Below are positions 1 through 47,649 of a DNA stretch of 47,649 bases, piece by piece. The stretch lies in IMG/VR virus record IMGVR_UViG_3300027782_002618, positions 1 to 47,649 of that record. One strand, given 5' to 3'. The first letter of the stretch is position 1. Each line of letters starts with the position of its first letter. The translations under genes and the position numbers were made by a program. The notes under the pieces are model-generated. The model saw nothing but the letters and a program-made list of their open reading frames with translations, made no database searches and was not told the origin of the DNA. This DNA is from a virus.

Positions 1-12
1 TTGGTTGTTGCT

Positions 13-77
13 TTGATAGCACAGCCAACACTTTTTTATCATTGTTGTTGTAACTGGTAGCATGATGCCTGTATCAT
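13..77 (+). promoter_or_regulatory. possible promoter ahead of the sugar cassette
   Basis: TTGATA (13-18) and TATCAT (37-42) are 18 bases apart and resemble -35 and -10 boxes. A second TATCAT lies at 72-77, 18 bases after TTGTAA. Both are moderate matches. A strong Shine-Dalgarno AAGGAG (85-90) precedes the first gene. The left window edge may cut off a better promoter or an upstream gene. Confidence 0.3.
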
Positions 78-95
78 GTAGTACAAGGAGCACAC

Positions 96-677
96 ATGAA
101 AATCAATCTAGGCAGCGGTTACAAGCGTATCGACGGGTTTCTCAATATTGATGACGACCCGTTGGTTGAACCTGACTTTCTCTGTAACATTGAGAATGAC
201 AGACTACCCCTAGAAGATAACTCTGTCGATGAGATCCGTGCTCACCATATCCTAGAGCACATCGGGGAGGGTTTCATCCCCCTAATGAAAGAGCTATACC
301 GTGTTTGTAAACATGGTGCTCTGCTGGACATCGTAGTCCCCCACCACTTTCACGATAACTTCTACGGCGATCCCACCCATAAGCGGCCTATCACGGTCAG
401 CGGGATGCACATGTTCTCCAAGAAGCATTGTGAAGAGCACCGTGAAGTGTATGGCTCCAATTCTGGCATGTCGCTCAAGTTTGGGATTGACTTTGACGTA
501 GAGTCCTTTGACTTTGAATACGACCCTTTCTATCACGGCCTGCTAGACATGATGAAGCAGAAGACCGAGAACGGCACATTGACGCATGATGAGAACCAGA
601 TGTTCAGGCGTTTAATGAGGGAGGCTAACAACGTAGCACTCCATACTTTAATCAAAATGAAGGCGGTGAAAGAATGA
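96..677 (+). CDS. SAM-dependent methyltransferase (class I, methyltransferase type 11-like)
   Basis: The 193-residue protein opens with the glycine-rich SAM-binding loop NLGSG (residues 4-8). The segment LPLEDNSVDEI (about 37-47) and HILEHI (about 51-56) match the acidic and LEH motifs of small class I methyltransferases often found in polysaccharide loci. No target-recognition domain is visible, so a DNA methylase is unlikely. An AAGGAG sits five bases before the ATG. Its stop overlaps the next start (ATGA), placing it first in a six-gene cassette with sugar-nucleotide enzymes, so I infer methylation of a sugar or lipid intermediate. The substrate is unknown. Confidence 0.75.
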   Translation: MKINLGSGYKRIDGFLNIDDDPLVEPDFLCNIENDRLPLEDNSVDEIRAHHILEHIGEGFIPLMKELYRVCKHGALLDIVVPHHFHDNFYGDPTHKRPITVSGMHMFSKKHCEEHREVYGSNSGMSLKFGIDFDVESFDFEYDPFYHGLLDMMKQKTENGTLTHDENQMFRRLMREANNVALHTLIKMKAVKE

Positions 678-1459
678 AACGAATCTTAGTAATGGGTCTG
701 CCCGGTGCAGGTAAGACCACTTTAGCCCAGCAAATCCTTGACCACTTGCAAAACGAACGCAAGACGGTTATGTGGCTTAACGCTGATGATGTGCGTAAAA
801 AGTACAACGACTGGGACTTTTCCCACGAAGGCCGTATTCGCCAAAGCCTACGGATGCGTGAGCTTGCTGACAGCTACGATGTGGACTATGTGATCTGCGA
901 CTTTGTTGCCCCTCTGGTTGAGATGCGTAACAACTTTAAGGCTGATTGGACTATCTGGGTTGACACGATTGACCAAGGTCGTTTTGAAGATACCAACAAG
1001 GTATTTATTCCTCCGAAGGAATATGACTTCAGGATTACTGAACAGAAGTCTGAGAAGTGGGGTGAGTTCATTGCAGCGCATATCCTAGATGACCGCCGTC
1101 GTCCTGTGTTTGACTGGCAGAAAGAAACAGTCCAAATGCTTGGAAGATGGCAACCATGGCATGCAGGCCACCGCAAGCTGTTTGAGAGAGCATTGGCTAA
1201 GACTGGTCAGGTAGTGATCCAGATCAGAGACTGTCAGGGCTGGAACGGTTCTAACCCATTTGCTGCCAATCAGGTCAAAGAGTTCATTAGCCGTGATCTA
1301 GACCCTCTGTATCAAGGTCAGTACGAGGTTCAACTGGTTCCTAACATTGTCAACATTACCTACGGGCGCGATGTTGGATACAAGATTGAGCAGGAATCTT
1401 TTGATGACGCTACCCATGCTATCTCTGCTACCAAGATACGAAAAGAGATGGGCGTGTGA
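674..1459 (+). CDS. bifunctional kinase (APS kinase-like) fused to a nucleotidyltransferase
   Basis: The N-terminal half has Walker A GLPGAGKTT (8-16) and NADDVR (36-41), then a DFVAP stretch near 76-80, all resembling adenylylsulfate kinase. The C-terminal half carries GRWQPWHAGH (157-166) and ISATKIR (250-256), the HxGH and ISxTxxR signatures of the cytidylyltransferase/NMN adenylyltransferase fold. At 261 residues both domains are compact. The family signatures support phosphorylation of one substrate and nucleotidyl transfer to a phosphorylated substrate, but the small molecule is not predictable. The gene overlaps its neighbours by four bases on both sides (ATGA and GTGA), so it is translationally coupled within the cassette. 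True APS kinase activity for sulfate activation is one option; a sugar or cofactor role is equally open. Confidence 0.75.
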   Translation: MKRILVMGLPGAGKTTLAQQILDHLQNERKTVMWLNADDVRKKYNDWDFSHEGRIRQSLRMRELADSYDVDYVICDFVAPLVEMRNNFKADWTIWVDTIDQGRFEDTNKVFIPPKEYDFRITEQKSEKWGEFIAAHILDDRRRPVFDWQKETVQMLGRWQPWHAGHRKLFERALAKTGQVVIQIRDCQGWNGSNPFAANQVKEFISRDLDPLYQGQYEVQLVPNIVNITYGRDVGYKIEQESFDDATHAISATKIRKEMGV

Positions 1460-1848
1460 TTGTCTTTACCAATGGGTGTTTTGATGTGCTCCACAGAGGG
1501 CATATTGAGTATTTGAAGGCATCCAAAGCATTGGGGAAAAGGCTCATTGTGGGTCTTAACTCTGATGCTTCTGTTCAGAAACTAAAGCCCGGCAGACCTA
1601 TTAATAATCAAGATGACCGTATGGCTGTGCTGCTGGCGCTTCGCTGGGTAGATGAGGTAATCATCTTTGATGAGCCAACACCCTTGCAGTTAATCCACAG
1701 ATTAAAGCCTCACATCATTACAAAAGGTGGCGATTACAGACCTGAACAGGTTCTTGGGTTCACCTTGGTTAAACGGATAGTTATCATCCCGTTCCTAGAC
1801 GGATATTCATCTACAAGGATTATCAATGCGACTCAAGGGAATAGTTGA
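1456..1848 (+). CDS. hldC: D-glycero-beta-D-manno-heptose 1-phosphate adenylyltransferase-like (HldE C-terminal/HldC type)
   Basis: The 130-residue protein starts TNGCFDVLHRGH (5-16), the nucleotide-binding HxGH signature, and ends with GYSSTRII (116-123), matching the YSTTRII of HldE adenylyltransferases. Family enzymes transfer AMP from ATP to heptose 1-phosphate to make ADP-heptose for lipopolysaccharide core. The start is a GTG overlapping the previous stop (GTGA); it gives exactly the expected N-terminus. A glycerol-3-phosphate cytidylyltransferase is the alternative, but the kinase and HldD homologues nearby favour heptose. The domain is separate from the kinase, as in split HldA/HldC systems, with a cupin gene between them. 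Confidence 0.8.
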   Translation: MIVFTNGCFDVLHRGHIEYLKASKALGKRLIVGLNSDASVQKLKPGRPINNQDDRMAVLLALRWVDEVIIFDEPTPLQLIHRLKPHIITKGGDYRPEQVLGFTLVKRIVIIPFLDGYSSTRIINATQGNS

Positions 1849-2188
1849 TAAAGGTTGGGGATCTGAGTTTATTTGGGCGACCAACGATAAATACTGTGGA
1901 AAGCTGATGACCTTTAAGAAAGGCGCTAAGTTTTCTATGCACTTCCACGCCGAGAAAGAAGAGACTTGGCTAGTCCAAGGCGGTCTATTTAAGGTTATCT
2001 ACATAGACACCAAAGACGCCAGCCGCCATGAGAAGATCCTTAACGTCGGGGATACATGGCACAACCCACCATTACTTCCTCATCAGCTAGTCTGCCTAGC
2101 AGCAGGTGTGATCTTGGAAGTCTCAACTGCTGATTCTGTGGAAGACAATTACCGAGTTGAGCCGGGGGACAGTCAATGCGTATCCTAG
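1826..2188 (+). CDS. cupin-fold protein (sugar isomerase-like)
   Basis: The 120-residue single-domain cupin shows motif 1 as G33, H39, H41, E45/E46 and G52, and motif 2 as GDTWHNPPLLPHQL with a trailing histidine. These residues normally hold a metal ion. Small cupins in polysaccharide loci resemble the C-terminal part of mannose-6-phosphate isomerase or sugar epimerases. It starts inside the adenylyltransferase gene (23-base overlap) and runs 13 bases into the kinase gene, so it is an integral cassette member. I infer a sugar-phosphate isomerase or binding role; no direct evidence identifies the substrate. Confidence 0.7.
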   Translation: MRLKGIVDKGWGSEFIWATNDKYCGKLMTFKKGAKFSMHFHAEKEETWLVQGGLFKVIYIDTKDASRHEKILNVGDTWHNPPLLPHQLVCLAAGVILEVSTADSVEDNYRVEPGDSQCVS

Positions 2189-2886
2189 TAATTGGTGATG
2201 TCTGTATAGATGAATACAGATACGGCGAAATCCGGAGAGTAAATCCAGAATCTACTGCGCCGTTGTTGAACTTTGAGGATAGCGAAGAGAAGATGGGTAT
2301 GGCGTTTAACGTAGCCCAGAATCTCAAGGCATTAGGAGCTAATGTCACCCTATCCGTTAGTGAGGAGATCTCACGCAAGATCAGGTACATCGACCGCAGA
2401 ACGGGTGAACATCTACTCAGAGTAGACCATGACGTACAAGCTAAGCCATATAAAACCGGCAGTAAGTACTTTTTCGATGCCATAGTTATCTCTGACTATG
2501 ATAAAGGTTTTATAACTGACGAAGTTATCTGGAAGTTCCGTCAGAAGTTTCGTGGGCCAATCTACATGGATACCAAGAAGAAGAACTTGGCAGACTTTCC
2601 CGGCATTTACATCAAGATTAACCAGCGGGAACTGTACGAATCTACGTCTATCCCAGATCCAGAACATTTAATTGTTACCTACGGGGCTAAGGGATGTGGA
2701 TATAAAGATTCACTCTACCCGGCTAAGGTGATAGAAGTTGTGGATGTCTGCGGGGCAGGGGATGTATTCTTAGCTGCTATGGTATACAAGCACATGCAGA
2801 CTGGTGACATGGGCATAGCTTTGCCGTTTGCCAATGAGAAAGCGGCAATATCTTGCCAGAGCATAGGTGCAGTATGCGTATCTTAA
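2176..2886 (+). CDS. hldA: heptose-7-phosphate kinase-like PfkB protein (HldE N-terminal/HldA type), compact
   Basis: The N-terminus MRILVIGDVCIDEY resembles HldE kinases, followed by the NPESTAPL segment (their SPEAPVP), SDYDKG (106-111) and the PfkB signature VCGAGDVF (191-198) with catalytic Asp196. Family enzymes phosphorylate heptose 7-phosphate at C1. At 236 residues it is about 75 shorter than typical domains: material is missing after the first GANV strand (near residue 57), where the sugar lid normally lies, and between the strands before GAGD. Catalytic residues remain, so it may be a minimised active enzyme or have altered substrate range. It overlaps the genes on both sides by 13 bases. 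Confidence 0.75.
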   Translation: MRILVIGDVCIDEYRYGEIRRVNPESTAPLLNFEDSEEKMGMAFNVAQNLKALGANVTLSVSEEISRKIRYIDRRTGEHLLRVDHDVQAKPYKTGSKYFFDAIVISDYDKGFITDEVIWKFRQKFRGPIYMDTKKKNLADFPGIYIKINQRELYESTSIPDPEHLIVTYGAKGCGYKDSLYPAKVIEVVDVCGAGDVFLAAMVYKHMQTGDMGIALPFANEKAAISCQSIGAVCVS

Positions 2887-3629
2887 TCACAGGATACAAA
2901 GGGTTTATTGGCCAGAACATGGTCAAAGCCATGGCAGATCACGACTTAGATCTGTGTGAATGGGGTGATGAGTATTCCCTTTATGGAATAGATAGGGTCA
3001 TACATCTGGGTGCTATCTCAGATACTAGATGTCAAGACTGGGTAGCCCTGCGTAAACAAAACGTAGGGTATACCATTACTCTCATGGAGCGGTGTCAGAA
3101 GTATGGGATACCATTACAACTGGCTTCTTCGGCTTCGGTCTATGGCCCAAATAACACCACGTTTAGGGAAGACGACCCAGTAGCGCCAGCTAATCTATAT
3201 GCAGAATCTAAAGCTCTTATAGAAGAGTACTTCCATACTATGCGGCCTGTTGCGCCTATTCAGATTTTTAGGTACTTCAATGTCTACGGCCCACATGAAG
3301 ACCATAAGGGCGATCAGGCTTCTCCGTTTCATAAGTTCCGCGAGCAGGCAAAGACTGGGACAATTAAAATATTTGAAGGTTCAGAAAACTTTAAACGTGA
3401 CTTTATCCATGTAGATGAGGTCATCAAAGTTCACAGAAAACTTTTAATTTTTCTAGGTTCTGGAATTTGGAACGTAGGAACTGGAAAAACAATGTCATTT
3501 TTAGACGTTGCTCGCTTGGCAGCAGATGAATTTTCAGCGAAAATAGAAACAATTCCAATGCCTATTTTGAGTGGGTATCAAATGTATACGTGTGCTGATA
3601 TGACCAAATTGAATGGGATATTAAAGTGA
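2874..3629 (+). CDS. hldD: ADP-L-glycero-D-manno-heptose 6-epimerase-like (HldD), short-chain dehydrogenase family
   Basis: I chose the ATG at 2874 because the product then begins MRILITGYKGFIG with the NAD(P)-binding Gly-rich loop at 7-13; an upstream TTG at 2853 would add seven unlikely residues. SSASVYG (85-91), Y109xxxK113, FRYFNVYGP (132-140) and EGSENFKRDF (168-177) match HldD rather than a generic epimerase; the last is an HldD hallmark. HldD inverts C6 of ADP-heptose, the last step before lipopolysaccharide core assembly. The protein has 251 residues against about 310 and stops after the YQMYTCADMTKL segment, so the C-terminal helices are shortened. The last 250 bases are more A+T rich than the rest. 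Confidence 0.85.
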   Translation: MRILITGYKGFIGQNMVKAMADHDLDLCEWGDEYSLYGIDRVIHLGAISDTRCQDWVALRKQNVGYTITLMERCQKYGIPLQLASSASVYGPNNTTFREDDPVAPANLYAESKALIEEYFHTMRPVAPIQIFRYFNVYGPHEDHKGDQASPFHKFREQAKTGTIKIFEGSENFKRDFIHVDEVIKVHRKLLIFLGSGIWNVGTGKTMSFLDVARLAADEFSAKIETIPMPILSGYQMYTCADMTKLNGILK

Positions 3630-3721
3630 AAGACTGGGCCGAAGCATTAATTGCGGCGGCTTGTATGGTGGCCTTCGTAATATTTACCACGTACATAATT
3701 GCATGGAGTTGGGCGTGGTAA
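3626..3721 (+). CDS. 31-residue single-span membrane peptide
   Basis: A GTG overlapping the hldD stop (GTGA) opens a 31-residue frame ending in TAA directly before the ATG at 3722. After a short charged N-terminus (KDWAE) the rest is almost wholly hydrophobic, including the segment MVAFVIFTTYIIAWSW, so it should span the membrane once. Coupling to both neighbours supports a real gene. It opens the lysis region, so a small holin or antiholin accessory is possible; no family is recognised. Confidence 0.55.
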   Translation: MKDWAEALIAAACMVAFVIFTTYIIAWSWAW

Positions 3722-4009
3722 ATGCGTTGGCTCATCCTGTTACTGTTGTTGGTGTTGGCTGGAGCCGTAGCCAAGAATGGCTGTCACGTCAGAGAGTTCT
3801 ATGGGATAGGGTACATCATCCACAACCCGTCCGAGCGCCATCAGCAGATGGTTGCTTGGCTAAAGAACAACGCACAGTATTGCAAACCAGAAGACTATGT
3901 AGTGATCTGGAACAATCTGCCCATGTGGGCGGGTACAGCAGATTCGGCAGAAGCCCGAACTTTAATTTTGCGTGGTTATGAAGAGGCGCTTAAACGTGAA
4001 AAGAAGTGA
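3722..4009 (+). CDS. small exported or membrane-anchored protein of the lysis region
   Basis: The 95-residue product starts with an arginine then a leucine-rich hydrophobic stretch (residues 4-17) that reads as a signal peptide or anchor, ending near AGAVAKNGC. The rest is soluble, tryptophan-rich and predicted helical. Its start follows the previous stop without a gap and its stop overlaps the next GTG. Position before holin and endolysin suggests a spanin-like or lysis accessory role, but there is no clear lipobox and no recognised family. Confidence 0.6.
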   Translation: MRWLILLLLLVLAGAVAKNGCHVREFYGIGYIIHNPSERHQQMVAWLKNNAQYCKPEDYVVIWNNLPMWAGTADSAEARTLILRGYEEALKREKK

Positions 4010-4245
4010 AGATCAGTTACGACAAATGGTATCCGATAGTTCAACCTACCGCGACCACGCAGACAGATGTGTTTGCCAAGCGGGTGGAAAGGCTGGATGC
4101 TGAACGGGCAAATCAAGTACAGGTGGACAACCGGGTAAAGAAGTTCCACCAGTACGAGTATGAGATTTATGAGTACAGGATGAAGCAGGTAACCCTGAGC
4201 ATCCAGATTAACAACTTGAAACGCGAGATTGACAAACTTGTATGA
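4006..4245 (+). CDS. small helical protein of unknown function
   Basis: The 79-residue protein begins at a GTG overlapping the previous stop and ends ATGA over the next gene. Residues from about 25 onward are rich in charged residues and heptad-spaced hydrophobics, suggesting a coiled coil. No signal peptide or membrane span is seen. Function unknown; overlap with lysis genes on both sides suggests co-expression with them. Confidence 0.6.
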   Translation: MKISYDKWYPIVQPTATTQTDVFAKRVERLDAERANQVQVDNRVKKFHQYEYEIYEYRMKQVTLSIQINNLKREIDKLV

Positions 4246-4523
4246 CCAAGAAACCGATACCCAGACCAGTCAGGAAGCCACAGATGGAGACAAAGGACAA
4301 GCTGACGCTGTGGGTCACCCTCATGGTAAGCACGACCCTGTGTGTCTCCGTATTGGCTATGGTAATCAGCTTTATGTTGGGTTTGTGGGCCAAAGAAGTG
4401 GACAACGCAGAGATTTTCAAAATGATTTCACCCGCTTTTTCTACTCTTATAGGCGGCATGATTGGGTTCCTGTCTGGTATCAAACTCATGCAAAACGATG
4501 ACAAAAAGGACACTAAATGCTAA
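4242..4523 (+). CDS. two-span membrane protein, possible holin or antiholin
   Basis: The 93-residue protein has a basic N-terminus, a hydrophobic span near residues 22-48 and a second near 62-82, and a charged C-terminal tail. This topology fits small holins and their partners. It precedes the 3TM holin-like gene and the endolysin. No family signature was recognised, so the holin label rests on size, topology and position. Confidence 0.6.
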   Translation: MTKKPIPRPVRKPQMETKDKLTLWVTLMVSTTLCVSVLAMVISFMLGLWAKEVDNAEIFKMISPAFSTLIGGMIGFLSGIKLMQNDDKKDTKC

Positions 4524-5032
4524 CGCTTCTCTCAACCCTGATCTCGTTCCTAATGGGCGGTTTGCCCAAGTTATTAGACTTTTTCCAAGACCGAGCAGAC
4601 AAACTGCATGAATTAGCTCTGGCTAGGATGCAGATTGAGCGTGAGTTAGAACTACGCAAAGCAGGATTTGAAGCGCAGGAGCGGATTGAGAATATCCGGT
4701 CGGAACAGTTGGCAACCGAGAGCGCAGCCAATACCCAGCAAATCCTGATTGGCGCACAGCAAGCCGAGATGCAAGCTCTCTATGCCCACGACACAAGCTT
4801 GAACGAAGGCACATCCCCTTGGATGAAGAACCTCCGCGCCAGCGTTCGCCCAGTCATTACCTACGGTTTCTTCTTTTTACTTCTGTTTGTAGACATTGGC
4901 TTGTTTACATACGGCTGGCACAGTGGTGCTACGTTTGTAGAGTTGGCCGAGATGCTTTGGGATAACGATACCCAAGCCTTGTTTGCCTCAATCATTGCTT
5001 TCCACTTTGGTGGTAGGGCGTTTGGTAAATGA
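4517..5032 (+). CDS. holin of the three-transmembrane GTA type
   Basis: The 171-residue protein has a hydrophobic N-terminal segment (about 1-20), a long charged helical linker and two C-terminal spans, ending in FHFGGRAFGK, which resembles the conserved C-terminus of the GTA_holin_3TM family. Such proteins open the inner membrane so that the endolysin can reach peptidoglycan. It overlaps the endolysin start by four bases, which supports coupled expression. Confidence 0.75.
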   Translation: MLTLLSTLISFLMGGLPKLLDFFQDRADKLHELALARMQIERELELRKAGFEAQERIENIRSEQLATESAANTQQILIGAQQAEMQALYAHDTSLNEGTSPWMKNLRASVRPVITYGFFFLLLFVDIGLFTYGWHSGATFVELAEMLWDNDTQALFASIIAFHFGGRAFGK

Positions 5033-5505
5033 ACATCTCAGAGAAGTGCCTGCACATGATCCGCCATCACGAGGGGGTCAGGCAGAATCCGTATAAATGC
5101 CCAGCTAAGTTGTGGACGGTGGGCGTTGGGCACGTAATGTTTCCAGAGCAAGGGAAACTAAAGATAGACCAGCGGGATGCGTTTACACCACCCGCAGAAG
5201 CTATGCGTAAGCACAGCATGGAGGAAGTCAATGCAATACTTAAGGCCGATCTTGCTCGGTTTGAGAAAGGCGTGGCTACTTATTGTCCTGTGCCTTTTAC
5301 TCAAGGACAGTTTGACGCGCTCGTATCATTTTCTTTTAATGTAGGCCTTGGCACTCTCCAACGCTCAACACTGCGCCAAAAGGTACTGCGTAACGATATG
5401 GAAGGTGCGGCAGAAGAACTCTTGAAGTATTGCATGGCCGGGGGTAAAATTCTCAAAGGGCTACAGAAACGTCGTATTGACGAACGAGCCGTGTTTCTAT
5501 CGTAG
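5029..5505 (+). CDS. endolysin, GH24 phage-type lysozyme
   Basis: The 158-residue enzyme shows HHEGVR with catalytic Glu15, then Cys24 and Thr30 in LWTVGVGH. The spacing (9 and 15 residues after Glu) is that of the T4 lysozyme triad, with Cys in place of Asp. FDALVSFSFNVG and the C-terminal GLQKRRIDERAVFL are typical of GH24 endolysins. It cleaves the glycan backbone of peptidoglycan. No signal peptide or signal-anchor is present, so it should depend on the upstream holin for release. Confidence 0.92.
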   Translation: MNISEKCLHMIRHHEGVRQNPYKCPAKLWTVGVGHVMFPEQGKLKIDQRDAFTPPAEAMRKHSMEEVNAILKADLARFEKGVATYCPVPFTQGQFDALVSFSFNVGLGTLQRSTLRQKVLRNDMEGAAEELLKYCMAGGKILKGLQKRRIDERAVFLS

Positions 5506-5513
5506 GACAACCG

Positions 5514-7601
5514 ATGGCGCTTAAAAAACTTGTACTGAAGCCGGGAGTTAACCGGGAAAACACCCGTTATACCAACGAAGGTGGCTGGTATGAGTCCGAC
5601 AAGGTGCGGTTTCGCCAAGGAACACCTGAAAAAATCGGTGGTTGGGCACGGTTTTCCGTGTCCATTTTTCAGGGTGTATGCCGTTCTTTGTGGAACTGGA
5701 TTACTTTAGAAAACTTAAACCTGATTGGTGTAGGTACAAACTTAAAGTTTTACCTTGAATTAGGTGGCAACTACAACGATATCACGCCTATTCGGGAAAC
5801 AGCCATCTTAAGTAATCCGTTTGCCACAACCAACCTACTTACCCTAGTTACAGTGACAGACGCATCACATGGTGCAGTAACCAATGACTTTGTAACCTTT
5901 AGCAACGTAGCTACCGTAGGCGGTCTTGATTTAAACGGTGAGTACCAGATTACTTTTGTTGACGCTAATACCTACACAATCACATCTGCCACTGCGGCTA
6001 CCTCTACTGTGGCGGCTGGTGGCGGTACGACTGTTAATGCGGTGTACCAGATTAATGTAGGTGATGCATACGAAATCCCCTTGTCCGGCTGGGGTGCTGG
6101 TACATGGGGCGCAGGAACATGGGGCTTTGGCGGCACATCTACCTCTGCGCTTCGTTTGTGGAGCCAAAACAACTTTGGTGAAGACTTAATTTACGGATAC
6201 CGTGGTGGCCCAATTTATTATTGGGATGCTAACTTTGGCGTAAGTCCATCACCCTTTACGGTCACAATTGCTTCTCCGGGGGTGGTGACTAGCATTCTTA
6301 GCCTGTCTAATGGCACTGCTGTTATTCTTACAAACGGTGGGTATCCAGCGGCGCTTCCTACGGGGTTATCTCCCGGAACTGTTTACTACGTAGTCAATGT
6401 GTCTGGGTTTACATTTAACTTAGCATTAACGGTTGGCGGAACGCCTATTATTACGACAGGAACGCAGTCTGGCACTCACTACATCATGCCCAATGGCATT
6501 GACATCGTTGATCTGGCTAATGCTTCTGATTGCCCAATTATCCAGAATTACATCTATGTATCTGATGTAAGCCGGTTTGTATTTGCCTTTGGCTGTAATG
6601 ACATCGGTGCTACTGCCCAGAATCCTATGCTGGTACGCTGGTCAGATCAAGAGTCTGTGGTTAACTGGACACCATCTGCTACTAATCAGGCGGGTAGTGT
6701 TCAGCTATCCCACGGCTCAAGTATCGTAACTGCTATCCAGACCCGTCAAGAGATTTTAGTGTGGACTGATTCAGCCATCTATTCCATGCAGTACATTGGC
6801 CCACCCGTGGTTTGGTCTAGTCAACTAATGGGAGATAACATCTCTATCTTGGGTCAGAATGCGGCGGCACAGGCTTCTGGCGTGGTGTACTGGATGGGCG
6901 TAGATAAGTTCTATCTGTACGATGGACGCTTACAGACACTAAACTGTGACCTGCGTAGATTTATCTATCAAGACATTAACCTTGAACAAAACCAACAAGT
7001 GTTTGCCGGTACTAACGAGGGCTTTAACGAGGTCTGGTGGTTCTATTGCTCTGCAAGTAGCCTAACAGTTGACCGCTATGTGGTGTACAACTACCAAGAA
7101 AAGGTCTGGTACTACGGTACTATGGCACGAACAGCATGGCTAGATTCTGGTCTAAGGGATTACCCTATTGCCGCTACTTACAGTTATAACTTGGTTAATC
7201 AAGAATACGGCTTAGATAACAACGAGACAGGCACACCCGCAGGTATTGAGGCTTATATCTCATCATCAGAGTTTGATATTGACGACGGGGACAGGTTTGG
7301 CTTTGTTTGGAGAATGTTGCCCGATTTGACGTTTGCAGGATCAGATGCTTCTCCCACACCTCAAGTTGTTTACACGCTTTACCCAATGCAGAACTCAGGC
7401 TCAGGAACTGGCACGGCTGTGGTCAAACCTGTAACCGAGCTAACAGGTGCTCAGTACGCAGTGACTGAAGGGTTTACGGGGCAGATCAATACCCGTGTGC
7501 GTGGTCGCCAGCTTATCTTAAAGGTAAGCTCTACAAACCTTGGAACAACATGGCAGTTGGGTGCTACCCGTATAGATATTAGACCGGACGGCAGACGATG
7601 A
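5514..7601 (+). CDS. virion protein, probable P22 gp10-like tail/DNA stabilisation protein
   Basis: The 695-residue protein starts MALKKLVLKPGVNRENT and contains YESDKVRFRQGTPEKIGGW, a pattern I associate with head-closure/tail accessory proteins of short-tailed phages annotated as packaged-DNA stabilisation proteins. Most of it is beta-rich with repeated Gly, Thr and aromatic residues, as in beta-propeller virion proteins. AGGA precedes the ATG at 5514 and the stop overlaps the next gene. It follows the endolysin and heads the tail/ejection gene block. The assignment to gp10 is by pattern and position, not alignment. Confidence 0.7.
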   Translation: MALKKLVLKPGVNRENTRYTNEGGWYESDKVRFRQGTPEKIGGWARFSVSIFQGVCRSLWNWITLENLNLIGVGTNLKFYLELGGNYNDITPIRETAILSNPFATTNLLTLVTVTDASHGAVTNDFVTFSNVATVGGLDLNGEYQITFVDANTYTITSATAATSTVAAGGGTTVNAVYQINVGDAYEIPLSGWGAGTWGAGTWGFGGTSTSALRLWSQNNFGEDLIYGYRGGPIYYWDANFGVSPSPFTVTIASPGVVTSILSLSNGTAVILTNGGYPAALPTGLSPGTVYYVVNVSGFTFNLALTVGGTPIITTGTQSGTHYIMPNGIDIVDLANASDCPIIQNYIYVSDVSRFVFAFGCNDIGATAQNPMLVRWSDQESVVNWTPSATNQAGSVQLSHGSSIVTAIQTRQEILVWTDSAIYSMQYIGPPVVWSSQLMGDNISILGQNAAAQASGVVYWMGVDKFYLYDGRLQTLNCDLRRFIYQDINLEQNQQVFAGTNEGFNEVWWFYCSASSLTVDRYVVYNYQEKVWYYGTMARTAWLDSGLRDYPIAATYSYNLVNQEYGLDNNETGTPAGIEAYISSSEFDIDDGDRFGFVWRMLPDLTFAGSDASPTPQVVYTLYPMQNSGSGTGTAVVKPVTELTGAQYAVTEGFTGQINTRVRGRQLILKVSSTNLGTTWQLGATRIDIRPDGRR

Positions 7602-7945
7602 GCTTTCTTGTCACCACCGACTTTGAACTAAACAAGGTAGCCGCGCCTAACCTGCCGCTTCCTTTGGAAGACTACAACCGTCAGTACTTTGACCAACTAC
7701 TAAACATTCTGCGTCTGTACTTCAACAGGCTAGATGCGTTAACCACTCAGTTGACTGCCTCTGGCGTAGTGCCTCCTTTGACTAACTACACTGTGGCTAC
7801 ACTGCCCAGCGCAGTCACCTCTGGTAAGGGTGCAAGGTCTTTTGTAACAGATGCTCTAGGCCCAGTATTTGGGGCTACCGTTGTGACTGGCGGGGCAGTA
7901 GCTGTGCCTGTGTATTCTGACGGAACAAATTGGAAGGTCGGATAA
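7598..7945 (+). CDS. small tail/fibre-associated virion protein
   Basis: The 115-residue protein has an N-terminal helical region (LPLEDYNRQYFDQLLNILRLYFNRLDAL) and ends with the pattern GARSFVTDALGPVFGATVVTGG...VPVYSDGTNW, which I have seen at ends of phage fibre and tail proteins. The start overlaps the previous stop (ATGA) and the stop overlaps the next ATG (TAATG). Probably a structural adaptor; precise role unknown. Confidence 0.65.
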   Translation: MSFLVTTDFELNKVAAPNLPLPLEDYNRQYFDQLLNILRLYFNRLDALTTQLTASGVVPPLTNYTVATLPSAVTSGKGARSFVTDALGPVFGATVVTGGAVAVPVYSDGTNWKVG

Positions 7946-10900
7946 TGCCAGTTAGTAACGCAGATATTCTTGGGTGGTTAAACGAGAACCCCGGCGCGGA
8001 TGACACGCTAATTGCTAACACTATGCAAGCGGCTGGTGTAACTCCTGAGCAAATGGCGCAGGCTACAGGTCTTAACTACGGTGATGTGTCTAGTAGATAT
8101 AGCACAGCTTTAGGTATTACTACACCCACTGCCGTAGTTCCTGATTATTTTGCACAACAGTTTGGGCCAGATACTTCGGGGATTGCTTCTCTACCCGGCG
8201 CAGCCGTAACTGTTACAAATACTCCAGTAGTCACAACAACTCCAACAGTAACATCTTCTCCTAGTTACGAAAGTATCTATGACGTTTTTGGTGGAAAAGA
8301 TGCTACCAATGATCTAATCGCAACATTTAGATCTATGGGGTTAGATGACAATGCAATTGCTTCTGTCTTTGCCCCATATCAAAAAACAACAACAGCGGTT
8401 ACAACTCCTACGACGGCAGCAGTTACAACTCCTACTACGACAGCGGTTACTACCGCTCCTACGACAGCGGTTACAACTACTCCGACTACTTCAGTTATAG
8501 GCGCAACTGGCAATGATACAGTTACTGGTGACACAGCTAACAATGAATTAAGCGGTGTTATTTTAGCGGGTGACAGTTGGTTGGCGGGTGATGACTTTAC
8601 AAGCATTGCTGATTCTGCATTTGATGAAAACGTTACAAATACAGCCATAGGTGGCCAAACAACCGCAAACGTACTCAATCAATTAAATGTTTTTGAGCGA
8701 GACGGAGGAACATTTGCACCGGGATCTACTGTTATTTTAAGTATTGGTGGTAATGACCTTGCAACTGGGGTTGACCGAAATACCATTCGTAACAACCTTA
8801 ATGAAATTGTTTCCAGACTTGGAGCGTATGGCGTAAAGGTAATTTTATCTGGTGCTCCAGATGCTGATTCATACGATGAGGCTATTACAAGTACAAATTT
8901 AACAATGGACAATTTGTACAACGAGGTAGCGGCAAATAATAGCAACGTAACCCTTGTTGACGTAATGTCTGGTCTTTTAAATCAAAAAGATTTAATGGAT
9001 GCAAGTGGGTTTCATTTAAAAGATGAAGCTTCAAAAACAGCTTATTTTGATAAATTAGAAGATGCGTACAGAGGTCTTAGTGCTGTAGATAAAGCCAATT
9101 TAGATAGCAAATTAGCCACAATAGACACCACGGATGCCGTTGCTGTTGCTAAAGTAGTTGATAGCGTTGCTGGTACAAATATAGCTGCCTCAACAGATAC
9201 TACAACTCAAACAGCGGCGGTTGATTTATCTAAAGCACTTGATTTAAGTAACGGCACATTCTTAACTCCTACTGGCGCAATTGTTGACTCCAAAGGGACT
9301 ACAGTTAAAGACACTGGCTCCGCCGCCACTGCTACGCTAACCCAACAGATTCTTGGGCAAAACCTTACAGACAAATGGCAGGGCGAAGGTAAAGGCTCGG
9401 CGCAAGCAAACGCTGCTGACATGGCAACAATATTGTCTGGTATTGGCATTACAGACATTAAACAGTTTGGTGAAATTCCTGTTTATGCGCCCGCAGAAGT
9501 CATTGGCCAAAAATACAACGGGCAGAATGTTTCAACATACCAAAATGAAGATGGTACTACTCGTCAAGTTTATTGGAGAGCAACAGGTCAATACGATCAA
9601 GACGGTAATGCAACTGCCGAACAAGTAGAACTTCCAAAAGATGCAAAAATTGAGACTGTGTATGGTCTATCTGACGGCAACGATGGATACAGCCAAATTG
9701 ATCCATCTAAAATTAAAACAATAAATGGGCAAGTAGTAATTGACACGGGTCAAAAAACATTTGGTAACAAAGAAACAGGCCAAGCCGTTCCTAATACATA
9801 CAGCGAACGCCAAACAGGAAATGCGTTTGGTGGTACTTTTAGTGGGGATGGAAACACTGGCTATCGCGTTCAATTTGCCCCTGACGGCACGCCTATTTTT
9901 TACACTACAAAAGCATCATCTAATGATCTAGCCAATCTTATGGCAGACCTTGGCCCTATTGGTCAAATTGGTTTGGCGTTAGCTACAGGTGGTTTATCTA
10001 TACCCCAACAAATTGCGGCTAATTTAGCTGTAAATGTTTTAAGTGGTAAAGACCTTGGCGATTCAATTAAAAGTGCTGCAATTAGTTTTGCTGGCGCTCA
10101 GATTCCCGGCATGGATTTCATGTCAGATGGTGCTTCGTTTATTAAAGACCTTGGCCTATCACCCGACCTTACAAAAACCTTAACCAATTCTTTCCAAAAT
10201 GCCGCAGTCTCTGCTGGCACGGCACTACTTAGCGGGCAAGATGTTGGCGAGGCTATGCTCAGAGGTGCTGCTACTGGTGGTGTTAACGGCGCTGTTAACT
10301 CTTTATTAGGTAACGTTGAAGGATTTGGCGACTTAACCGCTAACCAAAAGAAGATGGTTACTAACGCTGTAACAGGCGTAATTTCCGGCAAACCTTTAGA
10401 TCAGGTTGTTATTAACACAGCTATTGCCGCAGCCAATAATGCCGTTAAAGAAGCAAAAACAACTAACGTTTCTGACGGTTCAGATGTAATTAGTACATTA
10501 CAAAATGCTGGATTAACAGAAAACATGTTTGCTGATGCAAACCTGTTTAATACGGGTGAAAAGTTGCCACTAACTGGCACTCTTGCTGAATCAGATATTA
10601 ATAATGTTGTTATTGGTGGAGATCAAGTTGCTTCAGCCGATGGCTCATTGCCCGGCCCGCAAAAGTTAGCACCCGGCGCTATACAGCTTGATACTACTGG
10701 TATGCCAAAGTTTATTGGCACATATAGCTTTGAGACAAAAGGTAATGTCACGGTTCCTGTGCAACGTGATAGTGCAGGTAACTTCTATTTCCAAGTAGAT
10801 GGCGAGACTATTGGTGTTGATTCTGCTGCGTATGAACGTGCGTTCTACAAAGCTAACCCAACAGAATACCTGCGAATGGCGCAAGAAGCCTATGGTATTG

Positions 10901-12342
10901 GCAACATAGATGCAATTAATAAATTGCTTAGTGGTCAGTCTAACTTTGGTAAATCTATGGGTGAGAGTGTCACAACAATTGACACTACAGCCCGTGATGT
11001 AACTGGCACAAGTGAAGACAAAACAAAAACAACTAGCGGAACTACAAAGACTACGCCGTCTGTCTTAGACATGCTACGTTCAGTTGGTGGACTAGATGTT
11101 GTAGAAACTGCTGCTGGCATTGAGATATTAAATAATCTGCCAGAAGTAAAAGATATTGTTCAAAAAGCTTCTAATGCAGTTTATGTTTCTGAATTAGAAG
11201 GACAGTTAAAGACTGATCCAACTAATGCAACATGGCTTGAAGAATATAAAAAGATAACTGGATTGGATTACAGTCCTAATATATCTAATGCTCAAGACTT
11301 GGGTGAAATAGTTATTACAGGTTCAAGACTTGGTAAGGGTGATACTGTTATTGCCAAGGATTCTGAAGGTAATGATGTAACATTAAATGATTTGTTGGCT
11401 GATTTATGGACAACTAAAAAGACAACTACACCAACATTTACAACTGTACCCACGCCTACAACTCCAACGCAACCTACGACACCGACACAACCTACGACAC
11501 CGACACAACCAACCACGCCCACTCAGCCAACCACACCGACCCAACCTACGACTCCTACGCAACCGACTACACCAACACAACCAACGACTCCTACGCAACC
11601 AACAACACCCACTCAGCCGACTACGCCCACCCAGCCTACGACACCCACTCAGCCAACGACTCCAACTCAACCTACAACACCAACCCAACCTACGACTCCT
11701 ACACAGCCGACTACACCTACTCAACCAACAACACCGACGCAGCCGACTACACCTACGCAACCTACGACGCCGACTACCCCTACAACTCCTACGACGCCGA
11801 CCACACCAACGACGCCTACTACTCCTACTACTCCCACGACACCGACTACGCCTACACAGCCTACGGTGCCTACTACACCAACCACTCCAACTACACCGAC
11901 GACCCCAACAACTCCAACAACCCCGACTACACCTACTACGCCAACCACGCCTACGACACCTACTACTCCGACAACGCCGACCACTCCAACGGTCAGCACA
12001 GTCAGGCCAACAGTAAAGCCAACGGTTAAGAGTACGGTTAGTGGTTACACAATGCCACAAGCTGAAAATATTGCTGCGGCTTTTGGTATTCCACAGTTGG
12101 CAAATGTCTTTTATTACGGCAAAGAGTTTGGTTCAAAGAAACAAAAGCTGACCAAAAAGGGCGAGGTAGCTGAAGAAGAGTACAAACCTCTAAGCGTTAC
12201 TGCTCCGGGCGCGGCTGGTGAGCTTGTGGAAGAACAGAAAAACAAGGAAAATAACGCTAATGACGCACTTGATTTAGTGCTTGGAAAATCAAGTGATGCT
12301 ATGTCAATTGACGACTTACTTAATATTGTGAAGGGTGGCTAA
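7945..12342 (+). CDS. 1465-residue virion protein with SGNH hydrolase domain and Pro-Thr repeat stalk
   Basis: GGAAGG (7932-7937) precedes the ATG at 7945, making it preferable to the TTG at 7930. Residues about 1-55 hold a helical motif of the form TPEQMAQATGL...RYSTALG. A Thr/Ala/Val/Pro linker follows, then an SGNH/GDSL domain at about 203-375: AGDSW with nucleophile Ser211, IGGQT, GGND, and SGFH with His356. The usual Asp three before His is Ser here. A long Gly/Ala-rich region, then roughly 17 TPTQPT hexapeptides and a TTP block (about 1170-1348) act as a stalk. I infer a tail or ejection protein with carbohydrate-esterase activity. Confidence 0.8.
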   Translation: MPVSNADILGWLNENPGADDTLIANTMQAAGVTPEQMAQATGLNYGDVSSRYSTALGITTPTAVVPDYFAQQFGPDTSGIASLPGAAVTVTNTPVVTTTPTVTSSPSYESIYDVFGGKDATNDLIATFRSMGLDDNAIASVFAPYQKTTTAVTTPTTAAVTTPTTTAVTTAPTTAVTTTPTTSVIGATGNDTVTGDTANNELSGVILAGDSWLAGDDFTSIADSAFDENVTNTAIGGQTTANVLNQLNVFERDGGTFAPGSTVILSIGGNDLATGVDRNTIRNNLNEIVSRLGAYGVKVILSGAPDADSYDEAITSTNLTMDNLYNEVAANNSNVTLVDVMSGLLNQKDLMDASGFHLKDEASKTAYFDKLEDAYRGLSAVDKANLDSKLATIDTTDAVAVAKVVDSVAGTNIAASTDTTTQTAAVDLSKALDLSNGTFLTPTGAIVDSKGTTVKDTGSAATATLTQQILGQNLTDKWQGEGKGSAQANAADMATILSGIGITDIKQFGEIPVYAPAEVIGQKYNGQNVSTYQNEDGTTRQVYWRATGQYDQDGNATAEQVELPKDAKIETVYGLSDGNDGYSQIDPSKIKTINGQVVIDTGQKTFGNKETGQAVPNTYSERQTGNAFGGTFSGDGNTGYRVQFAPDGTPIFYTTKASSNDLANLMADLGPIGQIGLALATGGLSIPQQIAANLAVNVLSGKDLGDSIKSAAISFAGAQIPGMDFMSDGASFIKDLGLSPDLTKTLTNSFQNAAVSAGTALLSGQDVGEAMLRGAATGGVNGAVNSLLGNVEGFGDLTANQKKMVTNAVTGVISGKPLDQVVINTAIAAANNAVKEAKTTNVSDGSDVISTLQNAGLTENMFADANLFNTGEKLPLTGTLAESDINNVVIGGDQVASADGSLPGPQKLAPGAIQLDTTGMPKFIGTYSFETKGNVTVPVQRDSAGNFYFQVDGETIGVDSAAYERAFYKANPTEYLRMAQEAYGIGNIDAINKLLSGQSNFGKSMGESVTTIDTTARDVTGTSEDKTKTTSGTTKTTPSVLDMLRSVGGLDVVETAAGIEILNNLPEVKDIVQKASNAVYVSELEGQLKTDPTNATWLEEYKKITGLDYSPNISNAQDLGEIVITGSRLGKGDTVIAKDSEGNDVTLNDLLADLWTTKKTTTPTFTTVPTPTTPTQPTTPTQPTTPTQPTTPTQPTTPTQPTTPTQPTTPTQPTTPTQPTTPTQPTTPTQPTTPTQPTTPTQPTTPTQPTTPTQPTTPTQPTTPTQPTTPTQPTTPTTPTTPTTPTTPTTPTTPTTPTTPTTPTQPTVPTTPTTPTTPTTPTTPTTPTTPTTPTTPTTPTTPTTPTTPTVSTVRPTVKPTVKSTVSGYTMPQAENIAAAFGIPQLANVFYYGKEFGSKKQKLTKKGEVAEEEYKPLSVTAPGAAGELVEEQKNKENNANDALDLVLGKSSDAMSIDDLLNIVKGG
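11455..11990 (+). repeat. coding tandem repeat (TPTQPT and TTP units)
   Basis: About 17 units of 18 bases encode TPTQPT, followed by 9-base TTP units with one QPTVP interruption. The peptide is almost invariant but codons for Thr, Pro and Gln vary between units (ACA/ACG/ACT/ACC, CCA/CCT/CCG/CCC). This indicates old duplication with selection on the peptide instead of recent slippage. Confidence 0.9.
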
Positions 12343-12343
12343 T

Positions 12344-14443
12344 ATGTTAGTTTGGGACGAAGATGCTCAAGATTGGGTAGAACAAACAGATTCTAGTTCT
12401 GGAGAAACTGCTCAAACAGGTTTAGAAACACCTGACTGGGCTAACACTGGTGACTTTTCTAACTTCAAATTAAGTGACGTTACTAAGTTTTTGTCAGGTA
12501 AATCACCACTTGGCGTAGGTGGTCAGCTTCTTGGCTTGGGTGGGATTGGTGCTTTGCTTAACAATATGTTGGGCAGTAGCGGTAGCGGTAGTTATGCTGG
12601 GTATAAAGGCGGCATTCCTCAATACACAGCACAACGTACCCAGTATGCTTTACCAGTTACCCCTTTACCCGCCGACCAACAAGCCAAAGTAACTGACGAA
12701 TCTATTAAAAACTTTATGGGTCAACAAGGTTTAGGTTCTGATCGTATGGCTCGCGCCATGTACAAATATGGCATTACGCCTGAGCGCATGGCTGGGATTA
12801 CTTCTTTACCAGTGGCGGATATAACTGCTAGATACAACCAAGCTCTTGGCCCTAATCAATCTTTAGCTAACCCAGTTTACGGAACTCCGGGCCGTCGTCC
12901 CGGCTCTGGCGGTGTAACTTACTTTAGCCCTATGCAATACACGCCTGTGGCTGCTCCAGCTACTCCGGCTACTCCAGCTACACCAATAGAAACTGTTCAA
13001 GCCGCTGGTGGTGGAATGATGTATAGCTCTGGTGGTGCGCTTAGATATAATGGCGAAGATGGAAGTGTTGTTGGTGCTGCCACCCCTAACTATGAACAAC
13101 TTGTTAGAGACGCTTACGCCACTGTTGGTCGTACAGGTGTTGGTGAAGGCGCAGCGCAAATTGACCAAGGCGGTTTTGATTTCTGGACTAACGCTTTGTC
13201 TTCTGGCGCTCTTAGTGCCGCTGATTTAAATAATCAATTTGGTGCGGCTGTAAATGCATACATTGCGGAAAAACCAGAAGATAAATATACCCAGCAAATA
13301 CAAAACTATCGAGCAGACCAACTAGCGAATACTAATGCAACTACAGGTGGCGTAGCCGACTTAATTACAACAGGTAATATGGGTGCTGCTACAACAGGGG
13401 GTATAGCTGATTTAACGGGTGCTATGACAAATGCCAATACGGGTGCGGCAACTATGGGAAATGCGGCATCTACTGGTGCGGCAACCATGAGAAATGCAGC
13501 CACTATGGGTGCGGCGACCCCAGCATTAAGCAACTACAACATTGATGCGTTTGGTGATTCCACAACTTATGGATATAACGCTGGCAATCAACTGACTGAC
13601 AACATGGTAACTTCTGCTCAAAATACTTTGGGAGAAGGTTATACCGTTAACAACATGGGCGTTAATAGCACCACAGTTGGTGACTTAATAAATAACGTTG
13701 ATGAAAGCAACCGTTGGGCAAATTCACTTGCAAATAATTCGGGTGTTGTTGTTTTGAATTACGGTTTGAATGAGGCATCTCGTGGAGAGAGTCTTGAATC
13801 ATTCAGAAACAATTTGCTTACTGCGATTAACCAAGCAAAAGCGGCGGGTAAGCAAGTTATTTTACAAACACCTAACGCTGTTGGGTCAGATATTAGCTAT
13901 GGTGGTAATGTTGGAGCCTATGCAGATGTTATTCGTGACGTTGCAGGCTCTACCGGATCTAGACTGGATGATAAATTTGCGTACACAAGTGGTCGAGGTG
14001 ACATCTTTGATGCCACAACAGGCGACACTCTTCACCCCGGTGGAAGTATGTACACCACGCTTGGTCGTAATTTAGCAAACACTATTTCTGGATCAAGGCC
14101 CGCTACAGGCACTACCCCCGCAGCAAGAGGTGGCTTAATGGGTTACGCTGGAGGCGGCGGCATCAGTTCTTTGGGTAGTTACTCAGATGGTGGACAGTTA
14201 CTTCGTGGCCCCGGTGATGGTGTATCTGATGACATCCCTGCAACCATTGGTAATCGCCAACCCGCACGTTTGGCTGACGGTGAATTTGTTGTACCTGCTC
14301 GGATTGTTTCTGAACTGGGCAATGGATCCACAGACGCTGGAGCACGTAAACTCTATGCCATGATGGATCGCATCAAGGCTAGTCGCTCTAAAGCAAAAAA
14401 CATTGCAGCCAATACCAAGGCTTATAAACATCTTCCCGCTTAA
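12344..14443 (+). CDS. 699-residue virion protein with a second SGNH hydrolase domain
   Basis: AAGGGTGG (12331-12338) lies just before the ATG at 12344, favouring it over the GTG at 12335. The N-terminal part has the YGITPERMAGITSLPVADIT...RYNQALG motif that also opens the previous protein. An SGNH domain spans about 399-580: FGDST with Ser406, MGVNS, YGLNEAS in place of GxND, and DTLH with Asp561 and His564, a complete catalytic pair. The C-terminus (GGLMGYAGGGGI...DDIPA...LADGEFVVPARIVSELGNGS...LYAMMDRIK) is a conserved element of short-tailed phage structural proteins. It probably acts in the virion with the previous protein on host surface glycans. Confidence 0.78.
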   Translation: MLVWDEDAQDWVEQTDSSSGETAQTGLETPDWANTGDFSNFKLSDVTKFLSGKSPLGVGGQLLGLGGIGALLNNMLGSSGSGSYAGYKGGIPQYTAQRTQYALPVTPLPADQQAKVTDESIKNFMGQQGLGSDRMARAMYKYGITPERMAGITSLPVADITARYNQALGPNQSLANPVYGTPGRRPGSGGVTYFSPMQYTPVAAPATPATPATPIETVQAAGGGMMYSSGGALRYNGEDGSVVGAATPNYEQLVRDAYATVGRTGVGEGAAQIDQGGFDFWTNALSSGALSAADLNNQFGAAVNAYIAEKPEDKYTQQIQNYRADQLANTNATTGGVADLITTGNMGAATTGGIADLTGAMTNANTGAATMGNAASTGAATMRNAATMGAATPALSNYNIDAFGDSTTYGYNAGNQLTDNMVTSAQNTLGEGYTVNNMGVNSTTVGDLINNVDESNRWANSLANNSGVVVLNYGLNEASRGESLESFRNNLLTAINQAKAAGKQVILQTPNAVGSDISYGGNVGAYADVIRDVAGSTGSRLDDKFAYTSGRGDIFDATTGDTLHPGGSMYTTLGRNLANTISGSRPATGTTPAARGGLMGYAGGGGISSLGSYSDGGQLLRGPGDGVSDDIPATIGNRQPARLADGEFVVPARIVSELGNGSTDAGARKLYAMMDRIKASRSKAKNIAANTKAYKHLPA

Positions 14444-14451
14444 GGAATAAT

Positions 14452-15333
14452 ATGGCTACCACTAATCCCGCCGTAGGCACCAGTAACGTATCTACACTGT
14501 CTGAGTATGCAGGCCCGTATGTAACGGAAATGCTGGGCAAAACCCAAGCCGTTGCAAACCAGCCTTACTCTGTTTATCAAGGCCCAATGACGGCTGGTGA
14601 ATCTGGACTACAGAATAAAGTATTCCAAGGTTTAGGTAACTTATCTTTCCCCAGTCAGCTTGGTAATACATTTAGTTCTACTGGCGCTTATCAACCCCCA
14701 ACTATGACACCCGGTGCGTATACTCCCGGTGCTATTGGAACAGGTGCTGGCATGGGCGGTGTCTTTGGTGATGGTGGTAATCAAACTACTGGCCCTACAG
14801 GTATTGCGGCTCAGTACATGAACCCGTATTTACAGTCAGTCCTTCAGCCACAGTTAGAAGAACTGCGCCGTACATCACAGATGAATCTTCAACCCAACTT
14901 AGCTAAAATGACCCAAGCCGGTGGCTATGGTGGTGGCCGTCAGGCTATTATGGAATCTGAAGCTAATCGTAATCTGTTGCAAGAGCAGAACAAAGCAATT
15001 GGTACAGGCTACGCTAGTGCTTACGATAAAGCTATGGGTCAGTTTAATACTGAGCAAGGTCAGGCTAAGACTTTAGCTGACATGTTGTCCGGCGCAGGCA
15101 CTCAACAGCGCGGTATTGAACAAGAAGGTATCACTGCTGACTACAATGAGTTCTTAGCTCAACGTGACTACCCACAAAAGATGTTGCAGTTCCAACAGTC
15201 TATGCTTCAAGGTCTGCCTATCTCTACTGTTTATAACCAACCCGCCGCTCAAAGTGGTATTGGTCAGTTGTCTTCTACTGTTGGTGGTCTGGGTAACTTG
15301 ATGACTGCTTTGAAGCAATTCAATCTGGCTTAA
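14452..15333 (+). CDS. internal virion/ejection-type protein
   Basis: The 293-residue protein is rich in Gly, Gln and Ala, with helical stretches such as QPQLEELRRTSQMN and GGYGGGRQAIMESEANRNLL. Composition and position between tail and very large internal proteins resemble DNA-ejection proteins of P22-like phages. AAGGA precedes the ATG by a short gap. No enzymatic motif is visible. Confidence 0.65.
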   Translation: MATTNPAVGTSNVSTLSEYAGPYVTEMLGKTQAVANQPYSVYQGPMTAGESGLQNKVFQGLGNLSFPSQLGNTFSSTGAYQPPTMTPGAYTPGAIGTGAGMGGVFGDGGNQTTGPTGIAAQYMNPYLQSVLQPQLEELRRTSQMNLQPNLAKMTQAGGYGGGRQAIMESEANRNLLQEQNKAIGTGYASAYDKAMGQFNTEQGQAKTLADMLSGAGTQQRGIEQEGITADYNEFLAQRDYPQKMLQFQQSMLQGLPISTVYNQPAAQSGIGQLSSTVGGLGNLMTALKQFNLA

Positions 15334-15342
15334 GGATTAAAA

Positions 15343-17214
15343 ATGAATCTGGTTCAAATTCAAGAACGCCTGAAGGATCTTCCTACTCAGGCAATTATGT
15401 CTTATGCCAATGGGCAGAATCCACAGGTGCCTCCTTACTTGGCGTTAGGTGAGTTGAACCGCCGTAAGCAGATGGAGCAACAATCTGCTCAGCCTCCACA
15501 AGGTACTGTCAAAGACAACATTGAACAGCAAATGGGTTTGATGCAGTTACAGAAAGCCCGTCAGGGTCAGATGGCTCAGCAGTCTGCTATGCAAGGGGCT
15601 AATGCTCCTATGATTCCTCAAGGAACTCCTGAGCCTGAGATGCAACCAGAAGCTGAAATGTCTATGGCGGCTGGAGGATTAACTCGTTTACCTATCCGCG
15701 AGATGAACTTTGGTTCTGGCGGCATCATTGCATTTGCTGATGGGGATTTAGTTGATGAGGCTAAGGCTGCGGCCAAAGCTGCTAAAGAAAAACTTTATGG
15801 CTATGGGTTGCGTCAGCGCCAGCAAGATCCTGAAGGATATGCGGCGGCTCAAGCTGAACTTGCTGCGGCAGAAGATAGAGTAAGTCAATCATCTAGACAA
15901 AACGCTGATCTTGGCCCAGCCGGTGCTATGGGTAAAAACATTATTCCAACCGCAGTAACACCTCAAAAATATTCTCGGGCACCGGGTAGTGTTTATACAT
16001 TACCAGAAGGTTCACCGGTGCCATCAATAGAAAATACATATATGGACAAACAAGGCGGTCGTCTTGCTAGACCACCGGGTATAAGTGATGAAGCATGGAG
16101 ACAGTATGTAGCTAAGAATTCTGGAACTCAACAAACAGCTACTTCTGCTGGCCCGGGCGACCGCATGGTTCCTCGTTATCCATCTGCAACTCCTCCTGTT
16201 GGTAATGTTCCACCCGGCGGCATAGTTAACGTTGTTCCACCTAGAGTTACGCAACAGAATGCACCTGCTGTTGCACCACCTCCTGTTGCACCAGTTCAGT
16301 CTGATGCCCAGAAGTTTCAATCTGGTATCTTGGCGGGAACAGGATTGCCTACTTTGCCACCTGAATATGCACCTCCTAAGCAAGCTCCTATTGGCGAAGA
16401 GTACACGGCTTACATGAATGAAAGATTAGCCAAACGTAAAGCTGATGAAGATAAGTTTAAACAGCGCGAGAGTGGTCGTTCACAGCGTGACTTCTTTAAC
16501 TCTTTGATTGCTGCCGGTGAAGCTACTCGCGGCCAGAAGGGTATTGGCTCTTTGTTTGGTGGATTTGGTAAGGCATATAGCCAGTCAGCTACTGAAGCGG
16601 AAGACCGTCAATCAGCGTTTGAACAGAAACAACAAGAGTTATCTGACAACGATGCTAAGACTAAGTTTGAAATTGCTAACCTGCGCCGCGCTGAAGAACG
16701 TAATGATTCTAAAGCTGTGTACGAAAGTAAAGTTAAACTTACAGAGTTGGGTCAACAACGTCTCCAGTTGCAGGGACAAGTGGCTAACCAGATGGCAAGC
16801 AACGAATCTCAAGAGCGTGTTGCCCGTGCTAACAACCTTACTCAGTTGGAAGTGGCTCGTATCAATCAAGCTACGGCCATGAAGCCGGGTGAGACTGAGC
16901 GTTTGATGTCTCAGTACGGAGCACTAAAGGCTAAAGATCCTAAAGCTGCTGAACAGTTTATGGTGGATTTAGAGCGGATTAAAACTGGATCTCGTGGTGA
17001 GAATGCTCAGCAAAAACTTAGTCTTCAAAGACAAGCATTGGCTGAGAAGTTACCTATTTACCAAATGGCTTTGTCTTCTTATATTAATGAAACAGATCCT
17101 GCTAAAAAAGCTAAGGCTTTAACTAAAGTTAGAGAGATAGAAGGAATGCACGGAATCAAATCAGAAGAGTCCTCTACTGGCAGTAAGGTGATAGACTTCA
17201 GTAAGATTCCATAA
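15343..17214 (+). CDS. internal virion/ejection-type protein
   Basis: The 623-residue protein opens with MNLVQIQERLKDLPTQAIM, followed by a Gln/Met-rich segment and an MAAGG...LPIREMNFGSGGIIAFADGD motif that resembles the Gly-rich element of the 12344-14443 protein. Two proline-rich linkers occupy about 215-350. The C-terminal half is a long charged helix (about 365-600) likely forming a coiled coil. These features fit a protein packaged in the head and ejected with DNA; function beyond that is unknown. Confidence 0.65.
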   Translation: MNLVQIQERLKDLPTQAIMSYANGQNPQVPPYLALGELNRRKQMEQQSAQPPQGTVKDNIEQQMGLMQLQKARQGQMAQQSAMQGANAPMIPQGTPEPEMQPEAEMSMAAGGLTRLPIREMNFGSGGIIAFADGDLVDEAKAAAKAAKEKLYGYGLRQRQQDPEGYAAAQAELAAAEDRVSQSSRQNADLGPAGAMGKNIIPTAVTPQKYSRAPGSVYTLPEGSPVPSIENTYMDKQGGRLARPPGISDEAWRQYVAKNSGTQQTATSAGPGDRMVPRYPSATPPVGNVPPGGIVNVVPPRVTQQNAPAVAPPPVAPVQSDAQKFQSGILAGTGLPTLPPEYAPPKQAPIGEEYTAYMNERLAKRKADEDKFKQRESGRSQRDFFNSLIAAGEATRGQKGIGSLFGGFGKAYSQSATEAEDRQSAFEQKQQELSDNDAKTKFEIANLRRAEERNDSKAVYESKVKLTELGQQRLQLQGQVANQMASNESQERVARANNLTQLEVARINQATAMKPGETERLMSQYGALKAKDPKAAEQFMVDLERIKTGSRGENAQQKLSLQRQALAEKLPIYQMALSSYINETDPAKKAKALTKVREIEGMHGIKSEESSTGSKVIDFSKIP

Positions 17215-17226
17215 TAGGGGTATTTG

Positions 17227-20200
17227 ATGGCCTATGCTATTCGCCTTCCAGATGGCACTCTTGTCGAAAACATCCCTGATGAAGTAACGCCAGAGGCTGC
17301 TAAAGCTAAAATTCTTAAGACCTATCCACAGCTTTCATCTAAAGAAAGAACATTTGGAGAAGCCGCTAAGGACATCGGTGCCGGTGTCGTTGGTGGTATT
17401 GGATCCTTGGTTCAACTTCCCGGACAAGTCTTTGGTTTGGCTACTGGAGACTTCTCTAAGACTGGTGCTTTGGGTGCTGGTGAGGAGATCTCTAAGTTTG
17501 CTGAGGAGATGAAATCTGCTGGGCTTAAAGCTCGTGAAGCTGAGCGGGCGAGGAAGATTGCTGAGTCTGCTAAGGAAGGTCAGTTCCAAGCATTTGGTAC
17601 TGCACTTGGTGAGACTGTTAAAGATCCTGCATTGCTTCTCACATTCCTAGCTGAGCAAGCTCCACAGTTGTTAGTCCCATTTGGTGCGGCTCGTGGTGTA
17701 GGTATGGCCGCTAAGGGTCTTGGTGCGGGCGAAGCTGCGGTTGGTAAAGCGGCTGTCTCTGGCGCGGTCGGTGCTGGTGGCGTACAACAGGGTGCTGACG
17801 TAGGCGCTGGTGCATACGAGAACATCTACAAAGAACTCAAGAGTAAGGGTGCTTCTGACACTGAAGCCGCTCAGGGTGCTTTAACTTTAGCCCGTCAAGC
17901 TGGTGCCGCCGCAGGTACTATTTCTCTGTTGGCTCAGCGTCTACCCGGTGCTCGTCAGCTTGAGGAAGTATTGGCTGGTGTACCCGGTAAGGGTGCGGCT
18001 GGTCTAGCTGGCCGACTAAAGACTGCTGGTGGTGCTGCTGCGGGTGAGACTCTTGGTGAGATCCCTGAAGAAGTTGGCGGTAAGTTTGTTTCCAACTTGG
18101 CTATGCAACAGGTCAAGCCTGAGCAGAGTTTGACCGAAGGCTTAGGTGAAGCTGCGGCTATGGCCACTATCGGTGGTGTAGGTCTGGGCGGTGCGGCTGG
18201 CTTGGCTCGTCGTCCTGCGGCTCCTGAAGTTGAGCCTGTACCTCCTGCGCCCCCAGAGCAAGCACCTGTTCAGCCGGCGTTGCAACAGCAAGTTGAAGCT
18301 GTTACTGGTGTTACCCGTCCTGAAGCTGCTACTCCTGAGATGCTGACATCTGAGGAAGCTAATCGTCAGCGTCTGTTAATGCTCCAACAAAAGGCTGATG
18401 CAGATGCTGAGGTTCAAGCTGAGAAGGCACGGCGCGAGGGTATTCCTCCTCAAGTACCAGAAGCTCCCACACCAGATACTAGCAAGCCTAGTCTCAATGA
18501 GCAAATGCCTCAAGCTACACCTCGTGCAGAGTTGGAAGCTAAGCAAGCTGAGATTGACCGCCTGCGTTTAGAGGCAGGACTTCCTACTGGTGCATCATCT
18601 AAGACACCCGGTGTACAGCCTGAGCAGGTAGTTGCAGAAGAAACACCTACGCCCAAGATAGTAGACAACCGTCCCCTTGAAGACCGAGCCGCAAAGAACC
18701 GTTTGTTGGTCATGCAGAACATGCTCAAGAATCAAGGCGGTGATCCTAATAGCTTGACTATTATTCCTCACCCTACGGCTGAAGGTAGATTTGCCATTCA
18801 GTCTTTAGACGTTCCAGTTAAGCTGACTAAGAACTTACCTGAGACAGCTATTAACAAACCTGAGTCTCCAGTTGTTATTGATCCTGTCAATGCCTATATG
18901 GAGATTGCTCGCCGTACTAATACTCCAGCGTCTATGCGTCTGGTTAAAGACTTTGAAGCTGGCATTGTTACCCGTGAAGATGTAGAAGCTGCTATTGCCG
19001 CCGAGCAGAAAGCCGGACAGCCTTTGCCTTTAAACTATCAGGGTAACGGTGAGCCGTGGTTCCTTGCGGCTGAGACTGGTAAGCCTCGCGGTGATCGCAC
19101 ATTGCCTATCAGTGCTACGTTGACACCTACACCAGAAGGGCCAGAGCGTCCTCCTGTTACAAAACCTGCTACTCAAGTTTATGCAGAACAAGAACCACCT
19201 GCTGTTGGAACTACAGGTAGACCTCCTGTGGTTGAGCCGCCTCCGGTTGAGCCTCCTCCTGTTGAGATTGAGCCACCTACTCCCAGTACTGAGATGCCTA
19301 AAAACCTTGCTGAATTTAAAGCAAGGATGCCTATCACTTCAAACAACCCAGAAGTTCGTGCCGCTAATGAGCAAGGAAACTTTGCACAGTTAGCTGAAAC
19401 TTTGGCTAAGAGTAAGAACCCTGCTATCCGCCGTATTGGTGAGTTGGGTCGTGGCGTAGCTACAAAGATTAAGCTGAAGAAACCGGGTAACGTAGGTGCT
19501 AGTGTGGCTGGTGTGTACCGTTACGCTGATGACTCCATTCAGATGGCTAAAGCTTATGCTGGCGATGAGCACACAAACGCTCACGAGACACTACATGGAT
19601 TGATCTCTAAGGCACAGCGTTATCCTACTGAACGTCAAAAGCCTATCGCTGAACAGATTGAAAAGCTATACAAACACGTTAAAAAAGAACTGCGCCGTCA
19701 AGGTAAAGACTTCTACGGCCTGACTAACGAGCGTGAGTTCACTGCCGAAGCAATGACTAACCCAGAGTTCCAATATGAACTAATGCAGATCTCCTATGGT
19801 GGTCGTCGCAGTGCGTGGACAGCGTTCACCCGCATGGTAGCTGACTTGCTTGGCATTAAAGATGTCAACGCCTTAACTGAAGTAATGAACTTGGTAGACA
19901 GGCTTGCTCAAACTAAACAGCCTAAAGGCGTTAAGGTTGATAAGGGTGAAGTTGACTACTCAGAAATGACAGACCAGATGGAGATGCCTAAGTCTGTTTC
20001 TCAAGTAAAGCAGAAGGTTTCTACTGCCTTACAGAAAAACAAGCCTTTAACTACTGAGACTATGCAAGGTGTAAACCCACAGTTTACAGAGGCGGCTAAC
20101 CGTGTCTTCAAGCCACAGACTAGAACGATTGTTGAGAAGATCTCTGACATGCAAGATCGTTTCTGGCAACGTCTGGCTCAGGGTATTGCTGACCAGTACC

Positions 20201-22608
20201 GCACAATCAAAGACTACTCGCCTATAGGTTATATGCAGGCTCGCCTGTCTAAGACTGTTGACGGCGCTCTTGAGGGCATCTTATTCAGCGGCCATGTCTT
20301 TAATGATGGTGGTGCTTTGAATATTAAACAGGGAACCAAAGGTCTAATCGAGACGCTTAAGCCCGTAGGTTCTGAGGTAGACCGCTACCAGATGTGGGTT
20401 GCCTTGAACCGTGAAGCTAACCTGCCCAACGACAAACGTTCACGCAGCGATGACATGGACTACATGGTTGCTAATCGTAAGCAGTTGTCTGAAGGAACTA
20501 TTGATGGAAAGCCCCGTGCTGAGGTTTATGCTGCTGTTCTCAAAGATATGAATGGTCTGAACCGTTCCGTCTTGGATGTGGCTTTAGATCAAGGTTTGAT
20601 TGACAAGTTTAGTTACGACAACTTTGTTCGGGATATTTACTACATTCCTTTCTATCGCCAGATGGAAGACGGTGATCTTCAGGGTGCTCAGACATCCGCA
20701 GGTCTGACCCGTCAGCAGTTCTCCAAGGCTTTGAAAGGCGGAGGAGATCGTCCGTTCGGTGACTTGATGGAGAACACTCTGCGTAACTGGAGTCACATCC
20801 TGTCTGCGTCAATGAAGAACCAAGCCGCCGTGACAACTGTCAAGGATGCTGAGAAGCTAGATGCCGTAGAGCGAGCCACTGAACCGGGCCCAGATACCGT
20901 GAAGGTTATGGAAGACGGTAAGCCTGCTTACTACACCATCAAAGATCCTCTCTTGCTTGAGTCCATCACCTCTATCGGGTACATGGGGCCAAAGTCTAAG
21001 TTCCTCGATGTGTCTAGAGACTTTAAGAACATCTTGCAGTACGGCGTTACGATGTCTCCAGCGTTCAAGGTAAACAACTTGTTCCGTGATTCGGTTCAGT
21101 CTATGGCCGTGTCTGACTTAAGTAAGAATCCTTTTGCCAACGTGGTTGATGGATGGATTGCTACAGATAAGAACAACCCTGCACACATCTCCGCTCTGGC
21201 CGGTGGTGCTATCTTTAACTTCGGTACGGCTTATGAGGGTAATCAATCTAAGCTGATTAAGAGGTTACTGGCTAAAGGCGTTAAAGAATCTGACATCCTT
21301 GATACACCAGATAAGATTAAAGCTGGGTTGTCTAAGCTCTTTGAGAAGTATGAGGAACTTGGTAACAAGTCTGAGGCTGCTAACCGCATGGCACTTTATA
21401 ACCAGTTGCGCGAGGCAGGTTTCTCTCACTTAGAAGCTTCTTTCCAAGCTCGTGACTTGATGGACTTCTCCATGCAAGGATCATTTAGTGCCTTCCGTTA
21501 CTTGACTCAAGTCGTACCGTTTATGAACGCACGTATCCAAGGTCTGTACAAGTTGGGTCGTGACGGCATTCTTCCTACGAGCCGTGTGTTCTATAACTCA
21601 CTGACTGGTAAAGAGATTGACCTTGATGATAAGAAGAAGGCTCAGGCTTTCTCCATCATTACAAGTGCAGTTTGCCTTGCTTCGCTTGCTCTGTACGGCG
21701 CATTCAAAGACGACGAAGAGTTCCAGAAGCGTAGTGATTGGGATAGAGATAACTTCTGGTGGATCCGTTTACCCGGCATGGAAGCGGCTCTTCGTATTCC
21801 TAAGCCGTTTGAAATTGGTGCTATTGGAACTATTGCCGAGCGTACAGCCGAGCAGATTTTTGATGCCAACGCAGAAGGTAAGCAGTTCACAAGTGCTCTT
21901 AGCCGCATGATGTTTGACACATTCGCTATGAACCCACTGCCGCAGGTTATCAAGCCTATAGCTGACCTGTACGCCAATAAGGACAGCTTCACTGGTGCGC
22001 CTATTGAGACTGCCGGCATGGAAGCCTTGTCTAAAGCTGAGCGTAAAGCTGATACTACAAGTCCTTTGGCTATGGCCTTAGCGCCTGTACTGAACATAGC
22101 TTTGCCAGAAAAAGCAGAGTTAAGCCCAGTTCAGGTGGACTATGCTATTAAGGGTTACTTCGGTTGGCTGGGCGGAACAGTTGCCACGACATCTATGTAC
22201 GCTGTCATGCCATTTAAAGAAGGTGCGTACCCAGATACCAAATGGATGGACAAGGCTAGCCTTGGGTTTGTTAAGAGCCTGCCGTCTAACATGTCCCAGT
22301 ACACCACTGCGTTCTATGAGAACAACAAGCAGATTCAGCAAGCCTTTGCCGACATGCGTCATTACTCTGAAATTGGTGAGATGGATAAAGTCCAACAGAT
22401 CATGGAAGAGAAGGGCGATAAGCTAGCTTTGCAGAAGCTGTACACCCAAACCTCTAAACAGATGGCTAACATCCGTAAGCAGATCTCTATGGTGACTAAC
22501 GACACCAGTATGGACGGAGCTACCAAGCGGGAACAGATTGATGAAATGAAAGAGTTGATCTCCATGCTAGCCAAGCAAGCTGAAGATACTCGTAAGTCAT
22601 TTAAGTAG
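17227..22608 (+). CDS. 1793-residue polyvalent internal virion protein with zincin motif
   Basis: AGGGG just upstream favours ATG 17227 over the TTG at 17224. The N-terminus YAIRLPDGTLVENIPDEVTPEAAKAKI is a short domain often at the start of very large phage proteins. Gly/Ala-rich hydrophobic helices follow (about 40-330), then Pro/Glu linkers. HETLH (786-790), with a downstream NEREFTAEA acidic segment, has the HExxH form of a metallopeptidase. The C-terminal 800 residues are helical and resemble large polyvalent protein-associated domains, with hydrophobic patches near 1460-1490. I infer an ejected protein that helps DNA cross the envelope and may process host or phage proteins. Confidence 0.78.
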   Translation: MAYAIRLPDGTLVENIPDEVTPEAAKAKILKTYPQLSSKERTFGEAAKDIGAGVVGGIGSLVQLPGQVFGLATGDFSKTGALGAGEEISKFAEEMKSAGLKAREAERARKIAESAKEGQFQAFGTALGETVKDPALLLTFLAEQAPQLLVPFGAARGVGMAAKGLGAGEAAVGKAAVSGAVGAGGVQQGADVGAGAYENIYKELKSKGASDTEAAQGALTLARQAGAAAGTISLLAQRLPGARQLEEVLAGVPGKGAAGLAGRLKTAGGAAAGETLGEIPEEVGGKFVSNLAMQQVKPEQSLTEGLGEAAAMATIGGVGLGGAAGLARRPAAPEVEPVPPAPPEQAPVQPALQQQVEAVTGVTRPEAATPEMLTSEEANRQRLLMLQQKADADAEVQAEKARREGIPPQVPEAPTPDTSKPSLNEQMPQATPRAELEAKQAEIDRLRLEAGLPTGASSKTPGVQPEQVVAEETPTPKIVDNRPLEDRAAKNRLLVMQNMLKNQGGDPNSLTIIPHPTAEGRFAIQSLDVPVKLTKNLPETAINKPESPVVIDPVNAYMEIARRTNTPASMRLVKDFEAGIVTREDVEAAIAAEQKAGQPLPLNYQGNGEPWFLAAETGKPRGDRTLPISATLTPTPEGPERPPVTKPATQVYAEQEPPAVGTTGRPPVVEPPPVEPPPVEIEPPTPSTEMPKNLAEFKARMPITSNNPEVRAANEQGNFAQLAETLAKSKNPAIRRIGELGRGVATKIKLKKPGNVGASVAGVYRYADDSIQMAKAYAGDEHTNAHETLHGLISKAQRYPTERQKPIAEQIEKLYKHVKKELRRQGKDFYGLTNEREFTAEAMTNPEFQYELMQISYGGRRSAWTAFTRMVADLLGIKDVNALTEVMNLVDRLAQTKQPKGVKVDKGEVDYSEMTDQMEMPKSVSQVKQKVSTALQKNKPLTTETMQGVNPQFTEAANRVFKPQTRTIVEKISDMQDRFWQRLAQGIADQYRTIKDYSPIGYMQARLSKTVDGALEGILFSGHVFNDGGALNIKQGTKGLIETLKPVGSEVDRYQMWVALNREANLPNDKRSRSDDMDYMVANRKQLSEGTIDGKPRAEVYAAVLKDMNGLNRSVLDVALDQGLIDKFSYDNFVRDIYYIPFYRQMEDGDLQGAQTSAGLTRQQFSKALKGGGDRPFGDLMENTLRNWSHILSASMKNQAAVTTVKDAEKLDAVERATEPGPDTVKVMEDGKPAYYTIKDPLLLESITSIGYMGPKSKFLDVSRDFKNILQYGVTMSPAFKVNNLFRDSVQSMAVSDLSKNPFANVVDGWIATDKNNPAHISALAGGAIFNFGTAYEGNQSKLIKRLLAKGVKESDILDTPDKIKAGLSKLFEKYEELGNKSEAANRMALYNQLREAGFSHLEASFQARDLMDFSMQGSFSAFRYLTQVVPFMNARIQGLYKLGRDGILPTSRVFYNSLTGKEIDLDDKKKAQAFSIITSAVCLASLALYGAFKDDEEFQKRSDWDRDNFWWIRLPGMEAALRIPKPFEIGAIGTIAERTAEQIFDANAEGKQFTSALSRMMFDTFAMNPLPQVIKPIADLYANKDSFTGAPIETAGMEALSKAERKADTTSPLAMALAPVLNIALPEKAELSPVQVDYAIKGYFGWLGGTVATTSMYAVMPFKEGAYPDTKWMDKASLGFVKSLPSNMSQYTTAFYENNKQIQQAFADMRHYSEIGEMDKVQQIMEEKGDKLALQKLYTQTSKQMANIRKQISMVTNDTSMDGATKREQIDEMKELISMLAKQAEDTRKSFK

Positions 22609-22867
22609 AAGCGTCTAGTAGACGCTCTATCGTTACTGCTAGAGCGTCTAACTCGTCCATCTTCTTGATAGCCCACATCCTTTTCTGGCCGTGCCAGCCC
22701 ATCATTGGGCCTTGGTGACAGGACTTACACAAGGCTACTACTGTGTACTGTTGATTCTGTTTAACGTGGTGTGCATCTGAAGGCCCGGGTTCATCACAGA
22801 CAGAGCAAGGTAGTTCCTTGACTCTGCCTATGTGAAGCCTGTGCTTGGCTGTCAGTTTATTGTTCAC
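22601..22867 (-). CDS. HNH-type nuclease related to the Ref family
   Basis: Two CxxC pairs (Cys21/24, Cys47/50) and HH (33-34), followed by HQGPMMGWHG, give the zinc-stabilised beta-beta-alpha layout of HNH nucleases; GPSDAHHV and LCKSCHQG resemble the C-terminal domain of P1 Ref. I prefer the GTG at 22867, which has AGGG six bases upstream and overlaps the previous gene's last codons, over a TTG at 22885. The 88-residue protein is the last gene of the leftward recombination operon and overlaps the rightward polyvalent gene tail-to-tail by 8 bases. It likely nicks DNA in recombination or replication. Confidence 0.75.
   Translation of the reverse strand: MNNKLTAKHRLHIGRVKELPCSVCDEPGPSDAHHVKQNQQYTVVALCKSCHQGPMMGWHGQKRMWAIKKMDELDALAVTIERLLDAST
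22610..22626. terminator. hairpin at convergent gene ends
   Basis: AGCGTC-TAGTA-GACGCT forms a six-base-pair hairpin just after the rightward stop and inside the tail of the leftward HNH gene; a further copy of AGAGCGTCTA at 22639-22651 can pair with the same arm. There is no T-run on either side, so termination is uncertain. Confidence 0.35.
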
Positions 22868-23090
22868 CCGATACCCTGTACTCAATCATTGCATCTGCCA
22901 TTGCATAAGCTTTAAATGCAACGTCTTCCGCAAGATCGCCTACAGTTGATTGCCATTCATCTGGGATAATAAACGCTACCATTGCATGGATGGCTATGTA
23001 GTCTCTAAGAGTCATACCCTCATCAAAGGGTGCGCCGTGGCCAGTGTTGTGTATGGGGAAGGCCATCTTCCCGCCATATATTTCAGTCAT
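22857..23090 (-). CDS. small conserved phage protein of unknown function
   Basis: The 77-residue protein contains GMTLRDYIAIHAM and a helical C-terminus ending DVAFKAYAMADAMIEYR. I have seen the GMTLRDY-AM pattern in many short phage proteins of unknown role encoded near recombination genes. Overlaps both neighbours. Confidence 0.65.
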   Translation of the reverse strand: MTEIYGGKMAFPIHNTGHGAPFDEGMTLRDYIAIHAMVAFIIPDEWQSTVGDLAEDVAFKAYAMADAMIEYRVSGEQ

Positions 23091-23308
23091 TCTCTACTCC
23101 TAAATTTTGTTAGTTCTGCTTTGGCATCAAGCCACGGCTGGATGTAAACCATCCGTCTGTCGTGGTTGTTATTCCATTCGTTGATAGCAATAAAAGGATT
23201 GCGAGCAGCCTCCCACTCCTGCATCCAAGTAATTTCTTGCACGTTCATTGCACGTTGAGCATCGCTAACTAATTTCTCTAATTGTTCTATCTGGGTTTTG
23301 CGGTTCAT
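23087..23308 (-). CDS. small protein of unknown function
   Basis: The 73-residue protein is predicted helical, with a coiled-coil-like N-terminus (QIEQLEKLVSDAQRAM) and tryptophans at regular intervals. ATGA overlap with the next gene and overlap with the previous one support expression. Function not recognised. Confidence 0.55.
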   Translation of the reverse strand: MNRKTQIEQLEKLVSDAQRAMNVQEITWMQEWEAARNPFIAINEWNNNHDRRMVYIQPWLDAKAELTKFRSRE

Positions 23309-23499
23309 CTTTCCATCCTTTGAAACATCATCTCTTCGGCTTGGTCATAAGCCTGCTGAGCGTTCTGGTGCATGTCTTCTCCGCCGGCTAAGCCCATAAG
23401 GACAAAGGCAGCAAAGAAGTCAAGCATCGTAATCTGGTCAAGGGAGACAGGCTCCAACTTAACCAGACTCTTTACACCTTCAGGCTTTTTTCTTGCCAT
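23305..23499 (-). CDS. small protein of unknown function
   Basis: I chose the ATG at 23499 (64 residues) because AAGGT lies upstream at proper spacing; the longer frame from 23529 has no such signal. It starts MARKKPEG, followed by a helical hydrophobic segment (FFAAFVLMGLAGG). This may be a short membrane-associated protein; no family is recognised. Confidence 0.5.
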   Translation of the reverse strand: MARKKPEGVKSLVKLEPVSLDQITMLDFFAAFVLMGLAGGEDMHQNAQQAYDQAEEMMFQRMER

Positions 23500-23800
23500 T
23501 GGATTTACCTTTTGTGTTCTGAGAAACAATCATCTCGGATAGTTTCTGTGCCAACAGATCGGCAACAGTGTCACCGTTGTACGCAAGGCTCGTAGCAAGT
23601 TCGTCCTCACCGATCACAGAGATCGCATCGCGGATACCTTTGTTGTATCCACCATTGAACTCGTCATCGCCTTCGACGATCATCGTAATAGCATCACGCA
23701 CAAGGGCAGAAGCTTTGCGCTGACCAGCGGCTAGCTTTAGTTTGTCGTACACCTCCCGTTTAAGATGTACCGAGTAAGGTACTAAGCGGTTATCTTCCAT
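23480..23800 (-). CDS. ribbon-helix-helix-like DNA-binding protein
   Basis: The 106-residue protein has a short strand VPYSVHLKREVYDKL followed by two helices (KLAAGQRKASALVRDAITMIV), the layout of an RHH regulator. The C-terminus ends with a lysine-rich tail. It may regulate the leftward operon; targets are not evident. Confidence 0.55.
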   Translation of the reverse strand: MEDNRLVPYSVHLKREVYDKLKLAAGQRKASALVRDAITMIVEGDDEFNGGYNKGIRDAISVIGEDELATSLAYNGDTVADLLAQKLSEMIVSQNTKGKSNGKKKA

Positions 23801-24201
23801 GCTGAAAACTCCTGTGTTATGCCACGTAGCTTTTCTTGAGCACGGGCACTGTCTTTTATTTCTGTTCTTGAATTAATTTCCAAGTACTCTTTTAACCAAC
23901 TGGTTGCTTCCTCTTCGTTAGCGATGAAGATGTGGCCACCGTCATAGAGAAACTTGTGGAACTGAGAGTCTCTGCTGAGAATCCCAGCCATTCGAACGCC
24001 ATCGTTAGAGTGCTCTTGCTCTCTGTTCATTGGACGCTCTTCGTTATTAAGACGTACCATAACTACTTGGTACCTTGCACCTACGAAGTCACGCAGTATC
24101 TCCTCTGGCAAGTCGTCTGGGTGTATTGAGAGTGTCAATACGAACCCAGTCTTGTCTTGCTTGAGAGCTACCTTGACGCTTTCAAACTGGCTTGTTTTCA
24201 T
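23782..24201 (-). CDS. conserved phage protein of unknown function
   Basis: The 139-residue protein has an N-terminal beta-rich part (VKVALKQDKTGFVLTLSIHPDDLPEEILRDF) and a charged C-terminal helix. It sits directly after the SSB-like gene and overlaps it, suggesting a role in recombination or replication. No catalytic motif is visible. Confidence 0.55.
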   Translation of the reverse strand: MKTSQFESVKVALKQDKTGFVLTLSIHPDDLPEEILRDFVGARYQVVMVRLNNEERPMNREQEHSNDGVRMAGILSRDSQFHKFLYDGGHIFIANEEEATSWLKEYLEINSRTEIKDSARAQEKLRGITQEFSAWKITA

Positions 24202-24491
24202 CAGAAGGGAATGTCGCTATCGTCGGCAGGAATGTTACGCTGTTGGGGCGTAGCAGGCTTTTTATAGTTATTCACTTTGATACTGAAGAACTTTCCAAAC
24301 TGTCCTTCTTTAATCCAAGCACCAAGCTTCATGTTGATAGAGTCAGCGCCCTCTTGACGGGCATCTTCCAACATCTCTTTGATGAGAGAGATGTCAACAT
24401 CAATACTTCCAGTGTAGTCTGGTGAGTTGGGGTTGATCTTAGGCTGCTTAGCTTTGCCGAGCATTCCTGAGTTTGGGTATTTAGTAGCCAT
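24201..24491 (-). CDS. ssb: single-stranded DNA-binding-like protein
   Basis: The 96-residue protein ends in the acidic tip DDSDIPF, the protein-docking tail of bacterial SSBs. Its centre alternates beta-like segments (INMKLGAWIKEGQFGKFFSIKVN) compatible with a short OB fold. Position next to the ERF annealase supports a role in coating single strands during recombination. It is shorter than host SSB (about 170) and lacks a recognisable full OB signature, so the fold is inferred. Confidence 0.6.
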   Translation of the reverse strand: MATKYPNSGMLGKAKQPKINPNSPDYTGSIDVDISLIKEMLEDARQEGADSINMKLGAWIKEGQFGKFFSIKVNNYKKPATPQQRNIPADDSDIPF

Positions 24492-24493
24492 GA

Positions 24494-25180
24494 TTATCCT
24501 TTCAGTTCTTCTTTACGGGTTTTGAATGCGCCCATGAGCGCGGTATATCTCTCAACGTCTTCTAACTTCAGACGATCAAAGATAATTCTGTTGTTGGTAA
24601 ACAGCTTCATGACTTCAGCTTCGTTATGAGTCTCTTTGAGTCCCATGTTGGTGATGTCTACTACTGCTGTGATCCAAGATTCTGATGAGTCTCCGGGTTC
24701 CTTCTCTACGATGAGATGCCAAGACTTATCGTCACGGCCTTCCATCTTTAAGGGGACGGGTGTCTTCTTAACTGGCTCAGGTTTTGGTTCTGGCTTCGGT
24801 GCTTCTACAGGGGGCGCTGAATCTATGGGATCCCCTTCAACTAGCTCCATGGCGGCCATCCAAAGGTAGCGACGTTGGTAGCTCAAAACTGCGCCCAAAT
24901 TTTGGATAGGGTGTGCACCTTTAAGATTTGCCTCGGCCATTGGACTGGTAATCACAATGACTGTACCGTCATCTACATCTGTGATGCAGAGTTGGGCATA
25001 CTCGGTGCTAAACGTCACGACACCGCACAGGCCAAGGTCGTTGAAGATGGTCTGAACGTGAGGGATAAAGTCACTCAACTCAAAATATGAATAGCCTGCA
25101 AATTTATTAAGGCCAGACTTCTTCATCTCAATGGATTGAAGCTTGACCCTAGCTTGCATTAGCTTTTTATGGACTGACAT
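24494..25180 (-). CDS. erf: ERF-family single-strand annealing protein
   Basis: The 228-residue protein shows the ERF core: KFAGYSYFELSDFIPHVQTIFNDLGL and GAVLSYQRRYLWMAAMELVEGD (about 25-115). A Pro/Glu/Lys linker (about 118-145) separates a C-terminal domain. ERF proteins anneal complementary strands during phage recombination and circularisation. It is co-oriented with an exonuclease-like gene and an SSB-like gene, the usual partners. Confidence 0.85.
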   Translation of the reverse strand: MSVHKKLMQARVKLQSIEMKKSGLNKFAGYSYFELSDFIPHVQTIFNDLGLCGVVTFSTEYAQLCITDVDDGTVIVITSPMAEANLKGAHPIQNLGAVLSYQRRYLWMAAMELVEGDPIDSAPPVEAPKPEPKPEPVKKTPVPLKMEGRDDKSWHLIVEKEPGDSSESWITAVVDITNMGLKETHNEAEVMKLFTNNRIIFDRLKLEDVERYTALMGAFKTRKEELKG

Positions 25181-25657
25181 TTACTTTCCTTTTTTAAAAT
25201 ATGTATTCATCACATCTTGGTAGTCAAAGAACTCTTTGAAACAGTCTTCGATAAACACTGTCTCCAAGCTTGTAGCTTCGACTTCACCGTTGTATGTGAA
25301 TACTTTCTTTGGGACTCGTGTGTGTTTAAGCACAAAGTCCAAACCAGTTTGCGTAACTCTCCAGTAGCCGGAGTGTTTTTTCTTTTCGTCTTCTGTATTA
25401 GGTCTACGCTCAACAAGATCCCACCAACGAAGTGTTGCCAGTTGATTGGTTCTAACAACCCACTGCGGGCCATTAACAGGAACGTTGACCCAGCCAGCTT
25501 CATCGGCCTTTGCAGTACATAACCAGATCAAGGACTTGGCCATAGACTTATTGATGTTGCGTGAGTAAACCTTACCCCAACGATCACACACGGGGCAGTG
25601 GCCACCGTCACGATCTATCGTATGTCTCCATGCTTTTCTGAGTTCTGCTTTTTCCAT
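25181..25657 (-). CDS. zinc-binding phage protein of unknown function
   Basis: The 158-residue protein has CPVC near residue 21 after HTIDRDGGH, suggesting a zinc site, and a central region (VVRTNQLATLRWWDLVERRP) that looks like a winged helix-turn-helix. It ends immediately before the erf start. Possible DNA-binding accessory of recombination; not firmly identified. Confidence 0.6.
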   Translation of the reverse strand: MEKAELRKAWRHTIDRDGGHCPVCDRWGKVYSRNINKSMAKSLIWLCTAKADEAGWVNVPVNGPQWVVRTNQLATLRWWDLVERRPNTEDEKKKHSGYWRVTQTGLDFVLKHTRVPKKVFTYNGEVEATSLETVFIEDCFKEFFDYQDVMNTYFKKGK

Positions 25658-25665
25658 GATTCACC

Positions 25666-25902
25666 TCATTTAATAGATGGACGACCGGGGCGCTTCTTTG
25701 GAGTGCCGTCTTTCTTTACGCCGTACTTGTATGTCTTAGTCGAAACAGTGACTGTGTTAGTCGGCATCTGCTGCTGAGAGATAGCAATCTCATGGTCGAT
25801 GTAGTGGATCAATTGATTGACTTGCTTGAACGGCATCTCAATCAATGCACGGATAATCATCTCAGCACTTTCTTGTGTGAGCGATAGGCTAACTGGCTTC
25901 AT
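25666..25902 (-). CDS. small AT-hook-tailed protein
   Basis: The ATG at 25902 has AAGGAA upstream and gives 78 residues; a longer frame to 25968 overlaps the exonuclease gene without a signal. The N-terminal part is helical. The C-terminus KKDGTPKKRPGRPSIK carries RPGRP, the core of an AT-hook minor-groove binder. It overlaps the exonuclease stop by four bases. Probably a DNA-binding accessory. Confidence 0.55.
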   Translation of the reverse strand: MKPVSLSLTQESAEMIIRALIEMPFKQVNQLIHYIDHEIAISQQQMPTNTVTVSTKTYKYGVKKDGTPKKRPGRPSIK

Positions 25903-26795
25903 AGAATTTCCTTTAGGTAGTTTTGGTATTGAGTGCAGAACGGTGACACTTGGCAGTAGCTGCGGCATCGTGTTCTTTCTCCTTGTCTTACTTCGATTAC
26001 AAACTTCTCGTTCTTCTTGGCCGTCTCTTCGGACTTCGCCAGTGCTTTCTCGGCTTCCTCAAGTGTCTCGTGAACACTCTTAGCTCTCACGTTCCCATCC
26101 TTCTTTAAAGCATAGGAAGTTTTCTTCTCCCACATTTCTTCGGGTGTGCAGTCTGGCATCTCGCCATCTGTCTCCATCTCAAACAGAGCAGTGCCGTGGT
26201 CGTAGATTCGTTTTGTGATGAATGCTTCACGCTCTTCAAATGACCAGAGTGGAATATCAATCGTGGCCACTGGTGATTGTGGATAACCTTCTTTGGAAGC
26301 GGCATCGCGGGCAGACCAGTCACGAATGATGGCAATGATCTGAAGCTTACCCACGGGTACCTTCTTAACCTTCTCCACCAACCATCCGTAAATATTTAAT
26401 TGGCGGTGCCAGTCATCCTTCTCATTCATCACTGCCCATGCGCCAGTAACTTTGTAATCACTGATCGTCATCGTCCCGTTAGGCTCTAACTCTTGTAAGT
26501 CAATAGCACCAGAGATCTTCCATCCTTCATACTCAAGGTGGAGCCTCTCTTCAACGATGTGATGTTTGTCTTTGCCGTGTTCCAGAATATTGTGAACAGC
26601 AGAGCCAAACAGTGACCACACCATCTCGCTTGCGTCTTGCTCAATGTCATCCCAGTGTTTCTTTTTTAACTGAACGATACGAGGTGAGTTGATAATCTCA
26701 GTAGCAGAGATGTGTGCCTTACCTTTGGAGTACGTTGGTCTATGGATTACATTGACAAATGTCTGAGGTAAGTTGAACTTGTTTGTGAACTTCAT
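25899..26795 (-). CDS. PD-(D/E)XK exonuclease (RecB/Cas4-like)
   Basis: AGGAG lies six bases before the ATG at 26795; the GTG at 26801 is too close to it. Asp99 in SGAIDL and Asp113/Lys115 in ISDYKV form the PD-(D/E)XK metal site, followed by RQLNIYGWL as motif IV. A C-terminal cluster RCRSYCQVSPFC has three cysteines reminiscent of iron-sulfur RecB-like nucleases, though the fourth, N-terminal cysteine of Cas4 is absent. With erf and SSB it likely forms the phage recombination system, resecting ends for annealing. It is the first gene of the leftward operon. Confidence 0.8.
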   Translation of the reverse strand: MKFTNKFNLPQTFVNVIHRPTYSKGKAHISATEIINSPRIVQLKKKHWDDIEQDASEMVWSLFGSAVHNILEHGKDKHHIVEERLHLEYEGWKISGAIDLQELEPNGTMTISDYKVTGAWAVMNEKDDWHRQLNIYGWLVEKVKKVPVGKLQIIAIIRDWSARDAASKEGYPQSPVATIDIPLWSFEEREAFITKRIYDHGTALFEMETDGEMPDCTPEEMWEKKTSYALKKDGNVRAKSVHETLEEAEKALAKSEETAKKNEKFVIEVRQGERTRCRSYCQVSPFCTQYQNYLKEIL

Positions 26796-26817
26796 TGTCA
26801 CTCCTGTCTGTTAGTGT

Positions 26818-26846
26818 TTGATTGATTGTACCTGCTACATTTTAAT
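26818..26846 (+). promoter_or_regulatory. possible rightward promoter for the VRR-NUC gene
   Basis: TTGATT (26818-26823) and TTTAAT (26841-26846) are 17 bases apart. The site overlaps the leftward promoter, so the two transcripts could exclude one another. Confidence 0.4.
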
Positions 26847-26853
26847 TTTGCAA
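26825..26853 (-). promoter_or_regulatory. leftward promoter for the recombination operon
   Basis: On the minus strand TTGCAA (26853-26848) and TACAAT (26830-26825) are 17 bases apart, a close match to a sigma-70 promoter, 30 bases upstream of the exonuclease start. Confidence 0.55.
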
Positions 26854-26891
26854 TAGGTAGGTTAAAATATTTTTATCAGGTAGGAGACACC

Positions 26892-27179
26892 ATGAGAAGA
26901 GCCAACAGAATTGACGCTAACCAGAACAAAATCGTGGACGCACTACGGGGCGCAGGAGCCGTCGTTCGTATCGTTACGCAGGGTGATGGCATCCCTGACC
27001 TTTTAGTGGCTTACAAGGGCTATACGGTGCTTATGGAGGTCAAAGACGGTGACAAACCTCCGTCAGCAAGGAAACTAACCGAGCCGGAGCAGAAGTTCTT
27101 TGATGAATGGACAGGTGGAATGCTAGTAGTAGTTAATTCCGTAGGGGAAGCTCTTGAAATACTTAAACGCTGCGAGTAA
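26892..27179 (+). CDS. VRR-NUC domain nuclease
   Basis: AGGAG precedes the ATG at 26892. The 95-residue protein is a complete small VRR-NUC domain: QGDGIPDLL with Asp36, EVKDGD with Glu49 and Lys51, then EPEQKFFDEW. This is the stand-alone phage form, related to Holliday-junction resolvases. It likely cuts branched DNA during replication or packaging. It is alone on the right strand, followed by a strong terminator. Confidence 0.85.
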   Translation: MRRANRIDANQNKIVDALRGAGAVVRIVTQGDGIPDLLVAYKGYTVLMEVKDGDKPPSARKLTEPEQKFFDEWTGGMLVVVNSVGEALEILKRCE

Positions 27180-27242
27180 GATGATGGCATTCCAGAGGGC
27201 TGGTTGTTTTGTGAGTTGCTTTTGTCTCCTTTAGTTGGATTT

Positions 27243-27270
27243 GCGGGGTCTTCGGACTCCGCTTTTTTTT
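27243..27270 (+). terminator. intrinsic terminator
   Basis: GCGGGGTC-TTCG-GACTCCGC forms an eight-base-pair stem with a UUCG tetraloop and one wobble pair, followed by eight T. It ends the VRR-NUC transcript and insulates the RNA locus downstream. Confidence 0.9.
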
Positions 27271-27271
27271 G

Positions 27272-27294
27272 TAGAAATGATAAAAGATTTCTGC
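27272..27294 (+). promoter_or_regulatory. palindromic operator-like site, copy 1
   Basis: AGAAATGATAAAAGATTTCT is flanked by T and GC. It is the most diverged of five copies and lies 6 bases before the -35 box of the RNA promoter, a position where a bound protein could block or recruit polymerase. Confidence 0.6.
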
Positions 27295-27300
27295 GGGCTG

Positions 27301-27330
27301 TTGCAAAGCCGGAAAAGTTGTGCTTATAAT
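27301..27330 (+). promoter_or_regulatory. strong promoter of the structured RNA
   Basis: TTGCAA (27301-27306) and a perfect TATAAT (27325-27330) are 18 bases apart. The expected start is near 27337. No reading frame with a ribosome site follows for nearly 600 bases. Confidence 0.65.
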
Positions 27331-27336
27331 CCGCCC

Positions 27337-27850
27337 GTTACTGTTGCGAGTGACAATTGAGGCCACTTATGGCTATATTCCGCTTTACCTAATGCTTTCG
27401 GTCGGAGAGATATTAGGCAAGGTCGCAACCGGAATGTAGCCTTAAGTGGCTTTTTTGTTTTGAGACTGGGACTGTGCTGCGGGTTAGCGCCGCAAGCTCC
27501 TAAAGTGGACGAAATGTTTTGAAAAACACTGCTTCATGTGAGCAGTTCCAGTCTCTCCTCCTACAGTAGCCGTACTCCGAACGTTATCAAGCACCTGCAT
27601 GGGTGGCGCGGAGCAGAACACCGGCACTGGCCACACCCCCAGACAAATGCCGTCCAGCCTGTTAGCGAGGGACTGGGCAAGATAGTAGGGACATGGTGAT
27701 ACAAGACCTCTATCGACGAATCGCTACGTTCTGCGTACTCTAGGCAGGCTCCACTCAAGTGAGCTTCGCTGGGAGAGGGAGAGAGCTTCTCACCCTTGGG
27801 GAACCTATGGCTAAAACGCAACACTAGGGAAAGTCCCTAGCACCTTTTTA
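27337..27850 (+). ncRNA. candidate large structured noncoding RNA
   Basis: About 510 gene-free bases lie between a near-consensus promoter and a hairpin with a U-run. Visible helices: a 21-position stem (27362-27382 with 27430-27450, one mismatch) extended by 27383-27393 with 27412-27422; a 13-base-pair stem 27462-27474 with 27543-27555 enclosing 27476-27482/27490-27497; 27623-27630 with 27639-27651; 27652-27659 with 27670-27678. TGTTGCG (27342-27348) near the 5' end is the exact complement of CGCAACA (27817-27823) near the 3' end. Two hairpin loops share GTTAGCG. Size and layout recall ornate phage RNAs such as GOLLD and ROOL, but neither consensus is recognised. A T6 after 27450 might instead end a short RNA of about 120 bases. 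Confidence 0.65.
27824..27849 (+). terminator. terminator of the structured RNA
   Basis: CTAGGGA-AAG-TCCCTAG is a perfect seven-base-pair hairpin followed by CACC and five T. The short gap before the T-run makes it a moderate terminator. Confidence 0.6.
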
Positions 27851-27923
27851 CAACAGACGGTACAGAACGATAAAACTGTGCAATAATAATTGGAAACATA
27901 GCAGGTATAACAGGAGACAATCA

Positions 27924-28115
27924 ATGAGGTATAACGAGTCACACGGTGGAGCAAGAAAAGGTTCGGGCAGACCGGCCACACAGTTAGATGAGAGAAGGAT
28001 GTTGTCGCTTAGGGCGCAGGGATTTTCAATAGCAAACATAGCGGCAAGATTTGATGTGAAGGAACACATCATTAGGTACGCACTAGATAGGATTAAACGT
28101 GAGCAGACCAAGTAA
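27924..28115 (+). CDS. small HTH protein with AT-hook-like N-terminus
   Basis: AGGAG precedes the ATG. The 63-residue protein has GGARKGSGRP near its start, an AT-hook-like element, followed by a helix-turn-helix (RRMLSLRAQGFSIANIAARFDVKEHIIRYALDRI) of the Hin-recombinase type. It has no catalytic part, so it should bind DNA only. It is the first gene downstream of the RNA locus and may regulate this operon. Confidence 0.7.
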   Translation: MRYNESHGGARKGSGRPATQLDERRMLSLRAQGFSIANIAARFDVKEHIIRYALDRIKREQTK

Positions 28116-28407
28116 AGACACATGCCTGACGATGGCTTACTACCAGTACAGGTGTATGAACGAAGAATTCATGTGGCGTTGGCTCTTTGAGTGGGCTACG
28201 TGGGAGGACGACATGGGGTGTCATGTGGAAGGTAAGAAACTAAAGAAAAGGAAAACAGTGATGACCAAAGAACAGATAGAAAGATTCAACCAAACATTCC
28301 CCGAGTTCGACAACGTGCTTGGCAGAACGATGGTGGCTTGGGTGGAAGCTGAGGTAACTCAGCAGTTAGTGGAGCAGTTCGATGAGATCTTGGAGGATAA
28401 AAAATGA
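28099..28407 (+). CDS. small phage protein of unknown function
   Basis: A GTG at 28099, with AGGA upstream, opens a 102-residue frame overlapping the HTH gene; an internal ATG at 28132 has no ribosome site. The protein is rich in Trp, Met and acidic residues (MWRWLFEWATWEDDMG) with helical C-terminus. No family recognised. Confidence 0.55.
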   Translation: MSRPSKDTCLTMAYYQYRCMNEEFMWRWLFEWATWEDDMGCHVEGKKLKKRKTVMTKEQIERFNQTFPEFDNVLGRTMVAWVEAEVTQQLVEQFDEILEDKK

Positions 28408-28589
28408 AAGTCAGAACTATCCGCAAGAAAACCCTGACAAAACTTTGTTACAACAAAACAATTACATGGTTTCTTGCGCCAATCCTTGCGAGGGCGGCAA
28501 AGATCCAAGAACGTAACGACAGAATCAGAGCACAGGTAGACAAGATGTTTCCAGATTTGAAAGGAATTCCATGTCCGACTTGGATTTAA
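28404..28589 (+). CDS. small basic protein of unknown function
   Basis: ATGA overlap with the previous stop. The 61-residue product begins with a very basic segment (KVRTIRKKTLTKL), then a hydrophobic patch TITWFLAPILARA that might sit on a membrane, and a charged helix. Unknown function. Confidence 0.5.
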   Translation: MKVRTIRKKTLTKLCYNKTITWFLAPILARAAKIQERNDRIRAQVDKMFPDLKGIPCPTWI

Positions 28590-28774
28590 ACGTGTGGGAA
28601 AGAGCGATGGGCTGGCGCAAGCGGCAGATGGTCAAGGCTCAGATCAACGAGGTGTCAGAGAAGATACGCAACGACACCATTGAAGAGGTGGCTAAAGAGA
28701 TTGAGAAGATGACCATGTTTGGGCAGGACACCACATCAAGCTTTGCAGTTTACATAAGGGGCATGAAGCGATGA
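28571..28774 (+). CDS. small helical protein of unknown function
   Basis: The 67-residue protein starts within the previous gene (19-base overlap) and ends ATGA on the next one. It is mostly charged helix. Unknown function. Confidence 0.5.
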   Translation: MSDLDLNVWERAMGWRKRQMVKAQINEVSEKIRNDTIEEVAKEIEKMTMFGQDTTSSFAVYIRGMKR

Positions 28775-29010
28775 TTAAGTACGACGGGTATGACGAAGCC
28801 ATCCTTGGCCCTGCAATGATCTGGCGTGACAGGCAACAGGTTCAAGTGCTTGTCTATGACGCTGAAAAGATACGGGAGATTCTCATGCGGGACGGCATGG
28901 ATGCCGAGGAAGCTAGAGAGTTTATTGAATTCAACATCGAAGGCGGTTACTTGGGGGTTACGACACCCGTACTGGTATGGCCTCAAGATTTTTGGGATGA
29001 CGAAGAATGA
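28771..29010 (+). CDS. small conserved phage protein
   Basis: The 79-residue protein contains MDAEEAREFIEFNIEGGYLG...TPVLV, a pattern I have met in phage proteins of unknown role. Overlaps both neighbours by four bases. Confidence 0.6.
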   Translation: MIKYDGYDEAILGPAMIWRDRQQVQVLVYDAEKIREILMRDGMDAEEAREFIEFNIEGGYLGVTTPVLVWPQDFWDDEE

Positions 29011-29180
29011 ACGGATTTGTAGCGCAACAGTTGGTGCTTGGAAGCAAGCAGCCTTACCACCAACTCAAAGTATGTGACAAGTGTAAGGAAGAGAAGCCAC
29101 CAGAGGGAGGCATTCAGATGTCACCCAACAAGTGGCATTGTGCAAACTGCTGGACTAGAAGGGCAATAAGGAGATCGTAA
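29007..29180 (+). CDS. small zinc-ribbon protein
   Basis: The 57-residue frame has CDKC (23-26) and CANC (45-48), a typical pair of zinc knuckles around a short beta hairpin. Start overlaps the previous stop (ATGA) and stop overlaps the next start (TAATG). Likely a nucleic-acid- or protein-binding adaptor. Confidence 0.6.
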   Translation: MNGFVAQQLVLGSKQPYHQLKVCDKCKEEKPPEGGIQMSPNKWHCANCWTRRAIRRS

Positions 29181-29290
29181 TGGAAGAACTAAAAGCAAAA
29201 CTGGAATGGGAAAAACAATACAGCAAGATGTTGGAGGAGCTTATAGCCCACTACCAACGAGAGATTAACTATCTGAAAGCAAACACATGA
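29180..29290 (+). CDS. 36-residue helical peptide
   Basis: An ideal AAGGAG (29168-29173) precedes the ATG. The peptide is a single amphipathic charged helix starting MEELKAKLEWEKQYSKM. Coupled to both neighbours. Function unknown. Confidence 0.5.
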   Translation: MEELKAKLEWEKQYSKMLEELIAHYQREINYLKANT

Positions 29291-29442
29291 ACGATGCACG
29301 ACAGGCGTTTGAGTCTTACATGGCCACCAAAGGCAGAAGCATTGCTGATGCTTGGAATGGTAAGAGGTACACCAACATCAACATCAATACCAAGTGGTGT
29401 TACTTTTTAATAGGATGGACAATGAAAGGACAGGGCAAATGA
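29287..29442 (+). CDS. 51-residue protein of unknown function
   Basis: Starts ATGA over the previous stop and overlaps the ParB-like start in the same way. The tail holds a short hydrophobic patch (WCYFLIGW). Not recognised. Confidence 0.5.
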   Translation: MNDARQAFESYMATKGRSIADAWNGKRYTNININTKWCYFLIGWTMKGQGK

Positions 29443-30194
29443 AACTTAACCAACTAACTATTGATGGCGGTACGCAATCACGGGTCAAGATTATTCAAGA
29501 GGCGGTGGATGAATACGCAGAGTCGCTTGCAGGTGGTGCGAGGTTTCCTCCGGTGCTTGCGTACTACGACGGCATAAATTATTACTTGACTGACGGATAC
29601 CACCGGTACTTTGCCCACCAGAAGGCCGGCTTAAAGGACATCGAGGTAACAGTTGTTAACGGCACATTGAGGGATGCGATTCTTAGATCCTTTAGTGTGA
29701 ATGCAGAGAATGGCCGGCACAGATCTAACGAGGACAAGCGCAACGCAGTTCAGGCCATGCTTGATGACTTTGAGTGGCAGTTCTGGAACAACACCGAGAT
29801 AGCCAAGGCGTGTCGTGTGTCTGTTACTTTGGTCGAGTCAGTCCGTGGTGGCGTGAAGCCAGAGGTGGTGAAGGTTAGTCGTAATGGTAAAGTGTTTGAG
29901 CGTAAAGCTAAGTACGAGAAGCCAGATGAACCTAAGCATGACACTTCGGGTGATGTGATTAAGTCATTGGCAGATGAGAACGATAAGCTGAAGGATCGTC
30001 TGGCGGTGGCAGTTTATGCGGCTGACGAGTCGGAGAAGAAGTTAGTTGAGAACACTATCACGCAGTTGCGTGAGGATATTCGTTTGTTAGAGATCGAATT
30101 GAAGTCTACCCGTATCAGTCGGGACACATTGCTAAATGAGAATGCGGCAATGAAGAAACAAATTGCAGCGATGCAGAGACAGTTAAAGAAGTAA
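29439..30194 (+). CDS. ParB/Srx-fold protein with coiled-coil tail
   Basis: The ATG at 29439 is coupled to the preceding stop; the longer frame from 29394 would overlap that gene. Residues 1-75 form a ParB N-terminal-type domain with TDGYHRYFAHQKAG (51-64) in the nucleotide-binding box. NAENGRHRSNEDKRNAVQAML and a helix-turn-helix-like segment (TEIAKACRVSVTLVESV) follow, and the last 90 residues are a long coiled coil. ParB-like phage proteins bind DNA and may hydrolyse CTP or act as nucleases; which applies is not clear. It precedes helicase and primase genes. Confidence 0.75.
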   Translation: MKLNQLTIDGGTQSRVKIIQEAVDEYAESLAGGARFPPVLAYYDGINYYLTDGYHRYFAHQKAGLKDIEVTVVNGTLRDAILRSFSVNAENGRHRSNEDKRNAVQAMLDDFEWQFWNNTEIAKACRVSVTLVESVRGGVKPEVVKVSRNGKVFERKAKYEKPDEPKHDTSGDVIKSLADENDKLKDRLAVAVYAADESEKKLVENTITQLREDIRLLEIELKSTRISRDTLLNENAAMKKQIAAMQRQLKK

Positions 30195-30206
30195 AAGAAG
30201 CCTAAG

Positions 30207-30226
30207 CCCACAGGCTAATGTGTGGG
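30207..30226 (+). promoter_or_regulatory. intergenic hairpin before the helicase gene
   Basis: CCCACA-GGCTAATG-TGTGGG forms a six-base-pair stem just upstream of the helicase Shine-Dalgarno. AGCC at 30199-30202 can alternatively pair with GGCT in the loop, so two exclusive folds are possible. No T-run. Confidence 0.35.
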
Positions 30227-30242
30227 TAGCTGGAGAAACAAT

Positions 30243-31718
30243 ATGGGATTAGAGTTACGGCCTTATCAGAAGGCTACGCTAGAGGCATTGCGTAAGGGGT
30301 TTGCATCGGGCAAGAAAAGCCTGATGCTCTACGCCCCCACGGGTGCGGGTAAAACGGAGATGGCTATCGCTTTGCTTGAAGCCACAAAGGAGAAGGGTAA
30401 TCGGGCGGCAATGGTCTTAGACAGGATCATTCTGTGCGATCAGACCAGTCAGCGGTTAGACAAGTACAAGATTGACCACGGGGTTTTACAGTCAGGCCAC
30501 TGGCGTGATCTGCCATCGGAGAAGATACAGATCTGCTCGGCTCAGACATTGGAGAGACGCGAGGAGTTTCCCAATTTAAATCTACTCATCATTGACGAAG
30601 CCCACCAGACCCGTGCGGCAACAGTTGAATTTATCAAGAACAATCCAGAGATCAGAGTCATTGGGCTGAGTGCTACACCTTTTACCAAGGGGTTAGCCAA
30701 GGTCTATGAGGATGTGGTCTCCACTGTCACGACTCAGGAGTTGGTAGATGACAAGGTGCTTGTTCCGCTAAAAGTATTTATTGCCAAAGAAATAAACATG
30801 GAGGGGGCTAAGAAGGTGGCGGGCGAGTGGTCTCCTATAGAGACTACTAAACGAGGAATGCAGATCACAGGCGACATCGTGGTGGAGTGGGAGAAAAAGA
30901 CCAATGAGATCTTTGGTAAGCCGGCAAAGACGATTGTGTTCTGCTCCGGTGTAGCTCATGGTGCTGACTTGGCGCAGAAGTTTGGTGATCGTGGCTATAA
31001 CTTTATCAATATCAGTTATCGGGATGACGATCAGTATAAGAAGGATGTGATCGAGGAGTTCAGTAAGCCGAACACAGAGATTCAAGGGTTGATAGCTACT
31101 GACATCCTGACCAAAGGATTTGATGTGTCCGATGTGAAGATTGGGGTATCGGCTAGGCCGTTCTCTAAGTCCTTATCCTCCCACATTCAGCAGATGGGAC
31201 GGGTCATGCGTGGTCATCAAGGGAAAGACTTTGCCGTGTGGTTGGATCATTCGGGTAACTATCTTAGATTCCGCGAGGAGTGGGATGAGGTGTTCGGTGG
31301 TGGTGTTAGTGAACTAGATGACGGGGCGGAAAAGACCAAGAAAGAACCAAGCGAGAAGGAAAAAGAGTTAGCTAAGTGTCCTGCGTGTGGTGCTTTGTGG
31401 CCTTTGAATTCAGATATGTGCAAGTCATGTGGACATATCAGGCAGAGAAAGACCAAGGTCGAGGCGGTAGCGGGGGAGATGGAAGAACTCACGGGCACTA
31501 TGGCTCGCGAGAGTAAGCAGTTGTGGTGGTCGATGATGAACTGGTACATGAAATACAACGGATGGTCGAAGGGACGGGCTGCTAATGTGTACCGAGAGAA
31601 GTTCGGGGTCTGGCCTCGCGGGTTGGAAGACAATCCAGTCATGCCGGATGAGAAGGTTTCTAAGTTTGTTAAGGATGGGATTGACAGATACATCAAGTCA
31701 ATCAGGAGGATGCGGTAA
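30243..31718 (+). CDS. SF2 DNA helicase (DEAH-box) with zinc finger
   Basis: GGAG precedes the ATG at 30243 with good spacing; a GTG at 30222 is less likely. The 491-residue protein has LRPYQ (Q-motif-like), Walker A PTGAGKT (32-38), DEAH (118-121), SAT (143-145) and motif VI QMGRVMRG (about 318-325). A four-cysteine zinc site (CPAC...CKSC) follows the helicase core, then a conserved C-terminal domain (SKGRAANVYREKFGVWPRG). It resembles replicative or UvsW/RecG-type phage helicases and lies next to the primase, so I infer a role in replication. Confidence 0.88.
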   Translation: MGLELRPYQKATLEALRKGFASGKKSLMLYAPTGAGKTEMAIALLEATKEKGNRAAMVLDRIILCDQTSQRLDKYKIDHGVLQSGHWRDLPSEKIQICSAQTLERREEFPNLNLLIIDEAHQTRAATVEFIKNNPEIRVIGLSATPFTKGLAKVYEDVVSTVTTQELVDDKVLVPLKVFIAKEINMEGAKKVAGEWSPIETTKRGMQITGDIVVEWEKKTNEIFGKPAKTIVFCSGVAHGADLAQKFGDRGYNFINISYRDDDQYKKDVIEEFSKPNTEIQGLIATDILTKGFDVSDVKIGVSARPFSKSLSSHIQQMGRVMRGHQGKDFAVWLDHSGNYLRFREEWDEVFGGGVSELDDGAEKTKKEPSEKEKELAKCPACGALWPLNSDMCKSCGHIRQRKTKVEAVAGEMEELTGTMARESKQLWWSMMNWYMKYNGWSKGRAANVYREKFGVWPRGLEDNPVMPDEKVSKFVKDGIDRYIKSIRRMR

Positions 31719-32542
31719 TGGAATTCATTTCATTTTGTCGTGCTCATGGGGTATTGATCGACATCCCTCCACCGATAGGAGTTTGGAGGAGATACCCAAC
31801 GGATGACCACCCAAAGAAAAGAAACGGGGCGGTCAAGTTCATGGGAGATCACGGGTTTGTGCAGAACCATGCGGTCGATACAGAGGTATCTGTGTGGCAA
31901 CCGGAGACACCGATCAAGGTTGATAGAAAGAAGATTGCCAAGGATTTACAGGCGGTTGAGGAAAAGAGGCGGGCGGATCAGGCGGATGCAGTTAAACGGG
32001 CTGCTTTTATCCTGAGTCAGACAGTCATAGGTAAGCATGCGTACCTAGACAAGAAAGGTTTTATAGGCGCAGAGGACATGGTGTGGGGGCATGAAGGTAA
32101 GAGGACGATGGTTGTACCCATGCGGGTGGATGGACACCTTGTCGGATGTCAGCTAATCGAGGAGGACGGATCTAAGAAGTTTTTGTATGGTCAGCGCACC
32201 AGTAATGCCGAGTTGGTCATGGACAATAAAGGAATTCATATTCTTTGTGAAGGTTACGCCACGGGTCTGTCTATCCAAGAGGCTTTTAAGAAGATGAGCC
32301 GGAGGTACACGATCCATGTATGTTTTAGCGCGGGGAATATGAAGAAGGTGGCGCAGGGCTTACCGGATGGACTCATTGTTGCGGATAACGATAAAAGCAA
32401 GACGGGGGAGCGGGTCGCAAAGGAGATCGGATGGCCTTACTGGATGAGCGATGTCGAGGGAGAGGACGCTAACGACACTCACCAAAGGATAGGCGTTCTC
32501 CGGTTTGGATTAAGCCTAGTGCGCTCATTGAACTTGGTCTGA
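31718..32542 (+). CDS. TOPRIM-domain DNA primase
   Basis: Starts TAATG-coupled to the helicase. Of 274 residues, about 128-240 hold a TOPRIM fold: ILCEGYATG with Glu178 and GLIVADND with Asp223 and Asp225. The N-terminal part (FISFCRAHGVLID, then GDHGFVQN) resembles the region before TOPRIM in phage primases, without a visible zinc knuckle. It would make RNA primers; no DNA polymerase gene is in the window, suggesting use of the host polymerase. Confidence 0.8.
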   Translation: MEFISFCRAHGVLIDIPPPIGVWRRYPTDDHPKKRNGAVKFMGDHGFVQNHAVDTEVSVWQPETPIKVDRKKIAKDLQAVEEKRRADQADAVKRAAFILSQTVIGKHAYLDKKGFIGAEDMVWGHEGKRTMVVPMRVDGHLVGCQLIEEDGSKKFLYGQRTSNAELVMDNKGIHILCEGYATGLSIQEAFKKMSRRYTIHVCFSAGNMKKVAQGLPDGLIVADNDKSKTGERVAKEIGWPYWMSDVEGEDANDTHQRIGVLRFGLSLVRSLNLV

Positions 32543-32722
32543 GTAATACATGTAGTCAACGCTCAAGATCTCGGGGTGCATAGCCTCCGCGATCTTGAGG
32601 TTGGAGAGTATCTCTAAGCCGATTTCGTAACTCATCATGCCGTGGCCTATGTGGTCAGACTTGACAGTTACGAAACCTTTTTCATCTTCTACGAGATAGA
32701 TTGCGAACAGAGTTTTCTTCAT
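32525..32722 (-). CDS. small phage protein of unknown function
   Basis: The 65-residue product starts MKKTLFAIYLVEDEKGF at an ATG overlapping the previous TAA (TAATG). Compact alpha/beta composition. Overlaps the primase tail-to-tail by 18 bases. It is the last gene of the leftward small-gene array. Confidence 0.55.
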   Translation of the reverse strand: MKKTLFAIYLVEDEKGFVTVKSDHIGHGMMSYEIGLEILSNLKIAEAMHPEILSVDYMYYSDQVQ

Positions 32723-32904
32723 TAAAAGATTTTGCCTAAACAGTAGCCTATTGCAATACAAAGGATAGCTAATTGCAAGGTCTCTTGCCAGTAGGTCGGA
32801 CGCTTTTTTATGATCTCGATGGCGCATCCGTAGCGGGCGCGGTGCTCGGGGTCGTGGGGAAAAGCCTCAGCTAAGGTGCGGGGGTAGGTTCTAGTTGTGT
32901 CCAT
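32722..32904 (-). CDS. 60-residue membrane-tail protein
   Basis: Soluble N-terminus (TRTYPRTLAEAFPHDPEHRARYG) and a C-terminal hydrophobic span LQLAILCIAIGYCLG ending KIF, so a tail-anchored protein is likely. TAATG coupling to the next gene. Function unknown. Confidence 0.55.
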   Translation of the reverse strand: MDTTRTYPRTLAEAFPHDPEHRARYGCAIEIIKKRPTYWQETLQLAILCIAIGYCLGKIF

Positions 32905-32906
32905 GA

Positions 32907-33071
32907 TTAGTCCAATGATTCTTTTACTTGAATAAGTTCTTCGAGGGTGTCGATGATAAAGCCGTAGAGGTCGGTCAGTTCCGGAGGTTTACCCTCGGCA
33001 AAAGCCCTGCGCTCCATGTCTCGGAATATGTCTAGCTTCTCATCGTCCCAGTAGCTTGATTGGTAGTTCAT
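32907..33071 (-). CDS. 54-residue protein of unknown function
   Basis: I chose the ATG at 33071 with GAGG upstream, coupled (ATGA) to the previous stop. Acidic helical protein (ELTDLYGFIIDTLEELIQVKE). Unknown. Confidence 0.55.
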   Translation of the reverse strand: MNYQSSYWDDEKLDIFRDMERRAFAEGKPPELTDLYGFIIDTLEELIQVKESLD

Positions 33072-33226
33072 AGCTTGGCCTCTAATTCTTTTAAGATTTC
33101 CCGCGCCAATATGACGCGCTCGTTGTCTATATTCCATTGCTCGGTGTCGTCGTCTTGATGTTCCTCAACAAAGTATTGAGCAAGGAATAACGCCATTTTT
33201 AGTGCGTGTATTTGATCTTTGGTCAT
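33068..33226 (-). CDS. 52-residue protein of unknown function
   Basis: Begins MTKDQIHALKMALFLAQYF and ends LKELEAKL; acidic and helical. Its start uses a diverged copy of the array's shared start module (33223-33239). TGATG and ATGA overlaps on its two sides. Confidence 0.55.
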   Translation of the reverse strand: MTKDQIHALKMALFLAQYFVEEHQDDDTEQWNIDNERVILAREILKELEAKL

Positions 33227-33239
33227 CAGGTGGTCTCCT
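33223..33239 (-). repeat. shared start module, diverged copy
   Basis: Minus strand AGGAGACCACCTGATGA; starts the 33068-33226 gene. Confidence 0.6.
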
Positions 33240-33390
33240 GCATGGCTAAGTTATCCTCAAAGTAACGCCATTCACATTCGTAGGCGTAATCAATATCTCC
33301 GTAATACTCACCCTCCGCAACGGCATCGCGGGCGATCAGGTGGATCATGGCGTTATTGGATTCGCTTAAATCTATGATTAACTGTGTCAT
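33226..33390 (-). CDS. 54-residue acidic protein of unknown function
   Basis: Begins MTQLIIDLSESNNAM, with an acidic aromatic second half (GEYYGDIDYAYECEW). Its last codons encode QETT and supply the ribosome site of the next gene. Starts from an exact copy of the shared start module. Acidic, DNA-mimic-like composition is noted but unproven. Confidence 0.55.
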   Translation of the reverse strand: MTQLIIDLSESNNAMIHLIARDAVAEGEYYGDIDYAYECEWRYFEDNLAMQETT

Positions 33391-33403
33391 CGGATGGTCT
33401 CCT
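33387..33403 (-). repeat. shared start module, exact copy
   Basis: On the minus strand this reads AGGAGACCATCCGATGA: Shine-Dalgarno, spacer and start codon in 17 invariant bases. It starts the 33226-33390 gene. Five other exact copies and two diverged copies occur in the leftward array. Confidence 0.8.
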
Positions 33404-33567
33404 CAATCGTCTGTGTCTGTGTTTAGTTCAACAAATGGATACTGCTCGTCATGAATGAATGCGTCATCTACCATTGAAATACCCATGCGGTTTCCTGCGT
33501 CCCAAATCAAAACATCTAGGTGCGGGGGTAGTTCGCTCAGGTGGGCGATTAGTTCAGATACTTTCAT
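33403..33567 (-). CDS. 54-residue protein of unknown function
   Basis: Begins MKVSELIAHLSELPPHLDVLIWDAG, a pattern seen in small phage proteins of unknown role (helix, then strand with a conserved D). ATGA coupling to the previous stop. Stops 12 bases before the next start. Confidence 0.6.
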   Translation of the reverse strand: MKVSELIAHLSELPPHLDVLIWDAGNRMGISMVDDAFIHDEQYPFVELNTDTDD

Positions 33568-33773
33568 ACTTTTTCCTTTCGCTTCGCAGCTTTTTTATTA
33601 ACTATTTTGACGATCTCATTCTCTAACTGAGGGACGATTGGGTGGTGGTGGTAGTTGGTTATGAGTGCCATACCCAAAGCCCACATGAGGTCATCCTCGT
33701 TAAGCATGAAACCCTCGGCATCGTGGAACAGTTCTTCAAAGTTAACTGTGATTAGTCGTGGGTGATAGATCAT
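33564..33773 (-). CDS. 69-residue protein of unknown function
   Basis: Begins MIYHPRLITVNFEELFHDAEGF and ends in a lysine-rich tail. Start from an exact copy of the shared module. Unknown function. Confidence 0.55.
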   Translation of the reverse strand: MIYHPRLITVNFEELFHDAEGFMLNEDDLMWALGMALITNYHHHPIVPQLENEIVKIVNKKAAKRKEKV

Positions 33774-33786
33774 CGGATGGTCTCCT
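33770..33786 (-). repeat. shared start module, exact copy
   Basis: Starts the 33564-33773 gene; upstream codons read QETIR and stop. Confidence 0.8.
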
Positions 33787-34057
33787 GAATGTATTGTTTG
33801 GCTTCTTCCTTGGTATCAAAGCATCGGTAATCTCCGTTCTCATCAATCCACTCATCGCAAGCCTTGCCAAAGATGACCCATACGTCACCTACTCTTTCAG
33901 TCTCCCAACAGTTCGGGTCGTTGAATCTCTCCATGTAAAGCTCATGCACAATCTTTTTGCAAGTCGTGTCATCTACGCCAGTAAGTCGCTCAAGTTCTGC
34001 CGGATGGTTCTCTACTAAAAGATCGCTAATCTGTGCCTTTAGTTCTGCGTGGTTCAT
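33770..34057 (-). CDS. 95-residue protein of unknown function
   Basis: Helical N-terminus, then a beta-rich middle (GDVWVIFGKACDEWIDENGDYRCFDTKEEA). The C-terminus QETIR is encoded by the bases that form the next gene's ribosome site. Unknown function. Confidence 0.55.
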   Translation of the reverse strand: MNHAELKAQISDLLVENHPAELERLTGVDDTTCKKIVHELYMERFNDPNCWETERVGDVWVIFGKACDEWIDENGDYRCFDTKEEAKQYIQETIR

Positions 34058-34269
34058 GATGTAACCCTTTCAAAATGTTTCTTTGTGCTTTCAATGTAGT
34101 TGGCAACTTCGTTTAGTTCAGTATTTGATACGCCATCCCAAACAGTAATGTCATCAGCGCACCATGTGTTCTCAGGGTCGCGCAATATGGTTATTACTTG
34201 GTCATAGGTCAGGTTGTCGGGGTAGTCTGACAACCATTCGTCAAGTGCAAAGTGTTCGGATGTTTTCAT
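34054..34269 (-). CDS. 71-residue acidic protein of unknown function
   Basis: Contains YDQVITILRDPENTWCADDITVWDGVSN, with many acidic residues. ATGA-coupled to the following gene. Unknown function. Confidence 0.55.
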   Translation of the reverse strand: MKTSEHFALDEWLSDYPDNLTYDQVITILRDPENTWCADDITVWDGVSNTELNEVANYIESTKKHFERVTS

Positions 34270-34271
34270 TT

Positions 34272-34439
34272 TTAATCCTCTGTTTCGTGTTCAAGTTCAG
34301 CGTGTATCGGGTCGGAATAGGCTTGCAGTTTTGTATCTAACTTAAAAACGTAATCCAGTTCTTCCGTTAAATTGTTTATTGCATCTAGTCTGTTATCACC
34401 GGCAACAAAAACATCTATGTTTACTTTCCAAACTTTCAT
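34272..34439 (-). CDS. 55-residue protein of unknown function
   Basis: Begins MKVWKVNIDVFVAGDNRLDAINNL, a strand-turn-helix pattern, and ends acidic (LEHETED). Starts ATGA-coupled to the previous gene. Unknown function. Confidence 0.5.
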   Translation of the reverse strand: MKVWKVNIDVFVAGDNRLDAINNLTEELDYVFKLDTKLQAYSDPIHAELEHETED

Positions 34440-34618
34440 TTTGATTTCTCCAAACTATTTAATTTAGTGGGTTTTGCTTCCTTTAGAACTGCTTTTGCAA
34501 GTTCAATGTCATGGGACAAGGCTTCAATCCATGCGCCATCCTCTATGTAACTATCGGCTGACTGCATCAAGTTTTTCAAGGCGTTGCGTAGCAGTTTGAT
34601 TTTTTCTTGGTCGGTCAT
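34436..34618 (-). CDS. 60-residue helical protein of unknown function
   Basis: Begins MTDQEKIKLLRNALKNLMQ. All-helical. The start uses a diverged copy of the shared module (34615-34631). Unknown function. Confidence 0.55.
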   Translation of the reverse strand: MTDQEKIKLLRNALKNLMQSADSYIEDGAWIEALSHDIELAKAVLKEAKPTKLNSLEKSK

Positions 34619-34631
34619 TGGTTGGTCTCCT
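34615..34631 (-). repeat. shared start module, diverged copy
   Basis: Minus strand AGGAGACCAACCAATGA; starts the 34436-34618 gene. Confidence 0.65.
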
Positions 34632-34791
34632 CTAGTTGTTCCAAAAATAAGATCACATCATCTATACAGTCGCCAATCGTGTAATCGGTGGTCGGCTCGT
34701 GTAGTCTTTTGTTTTTTACTCGGTCGGATAAGGCTTCCCGAATGTCGTACATATTCAGCACGGCATCGGATAAGGCGTTTGAATCAATCAT
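34615..34791 (-). CDS. 58-residue helical protein of unknown function
   Basis: Begins MIDSNALSDAVLNMYDIREAL; the longer frame to 34836 is rejected because an exact module copy ends at 34791. The C-terminus LEETNQ is encoded by the next gene's ribosome site. Confidence 0.55.
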   Translation of the reverse strand: MIDSNALSDAVLNMYDIREALSDRVKNKRLHEPTTDYTIGDCIDDVILFLEQLEETNQ

Positions 34792-34804
34792 CGGATGGTC
34801 TCCT
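34788..34804 (-). repeat. shared start module, exact copy
   Basis: Starts the 34615-34791 gene; upstream codons read EETIR and stop. Confidence 0.8.
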
Positions 34805-35027
34805 CTAAAAATACGCGAGGTAAGTCGATCATCCATTCGTAGTTATCCATCCCTGTAACTGGGTCAACTTTGTAAACATTGATTTGATACCATCCATCCT
34901 CATCAGGGCAATGGATATTAAATGAATGTTCTTCTGTGCCATGCCACCAATCGCCATCTCTGACGATTTCGTGTCTGTATTGCTCAATTAACTGGTTTGC
35001 CAGTTGTTGCAGTTGTTCGTCGTTCAT
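34788..35027 (-). CDS. 79-residue protein of unknown function
   Basis: Begins MNDEQLQQLANQLIEQYRHEIV; a beta-rich acidic middle (EEHSFNIHCPDEDGWYQINVYKV) follows; ends FLEETIR. Exact module copy at its start and at its end. Unknown function. Confidence 0.6.
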   Translation of the reverse strand: MNDEQLQQLANQLIEQYRHEIVRDGDWWHGTEEHSFNIHCPDEDGWYQINVYKVDPVTGMDNYEWMIDLPRVFLEETIR

Positions 35028-35040
35028 CGGATGGTCTCCT
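35024..35040 (-). repeat. shared start module, exact copy
   Basis: Starts the 34788-35027 gene; here the module is intergenic, just after a TAG. Confidence 0.8.
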
Positions 35041-35355
35041 CTAGTGGGTCAATGAATAAAAGTGGTCGATGGTGTCGCGAATAACGTCAAGGTTTCGCGT
35101 AGCCTGTGCGTGTTGTTCCTCGACTGTGCGCTGAGTTACTCGGGCGGGGCGTGTGCTCAAGATTGTTTTGTCGTAGTCTTTAAACGGCTCGTATGAGAAA
35201 TAATTTCCGTCTTTGTGCTCGACTGTGGCGGTGGTGCAAAGAGACCCGCCCCATCGTTTCATCGTGAGGATTCTCAGGCGCATGGTGTCGTTAATCTCAA
35301 CGTGAGATTCTGTAATCCATCCTCGGTGTATTGATTTGTGAGTTTTGGTGTTCAT
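35041..35355 (-). CDS. 104-residue protein of unknown function
   Basis: Beta-rich first half with MRLRILTMKRWGGSLCTTATVEHKDG, then a helical C-terminus. Stop TAG lies directly against the following ribosome site. Starts ATGA-coupled. Unknown function. Confidence 0.55.
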   Translation of the reverse strand: MNTKTHKSIHRGWITESHVEINDTMRLRILTMKRWGGSLCTTATVEHKDGNYFSYEPFKDYDKTILSTRPARVTQRTVEEQHAQATRNLDVIRDTIDHFYSLTH

Positions 35356-35660
35356 CTTGTTGCCTCTTGAATGTATGTTCTAACTGTGTTCATATCCTCA
35401 TCGCTGACTGTGTAGGTGTCGCGCTGACCCCCGTCAAGGCATAGACCGCCCGTAGGGTCGCCCCCATGAAAGCCCTCATGCCCGAGTAGCGTCCCGACGT
35501 AATAACGGCTCACAAACCCGCCTCGCCCGTCGTCGGTCGGATAATTCGAGTCGTAGAATTCAACCACTGGTCGGTCGTCGTCATGGGTCAGGCAATCGTC
35601 GCGCCCGTAGCGGTCGCCCTTTCTTACAATCCTGACGTTGTATTTATTAACTTTTATCAT
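35352..35660 (-). CDS. 102-residue protein of unknown function
   Basis: Rich in Gly, Asp and Arg, with YYVGTLLGHEGFHGGDPTGG; no matching enzyme signature is known to me. The C-terminus YIQEATR is a diverged form of the EETIR junction. Base composition in this gene is more G+C rich than its neighbours, with runs such as CGCCCGTCGTCGG. Confidence 0.55.
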   Translation of the reverse strand: MIKVNKYNVRIVRKGDRYGRDDCLTHDDDRPVVEFYDSNYPTDDGRGGFVSRYYVGTLLGHEGFHGGDPTGGLCLDGGQRDTYTVSDEDMNTVRTYIQEATR

Positions 35661-35673
35661 TGCTTTTCCTTTG

Positions 35674-35850
35674 TTATTTTGAAATTAATTCGACAAATTC
35701 ATCATCATCAAAGGTCGCTAGTTGCCCAGTGTGATAGTTGCCCCCGACTAAAAATTCTGCGGAATTGCCACAAACTTTTGAGTAGTCCTCCGCAGTGTTC
35801 GGGTCAAAGAATCGTTCACCAACTTCAATGTCTTTAAATCGTGTTTGCAT
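35674..35850 (-). CDS. 58-residue small phage protein
   Basis: Begins MQTRFKDIEVGERFFDPNTAE with AGGAG upstream. The pattern (short strand, conserved VGERF, later strands ending in acidic residues) resembles many short phage proteins of unknown role. Unknown function. Confidence 0.6.
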   Translation of the reverse strand: MQTRFKDIEVGERFFDPNTAEDYSKVCGNSAEFLVGGNYHTGQLATFDDDEFVELISK

Positions 35851-35885
35851 TTAGTTTCTCCTGTTCGGGCAAAAGTACCCTCCAA

Positions 35886-35908
35886 AGCCCTCAAAAAGGG
35901 CTTCAGAT
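35886..35908 (-). repeat. intergenic hairpin, copy A
   Basis: AAGCCCT-CAAAA-AGGGCTT is a near-perfect stem-loop between two genes of the leftward array. A second copy with a changed loop lies at 37243-37263. No T-run follows in the direction of transcription, so processing or translational control is as likely as termination. Confidence 0.5.
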
Positions 35909-35910
35909 GG

Positions 35911-36084
35911 TTATCTAGCCTCTGCCCTGCCTATCTCAAACAATCGGACGATCTCCGAGCGATTAGCGGGGTCTTTGGCGGTGGCTTGGGCTAGCCAATG
36001 CCGGAAAATTTGCGCTCGGGTGCTGCTTTTTGTTTTCTCGAATTTATAGCCCATGTCGATGATGTAAGCGGGTGGGTAGTTCAT
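35911..36084 (-). CDS. 57-residue basic protein of unknown function
   Basis: Begins MNYPPAYIIDMGYKFEKTK and contains RAQIFRHWLAQATAKDPANRSEIVRLFEIGR, a basic helical region. AGGAGG precedes the ATG. Unknown function. Confidence 0.55.
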   Translation of the reverse strand: MNYPPAYIIDMGYKFEKTKSSTRAQIFRHWLAQATAKDPANRSEIVRLFEIGRAEAR

Positions 36085-36230
36085 CCTGTAACCTCCTCAA
36101 TGACGGAGAAAAGGCGGTTTAGTTCCTCATCGCTTAGATCAAGCTCGCGGGCGATCAGGTCGCTAGTTGCTTGATGCGACAAAGTTATGCGGGCAATCTC
36201 GAAAATGGTTTGTAGATCTGACTTGCTCAT
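36081..36230 (-). CDS. 49-residue helical protein of unknown function
   Basis: Begins MSKSDLQTIFEIARI and ends VIEEVTG, whose codons form the next ribosome site, as in other junctions of this array. Possibly a small HTH (SDLIARELDLSDEELNRLF). Unknown function. Confidence 0.55.
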   Translation of the reverse strand: MSKSDLQTIFEIARITLSHQATSDLIARELDLSDEELNRLFSVIEEVTG

Positions 36231-36237
36231 GTTGTCC

Positions 36238-36516
36238 TCACTTATACAAAATCAGGTCACGAAGGGTTCGCATCTCATCGCGCCATGATTGCCCGCAGAT
36301 ATAGTTCACCCCGTCATCGTCAACAGTTACGCGAGAGAAAAGCCCCGCATCTTGCCAAAGGGACAAAGGAAGATTAATTCGTCGCGCCAGTTTGTTGACT
36401 GTTTCGCGTCTGCAATATTTGCTCACCATGCAGAGTAGGTCGTGCTTTTGTGCATCGGTCAGGGTGGCGGGTTTCCCCGCTTTAGCGTCACAGATAAGGT
36501 TGTTGAGGTTGGTCAT
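36238..36516 (-). CDS. 92-residue protein of unknown function
   Basis: Helical protein with Cys pairs spread along it (CDAKAG, CMVSKYC). Starts from an exact module copy. Unknown function. Confidence 0.55.
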   Translation of the reverse strand: MTNLNNLICDAKAGKPATLTDAQKHDLLCMVSKYCRRETVNKLARRINLPLSLWQDAGLFSRVTVDDDGVNYICGQSWRDEMRTLRDLILYK

Positions 36517-36529
36517 CGGATGGTCTCCT
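36513..36529 (-). repeat. shared start module, exact copy
   Basis: Starts the 36238-36516 gene; the upstream gene ended about 36 bases earlier. Confidence 0.8.
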
Positions 36530-36564
36530 TAAAGAATTGCGGGGTCGTGGGTGGTAAACATGGT

Positions 36565-36711
36565 TCAAGCCTCCCAAATGCCGTAGCCCTTGGGCATGCG
36601 GACAAGCCCATGCTGATGGCGGAATCGGGCAATAGCATCTTTTTTGTTCGTGCCGTAGCAAGTCATGGCGATGTGTATCCATGTTGGGATGTGGACAAAA
36701 TAGCGTTTCAT
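36565..36711 (-). CDS. 48-residue protein of unknown function
   Basis: Begins MKRYFVHIPTWIHIAM, contains AIARFRHQHGL, ends GYGIWEA: strand, helix, strand. Exact module copy at its start. Resembles small phage proteins with a TNKKDAIARFR element but not assigned. Confidence 0.6.
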   Translation of the reverse strand: MKRYFVHIPTWIHIAMTCYGTNKKDAIARFRHQHGLVRMPKGYGIWEA

Positions 36712-36724
36712 CGGATGGTCTCCT
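36708..36724 (-). repeat. shared start module, exact copy
   Basis: Starts the 36565-36711 gene; directly follows the stop of the 36726 gene. Confidence 0.8.
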
Positions 36725-36725
36725 T

Positions 36726-36929
36726 TTAAACGTTTAAAAAAGTGTTGTTGCGGATGGATTCAAAAAGATCAGTCAAGCACCGATATTCGCCATAAGCAAT
36801 AGCGCGGTCGAATTCGTTTTCTTTGAGTTGGTTTGTGCCGTTGTCAGGGTCAAAACCCCAAATGCGTTCGAGCTTGTCGATCTGCGTTAACAGTTCGTTG
36901 GTGAGGTTTTCTTTGCTGAAGCGGAGCAT
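36726..36929 (-). CDS. 67-residue protein of unknown function
   Basis: Helical, starting MLRFSKENLTNELLTQIDKLERIWG. AAAGGATA precedes the ATG. Unknown function. Confidence 0.55.
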   Translation of the reverse strand: MLRFSKENLTNELLTQIDKLERIWGFDPDNGTNQLKENEFDRAIAYGEYRCLTDLFESIRNNTFLNV

Positions 36930-36932
36930 GGC

Positions 36933-37208
36933 TTATCCTTTCAATGAACGGAGGGTCTTTGCAATGAACCATTTGGACGGCTCAACGCATGGGGCTTGAA
37001 CATATTTGCCGGAGTAACTGTCGCCCTGCCAATAGTCGTCTTTGTCGAAGTCGAAGTCCTCGTAATCCAAAAACTGTCGAACGGCATTTGGGCTAGTCTT
37101 AAACTGGGCGATCAAGTCACGGACAAAAACGGCTTTTCCGGTCTGAAGGTACTCATTCAAAACATAGTCCCGCATTTGGGTTGCTTTTTCGCTTAGGTCG
37201 CTTTTCAT
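36933..37208 (-). CDS. 91-residue protein, possible winged-helix
   Basis: Contains AVFVRDLIAQFKTSPNAVRQFLDY, which resembles a helix-turn-helix, followed by acidic residues and a C-terminal helix. Leader AAAAGGAAAGACC before the ATG is shared with the 37275-37511 gene. Possible DNA-binding regulator; unproven. Confidence 0.55.
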   Translation of the reverse strand: MKSDLSEKATQMRDYVLNEYLQTGKAVFVRDLIAQFKTSPNAVRQFLDYEDFDFDKDDYWQGDSYSGKYVQAPCVEPSKWFIAKTLRSLKG

Positions 37209-37242
37209 GGTCTTTCCTTTTGGTGGTTGGGTAAGTAATCCC

Positions 37243-37263
37243 CAAAGCCCTCACACAAGGGCT
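37243..37263 (-). repeat. intergenic hairpin, copy B
   Basis: AAGCCCT-CACACA-AGGGCTT pairs along seven bases. The stem matches copy A at 35886-35908 while the loop differs, which suggests that structure is conserved. Confidence 0.5.
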
Positions 37264-37274
37264 TCAGGCATGGC

Positions 37275-37511
37275 TTAACGCTTTGCTTTAGGTTCGAAGA
37301 ACCCTACCCACTGAGTCCCCTCAACTTGGGGCTGATACATCTTGATTTCATAGGACGCGTCGTGCGGTACAGGCACAAGGTACAAACTGTATGGGTAGCC
37401 CTCTTTTTCCATGTGCTTGAGCAGTTGCACAAGGTTTCTTTTTTCGTTTGTGGTAATCCAAGTGCAAACGGATGAGGCGTAGAAGTGAGTCGTTTCGGGA
37501 TGGTTTTTCAT
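37275..37511 (-). CDS. 78-residue protein of unknown function
   Basis: Alternating strands (YPYSLYLVPVPHDASYEIKMYQ) suggest a compact beta sheet. Leader CCAAAAGGAAACACC before the ATG is nearly the same as that of the 36933 gene. Unknown function. Confidence 0.55.
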   Translation of the reverse strand: MKNHPETTHFYASSVCTWITTNEKRNLVQLLKHMEKEGYPYSLYLVPVPHDASYEIKMYQPQVEGTQWVGFFEPKAKR

Positions 37512-37535
37512 GGTGTTTCCTTTTGGTTGGTTGGG

Positions 37536-37778
37536 TTACTGGCGTTTGAAATTTGCGCCGTCGATCATCATTCGGAAGATTTTGTTTTTGTAGGCGAAGA
37601 TCACGGCTTTGGAGGCGGTTTCAGAAATTGAACAGGTGTCACATGTGACAGTCAGTGTGAACTTATAGCCATCATTGACCTTTCGCACGATCAGGTCGTG
37701 TTGATCGTTGAGCTTGAAACGTGCAACAGGCAGGGCTTTGTGTGTCATGGTGTCGCTGATTGGTTGGTTGGTTAACAT
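37536..37778 (-). CDS. 80-residue protein of unknown function, first gene of the leftward array
   Basis: I chose ATG 37778 with AAGGAT upstream; the longer frame to 37886 would run into the promoter region. Beta-rich with three-cysteine stretch VTCDTCSIS. Unknown function. Confidence 0.55.
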   Translation of the reverse strand: MLTNQPISDTMTHKALPVARFKLNDQHDLIVRKVNDGYKFTLTVTCDTCSISETASKAVIFAYKNKIFRMMIDGANFKRQ

Positions 37779-37991
37779 TATCAATCCTTTGTAACTTGGT
37801 GTAAAGCAGTGTAACGAAATGTTGTGCCTTACACATATATAGCATAATAGAATCGTGCCATGTATGAAAAAAGCCTTTAAAATCAACGCTAGGGGATTTC
37901 CCTATGTAATACGTTTGGTTTCAAAATTGTAGTGAATCATGATTTCATATTGAAAACAAAATCATTACAAAAACAAGCTGCATAAAAGGGC

Positions 37992-38013
37992 TAGAAATCA
38001 TTAATCATTTCTG
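37992..38013 (-). promoter_or_regulatory. palindromic operator-like site, copy 2
   Basis: On the minus strand this reads AGAAATGATTAATGATTTCT, identical over 20 bases to copies 3 and 4 but inverted. It lies 80 bases before the terminase small subunit start. Confidence 0.65.
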
Positions 38014-38029
38014 TTCCAATCGCGCGGTC

Positions 38030-38068
38030 GGGAATTAGCGAAGCGGGACAGCTTTGCTTATCGTTCCC
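38030..38068 (+). promoter_or_regulatory. leader hairpin before terminase small subunit
   Basis: GGGAA pairs with TTCCC and AGCGAAGC with GCTTTGCT (one wobble) around a six-base loop, forming a long stem that ends 16 bases before the Shine-Dalgarno. Without a T-run it is more likely an mRNA leader structure than a terminator. Confidence 0.45.
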
Positions 38069-38092
38069 CCAATAACGTAGGAGAGAACACAC

Positions 38093-38827
38093 ATGAAAAC
38101 ATTAAGCAGAAAGCAGATAAGGGAAGGGTTGGAACAAGTCCCAATGGCTGAGCTTTTAGCCGTTTCTGATCGAGCTTTGACGGGTAAGCAAAAAGCATTT
38201 GCAAAAGAGTTGGCACTGGGTAAGACGAAGGCAGACGCATACCGGAACGCATACAAGGCAGACGCAAAGCCAAGCAGTCTGGCAAAAGATCCTTACACGA
38301 TTGCCAAGGATCCCCGAATAGTCCAAGAGGTAGAAGCTTACAAGCTGGCTATTGAGGCGAGTAAACATCGCACCCCTGCGGTTTTGAGGGAACTTGTTAT
38401 TCAATCTCTCGTACAGGTATTGATTGACCCTGACGCTAAACAGGCAACCAAAGTGCAAGCCTCTAAGGTACTTGGCACAGTCACGGAAGTGTCTGCGTTC
38501 ACCGAGCGCAAAGAGGTTCGCATGATCTCATCGAGCGAGGATACCAAAGCCAAGATCATGGCGCAGTTGCGTGAGATGCTCAACGGGCGCGCGGAGGATG
38601 CGACGATCATCGAGGCCGACACCCTTTTGCGCGAGCTATCGGGCGAGACCCACCCACTCCCGACCCCCCCAATTGACGTTGCGGAGTCCCAAGATCCTAT
38701 ACATACTATTCCACCCGAACCATCCCTATCAGAATCCGATTCGGAAGAACCCCCACCCCCAGAAAAAGTTTCTGGCAGCATACCCACCCATGCGTTCAGG
38801 GAAGACCCCCCGGGTAGAAATGATTAA
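38093..38827 (+). CDS. terS: terminase small subunit
   Basis: AGGAG lies before the ATG. Residues about 29-60 read LTGKQKAFAKELALGKTKADAYRNAY, the helix-turn-helix entry typical of phage terminase small subunits; a helical oligomerisation core follows. The last 70 residues are Pro/Glu-rich and probably disordered. TerS recognises phage DNA to start packaging and recruits TerL. Its TAA lies inside palindromic copy 3. Confidence 0.8.
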   Translation: MKTLSRKQIREGLEQVPMAELLAVSDRALTGKQKAFAKELALGKTKADAYRNAYKADAKPSSLAKDPYTIAKDPRIVQEVEAYKLAIEASKHRTPAVLRELVIQSLVQVLIDPDAKQATKVQASKVLGTVTEVSAFTERKEVRMISSSEDTKAKIMAQLREMLNGRAEDATIIEADTLLRELSGETHPLPTPPIDVAESQDPIHTIPPEPSLSESDSEEPPPPEKVSGSIPTHAFREDPPGRND

Positions 38828-38836
38828 TGATTTCTA
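38815..38836 (+). promoter_or_regulatory. palindromic operator-like site, copy 3
   Basis: AGAAATGATTAATGATTTCT flanked by T and A. The terS stop codon (38825-38827) lies at its centre, so the site is part coding and part leader. Confidence 0.65.
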
Positions 38837-38874
38837 CAAAAATTTTTCTAGAATTTTTTCTTATTTCTGTGGTC

Positions 38875-38897
38875 TAGAAATGATTAATGATTTCTGC
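38875..38897 (+). promoter_or_regulatory. palindromic operator-like site, copy 4
   Basis: Same 20-base core as copy 3, 60 bases downstream, in the leader of the LexA-like gene. Confidence 0.65.
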
Positions 38898-38898
38898 G

Positions 38899-38920
38899 TA
38901 GAAATGATAAATGATTTCTA
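38899..38920 (+). promoter_or_regulatory. palindromic operator-like site, copy 5
   Basis: AGAAATGATAAATGATTTCT begins 24 bases after copy 4, leaving one base between the sites; one base of the core differs. Confidence 0.65.
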
Positions 38921-38991
38921 GAGTCCAAATTAACAAGAAGATGGTGTCGCGTAAGAGCGACAAGACGTTTAACGAGTGTATGGAGGTAGAG

Positions 38992-39216
38992 ATGACCCCG
39001 GTGCAGAAGGAAGTGTTTTTGATTATTGATGAGTGGTGGAAGAGGTATGGGTTTAGCCCGAGTCTGAGGGACATAGCCCATCAGAGGGGAAAGATGAGTA
39101 TGTCTAATACTTCTAAAATAATTAAACGGCTTGTGAATATAGGTGTTATAAAGAAGGTTGATAGACAGGGTAGGACGATTAGACCTGTGTATATAAATTT
39201 TAGGAACCTTGAGTGA
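38992..39216 (+). CDS. LexA-type winged-helix DNA-binding protein without peptidase domain
   Basis: GGAGG lies five bases before the ATG at 38992, which gives a product starting MTPVQKEVFLIIDEWWKRYGF, aligned with the LexA DNA-binding domain start. Residues then follow SPSLRDIAHQRG...SNTSKIIKRLVNIGVI...GRTIRPV, the recognition helix and wing. At 74 residues the S24 autopeptidase domain is absent, so it cannot be RecA-cleaved. It stands between terS and terL, overlapping terL by four bases, and its leader has three palindromic sites, so autoregulation is likely (inference). Confidence 0.75.
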   Translation: MTPVQKEVFLIIDEWWKRYGFSPSLRDIAHQRGKMSMSNTSKIIKRLVNIGVIKKVDRQGRTIRPVYINFRNLE

Positions 39217-40703
39217 AGCTAGAAGATTTGATTGAGAAGTTACCTGCAAACGAGCAGGAGGAATTCTTGGCGAGTGTTGAGACGTATAAGAGTGCGTTGA
39301 CTCGGGAGAGGTCTCATGCTTCCTTTATGGAATACATCAAACAGATGTGGCCGGGGTTTGTTGGGGGAAGGCATCATTCGTTGATGGCTAAGAAGTTTGA
39401 AGATATAGCAAATGGGAAGATTAAGAGATTAATCATCAATATGGCTCCTCGGCATACTAAGTCTGAGTTTGCTTCGTATCTGCTCCCGTCGTGGTTCCTT
39501 GGGAAGAATCCTAATAAGAAAGTGATTCAATGTTCTAACACGGCGGATCTCGCGGTAGGATTTGGTAGGAAGGTTCGTAACTTAGTAGACAGTGAGCAGT
39601 ACTCTAAGATCTTTCCTAATGTTGCTTTGAGACAGGATAGTAAAGCTGCTGGCCGCTGGGCGACTAATGGGGGCGGAGAGTACTTTGCTATCGGCGTTGG
39701 CGGAACTGTTACCGGAAAAGGTGCGGATCTTTTGATTATTGACGATCCACACTCTGAACAGGAAGCGGCTTTAGCTCAAGGGGATCCGACGGTCTTTGAC
39801 AAGATTTATGAATGGTACACCTCTGGGCCTAGACAACGTTTACAGCCGGGTGGTTCTATTATTGTAGTGATGACCCGGTGGTCGGAGAAAGACCTGACTG
39901 GTAGGATCATTAAGGATGCAGCCAGTAGGGATAAAGGGGAAGAGTGGGAAGTTATAGAACTGCCCGCGATTATGCCCAGTGGGAAACCTTTATGGCCAGA
40001 GTTCTGGAGTTTAGAGGAACTAGAAGCACTTAGAGATGAACTTCCCCCTAGTAAGTGGAATGCTCAGTATCAGCAGAACCCTACGGGAGAAGAAGGTGCT
40101 TTAGTAAAAAGAGAGTGGTGGAAGATTTGGGAGAAAGAAGATCCTCCTAGGTGTGAATTTATCATTCAGAGTTGGGATACTGCATTTACTAAGAATGAGC
40201 GATCAGACTATTCCGCCTGCGTGACCCTTGGCGTTTTTCACCTGAACGAGAACCCAGAGGATATCAATATTATTCTGTTAGATGCTTTCCAAAAAAGGAT
40301 GGAGTTTCCTGAATTGAAGGAGAAAGCTTTTAACCACTATAAAGATTGGGAGCCGGATGCTTTTGTTGTGGAAGCTAAAGCTGCTGGCGCTCCGTTGATA
40401 TTTGAATTAAGACGAATGGGGATTGTGGTGAGTGAATACACCCCGTCTAGAGGAAATGATAAATTTGTGCGACTAAACTCGGTGACTGATTTGTTCAAGT
40501 CGGGTAAAGTATGGGCACCTGATACGAGGTGGGCGCACGAGTTAATCGAGCAGATGGCTGCGTTTCCGAATGCAGACCATGATGACTTGGTTGATGCTTG
40601 TGTACAAGCTCTGATTCGTTTCAGACAAGGTGGGTTTTTGCGGCTCGATTCAGATGAGCGTGAAGATCTAATCGGCTTCAGAAAGAAGCACGTTTACTAT
40701 TGA
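39213..40703 (+). CDS. terL: terminase large subunit
   Basis: The start is a GTG overlapping the previous stop. ATPase motifs: deviant Walker A MAPRHTKSE (77-85) and Walker B LLIIDDPHSE (near 170). The nuclease domain shows QSWDTAF, DAFVVEAKAAG and HDDLVDACVQAL, with the expected Asp residues. It powers DNA translocation into the head and cuts the concatemer. 496 residues is normal. It matches terminases of the Terminase_6/RNaseH-like group. Confidence 0.93.
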   Translation: MKLEDLIEKLPANEQEEFLASVETYKSALTRERSHASFMEYIKQMWPGFVGGRHHSLMAKKFEDIANGKIKRLIINMAPRHTKSEFASYLLPSWFLGKNPNKKVIQCSNTADLAVGFGRKVRNLVDSEQYSKIFPNVALRQDSKAAGRWATNGGGEYFAIGVGGTVTGKGADLLIIDDPHSEQEAALAQGDPTVFDKIYEWYTSGPRQRLQPGGSIIVVMTRWSEKDLTGRIIKDAASRDKGEEWEVIELPAIMPSGKPLWPEFWSLEELEALRDELPPSKWNAQYQQNPTGEEGALVKREWWKIWEKEDPPRCEFIIQSWDTAFTKNERSDYSACVTLGVFHLNENPEDINIILLDAFQKRMEFPELKEKAFNHYKDWEPDAFVVEAKAAGAPLIFELRRMGIVVSEYTPSRGNDKFVRLNSVTDLFKSGKVWAPDTRWAHELIEQMAAFPNADHDDLVDACVQALIRFRQGGFLRLDSDEREDLIGFRKKHVYY

Positions 40704-40710
40704 GGCTCTC

Positions 40711-43074
40711 ATGGAAAAATCTTTATACGAAATGCCACAAGGCATAGATTCACTGGCTCCAGATATTGAAATCGAAGTTGAGAATCCTGAATCTATGTCG
40801 ATTGAGATAGATGGGATTGAGATTGATTTGACTCCACCGACTGGAGGAGGAGATAAGTTTGACGATAACTTAGCTGAATTTATAGATGACAGCGTACTGG
40901 CTACGATTGGCTCTGATTTAGTTGAGGAAGTTTCTAGCGACATCACATCCCGTAAAGACTGGGTGGAGATGTATGTCAAGGGTCTGGATGTTTTGGGGAT
41001 GAAGTATGAAGAACGTACTGAGCCGTGGAACGGTGCTTGCGGCGTATTCTCGACTATCCTCACTGAAGCTGCGGTTCGGTTCCAGAGTGAAACGATTATT
41101 GAAACGTTCCCAGCGGCGGGGCCAGTCAAAACTGAAATTATTGGTGCAATTGACCGCCTTAAAACTGAAGCGGCTGCGCGAGTTCAGGAGGACATGAACT
41201 ATAAGCTCACTGAGGAGATGCCTGAGTATCGCCCTGAGCACGAGAGAATGTTGTTTAATTTAGGACTTGCCGGATCAGCTTTTAAGAAGGTTTACTATGA
41301 TCCCAGTTTGGGACGGCAAACTTCTGTCTACGTTCCTGCGGAAGATGTAATTATTCCCTACGGCTCTAGTAATTCTAGAACGGCTGAGAGAGTTACGCAC
41401 ATCATGCGTAAGTCTAAGAATGAACTTAAGAAACTACAGGTAGCAGGTTTCTATGTTGATGTAGATCTGGGAGAGCCTAGTAATTTACACACTGACGTAG
41501 AAAAGAAAAAGGCCGATGAGCAGGGTTACTCAGTTACTGATGACGACCGTTACCAGATTTATGAGATTCAGGTTGACTATGACTTACCCGGCTATGAAGA
41601 TGAAGATGGGATTGCTTTACCGTACATCATCACAATTGATGTAGGTACAAATAAGATTCTGTCTATTTACAGAAACTGGAATGAATCAGATGAGAAGAAA
41701 CTTAAGCGCCAGCACTTTGTTCAATATGACTATGTACCCGGCTTTGGTGCTTATGGCTTTGGTTTCATACATCTTATTGGTGGTTATGCCAGAGCCGGTA
41801 CGTCTCTTATTAGACAACTCATTGACGCTGGCACATTAAGCAATCTGCCCGGCGGTCTTAAATCTAGAGGACTCCGAGTTAAGGGTGACGACACACCTAT
41901 TGCTCCGGGCGAGTTTAGAGACGTAGACGTACCGAGCGGCTCTATCAAAGACAACATCATGATGCTTCCTTATAAGGAGCCATCACAAGTATTGTCTATG
42001 TTGTTGGATAAAGTCACTGAAGAGGGTAGACGTTTGGGATCTATCGCTGACATGAACGTCAGTGATATGAGTGCTAACGCTCCTGTCGGTACAACCTTGG
42101 CCCTATTAGAGCGTCAGTTGAAAACAATGTCTGCTGTGCAGGCTCGGGTTCACTACTCGATGAAGCAAGAGTTTAAGATTCTTAAGGCGATCATTAGAGA
42201 CTACGCTCCTACAGAGTATGAGTACGATCCCGCTTCTGGTACGAGGATGGCCAAGCAGGAAGACTATGATATGGTGGATGTTATCCCCGTGTCAGATCCT
42301 AATAGCTCGACCATGGCTCAGAGGATCATGCAGTACCAAGCTGTAATGCAAATGGCGGCGCAGGCTCCTCAGATTTACAACCTACCTAACTTACATCGAC
42401 AGATGATTGAGGTGTTAGGTATTAAGAATGGCGAGAAGCTAGTACCAACTCCTGACGATGAGACTCCAAGAGATCCTATTTCTGAGAACATGGCGTTCTT
42501 GAAGGGTGAACCTACGAGAGCGTTCATTTATCAGGATCAAGATGCTCACATTGCGGCGCATACGACGTTCATGCAAGATCCAATGATCGCTCAAACGATG
42601 GGTCAGAACCCTATGGCTCAGCAAATGATGGCGGCTATTCAAGCGCACATCGCGGAGCACTTAGGATTCTTGTACAGACGCAAGATTGAAGAGCAAATGG
42701 GCGTACCTTTGCCACCACCTGACAAGGAATTACCAGAGGATGTGGAAGTTCAGTTGTCTAGATTGATTGCTCAGGCCAGTGCCCAGCTTTTACAGACAAA
42801 TATGGCGGCTGCTCAGCAGAAACAGGCTCAACAACAGGCTCAGGATCCGCTTATCCAGATGCAACAGGCTGAATTGCAGATCAAAGCAGAGGAAGTTAAG
42901 CGTAAATCTGCAAAAGATCAGGCTGACATGGCTCTGGCTCAGGCTAGATTGGCCATTGACGCTGAAAGAATCAAGGCAGAGAGCCAAAGAGAGGCTATGA
43001 GACTGCAATCCCAGCAGAAACAGAACGAACAGAAGCTTAAAGCTGATGTTATTACGAAAATGACGCGAGGCTAA
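40711..43074 (+). CDS. portal protein
   Basis: The 787-residue protein has the portal core (RKDWVEMYVKGLDVLGMKYEERTEPWNGACGVF and a long region around GSIKDNIMMLPYKEPSQVLSMLLDKVTEEGRRLG), with a Gln/Ala-rich helical C-terminal tail of about 100 residues resembling the P22 barrel. It forms the dodecameric DNA gate at the head vertex. Position directly after terL fits. Its TAA touches the next ATG. Confidence 0.88.
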   Translation: MEKSLYEMPQGIDSLAPDIEIEVENPESMSIEIDGIEIDLTPPTGGGDKFDDNLAEFIDDSVLATIGSDLVEEVSSDITSRKDWVEMYVKGLDVLGMKYEERTEPWNGACGVFSTILTEAAVRFQSETIIETFPAAGPVKTEIIGAIDRLKTEAAARVQEDMNYKLTEEMPEYRPEHERMLFNLGLAGSAFKKVYYDPSLGRQTSVYVPAEDVIIPYGSSNSRTAERVTHIMRKSKNELKKLQVAGFYVDVDLGEPSNLHTDVEKKKADEQGYSVTDDDRYQIYEIQVDYDLPGYEDEDGIALPYIITIDVGTNKILSIYRNWNESDEKKLKRQHFVQYDYVPGFGAYGFGFIHLIGGYARAGTSLIRQLIDAGTLSNLPGGLKSRGLRVKGDDTPIAPGEFRDVDVPSGSIKDNIMMLPYKEPSQVLSMLLDKVTEEGRRLGSIADMNVSDMSANAPVGTTLALLERQLKTMSAVQARVHYSMKQEFKILKAIIRDYAPTEYEYDPASGTRMAKQEDYDMVDVIPVSDPNSSTMAQRIMQYQAVMQMAAQAPQIYNLPNLHRQMIEVLGIKNGEKLVPTPDDETPRDPISENMAFLKGEPTRAFIYQDQDAHIAAHTTFMQDPMIAQTMGQNPMAQQMMAAIQAHIAEHLGFLYRRKIEEQMGVPLPPPDKELPEDVEVQLSRLIAQASAQLLQTNMAAAQQKQAQQQAQDPLIQMQQAELQIKAEEVKRKSAKDQADMALAQARLAIDAERIKAESQREAMRLQSQQKQNEQKLKADVITKMTRG

Positions 43075-43833
43075 ATGACAAAACCCCTAGTTTCTCTGTT
43101 AATGCCGGCGTATAACTCGGCTAGATACATTAAATATGCGGTTGATAGTGTATTAAGGCAGACTTATGAGAACTGGGAGTTAATCATTGTTGATGATTGC
43201 TCTGATGACGGGACATGGGAGATAGCTTATATGTTATCTACCTATGATCCCCGCATTAAAGCGTATCGGAATGACGAAAATCTAGGAATTGTTAAGAATA
43301 GGAAGCGGGCTTACACATTATCTACGGGTGATTTAGTGGGTCATCTAGATAATGACGACATATTGGAGAGATATTCACTGGATGAGATGGTTAGAAGCTT
43401 CGATCAGCTACCAGATGTGGGTTTAATCTACTCAGATCTGGCTCAGATTGGAGAAAAAGGTGAGCATCAACTGTATTCGGAGAGTAAAACCTTTGATATT
43501 GACAAGTTACACCAGCATGGCTGGCGGCATTTTGGGGTATATCGCCGAAAAGTAATGGATGTTATTGACGGATATAACGAAAAACTGGTCAGTGCGTGTG
43601 AAGATGGGGATCTTTTCATGCAAATTTCAGAGAAATTTCCCATCGTTAGACTGCCAAAAGTGCTGTATTTATACCGTGCACACCCCGGAAATAACAGTAA
43701 TAACAACAAAAAATGTGAAACTTGCGAAGAGCGGCCAGTATGTAACTACATAAGGGTGTGGAGTAAAACTGCTAAATACGACCCTATTACTTTTAAACCA
43801 TTAGAGGTGCATCATGGAACTGAAAATATTTGA
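43075..43833 (+). CDS. family 2 glycosyltransferase with C-terminal Cys cluster
   Basis: The 252-residue protein begins VSLLMPAYNSARYI and has VDDCSDDGTW and LDNDD (91-95) as the nucleotide-sugar and metal sites of GT-A family 2. EDGD near 180 gives the catalytic base region. Cys214, Cys217 and Cys223 (CETCEERPVC) form a zinc-like cluster not usual for the family. It begins without a gap after the portal stop and overlaps the next small head gene by 20 bases, so it is truly within the head operon. It may glycosylate a virion protein, or surface sugars using heptose nucleotides from the 96-3629 cassette (inference). Confidence 0.82.
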   Translation: MTKPLVSLLMPAYNSARYIKYAVDSVLRQTYENWELIIVDDCSDDGTWEIAYMLSTYDPRIKAYRNDENLGIVKNRKRAYTLSTGDLVGHLDNDDILERYSLDEMVRSFDQLPDVGLIYSDLAQIGEKGEHQLYSESKTFDIDKLHQHGWRHFGVYRRKVMDVIDGYNEKLVSACEDGDLFMQISEKFPIVRLPKVLYLYRAHPGNNSNNNKKCETCEERPVCNYIRVWSKTAKYDPITFKPLEVHHGTENI

Positions 43834-44011
43834 AGTCTTGAATCAAAAGATTAATGAACGTGTACAGGATTTAACTGGATCTTTATGTGACGGCGTGGCT
43901 AAAGACTACGCTGATTACAAAGGTATGTGCGGAGTAATCAAGGGTCTACGAACCGCGCAGTATGAGTTGAATGACCTTTTAAGAAAAATTAAGGATGATG
44001 ACGATGAGTGA
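43814..44011 (+). CDS. small head-operon protein
   Basis: The 65-residue acidic helical protein starts inside the glycosyltransferase gene and ends in KDDDDE. Its position between portal and scaffold, plus a conserved look (LRTAQYELNDLL), suggests a small head assembly protein. Role unknown. Confidence 0.6.
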   Translation: MELKIFEVLNQKINERVQDLTGSLCDGVAKDYADYKGMCGVIKGLRTAQYELNDLLRKIKDDDDE

Positions 44012-44411
44012 ATTTGATGTGTCTGCTGTTGATCTTTCTGGTCTTCTTAACAAAGATCCAGAAGAAAAAGCACGACAAGTGCCCGATCCCGCTACTTACC
44101 ATATTCTTTGCATGCTCCCTAAAGCAGAAGAGGAATTTAGCGAAACCGGCATTTTAAAATCTACCACGGCTATGTACCACGAAGAATTGCTTTCTCCCGT
44201 CTTGTTTGTGGCCAAGATTGGCCCAGACGCTTTTAAAGACGAAAAGCGTTTTCCTTCAGGGGCATCATGCAAAGTTGGAGATTTCATCATTACGCGACCT
44301 AATACTGGGACGCGAATGAAAATACACGGTACCGAGTGGCGACTTATCAACGACGATAGCGTTGAAGCGGTTGTACAGGATCCCCGTGGAATTCAGCGAC
44401 CTAACTATTAA
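44004..44411 (+). CDS. GroES-like co-chaperonin
   Basis: I chose ATG 44004, eight bases after AAGGA, over 43995. After a 30-residue extension, the 135-residue protein follows the GroES plan: LPKAEEEFSETGILKS (mobile-loop entry), LFVAKIGPDAF, VGDFIITRPNTGTRMKIHGTEWRLINDDSVEAVV. It would replace or alter host GroES in folding the capsid protein with GroEL, as T4 gp31 does. The mobile loop appears shorter and lacks an obvious IVL tripeptide, so activity is inferred from fold. Confidence 0.7.
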   Translation: MSEFDVSAVDLSGLLNKDPEEKARQVPDPATYHILCMLPKAEEEFSETGILKSTTAMYHEELLSPVLFVAKIGPDAFKDEKRFPSGASCKVGDFIITRPNTGTRMKIHGTEWRLINDDSVEAVVQDPRGIQRPNY

Positions 44412-44421
44412 GGAGTAGTCT

Positions 44422-45354
44422 ATGGAAAATCTTAATAAAGAAGAATTCTCTTTCCCCGATGAGGAAGTGAAAAAGCCTGTGGCTGAGGATGATGGCGGGG
44501 TAGATGTAGAGATTGAGACTTCTGCGCCGGCCAAAAAAGAAACAGCAGAAACTTCTAACAACGATGATGAGATTGAGAAGTACGACGAGAAGGTTAAGAA
44601 GCGTATTGCTGACCTCCAGTCTGGCTTTCACAATGAGCGTCGCCGTGCTGAGGAAGCTGCCCGCGAGCGGGAAGAGGCTGTAGCTTTTGCCCAATCAGTA
44701 GCCGAAGAGAACAAGAAACTCAAAGGTTCCCTAAGCGAAGGCCAGTCTGCGTTATTAGAACAAGCTAAGAAAGTAGTGTCTAACGAGGTAGATGATGCCA
44801 AGCGACGCTACAAATTAGCCTATGAATCGGGTGATTCTGACGCTTTAGTTGAGGCTCAGGAGTTGTTAACTTCTGCCAAGATTAAGATGGATCGGGTAAA
44901 TAATTTCAGACCCGCTTTACAAAAAGAAGAAAATGAAGTAAAAATCGCACCTAGGGAAGTCCCTCGCCAACCTCAAGCAGACCCTAAAGCTGCTAGATGG
45001 CAAAGCGAGAATTCTTGGTTCGGTAGCGATGATGAGATGACCAGTTTTGCTCTGGGCTTACACACTAAGCTCATTAAGTCTGGAATCGACCCTAACTCCG
45101 ACGAATACTATACGCGACTTAATTCGCGAATTCGCCAAGTGTTTCCAGAGAACTTCGGTCTGGACAGCAACGAACCGGAAACTCAAACGAGTTCCGCTCC
45201 TCGTCAAAAATCGAATGTCGTCGCACCTGCGACACGGAGCACCTCATCTTCCAAGATCCGGCTCACTCCATTTCAGGTAACGATGGCTAAAAAGTTTGGT
45301 GTATCCCACGAACTCATGGCTCAAAAAATTGCAGAATTAAGAAAAGGTGAATGA
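44422..45354 (+). CDS. scaffolding protein
   Basis: A highly charged, mostly helical 310-residue protein with a coiled-coil region (about 45-110) and a C-terminal basic segment (KIRLTPFQVTMAKKFGVSHELMAQKIAELRKG), typical of scaffolds that bind coat protein through a basic C-terminus. It precedes the major capsid gene, as expected. Confidence 0.75.
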   Translation: MENLNKEEFSFPDEEVKKPVAEDDGGVDVEIETSAPAKKETAETSNNDDEIEKYDEKVKKRIADLQSGFHNERRRAEEAAREREEAVAFAQSVAEENKKLKGSLSEGQSALLEQAKKVVSNEVDDAKRRYKLAYESGDSDALVEAQELLTSAKIKMDRVNNFRPALQKEENEVKIAPREVPRQPQADPKAARWQSENSWFGSDDEMTSFALGLHTKLIKSGIDPNSDEYYTRLNSRIRQVFPENFGLDSNEPETQTSSAPRQKSNVVAPATRSTSSSKIRLTPFQVTMAKKFGVSHELMAQKIAELRKGE

Positions 45355-45355
45355 T

Positions 45356-45814
45356 ATGTCTGAAACTCAAACTCGTGCTAAGCGTGACACTGAAAGCCGT
45401 GAGGCTGTTGCCCGTCCAAAACATTGGATGCCGCCCCAGCTTTTGCCTGATCCTCATCCAGAGCCGGGCTATGCTTTCCGTTGGATCCGTGTTAGCTCCT
45501 TGAATAAGGCAGACGCTACCAACATCTCTTCAAAACTGCGTGAAGGCTGGGAACCTGTAAAGGCTTCTGACCATCCTGAAATCCGTTTGTTTGGATCCGG
45601 CAGCAATGCACAGTTTCCAGATAGCGTTGAAGTCGGTGGTTTGTTACTTTGCAAAACCCCAGTAGAGTTTACTGAACAGCGAAATGAGTACTATCGACAG
45701 CAGTCGGAAGCTCAGATGGCTTCAGTAGATAATACTTACATGCGCGAAAATGACCCACGGATGCCTATGTTCAAAGAACGTAAGTCCACAGTTACTTTCG
45801 GAAAAGGTCTTTAA
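45356..45814 (+). CDS. head-operon protein of unknown function
   Basis: ATG 45356 has AAAAGG upstream; the GTG at 45347 lacks one. The 152-residue protein has a conserved segment YAFRWIRV...GWEPVKASDHPEIRLFGSG, often found in phage proteins just upstream of capsid genes. Structural or assembly role likely. Confidence 0.6.
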   Translation: MSETQTRAKRDTESREAVARPKHWMPPQLLPDPHPEPGYAFRWIRVSSLNKADATNISSKLREGWEPVKASDHPEIRLFGSGSNAQFPDSVEVGGLLLCKTPVEFTEQRNEYYRQQSEAQMASVDNTYMRENDPRMPMFKERKSTVTFGKGL

Positions 45815-45831
45815 TCTTCTTGGAGTCTTAA

Positions 45832-46446
45832 ATGGCATATCCTACCGTTGATAAGACGTATGGTTTTAAGCCCGTCAATCGTCTTGATGGTCTACCTTAC
45901 GCCGGAGCGATCCGTCAAATCCCCGTTGCGCCTTCCTATGCAACAGCAATCCTGAACGGTGATACCGTTAAGGTTGACACTAACGGCTACATCGTGGCTG
46001 CTAGTACAACTGACTCAGGTGCGATTGTTGGTGTGTTGGTTGGTTGTTCTTACATCAACTCTTTGAGTCAGCCTACGTTCGCACAGAACTACCCTGCTGC
46101 TACTTCAACTTCAACAAACATGGCTTTGGCCTTTGTTGTGGATGATCCTAGCGCTGCGTTCCGTGTTTGCGCTACTGTCGCTGGTTCCACCACTCCTACA
46201 GCTTACGCTCGTAGTATTGTTGGTTCTAACGTAGCTTTGGTTGCTAACGTTGGTTCTACCACTACAGGTGATTCGTACTACGGTATTGACGGCTCTTCCG
46301 CCAACACCACTAATACATTGCCTATTCGCGTGATTGATGTCGTTCCTGACACAGCCACAGGCCCTGCAACAACTGCCGCTACGACCTATTACGAGTTCAT
46401 CGTAAAGATCAATACCGCGCAGTACAACAGCACCACTGGTGTTTAA
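45832..46446 (+). CDS. structural protein, probable capsid decoration
   Basis: 204 residues, beta-rich, Thr/Ser/Ala-rich, starting MAYPTVDKTYGFKPVNRLDGLPYAG. GGAG lies upstream and it precedes the major capsid gene. Composition and position suggest a head surface protein. Not an enzyme. Confidence 0.65.
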   Translation: MAYPTVDKTYGFKPVNRLDGLPYAGAIRQIPVAPSYATAILNGDTVKVDTNGYIVAASTTDSGAIVGVLVGCSYINSLSQPTFAQNYPAATSTSTNMALAFVVDDPSAAFRVCATVAGSTTPTAYARSIVGSNVALVANVGSTTTGDSYYGIDGSSANTTNTLPIRVIDVVPDTATGPATTAATTYYEFIVKINTAQYNSTTGV

Positions 46447-46459
46447 GGAGTAACTTACC

Positions 46460-47368
46460 ATGGCTATTTCACGCGCACAGCTACTTAAAGAGTTGCTCCC
46501 CGGCTTGAATGCTTTGTTTGGCTTAGAGTATGCTAAATACGGCGAAGAGCACAAAGAGATCTACGAAACTGAGACATCAGAGCGTAGCTTCGAAGAAGAG
46601 ACAAAACTGTCAGGTTTCTCTGCTGCACCAGTCAAAAACGAGGGTTCTGCCATCGCTTATGACAATGCACAGGAAGCATGGACTGCACGTTATGTCCACG
46701 AAACCATTGCGATGGGCTTCTCCATCACAGAGGAAGCTGTGGAAGATAACTTGTACGACAGCCTGTCTTCACGTTATACCAAGGCTTTGGCCCGTGGTAT
46801 GGCTTACACCAAGCAAGTTAAAGCTGCTTATGTGTTGAACAACGCTTTTAGCGGTGGCCCAACATACGGCGACGGCGTGGTGCTTTGCTCTACTGCTCAC
46901 CCCTTGGTTTCTGGTGGCACTAACAGTAACACTCCATCTACCGCTGCTGACTTGAATGAAACATCGTTGGAAAACGCTGTTATTCAGATCGCTGCTTGGA
47001 CAGATGAGCGTAGCTTGCTGATCGCCGCTAAGCCTAAGAAGTTGATTGTTCCTCCTTCTTTAATGTTCGTTGCTACACGTTTGCTGGAAACCGAACTCCG
47101 TGTTTCTACTGCTGACAATGACATCAACGCATTGAAGAACAACGGCTCAATCCCTGAAGGCTATACCGTTAACCACTTCTTGACAGACACCAATGCTTGG
47201 TTCCTGTTGACAGATGTGCCTAACGGCTTGAAGCACTTCGTGCGTACCCCCATGTCTACTGGCATGGACGGTGACTTTGACACAGGTAACGTTCGTTACA
47301 AAGCCCGTGAGCGTTACAGCTTCGGCGTGTCAGATCCATTGGGAATCTTCGGTTCACCCGGAGCCTAA
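46460..47368 (+). CDS. major capsid protein
   Basis: The 302-residue protein resembles the Mu gpT/HK97-fold coat family: SERSFEEETKLSGFSAAPVKNEG, TARYVHETIAMGFSITEEAVEDNLYD, and C-terminal KARERYSFGVSDPLGIFGSPGA. AAGGAG precedes the ATG. It follows scaffold and decoration genes and is followed by a strong terminator, as befits a highly expressed gene. Confidence 0.85.
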   Translation: MAISRAQLLKELLPGLNALFGLEYAKYGEEHKEIYETETSERSFEEETKLSGFSAAPVKNEGSAIAYDNAQEAWTARYVHETIAMGFSITEEAVEDNLYDSLSSRYTKALARGMAYTKQVKAAYVLNNAFSGGPTYGDGVVLCSTAHPLVSGGTNSNTPSTAADLNETSLENAVIQIAAWTDERSLLIAAKPKKLIVPPSLMFVATRLLETELRVSTADNDINALKNNGSIPEGYTVNHFLTDTNAWFLLTDVPNGLKHFVRTPMSTGMDGDFDTGNVRYKARERYSFGVSDPLGIFGSPGA

Positions 47369-47384
47369 TAGGTCTAAAAAAAGA

Positions 47385-47406
47385 GGGAGCTTCGGCTCCC
47401 TTTTTT
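47385..47406 (+). terminator. intrinsic terminator after the capsid gene
   Basis: GGGAGC-TTCG-GCTCCC is a six-base-pair stem with UUCG loop, preceded by an A-tract and followed by six T, so it could act in both directions. Confidence 0.9.
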
Positions 47407-47525
47407 CTTGCATTAGATTTATGGTAGTGGTATAAACATATTAATCCGGGCTTTCCGGTGTATCAAACAGTCCCGGCTGACGACATACAGATTGATACAC
47501 TTAACTTGTATGTAAGGAATACATC

Positions 47526-47649
47526 ATGGCACGTACCACGTTTCAAGGCCCAGTTCGTTCATTGGGCGGCATTTATCAACAAGGCCCAGCTACTACTGTT
47601 GAAATCACAGCAAGTACCACATTAAGCCCAGAGGCTCATGGCGGTCGTA
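47526..47649 (+). CDS. virion structural protein, truncated by the window edge
   Basis: AAGGA (47513-47517) precedes ATG 47526. The visible 41 residues start MARTTFQGPVRSLGGIY, a beginning I associate with head decoration proteins of such phages. The gene has no stop before the right edge. Confidence 0.6.
   Translation, partial: MARTTFQGPVRSLGGIYQQGPATTVEITASTTLSPEAHGGR

Follow-up and report, generated by a model that had tools for sequence, protein, structure and literature searches.

A modular family of structured phage RNAs, about 500 nucleotides long, predicted at the head of early operons

Large structured RNAs known from phages are few, and what they do is an open question. Two of them, GOLLD and ROOL, assemble into cages made of RNA only (PMC12286853). 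Lengths above 800 nt are common among GOLLD RNAs, and GOLLD has been described shortly after a tRNA (PMC12286853). ROOL, an octameric RNA nanocage of phage or prophage origin, has a complex pseudoknotted fold with conserved kissing loops (PMC12286853). OLE, an ornate RNA of ~600 nt whose biochemical function is unsettled (PMC12054373, PMC12286853), belongs to bacteria (Bacillota), not to phages. Much simpler is put of phage HK022, an antiterminator of ~70 nt composed of two stem-loops, located just downstream of an early promoter and needing no phage protein (PMC9378689). Our present results describe a phage locus which, judging from its sequence and that of its relatives, almost certainly encodes a new family of structured RNA, ~500 nt in length (27337-27850). 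By the tests made, this RNA is a member of none of these groups; it resembles GOLLD, ROOL and OLE in complexity and put in placement.

The window, i.e. the whole stretch of 47,649 bases that was analyzed, comes from a virus record and carries genes typical of a tailed phage, coding for terminase, portal, major head protein, endolysin and Erf, together with exonuclease, VRR-NUC-like nuclease, ParB-like protein, DEAD-box helicase and primase. Ten window proteins, the ParB-like one included, gave no match in Pfam, and neither an integrase nor a clear repressor was present among the window proteins scanned. About 740 bases separate the end of the nuclease gene (26892-27179) from the first ORF of a rightward operon (27924), and they contain a terminator, a promoter-like site and a block folding far better than shuffled sequences. 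The upstream nuclease unit is closed by an intrinsic terminator (27243-27270, +) with an 8-bp stem (27243-27262) followed by T8. Next comes a sigma70-like promoter, TTGCAA-18-TATAAT (27301-27330, +), with 10 of 12 consensus matches. The co-directional operon downstream of the block (27924-32542, +) encodes small ORFs, the ParB-like protein (29394), the DEAD-box helicase (30222) and the primase (31718). The promoter, the bounding terminator and the position between nuclease gene and replication operon had all been proposed in an earlier sequence-only reading, and they are confirmed here. The hairpin plus T5 with which that reading ended the RNA is also present (27824-27849, +), but as a terminator it is weak, because a 4-nt gap (CACC) separates the hairpin CTAGGGA/TCCCTAG (27824-27840) from T5; it is common to the close relatives L010, L011, L074 and L082. 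On the other side of the nuclease gene, a divergent intergenic region with promoter-like sites (26802-26891) lies between this rightward gene and the leftward exonuclease operon.

The RNA predicted from the window has a minimum free energy of -202.5 kcal/mol, whereas dinucleotide shuffles average -166.5 +/- 6.1 kcal/mol (z = -5.9) and none of 100 reaches so low a value; the many long helices noticed earlier are real. The supposed absence of a gene was borne out as well: there is no supported gene within 27180-27923, where two antisense ORFs are listed (27163-27366 and 27561-27824), and no reading frame is conserved in the core of the RNA: any one frame stays open in at most 19 of the 76 homologous sequences. 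Distances inside the cores are not confined to multiples of three but fall into all three residues modulo 3.

A 22-mer from the block retrieved nine other IMG/VR contigs, and two further patterns added more. In nearly all of these near homologues the similarity starts at 27337, 7 nt past the -10 box, and extends to ~27573, beyond which they split into different sequence types. On contigs long enough to show it, the block stands ahead of a similar operon with small ORFs, ParB-like protein, helicase and primase.

The shared 5' module begins at the predicted +1 with the hairpin P1 (27337-27354, +; GTTACT/AGTGAC), followed by the long hairpin P2-P3-P4 (27362-27450, +), built of helices 27362-27369/27443-27450, 27371-27382/27430-27441 and 27388-27393/27412-27417. 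Right after P2 there is a U6 tract (27451-27456, +), an internal terminator-like feature present in nearly all homologue sequences inspected. The 7-nt loop of P1, GUUGCGA (27343-27349, +), pairs with a UCGCAAC bulge on the 3' side of P4 (27423-27429, +) within the U-tract hairpin. This kissing interaction, PK1, stays complementary although its sequence differs in almost every homologue family: alleles elsewhere include GUAGUGA/UCACUAC, GUCGGAG/CUCCGAC, GUAGGAA/UUCCUAC, GUGAGAA/UUCUCAC, GUCGUGG/CCACGAC, GUGAGAG/CUCUCAC and GUGGAAA/UUUCCAC, with L113 among the loci providing them. Eleven sequences, chosen by module or core homology and not by pairing, were hand-trimmed from full sequences to the two helices; 93.9% of their cells pair, compared with 26-47% in slid controls, and double-sided changes occur at five of the seven PK1 pairs. 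The sole unpaired PK1 row, L097, was placed out of register by the aligner. Divergent PK1 homologues came from contigs found via their helicase. The single-sequence minimum-energy fold, which pairs 27342-27348 with 27817-27823, is judged partly wrong because the P1 loop covaries with 27423-27429, its conserved partner, and that long-range pairing was rejected.

A full descriptor of the 5' module (P1, PK1, P2 and U-tract) is matched upstream of 48 of 73 distinct cores versus 2 of 219 mononucleotide-shuffled sequences; chance or odd placement may account for a few of these 48, and true cases, the window included, are missed when the stem that is scored does not adjoin the U-tract. A version without the U-tract requirement was dropped as too loose (62 of 365 shuffles positive) and the stricter form was used. 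The internal loop of P2, UAUGG/CCUUAAG (27362-27375/27438-27450), may be similar to the 11-nt GAAA-tetraloop receptor; L011 has lost this loop, and at the same place other relatives carry ACGCAUGGG/CCCAGCCGU or ACACAUGCG/CGCAGUUGU.

The 3' part of the RNA is occupied in the window by a core of ~250 nt (27564-27815, +), called type A, which has relatives in distant phages. Its first portion (27564-27746, +) consists of helices and two pseudoknots, one of them formed by UAGCGA (27663-27668) and UCGCUA (27721-27726); the second (27747-27815, +) contains a variable hairpin and the conserved end CACCCUUGGGGAACCUAUGGC. The motif CCTGTYAGYGAGGGAYKG is present in at least 119 IMG/VR stretches and the core 3' motif in 72 of 77. 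Once chance matches are removed, the core is carried by at least ~115 loci, with ~95 distinct sequences among the matches listed. RNAalifold predicted 27 core pairs, 22 of them with double-sided changes, and two pseudoknot helices and single pairs were added to this set. The resulting 38 pairs, pseudoknots included, are formed in 98.3% of 2713 cells from 72 distinct sequences, compared with 76.4% in shuffles and 32-42% when the structure is slid; the figure for the added pairs is partly selected, because they were picked on the same alignment, but the main helices stand without it. Twenty-six of the 38 pairs change on both sides, and the covariation score is 0.595 versus 0.179, with 0 of 500 shuffles as high. 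Compensatory changes, to be sought according to the sequence-only reading, are thus abundant among the homologues. A covariance model of the core, R1, scores 152 bits (E 5e-43) on the window, a value that is not independent because the window is in the alignment of the model. R1 separates full or end-cut members, scoring at least ~106 bits (72 bits for a GenBank relative), from motif matches in GTDB genomes (at most 17 bits).

The same data bear on the idea that the block is an element acting as DNA (a packaging or recombination site or an origin of replication), with inverted repeats that only look like RNA helices. Such an element could be expected next to replication genes, with strong inverted repeats and frequent recombination, all of which are seen at this locus. 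The alignment, however, keeps G-U pairs in one strand orientation (U-G at columns 116-125 in 72 of 72 sequences, G-U at columns 137-179 in 25), together with complex pseudoknots and conserved unpaired positions; the promoter position is conserved, and some loci lie away from replication genes. We therefore regard a DNA-level element as scarcely credible.

As for identity, the sequence-only reading had offered either a GOLLD- or ROOL-type RNA or a new class, and it is the second half of that proposal which stands. At Rfam gathering scores no covariance model, GOLLD and ROOL included, matched the window or its relatives, and at E values up to 5 with permissive filters only chance terminator-like or miRNA-like matches appeared, with no GOLLD, ROOL or OLE among them. 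Because Rfam matches are lacking, compensatory changes are abundant and no frame is conserved, we consider this a new RNA family and not GOLLD or ROOL. Like GOLLD, it is a large phage RNA with pseudoknots, with one conserved and one variable part, and near tRNAs in some phages. In GOLLD, however, the 3' region is conserved and the 5' region less so, whereas here the 5' architecture is kept and the 3' slot holds the unrelated cores A, C, E and F; the present RNA is also shorter. GOLLD often lies near tRNA islands, and the present RNA does not: there is no tRNA in the window, and only one of 20 related loci scanned has any. In this exception, L105, a tRNA-Met gene (2287-2361) ends ~50 nt before the RNA, as for one GOLLD (PMC12286853).

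With ROOL the RNA shares phage or prophage origin, a complex pseudoknotted fold and kissing loops, but it heads an early operon, and its kissing loop is local (P1 loop with P2 bulge). OLE is comparably ornate, but bacterial, and its model does not match here. What it has in common with put is that a structured RNA opens an early phage transcript and that no protein partner is evident; the present RNA differs by its size, its pseudoknots, its internal terminator-like hairpin and its large core. A GOLLD, ROOL or OLE member overlooked by the Rfam models would likewise be large, pseudoknotted and phage-borne, and the tRNA-Met of L105 would suit it. The lack of matches even under permissive filters, a length of ~500 nt against more than 800 nt for many GOLLD RNAs (PMC12286853) and tRNAs in one of 20 loci make this highly improbable.

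The family shows strong covariation and is found in more than 100 environmental phage fragments, and sequenced isolates hardly ever have it. A blastn search with the window RNA had no match in 50,697 GenBank phage records. Concatenated modules and cores gave a sole match in the same records, MW202484.1, a circular environmental podovirus whose 5' module has yet another PK1 allele, GUAACGG/CCGUUAC. A coding sequence for a hypothetical protein, UOF77725.1, overlies the core of this member (33533-33892; L269 3907-4266), and it is probably not a real gene. No GTDB genome matched a 26-mer taken from the 5' module. The 27 GTDB matches to the core motif were rejected as chance, scoring at most 17 bits with the core model or going unreported, and matches to the 16-mer GGCAAGGTCGCAACCG were mostly chance too. 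No description of the RNA was found in the open-licence literature searched, which yielded work on GOLLD, ROOL and OLE or papers on unrelated subjects.

Comparison of related phages revealed that parts of the RNA are exchanged independently of their surroundings. L011 is 94-96% identical to the window in the exonuclease, ParB-like and helicase genes and 97% identical in the 5' module, and its core is unrelated. In L074, with flanks 81-92% identical, the 5' module is unrelated and the core 97% identical. L071 (flanks 88-96%) has neither module in common with the window apart from the hairpin H2, described below. L002, L003, L004 and L012, on the other hand, are only 66-70% identical to the window in genes, where alignable, yet 95-97% in their 5' modules. 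Cores C, D, E and F are treated as separate from type A because R1 detects weak or no similarity in them. Three of them fold in their own right: C, E and F have 35, 13 and 9 compensatory pairs against column-shuffled means of 11.4, 2.5 and 4.1. From the module swaps and the folding of these cores we infer that the locus is a slot which keeps the architecture of the 5' module constant while several structured cores alternate behind it.

That near-identical phages exchange cores and 5' modules so rapidly suggests a variable partner, and we conjecture that the RNA recognizes, or hides from, a host factor, a defence system or a rival phage. The fuller version, in which a kissing-loop 5' module and recombination-swapped pseudoknotted cores would provide RNA-set specificity against host defence or rival phages, we consider unlikely. 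If true, the slot would do with RNA what exchangeable immunity or tail cassettes do with protein.

A narrower alternative is recognition between phages, where the short P1-P2 RNA, terminated at the U-tract, would pair by its 7-nt loop or its bulge with the corresponding sites in the leader of a rival and shut it off, PK1 alleles being specificity groups. Phage P4, whose CI immunity RNA lies in the leader of the replication operon, offers an analogy. One short transcript would hold both complementary strands, and PK1 alleles differ between phages with ~90-96% identical flanks while recurring in distant ones. Intramolecular pairing would nevertheless compete with pairing in trans, the conserved cores would be left unexplained, and a lysogenic state is not evident, since the proteins scanned include neither an integrase nor a clear repressor; the missing integrase is why lysogenic immunity was down-weighted as a main explanation. 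We rate recognition of this kind as quite improbable.

On balance we lean towards a new modular phage RNA of ~500 nt that acts as a folded standalone molecule; that it does so in trans we propose more tentatively. According to this proposal, host RNA polymerase would start at ~27337, and P1 and P2 would fold first and be locked by PK1. Part of the transcripts would probably end near 27456, since P2 ends in a U-tract, giving an RNA of ~120 nt, and such partial termination would make PK1 a control point. The remaining transcripts would run through the core and, in the window phage, stop near 27849. The folded core would then act early in infection as RNA and not as a message. Strong termination at the U-tract hairpin ahead of the core would starve the core, which counts against this explanation, as does the weakness of the 3' terminator in the window.

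The main alternative is a cis-acting leader of the early operon, with P2 and the U-tract as an attenuator under the control of P1 and PK1 and with the core modifying RNA polymerase for put-like processive antitermination, by which long operons would be transcribed past terminators. By analogy with put, which acts without a phage protein just after an early promoter (PMC9378689), this is possible but less probable. A promoter with at least 9 of 12 matches precedes P1 in the same region in 21 of 43 testable homologues (controls 1.4%), the RNA begins at its predicted +1, and the terminator-like P2-U feature is conserved. Among core loci with enough sequence, a ParB-like gene lies downstream in 45 of 64 and a helicase gene in 36 of 64, always on the same strand. 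In the gap that follows the RNA, up to the first gene, many relatives show no evident promoter or terminator, which is what makes the leader reading possible. Downstream gene sets differ among loci (replication genes, terminase, PAPS reductase), as expected of a general operon leader; this also favours a standalone RNA. In 29 of 110 homologues (controls 1.5%) another promoter, a strong one, follows the RNA and precedes the first gene; it fits a unit distinct from the operon and would bypass a leader, and a terminator follows the core in the window and its close relatives. Moreover, the core could not act on P2-U, which is transcribed earlier, and put has ~70 nt and two stem-loops (PMC9378689) against ~500 nt with pseudoknots here. 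Standalone RNA, perhaps controlled at its internal terminator-like hairpin, is therefore somewhat favoured over a put-like operon leader. The exchangeable modules and the natural series of alleles are ready constructs for testing what such RNAs do.

In L002, L003 and L004, a promoter-like TTGACA-18-TATATT between the RNA and the first ORF overlaps a near-palindrome, ATGAACAATTCAT, which is perhaps an operator for the early operon.

Between the U-tract and the core of the window there is an optional hairpin, H2 (27462-27555, +), with outer stem GAGACTGG/CCAGTCTC and inner motifs GGGUUAGCGCC (27481-27491) and ACACUGCUUCAUGUG (27526-27540). The H2 motifs recur in some relatives in a second structured unit just upstream of the RNA promoter (L002, L003, L007, L010 and L113). 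This unit starts with a CAACACGCATGGGGATTG...CCCAGCCGTGTTGG hairpin, a similar one being present in L112, and continues with an H2-like hairpin that has the same GGGTTAGCGCC and ACACTGCTTCATGTG motifs but another outer stem, GTTGGTGG/CCACCAAC, and is frequently accompanied by a T-run. By its layout the second unit looks like a duplicated P2-H2 module. GUUAGCG is found both in the H2 loop (27481-27491) and in the core strand 27661-27668 that pairs with AAUCGCUAC, so that H2 could mimic this strand of the core.
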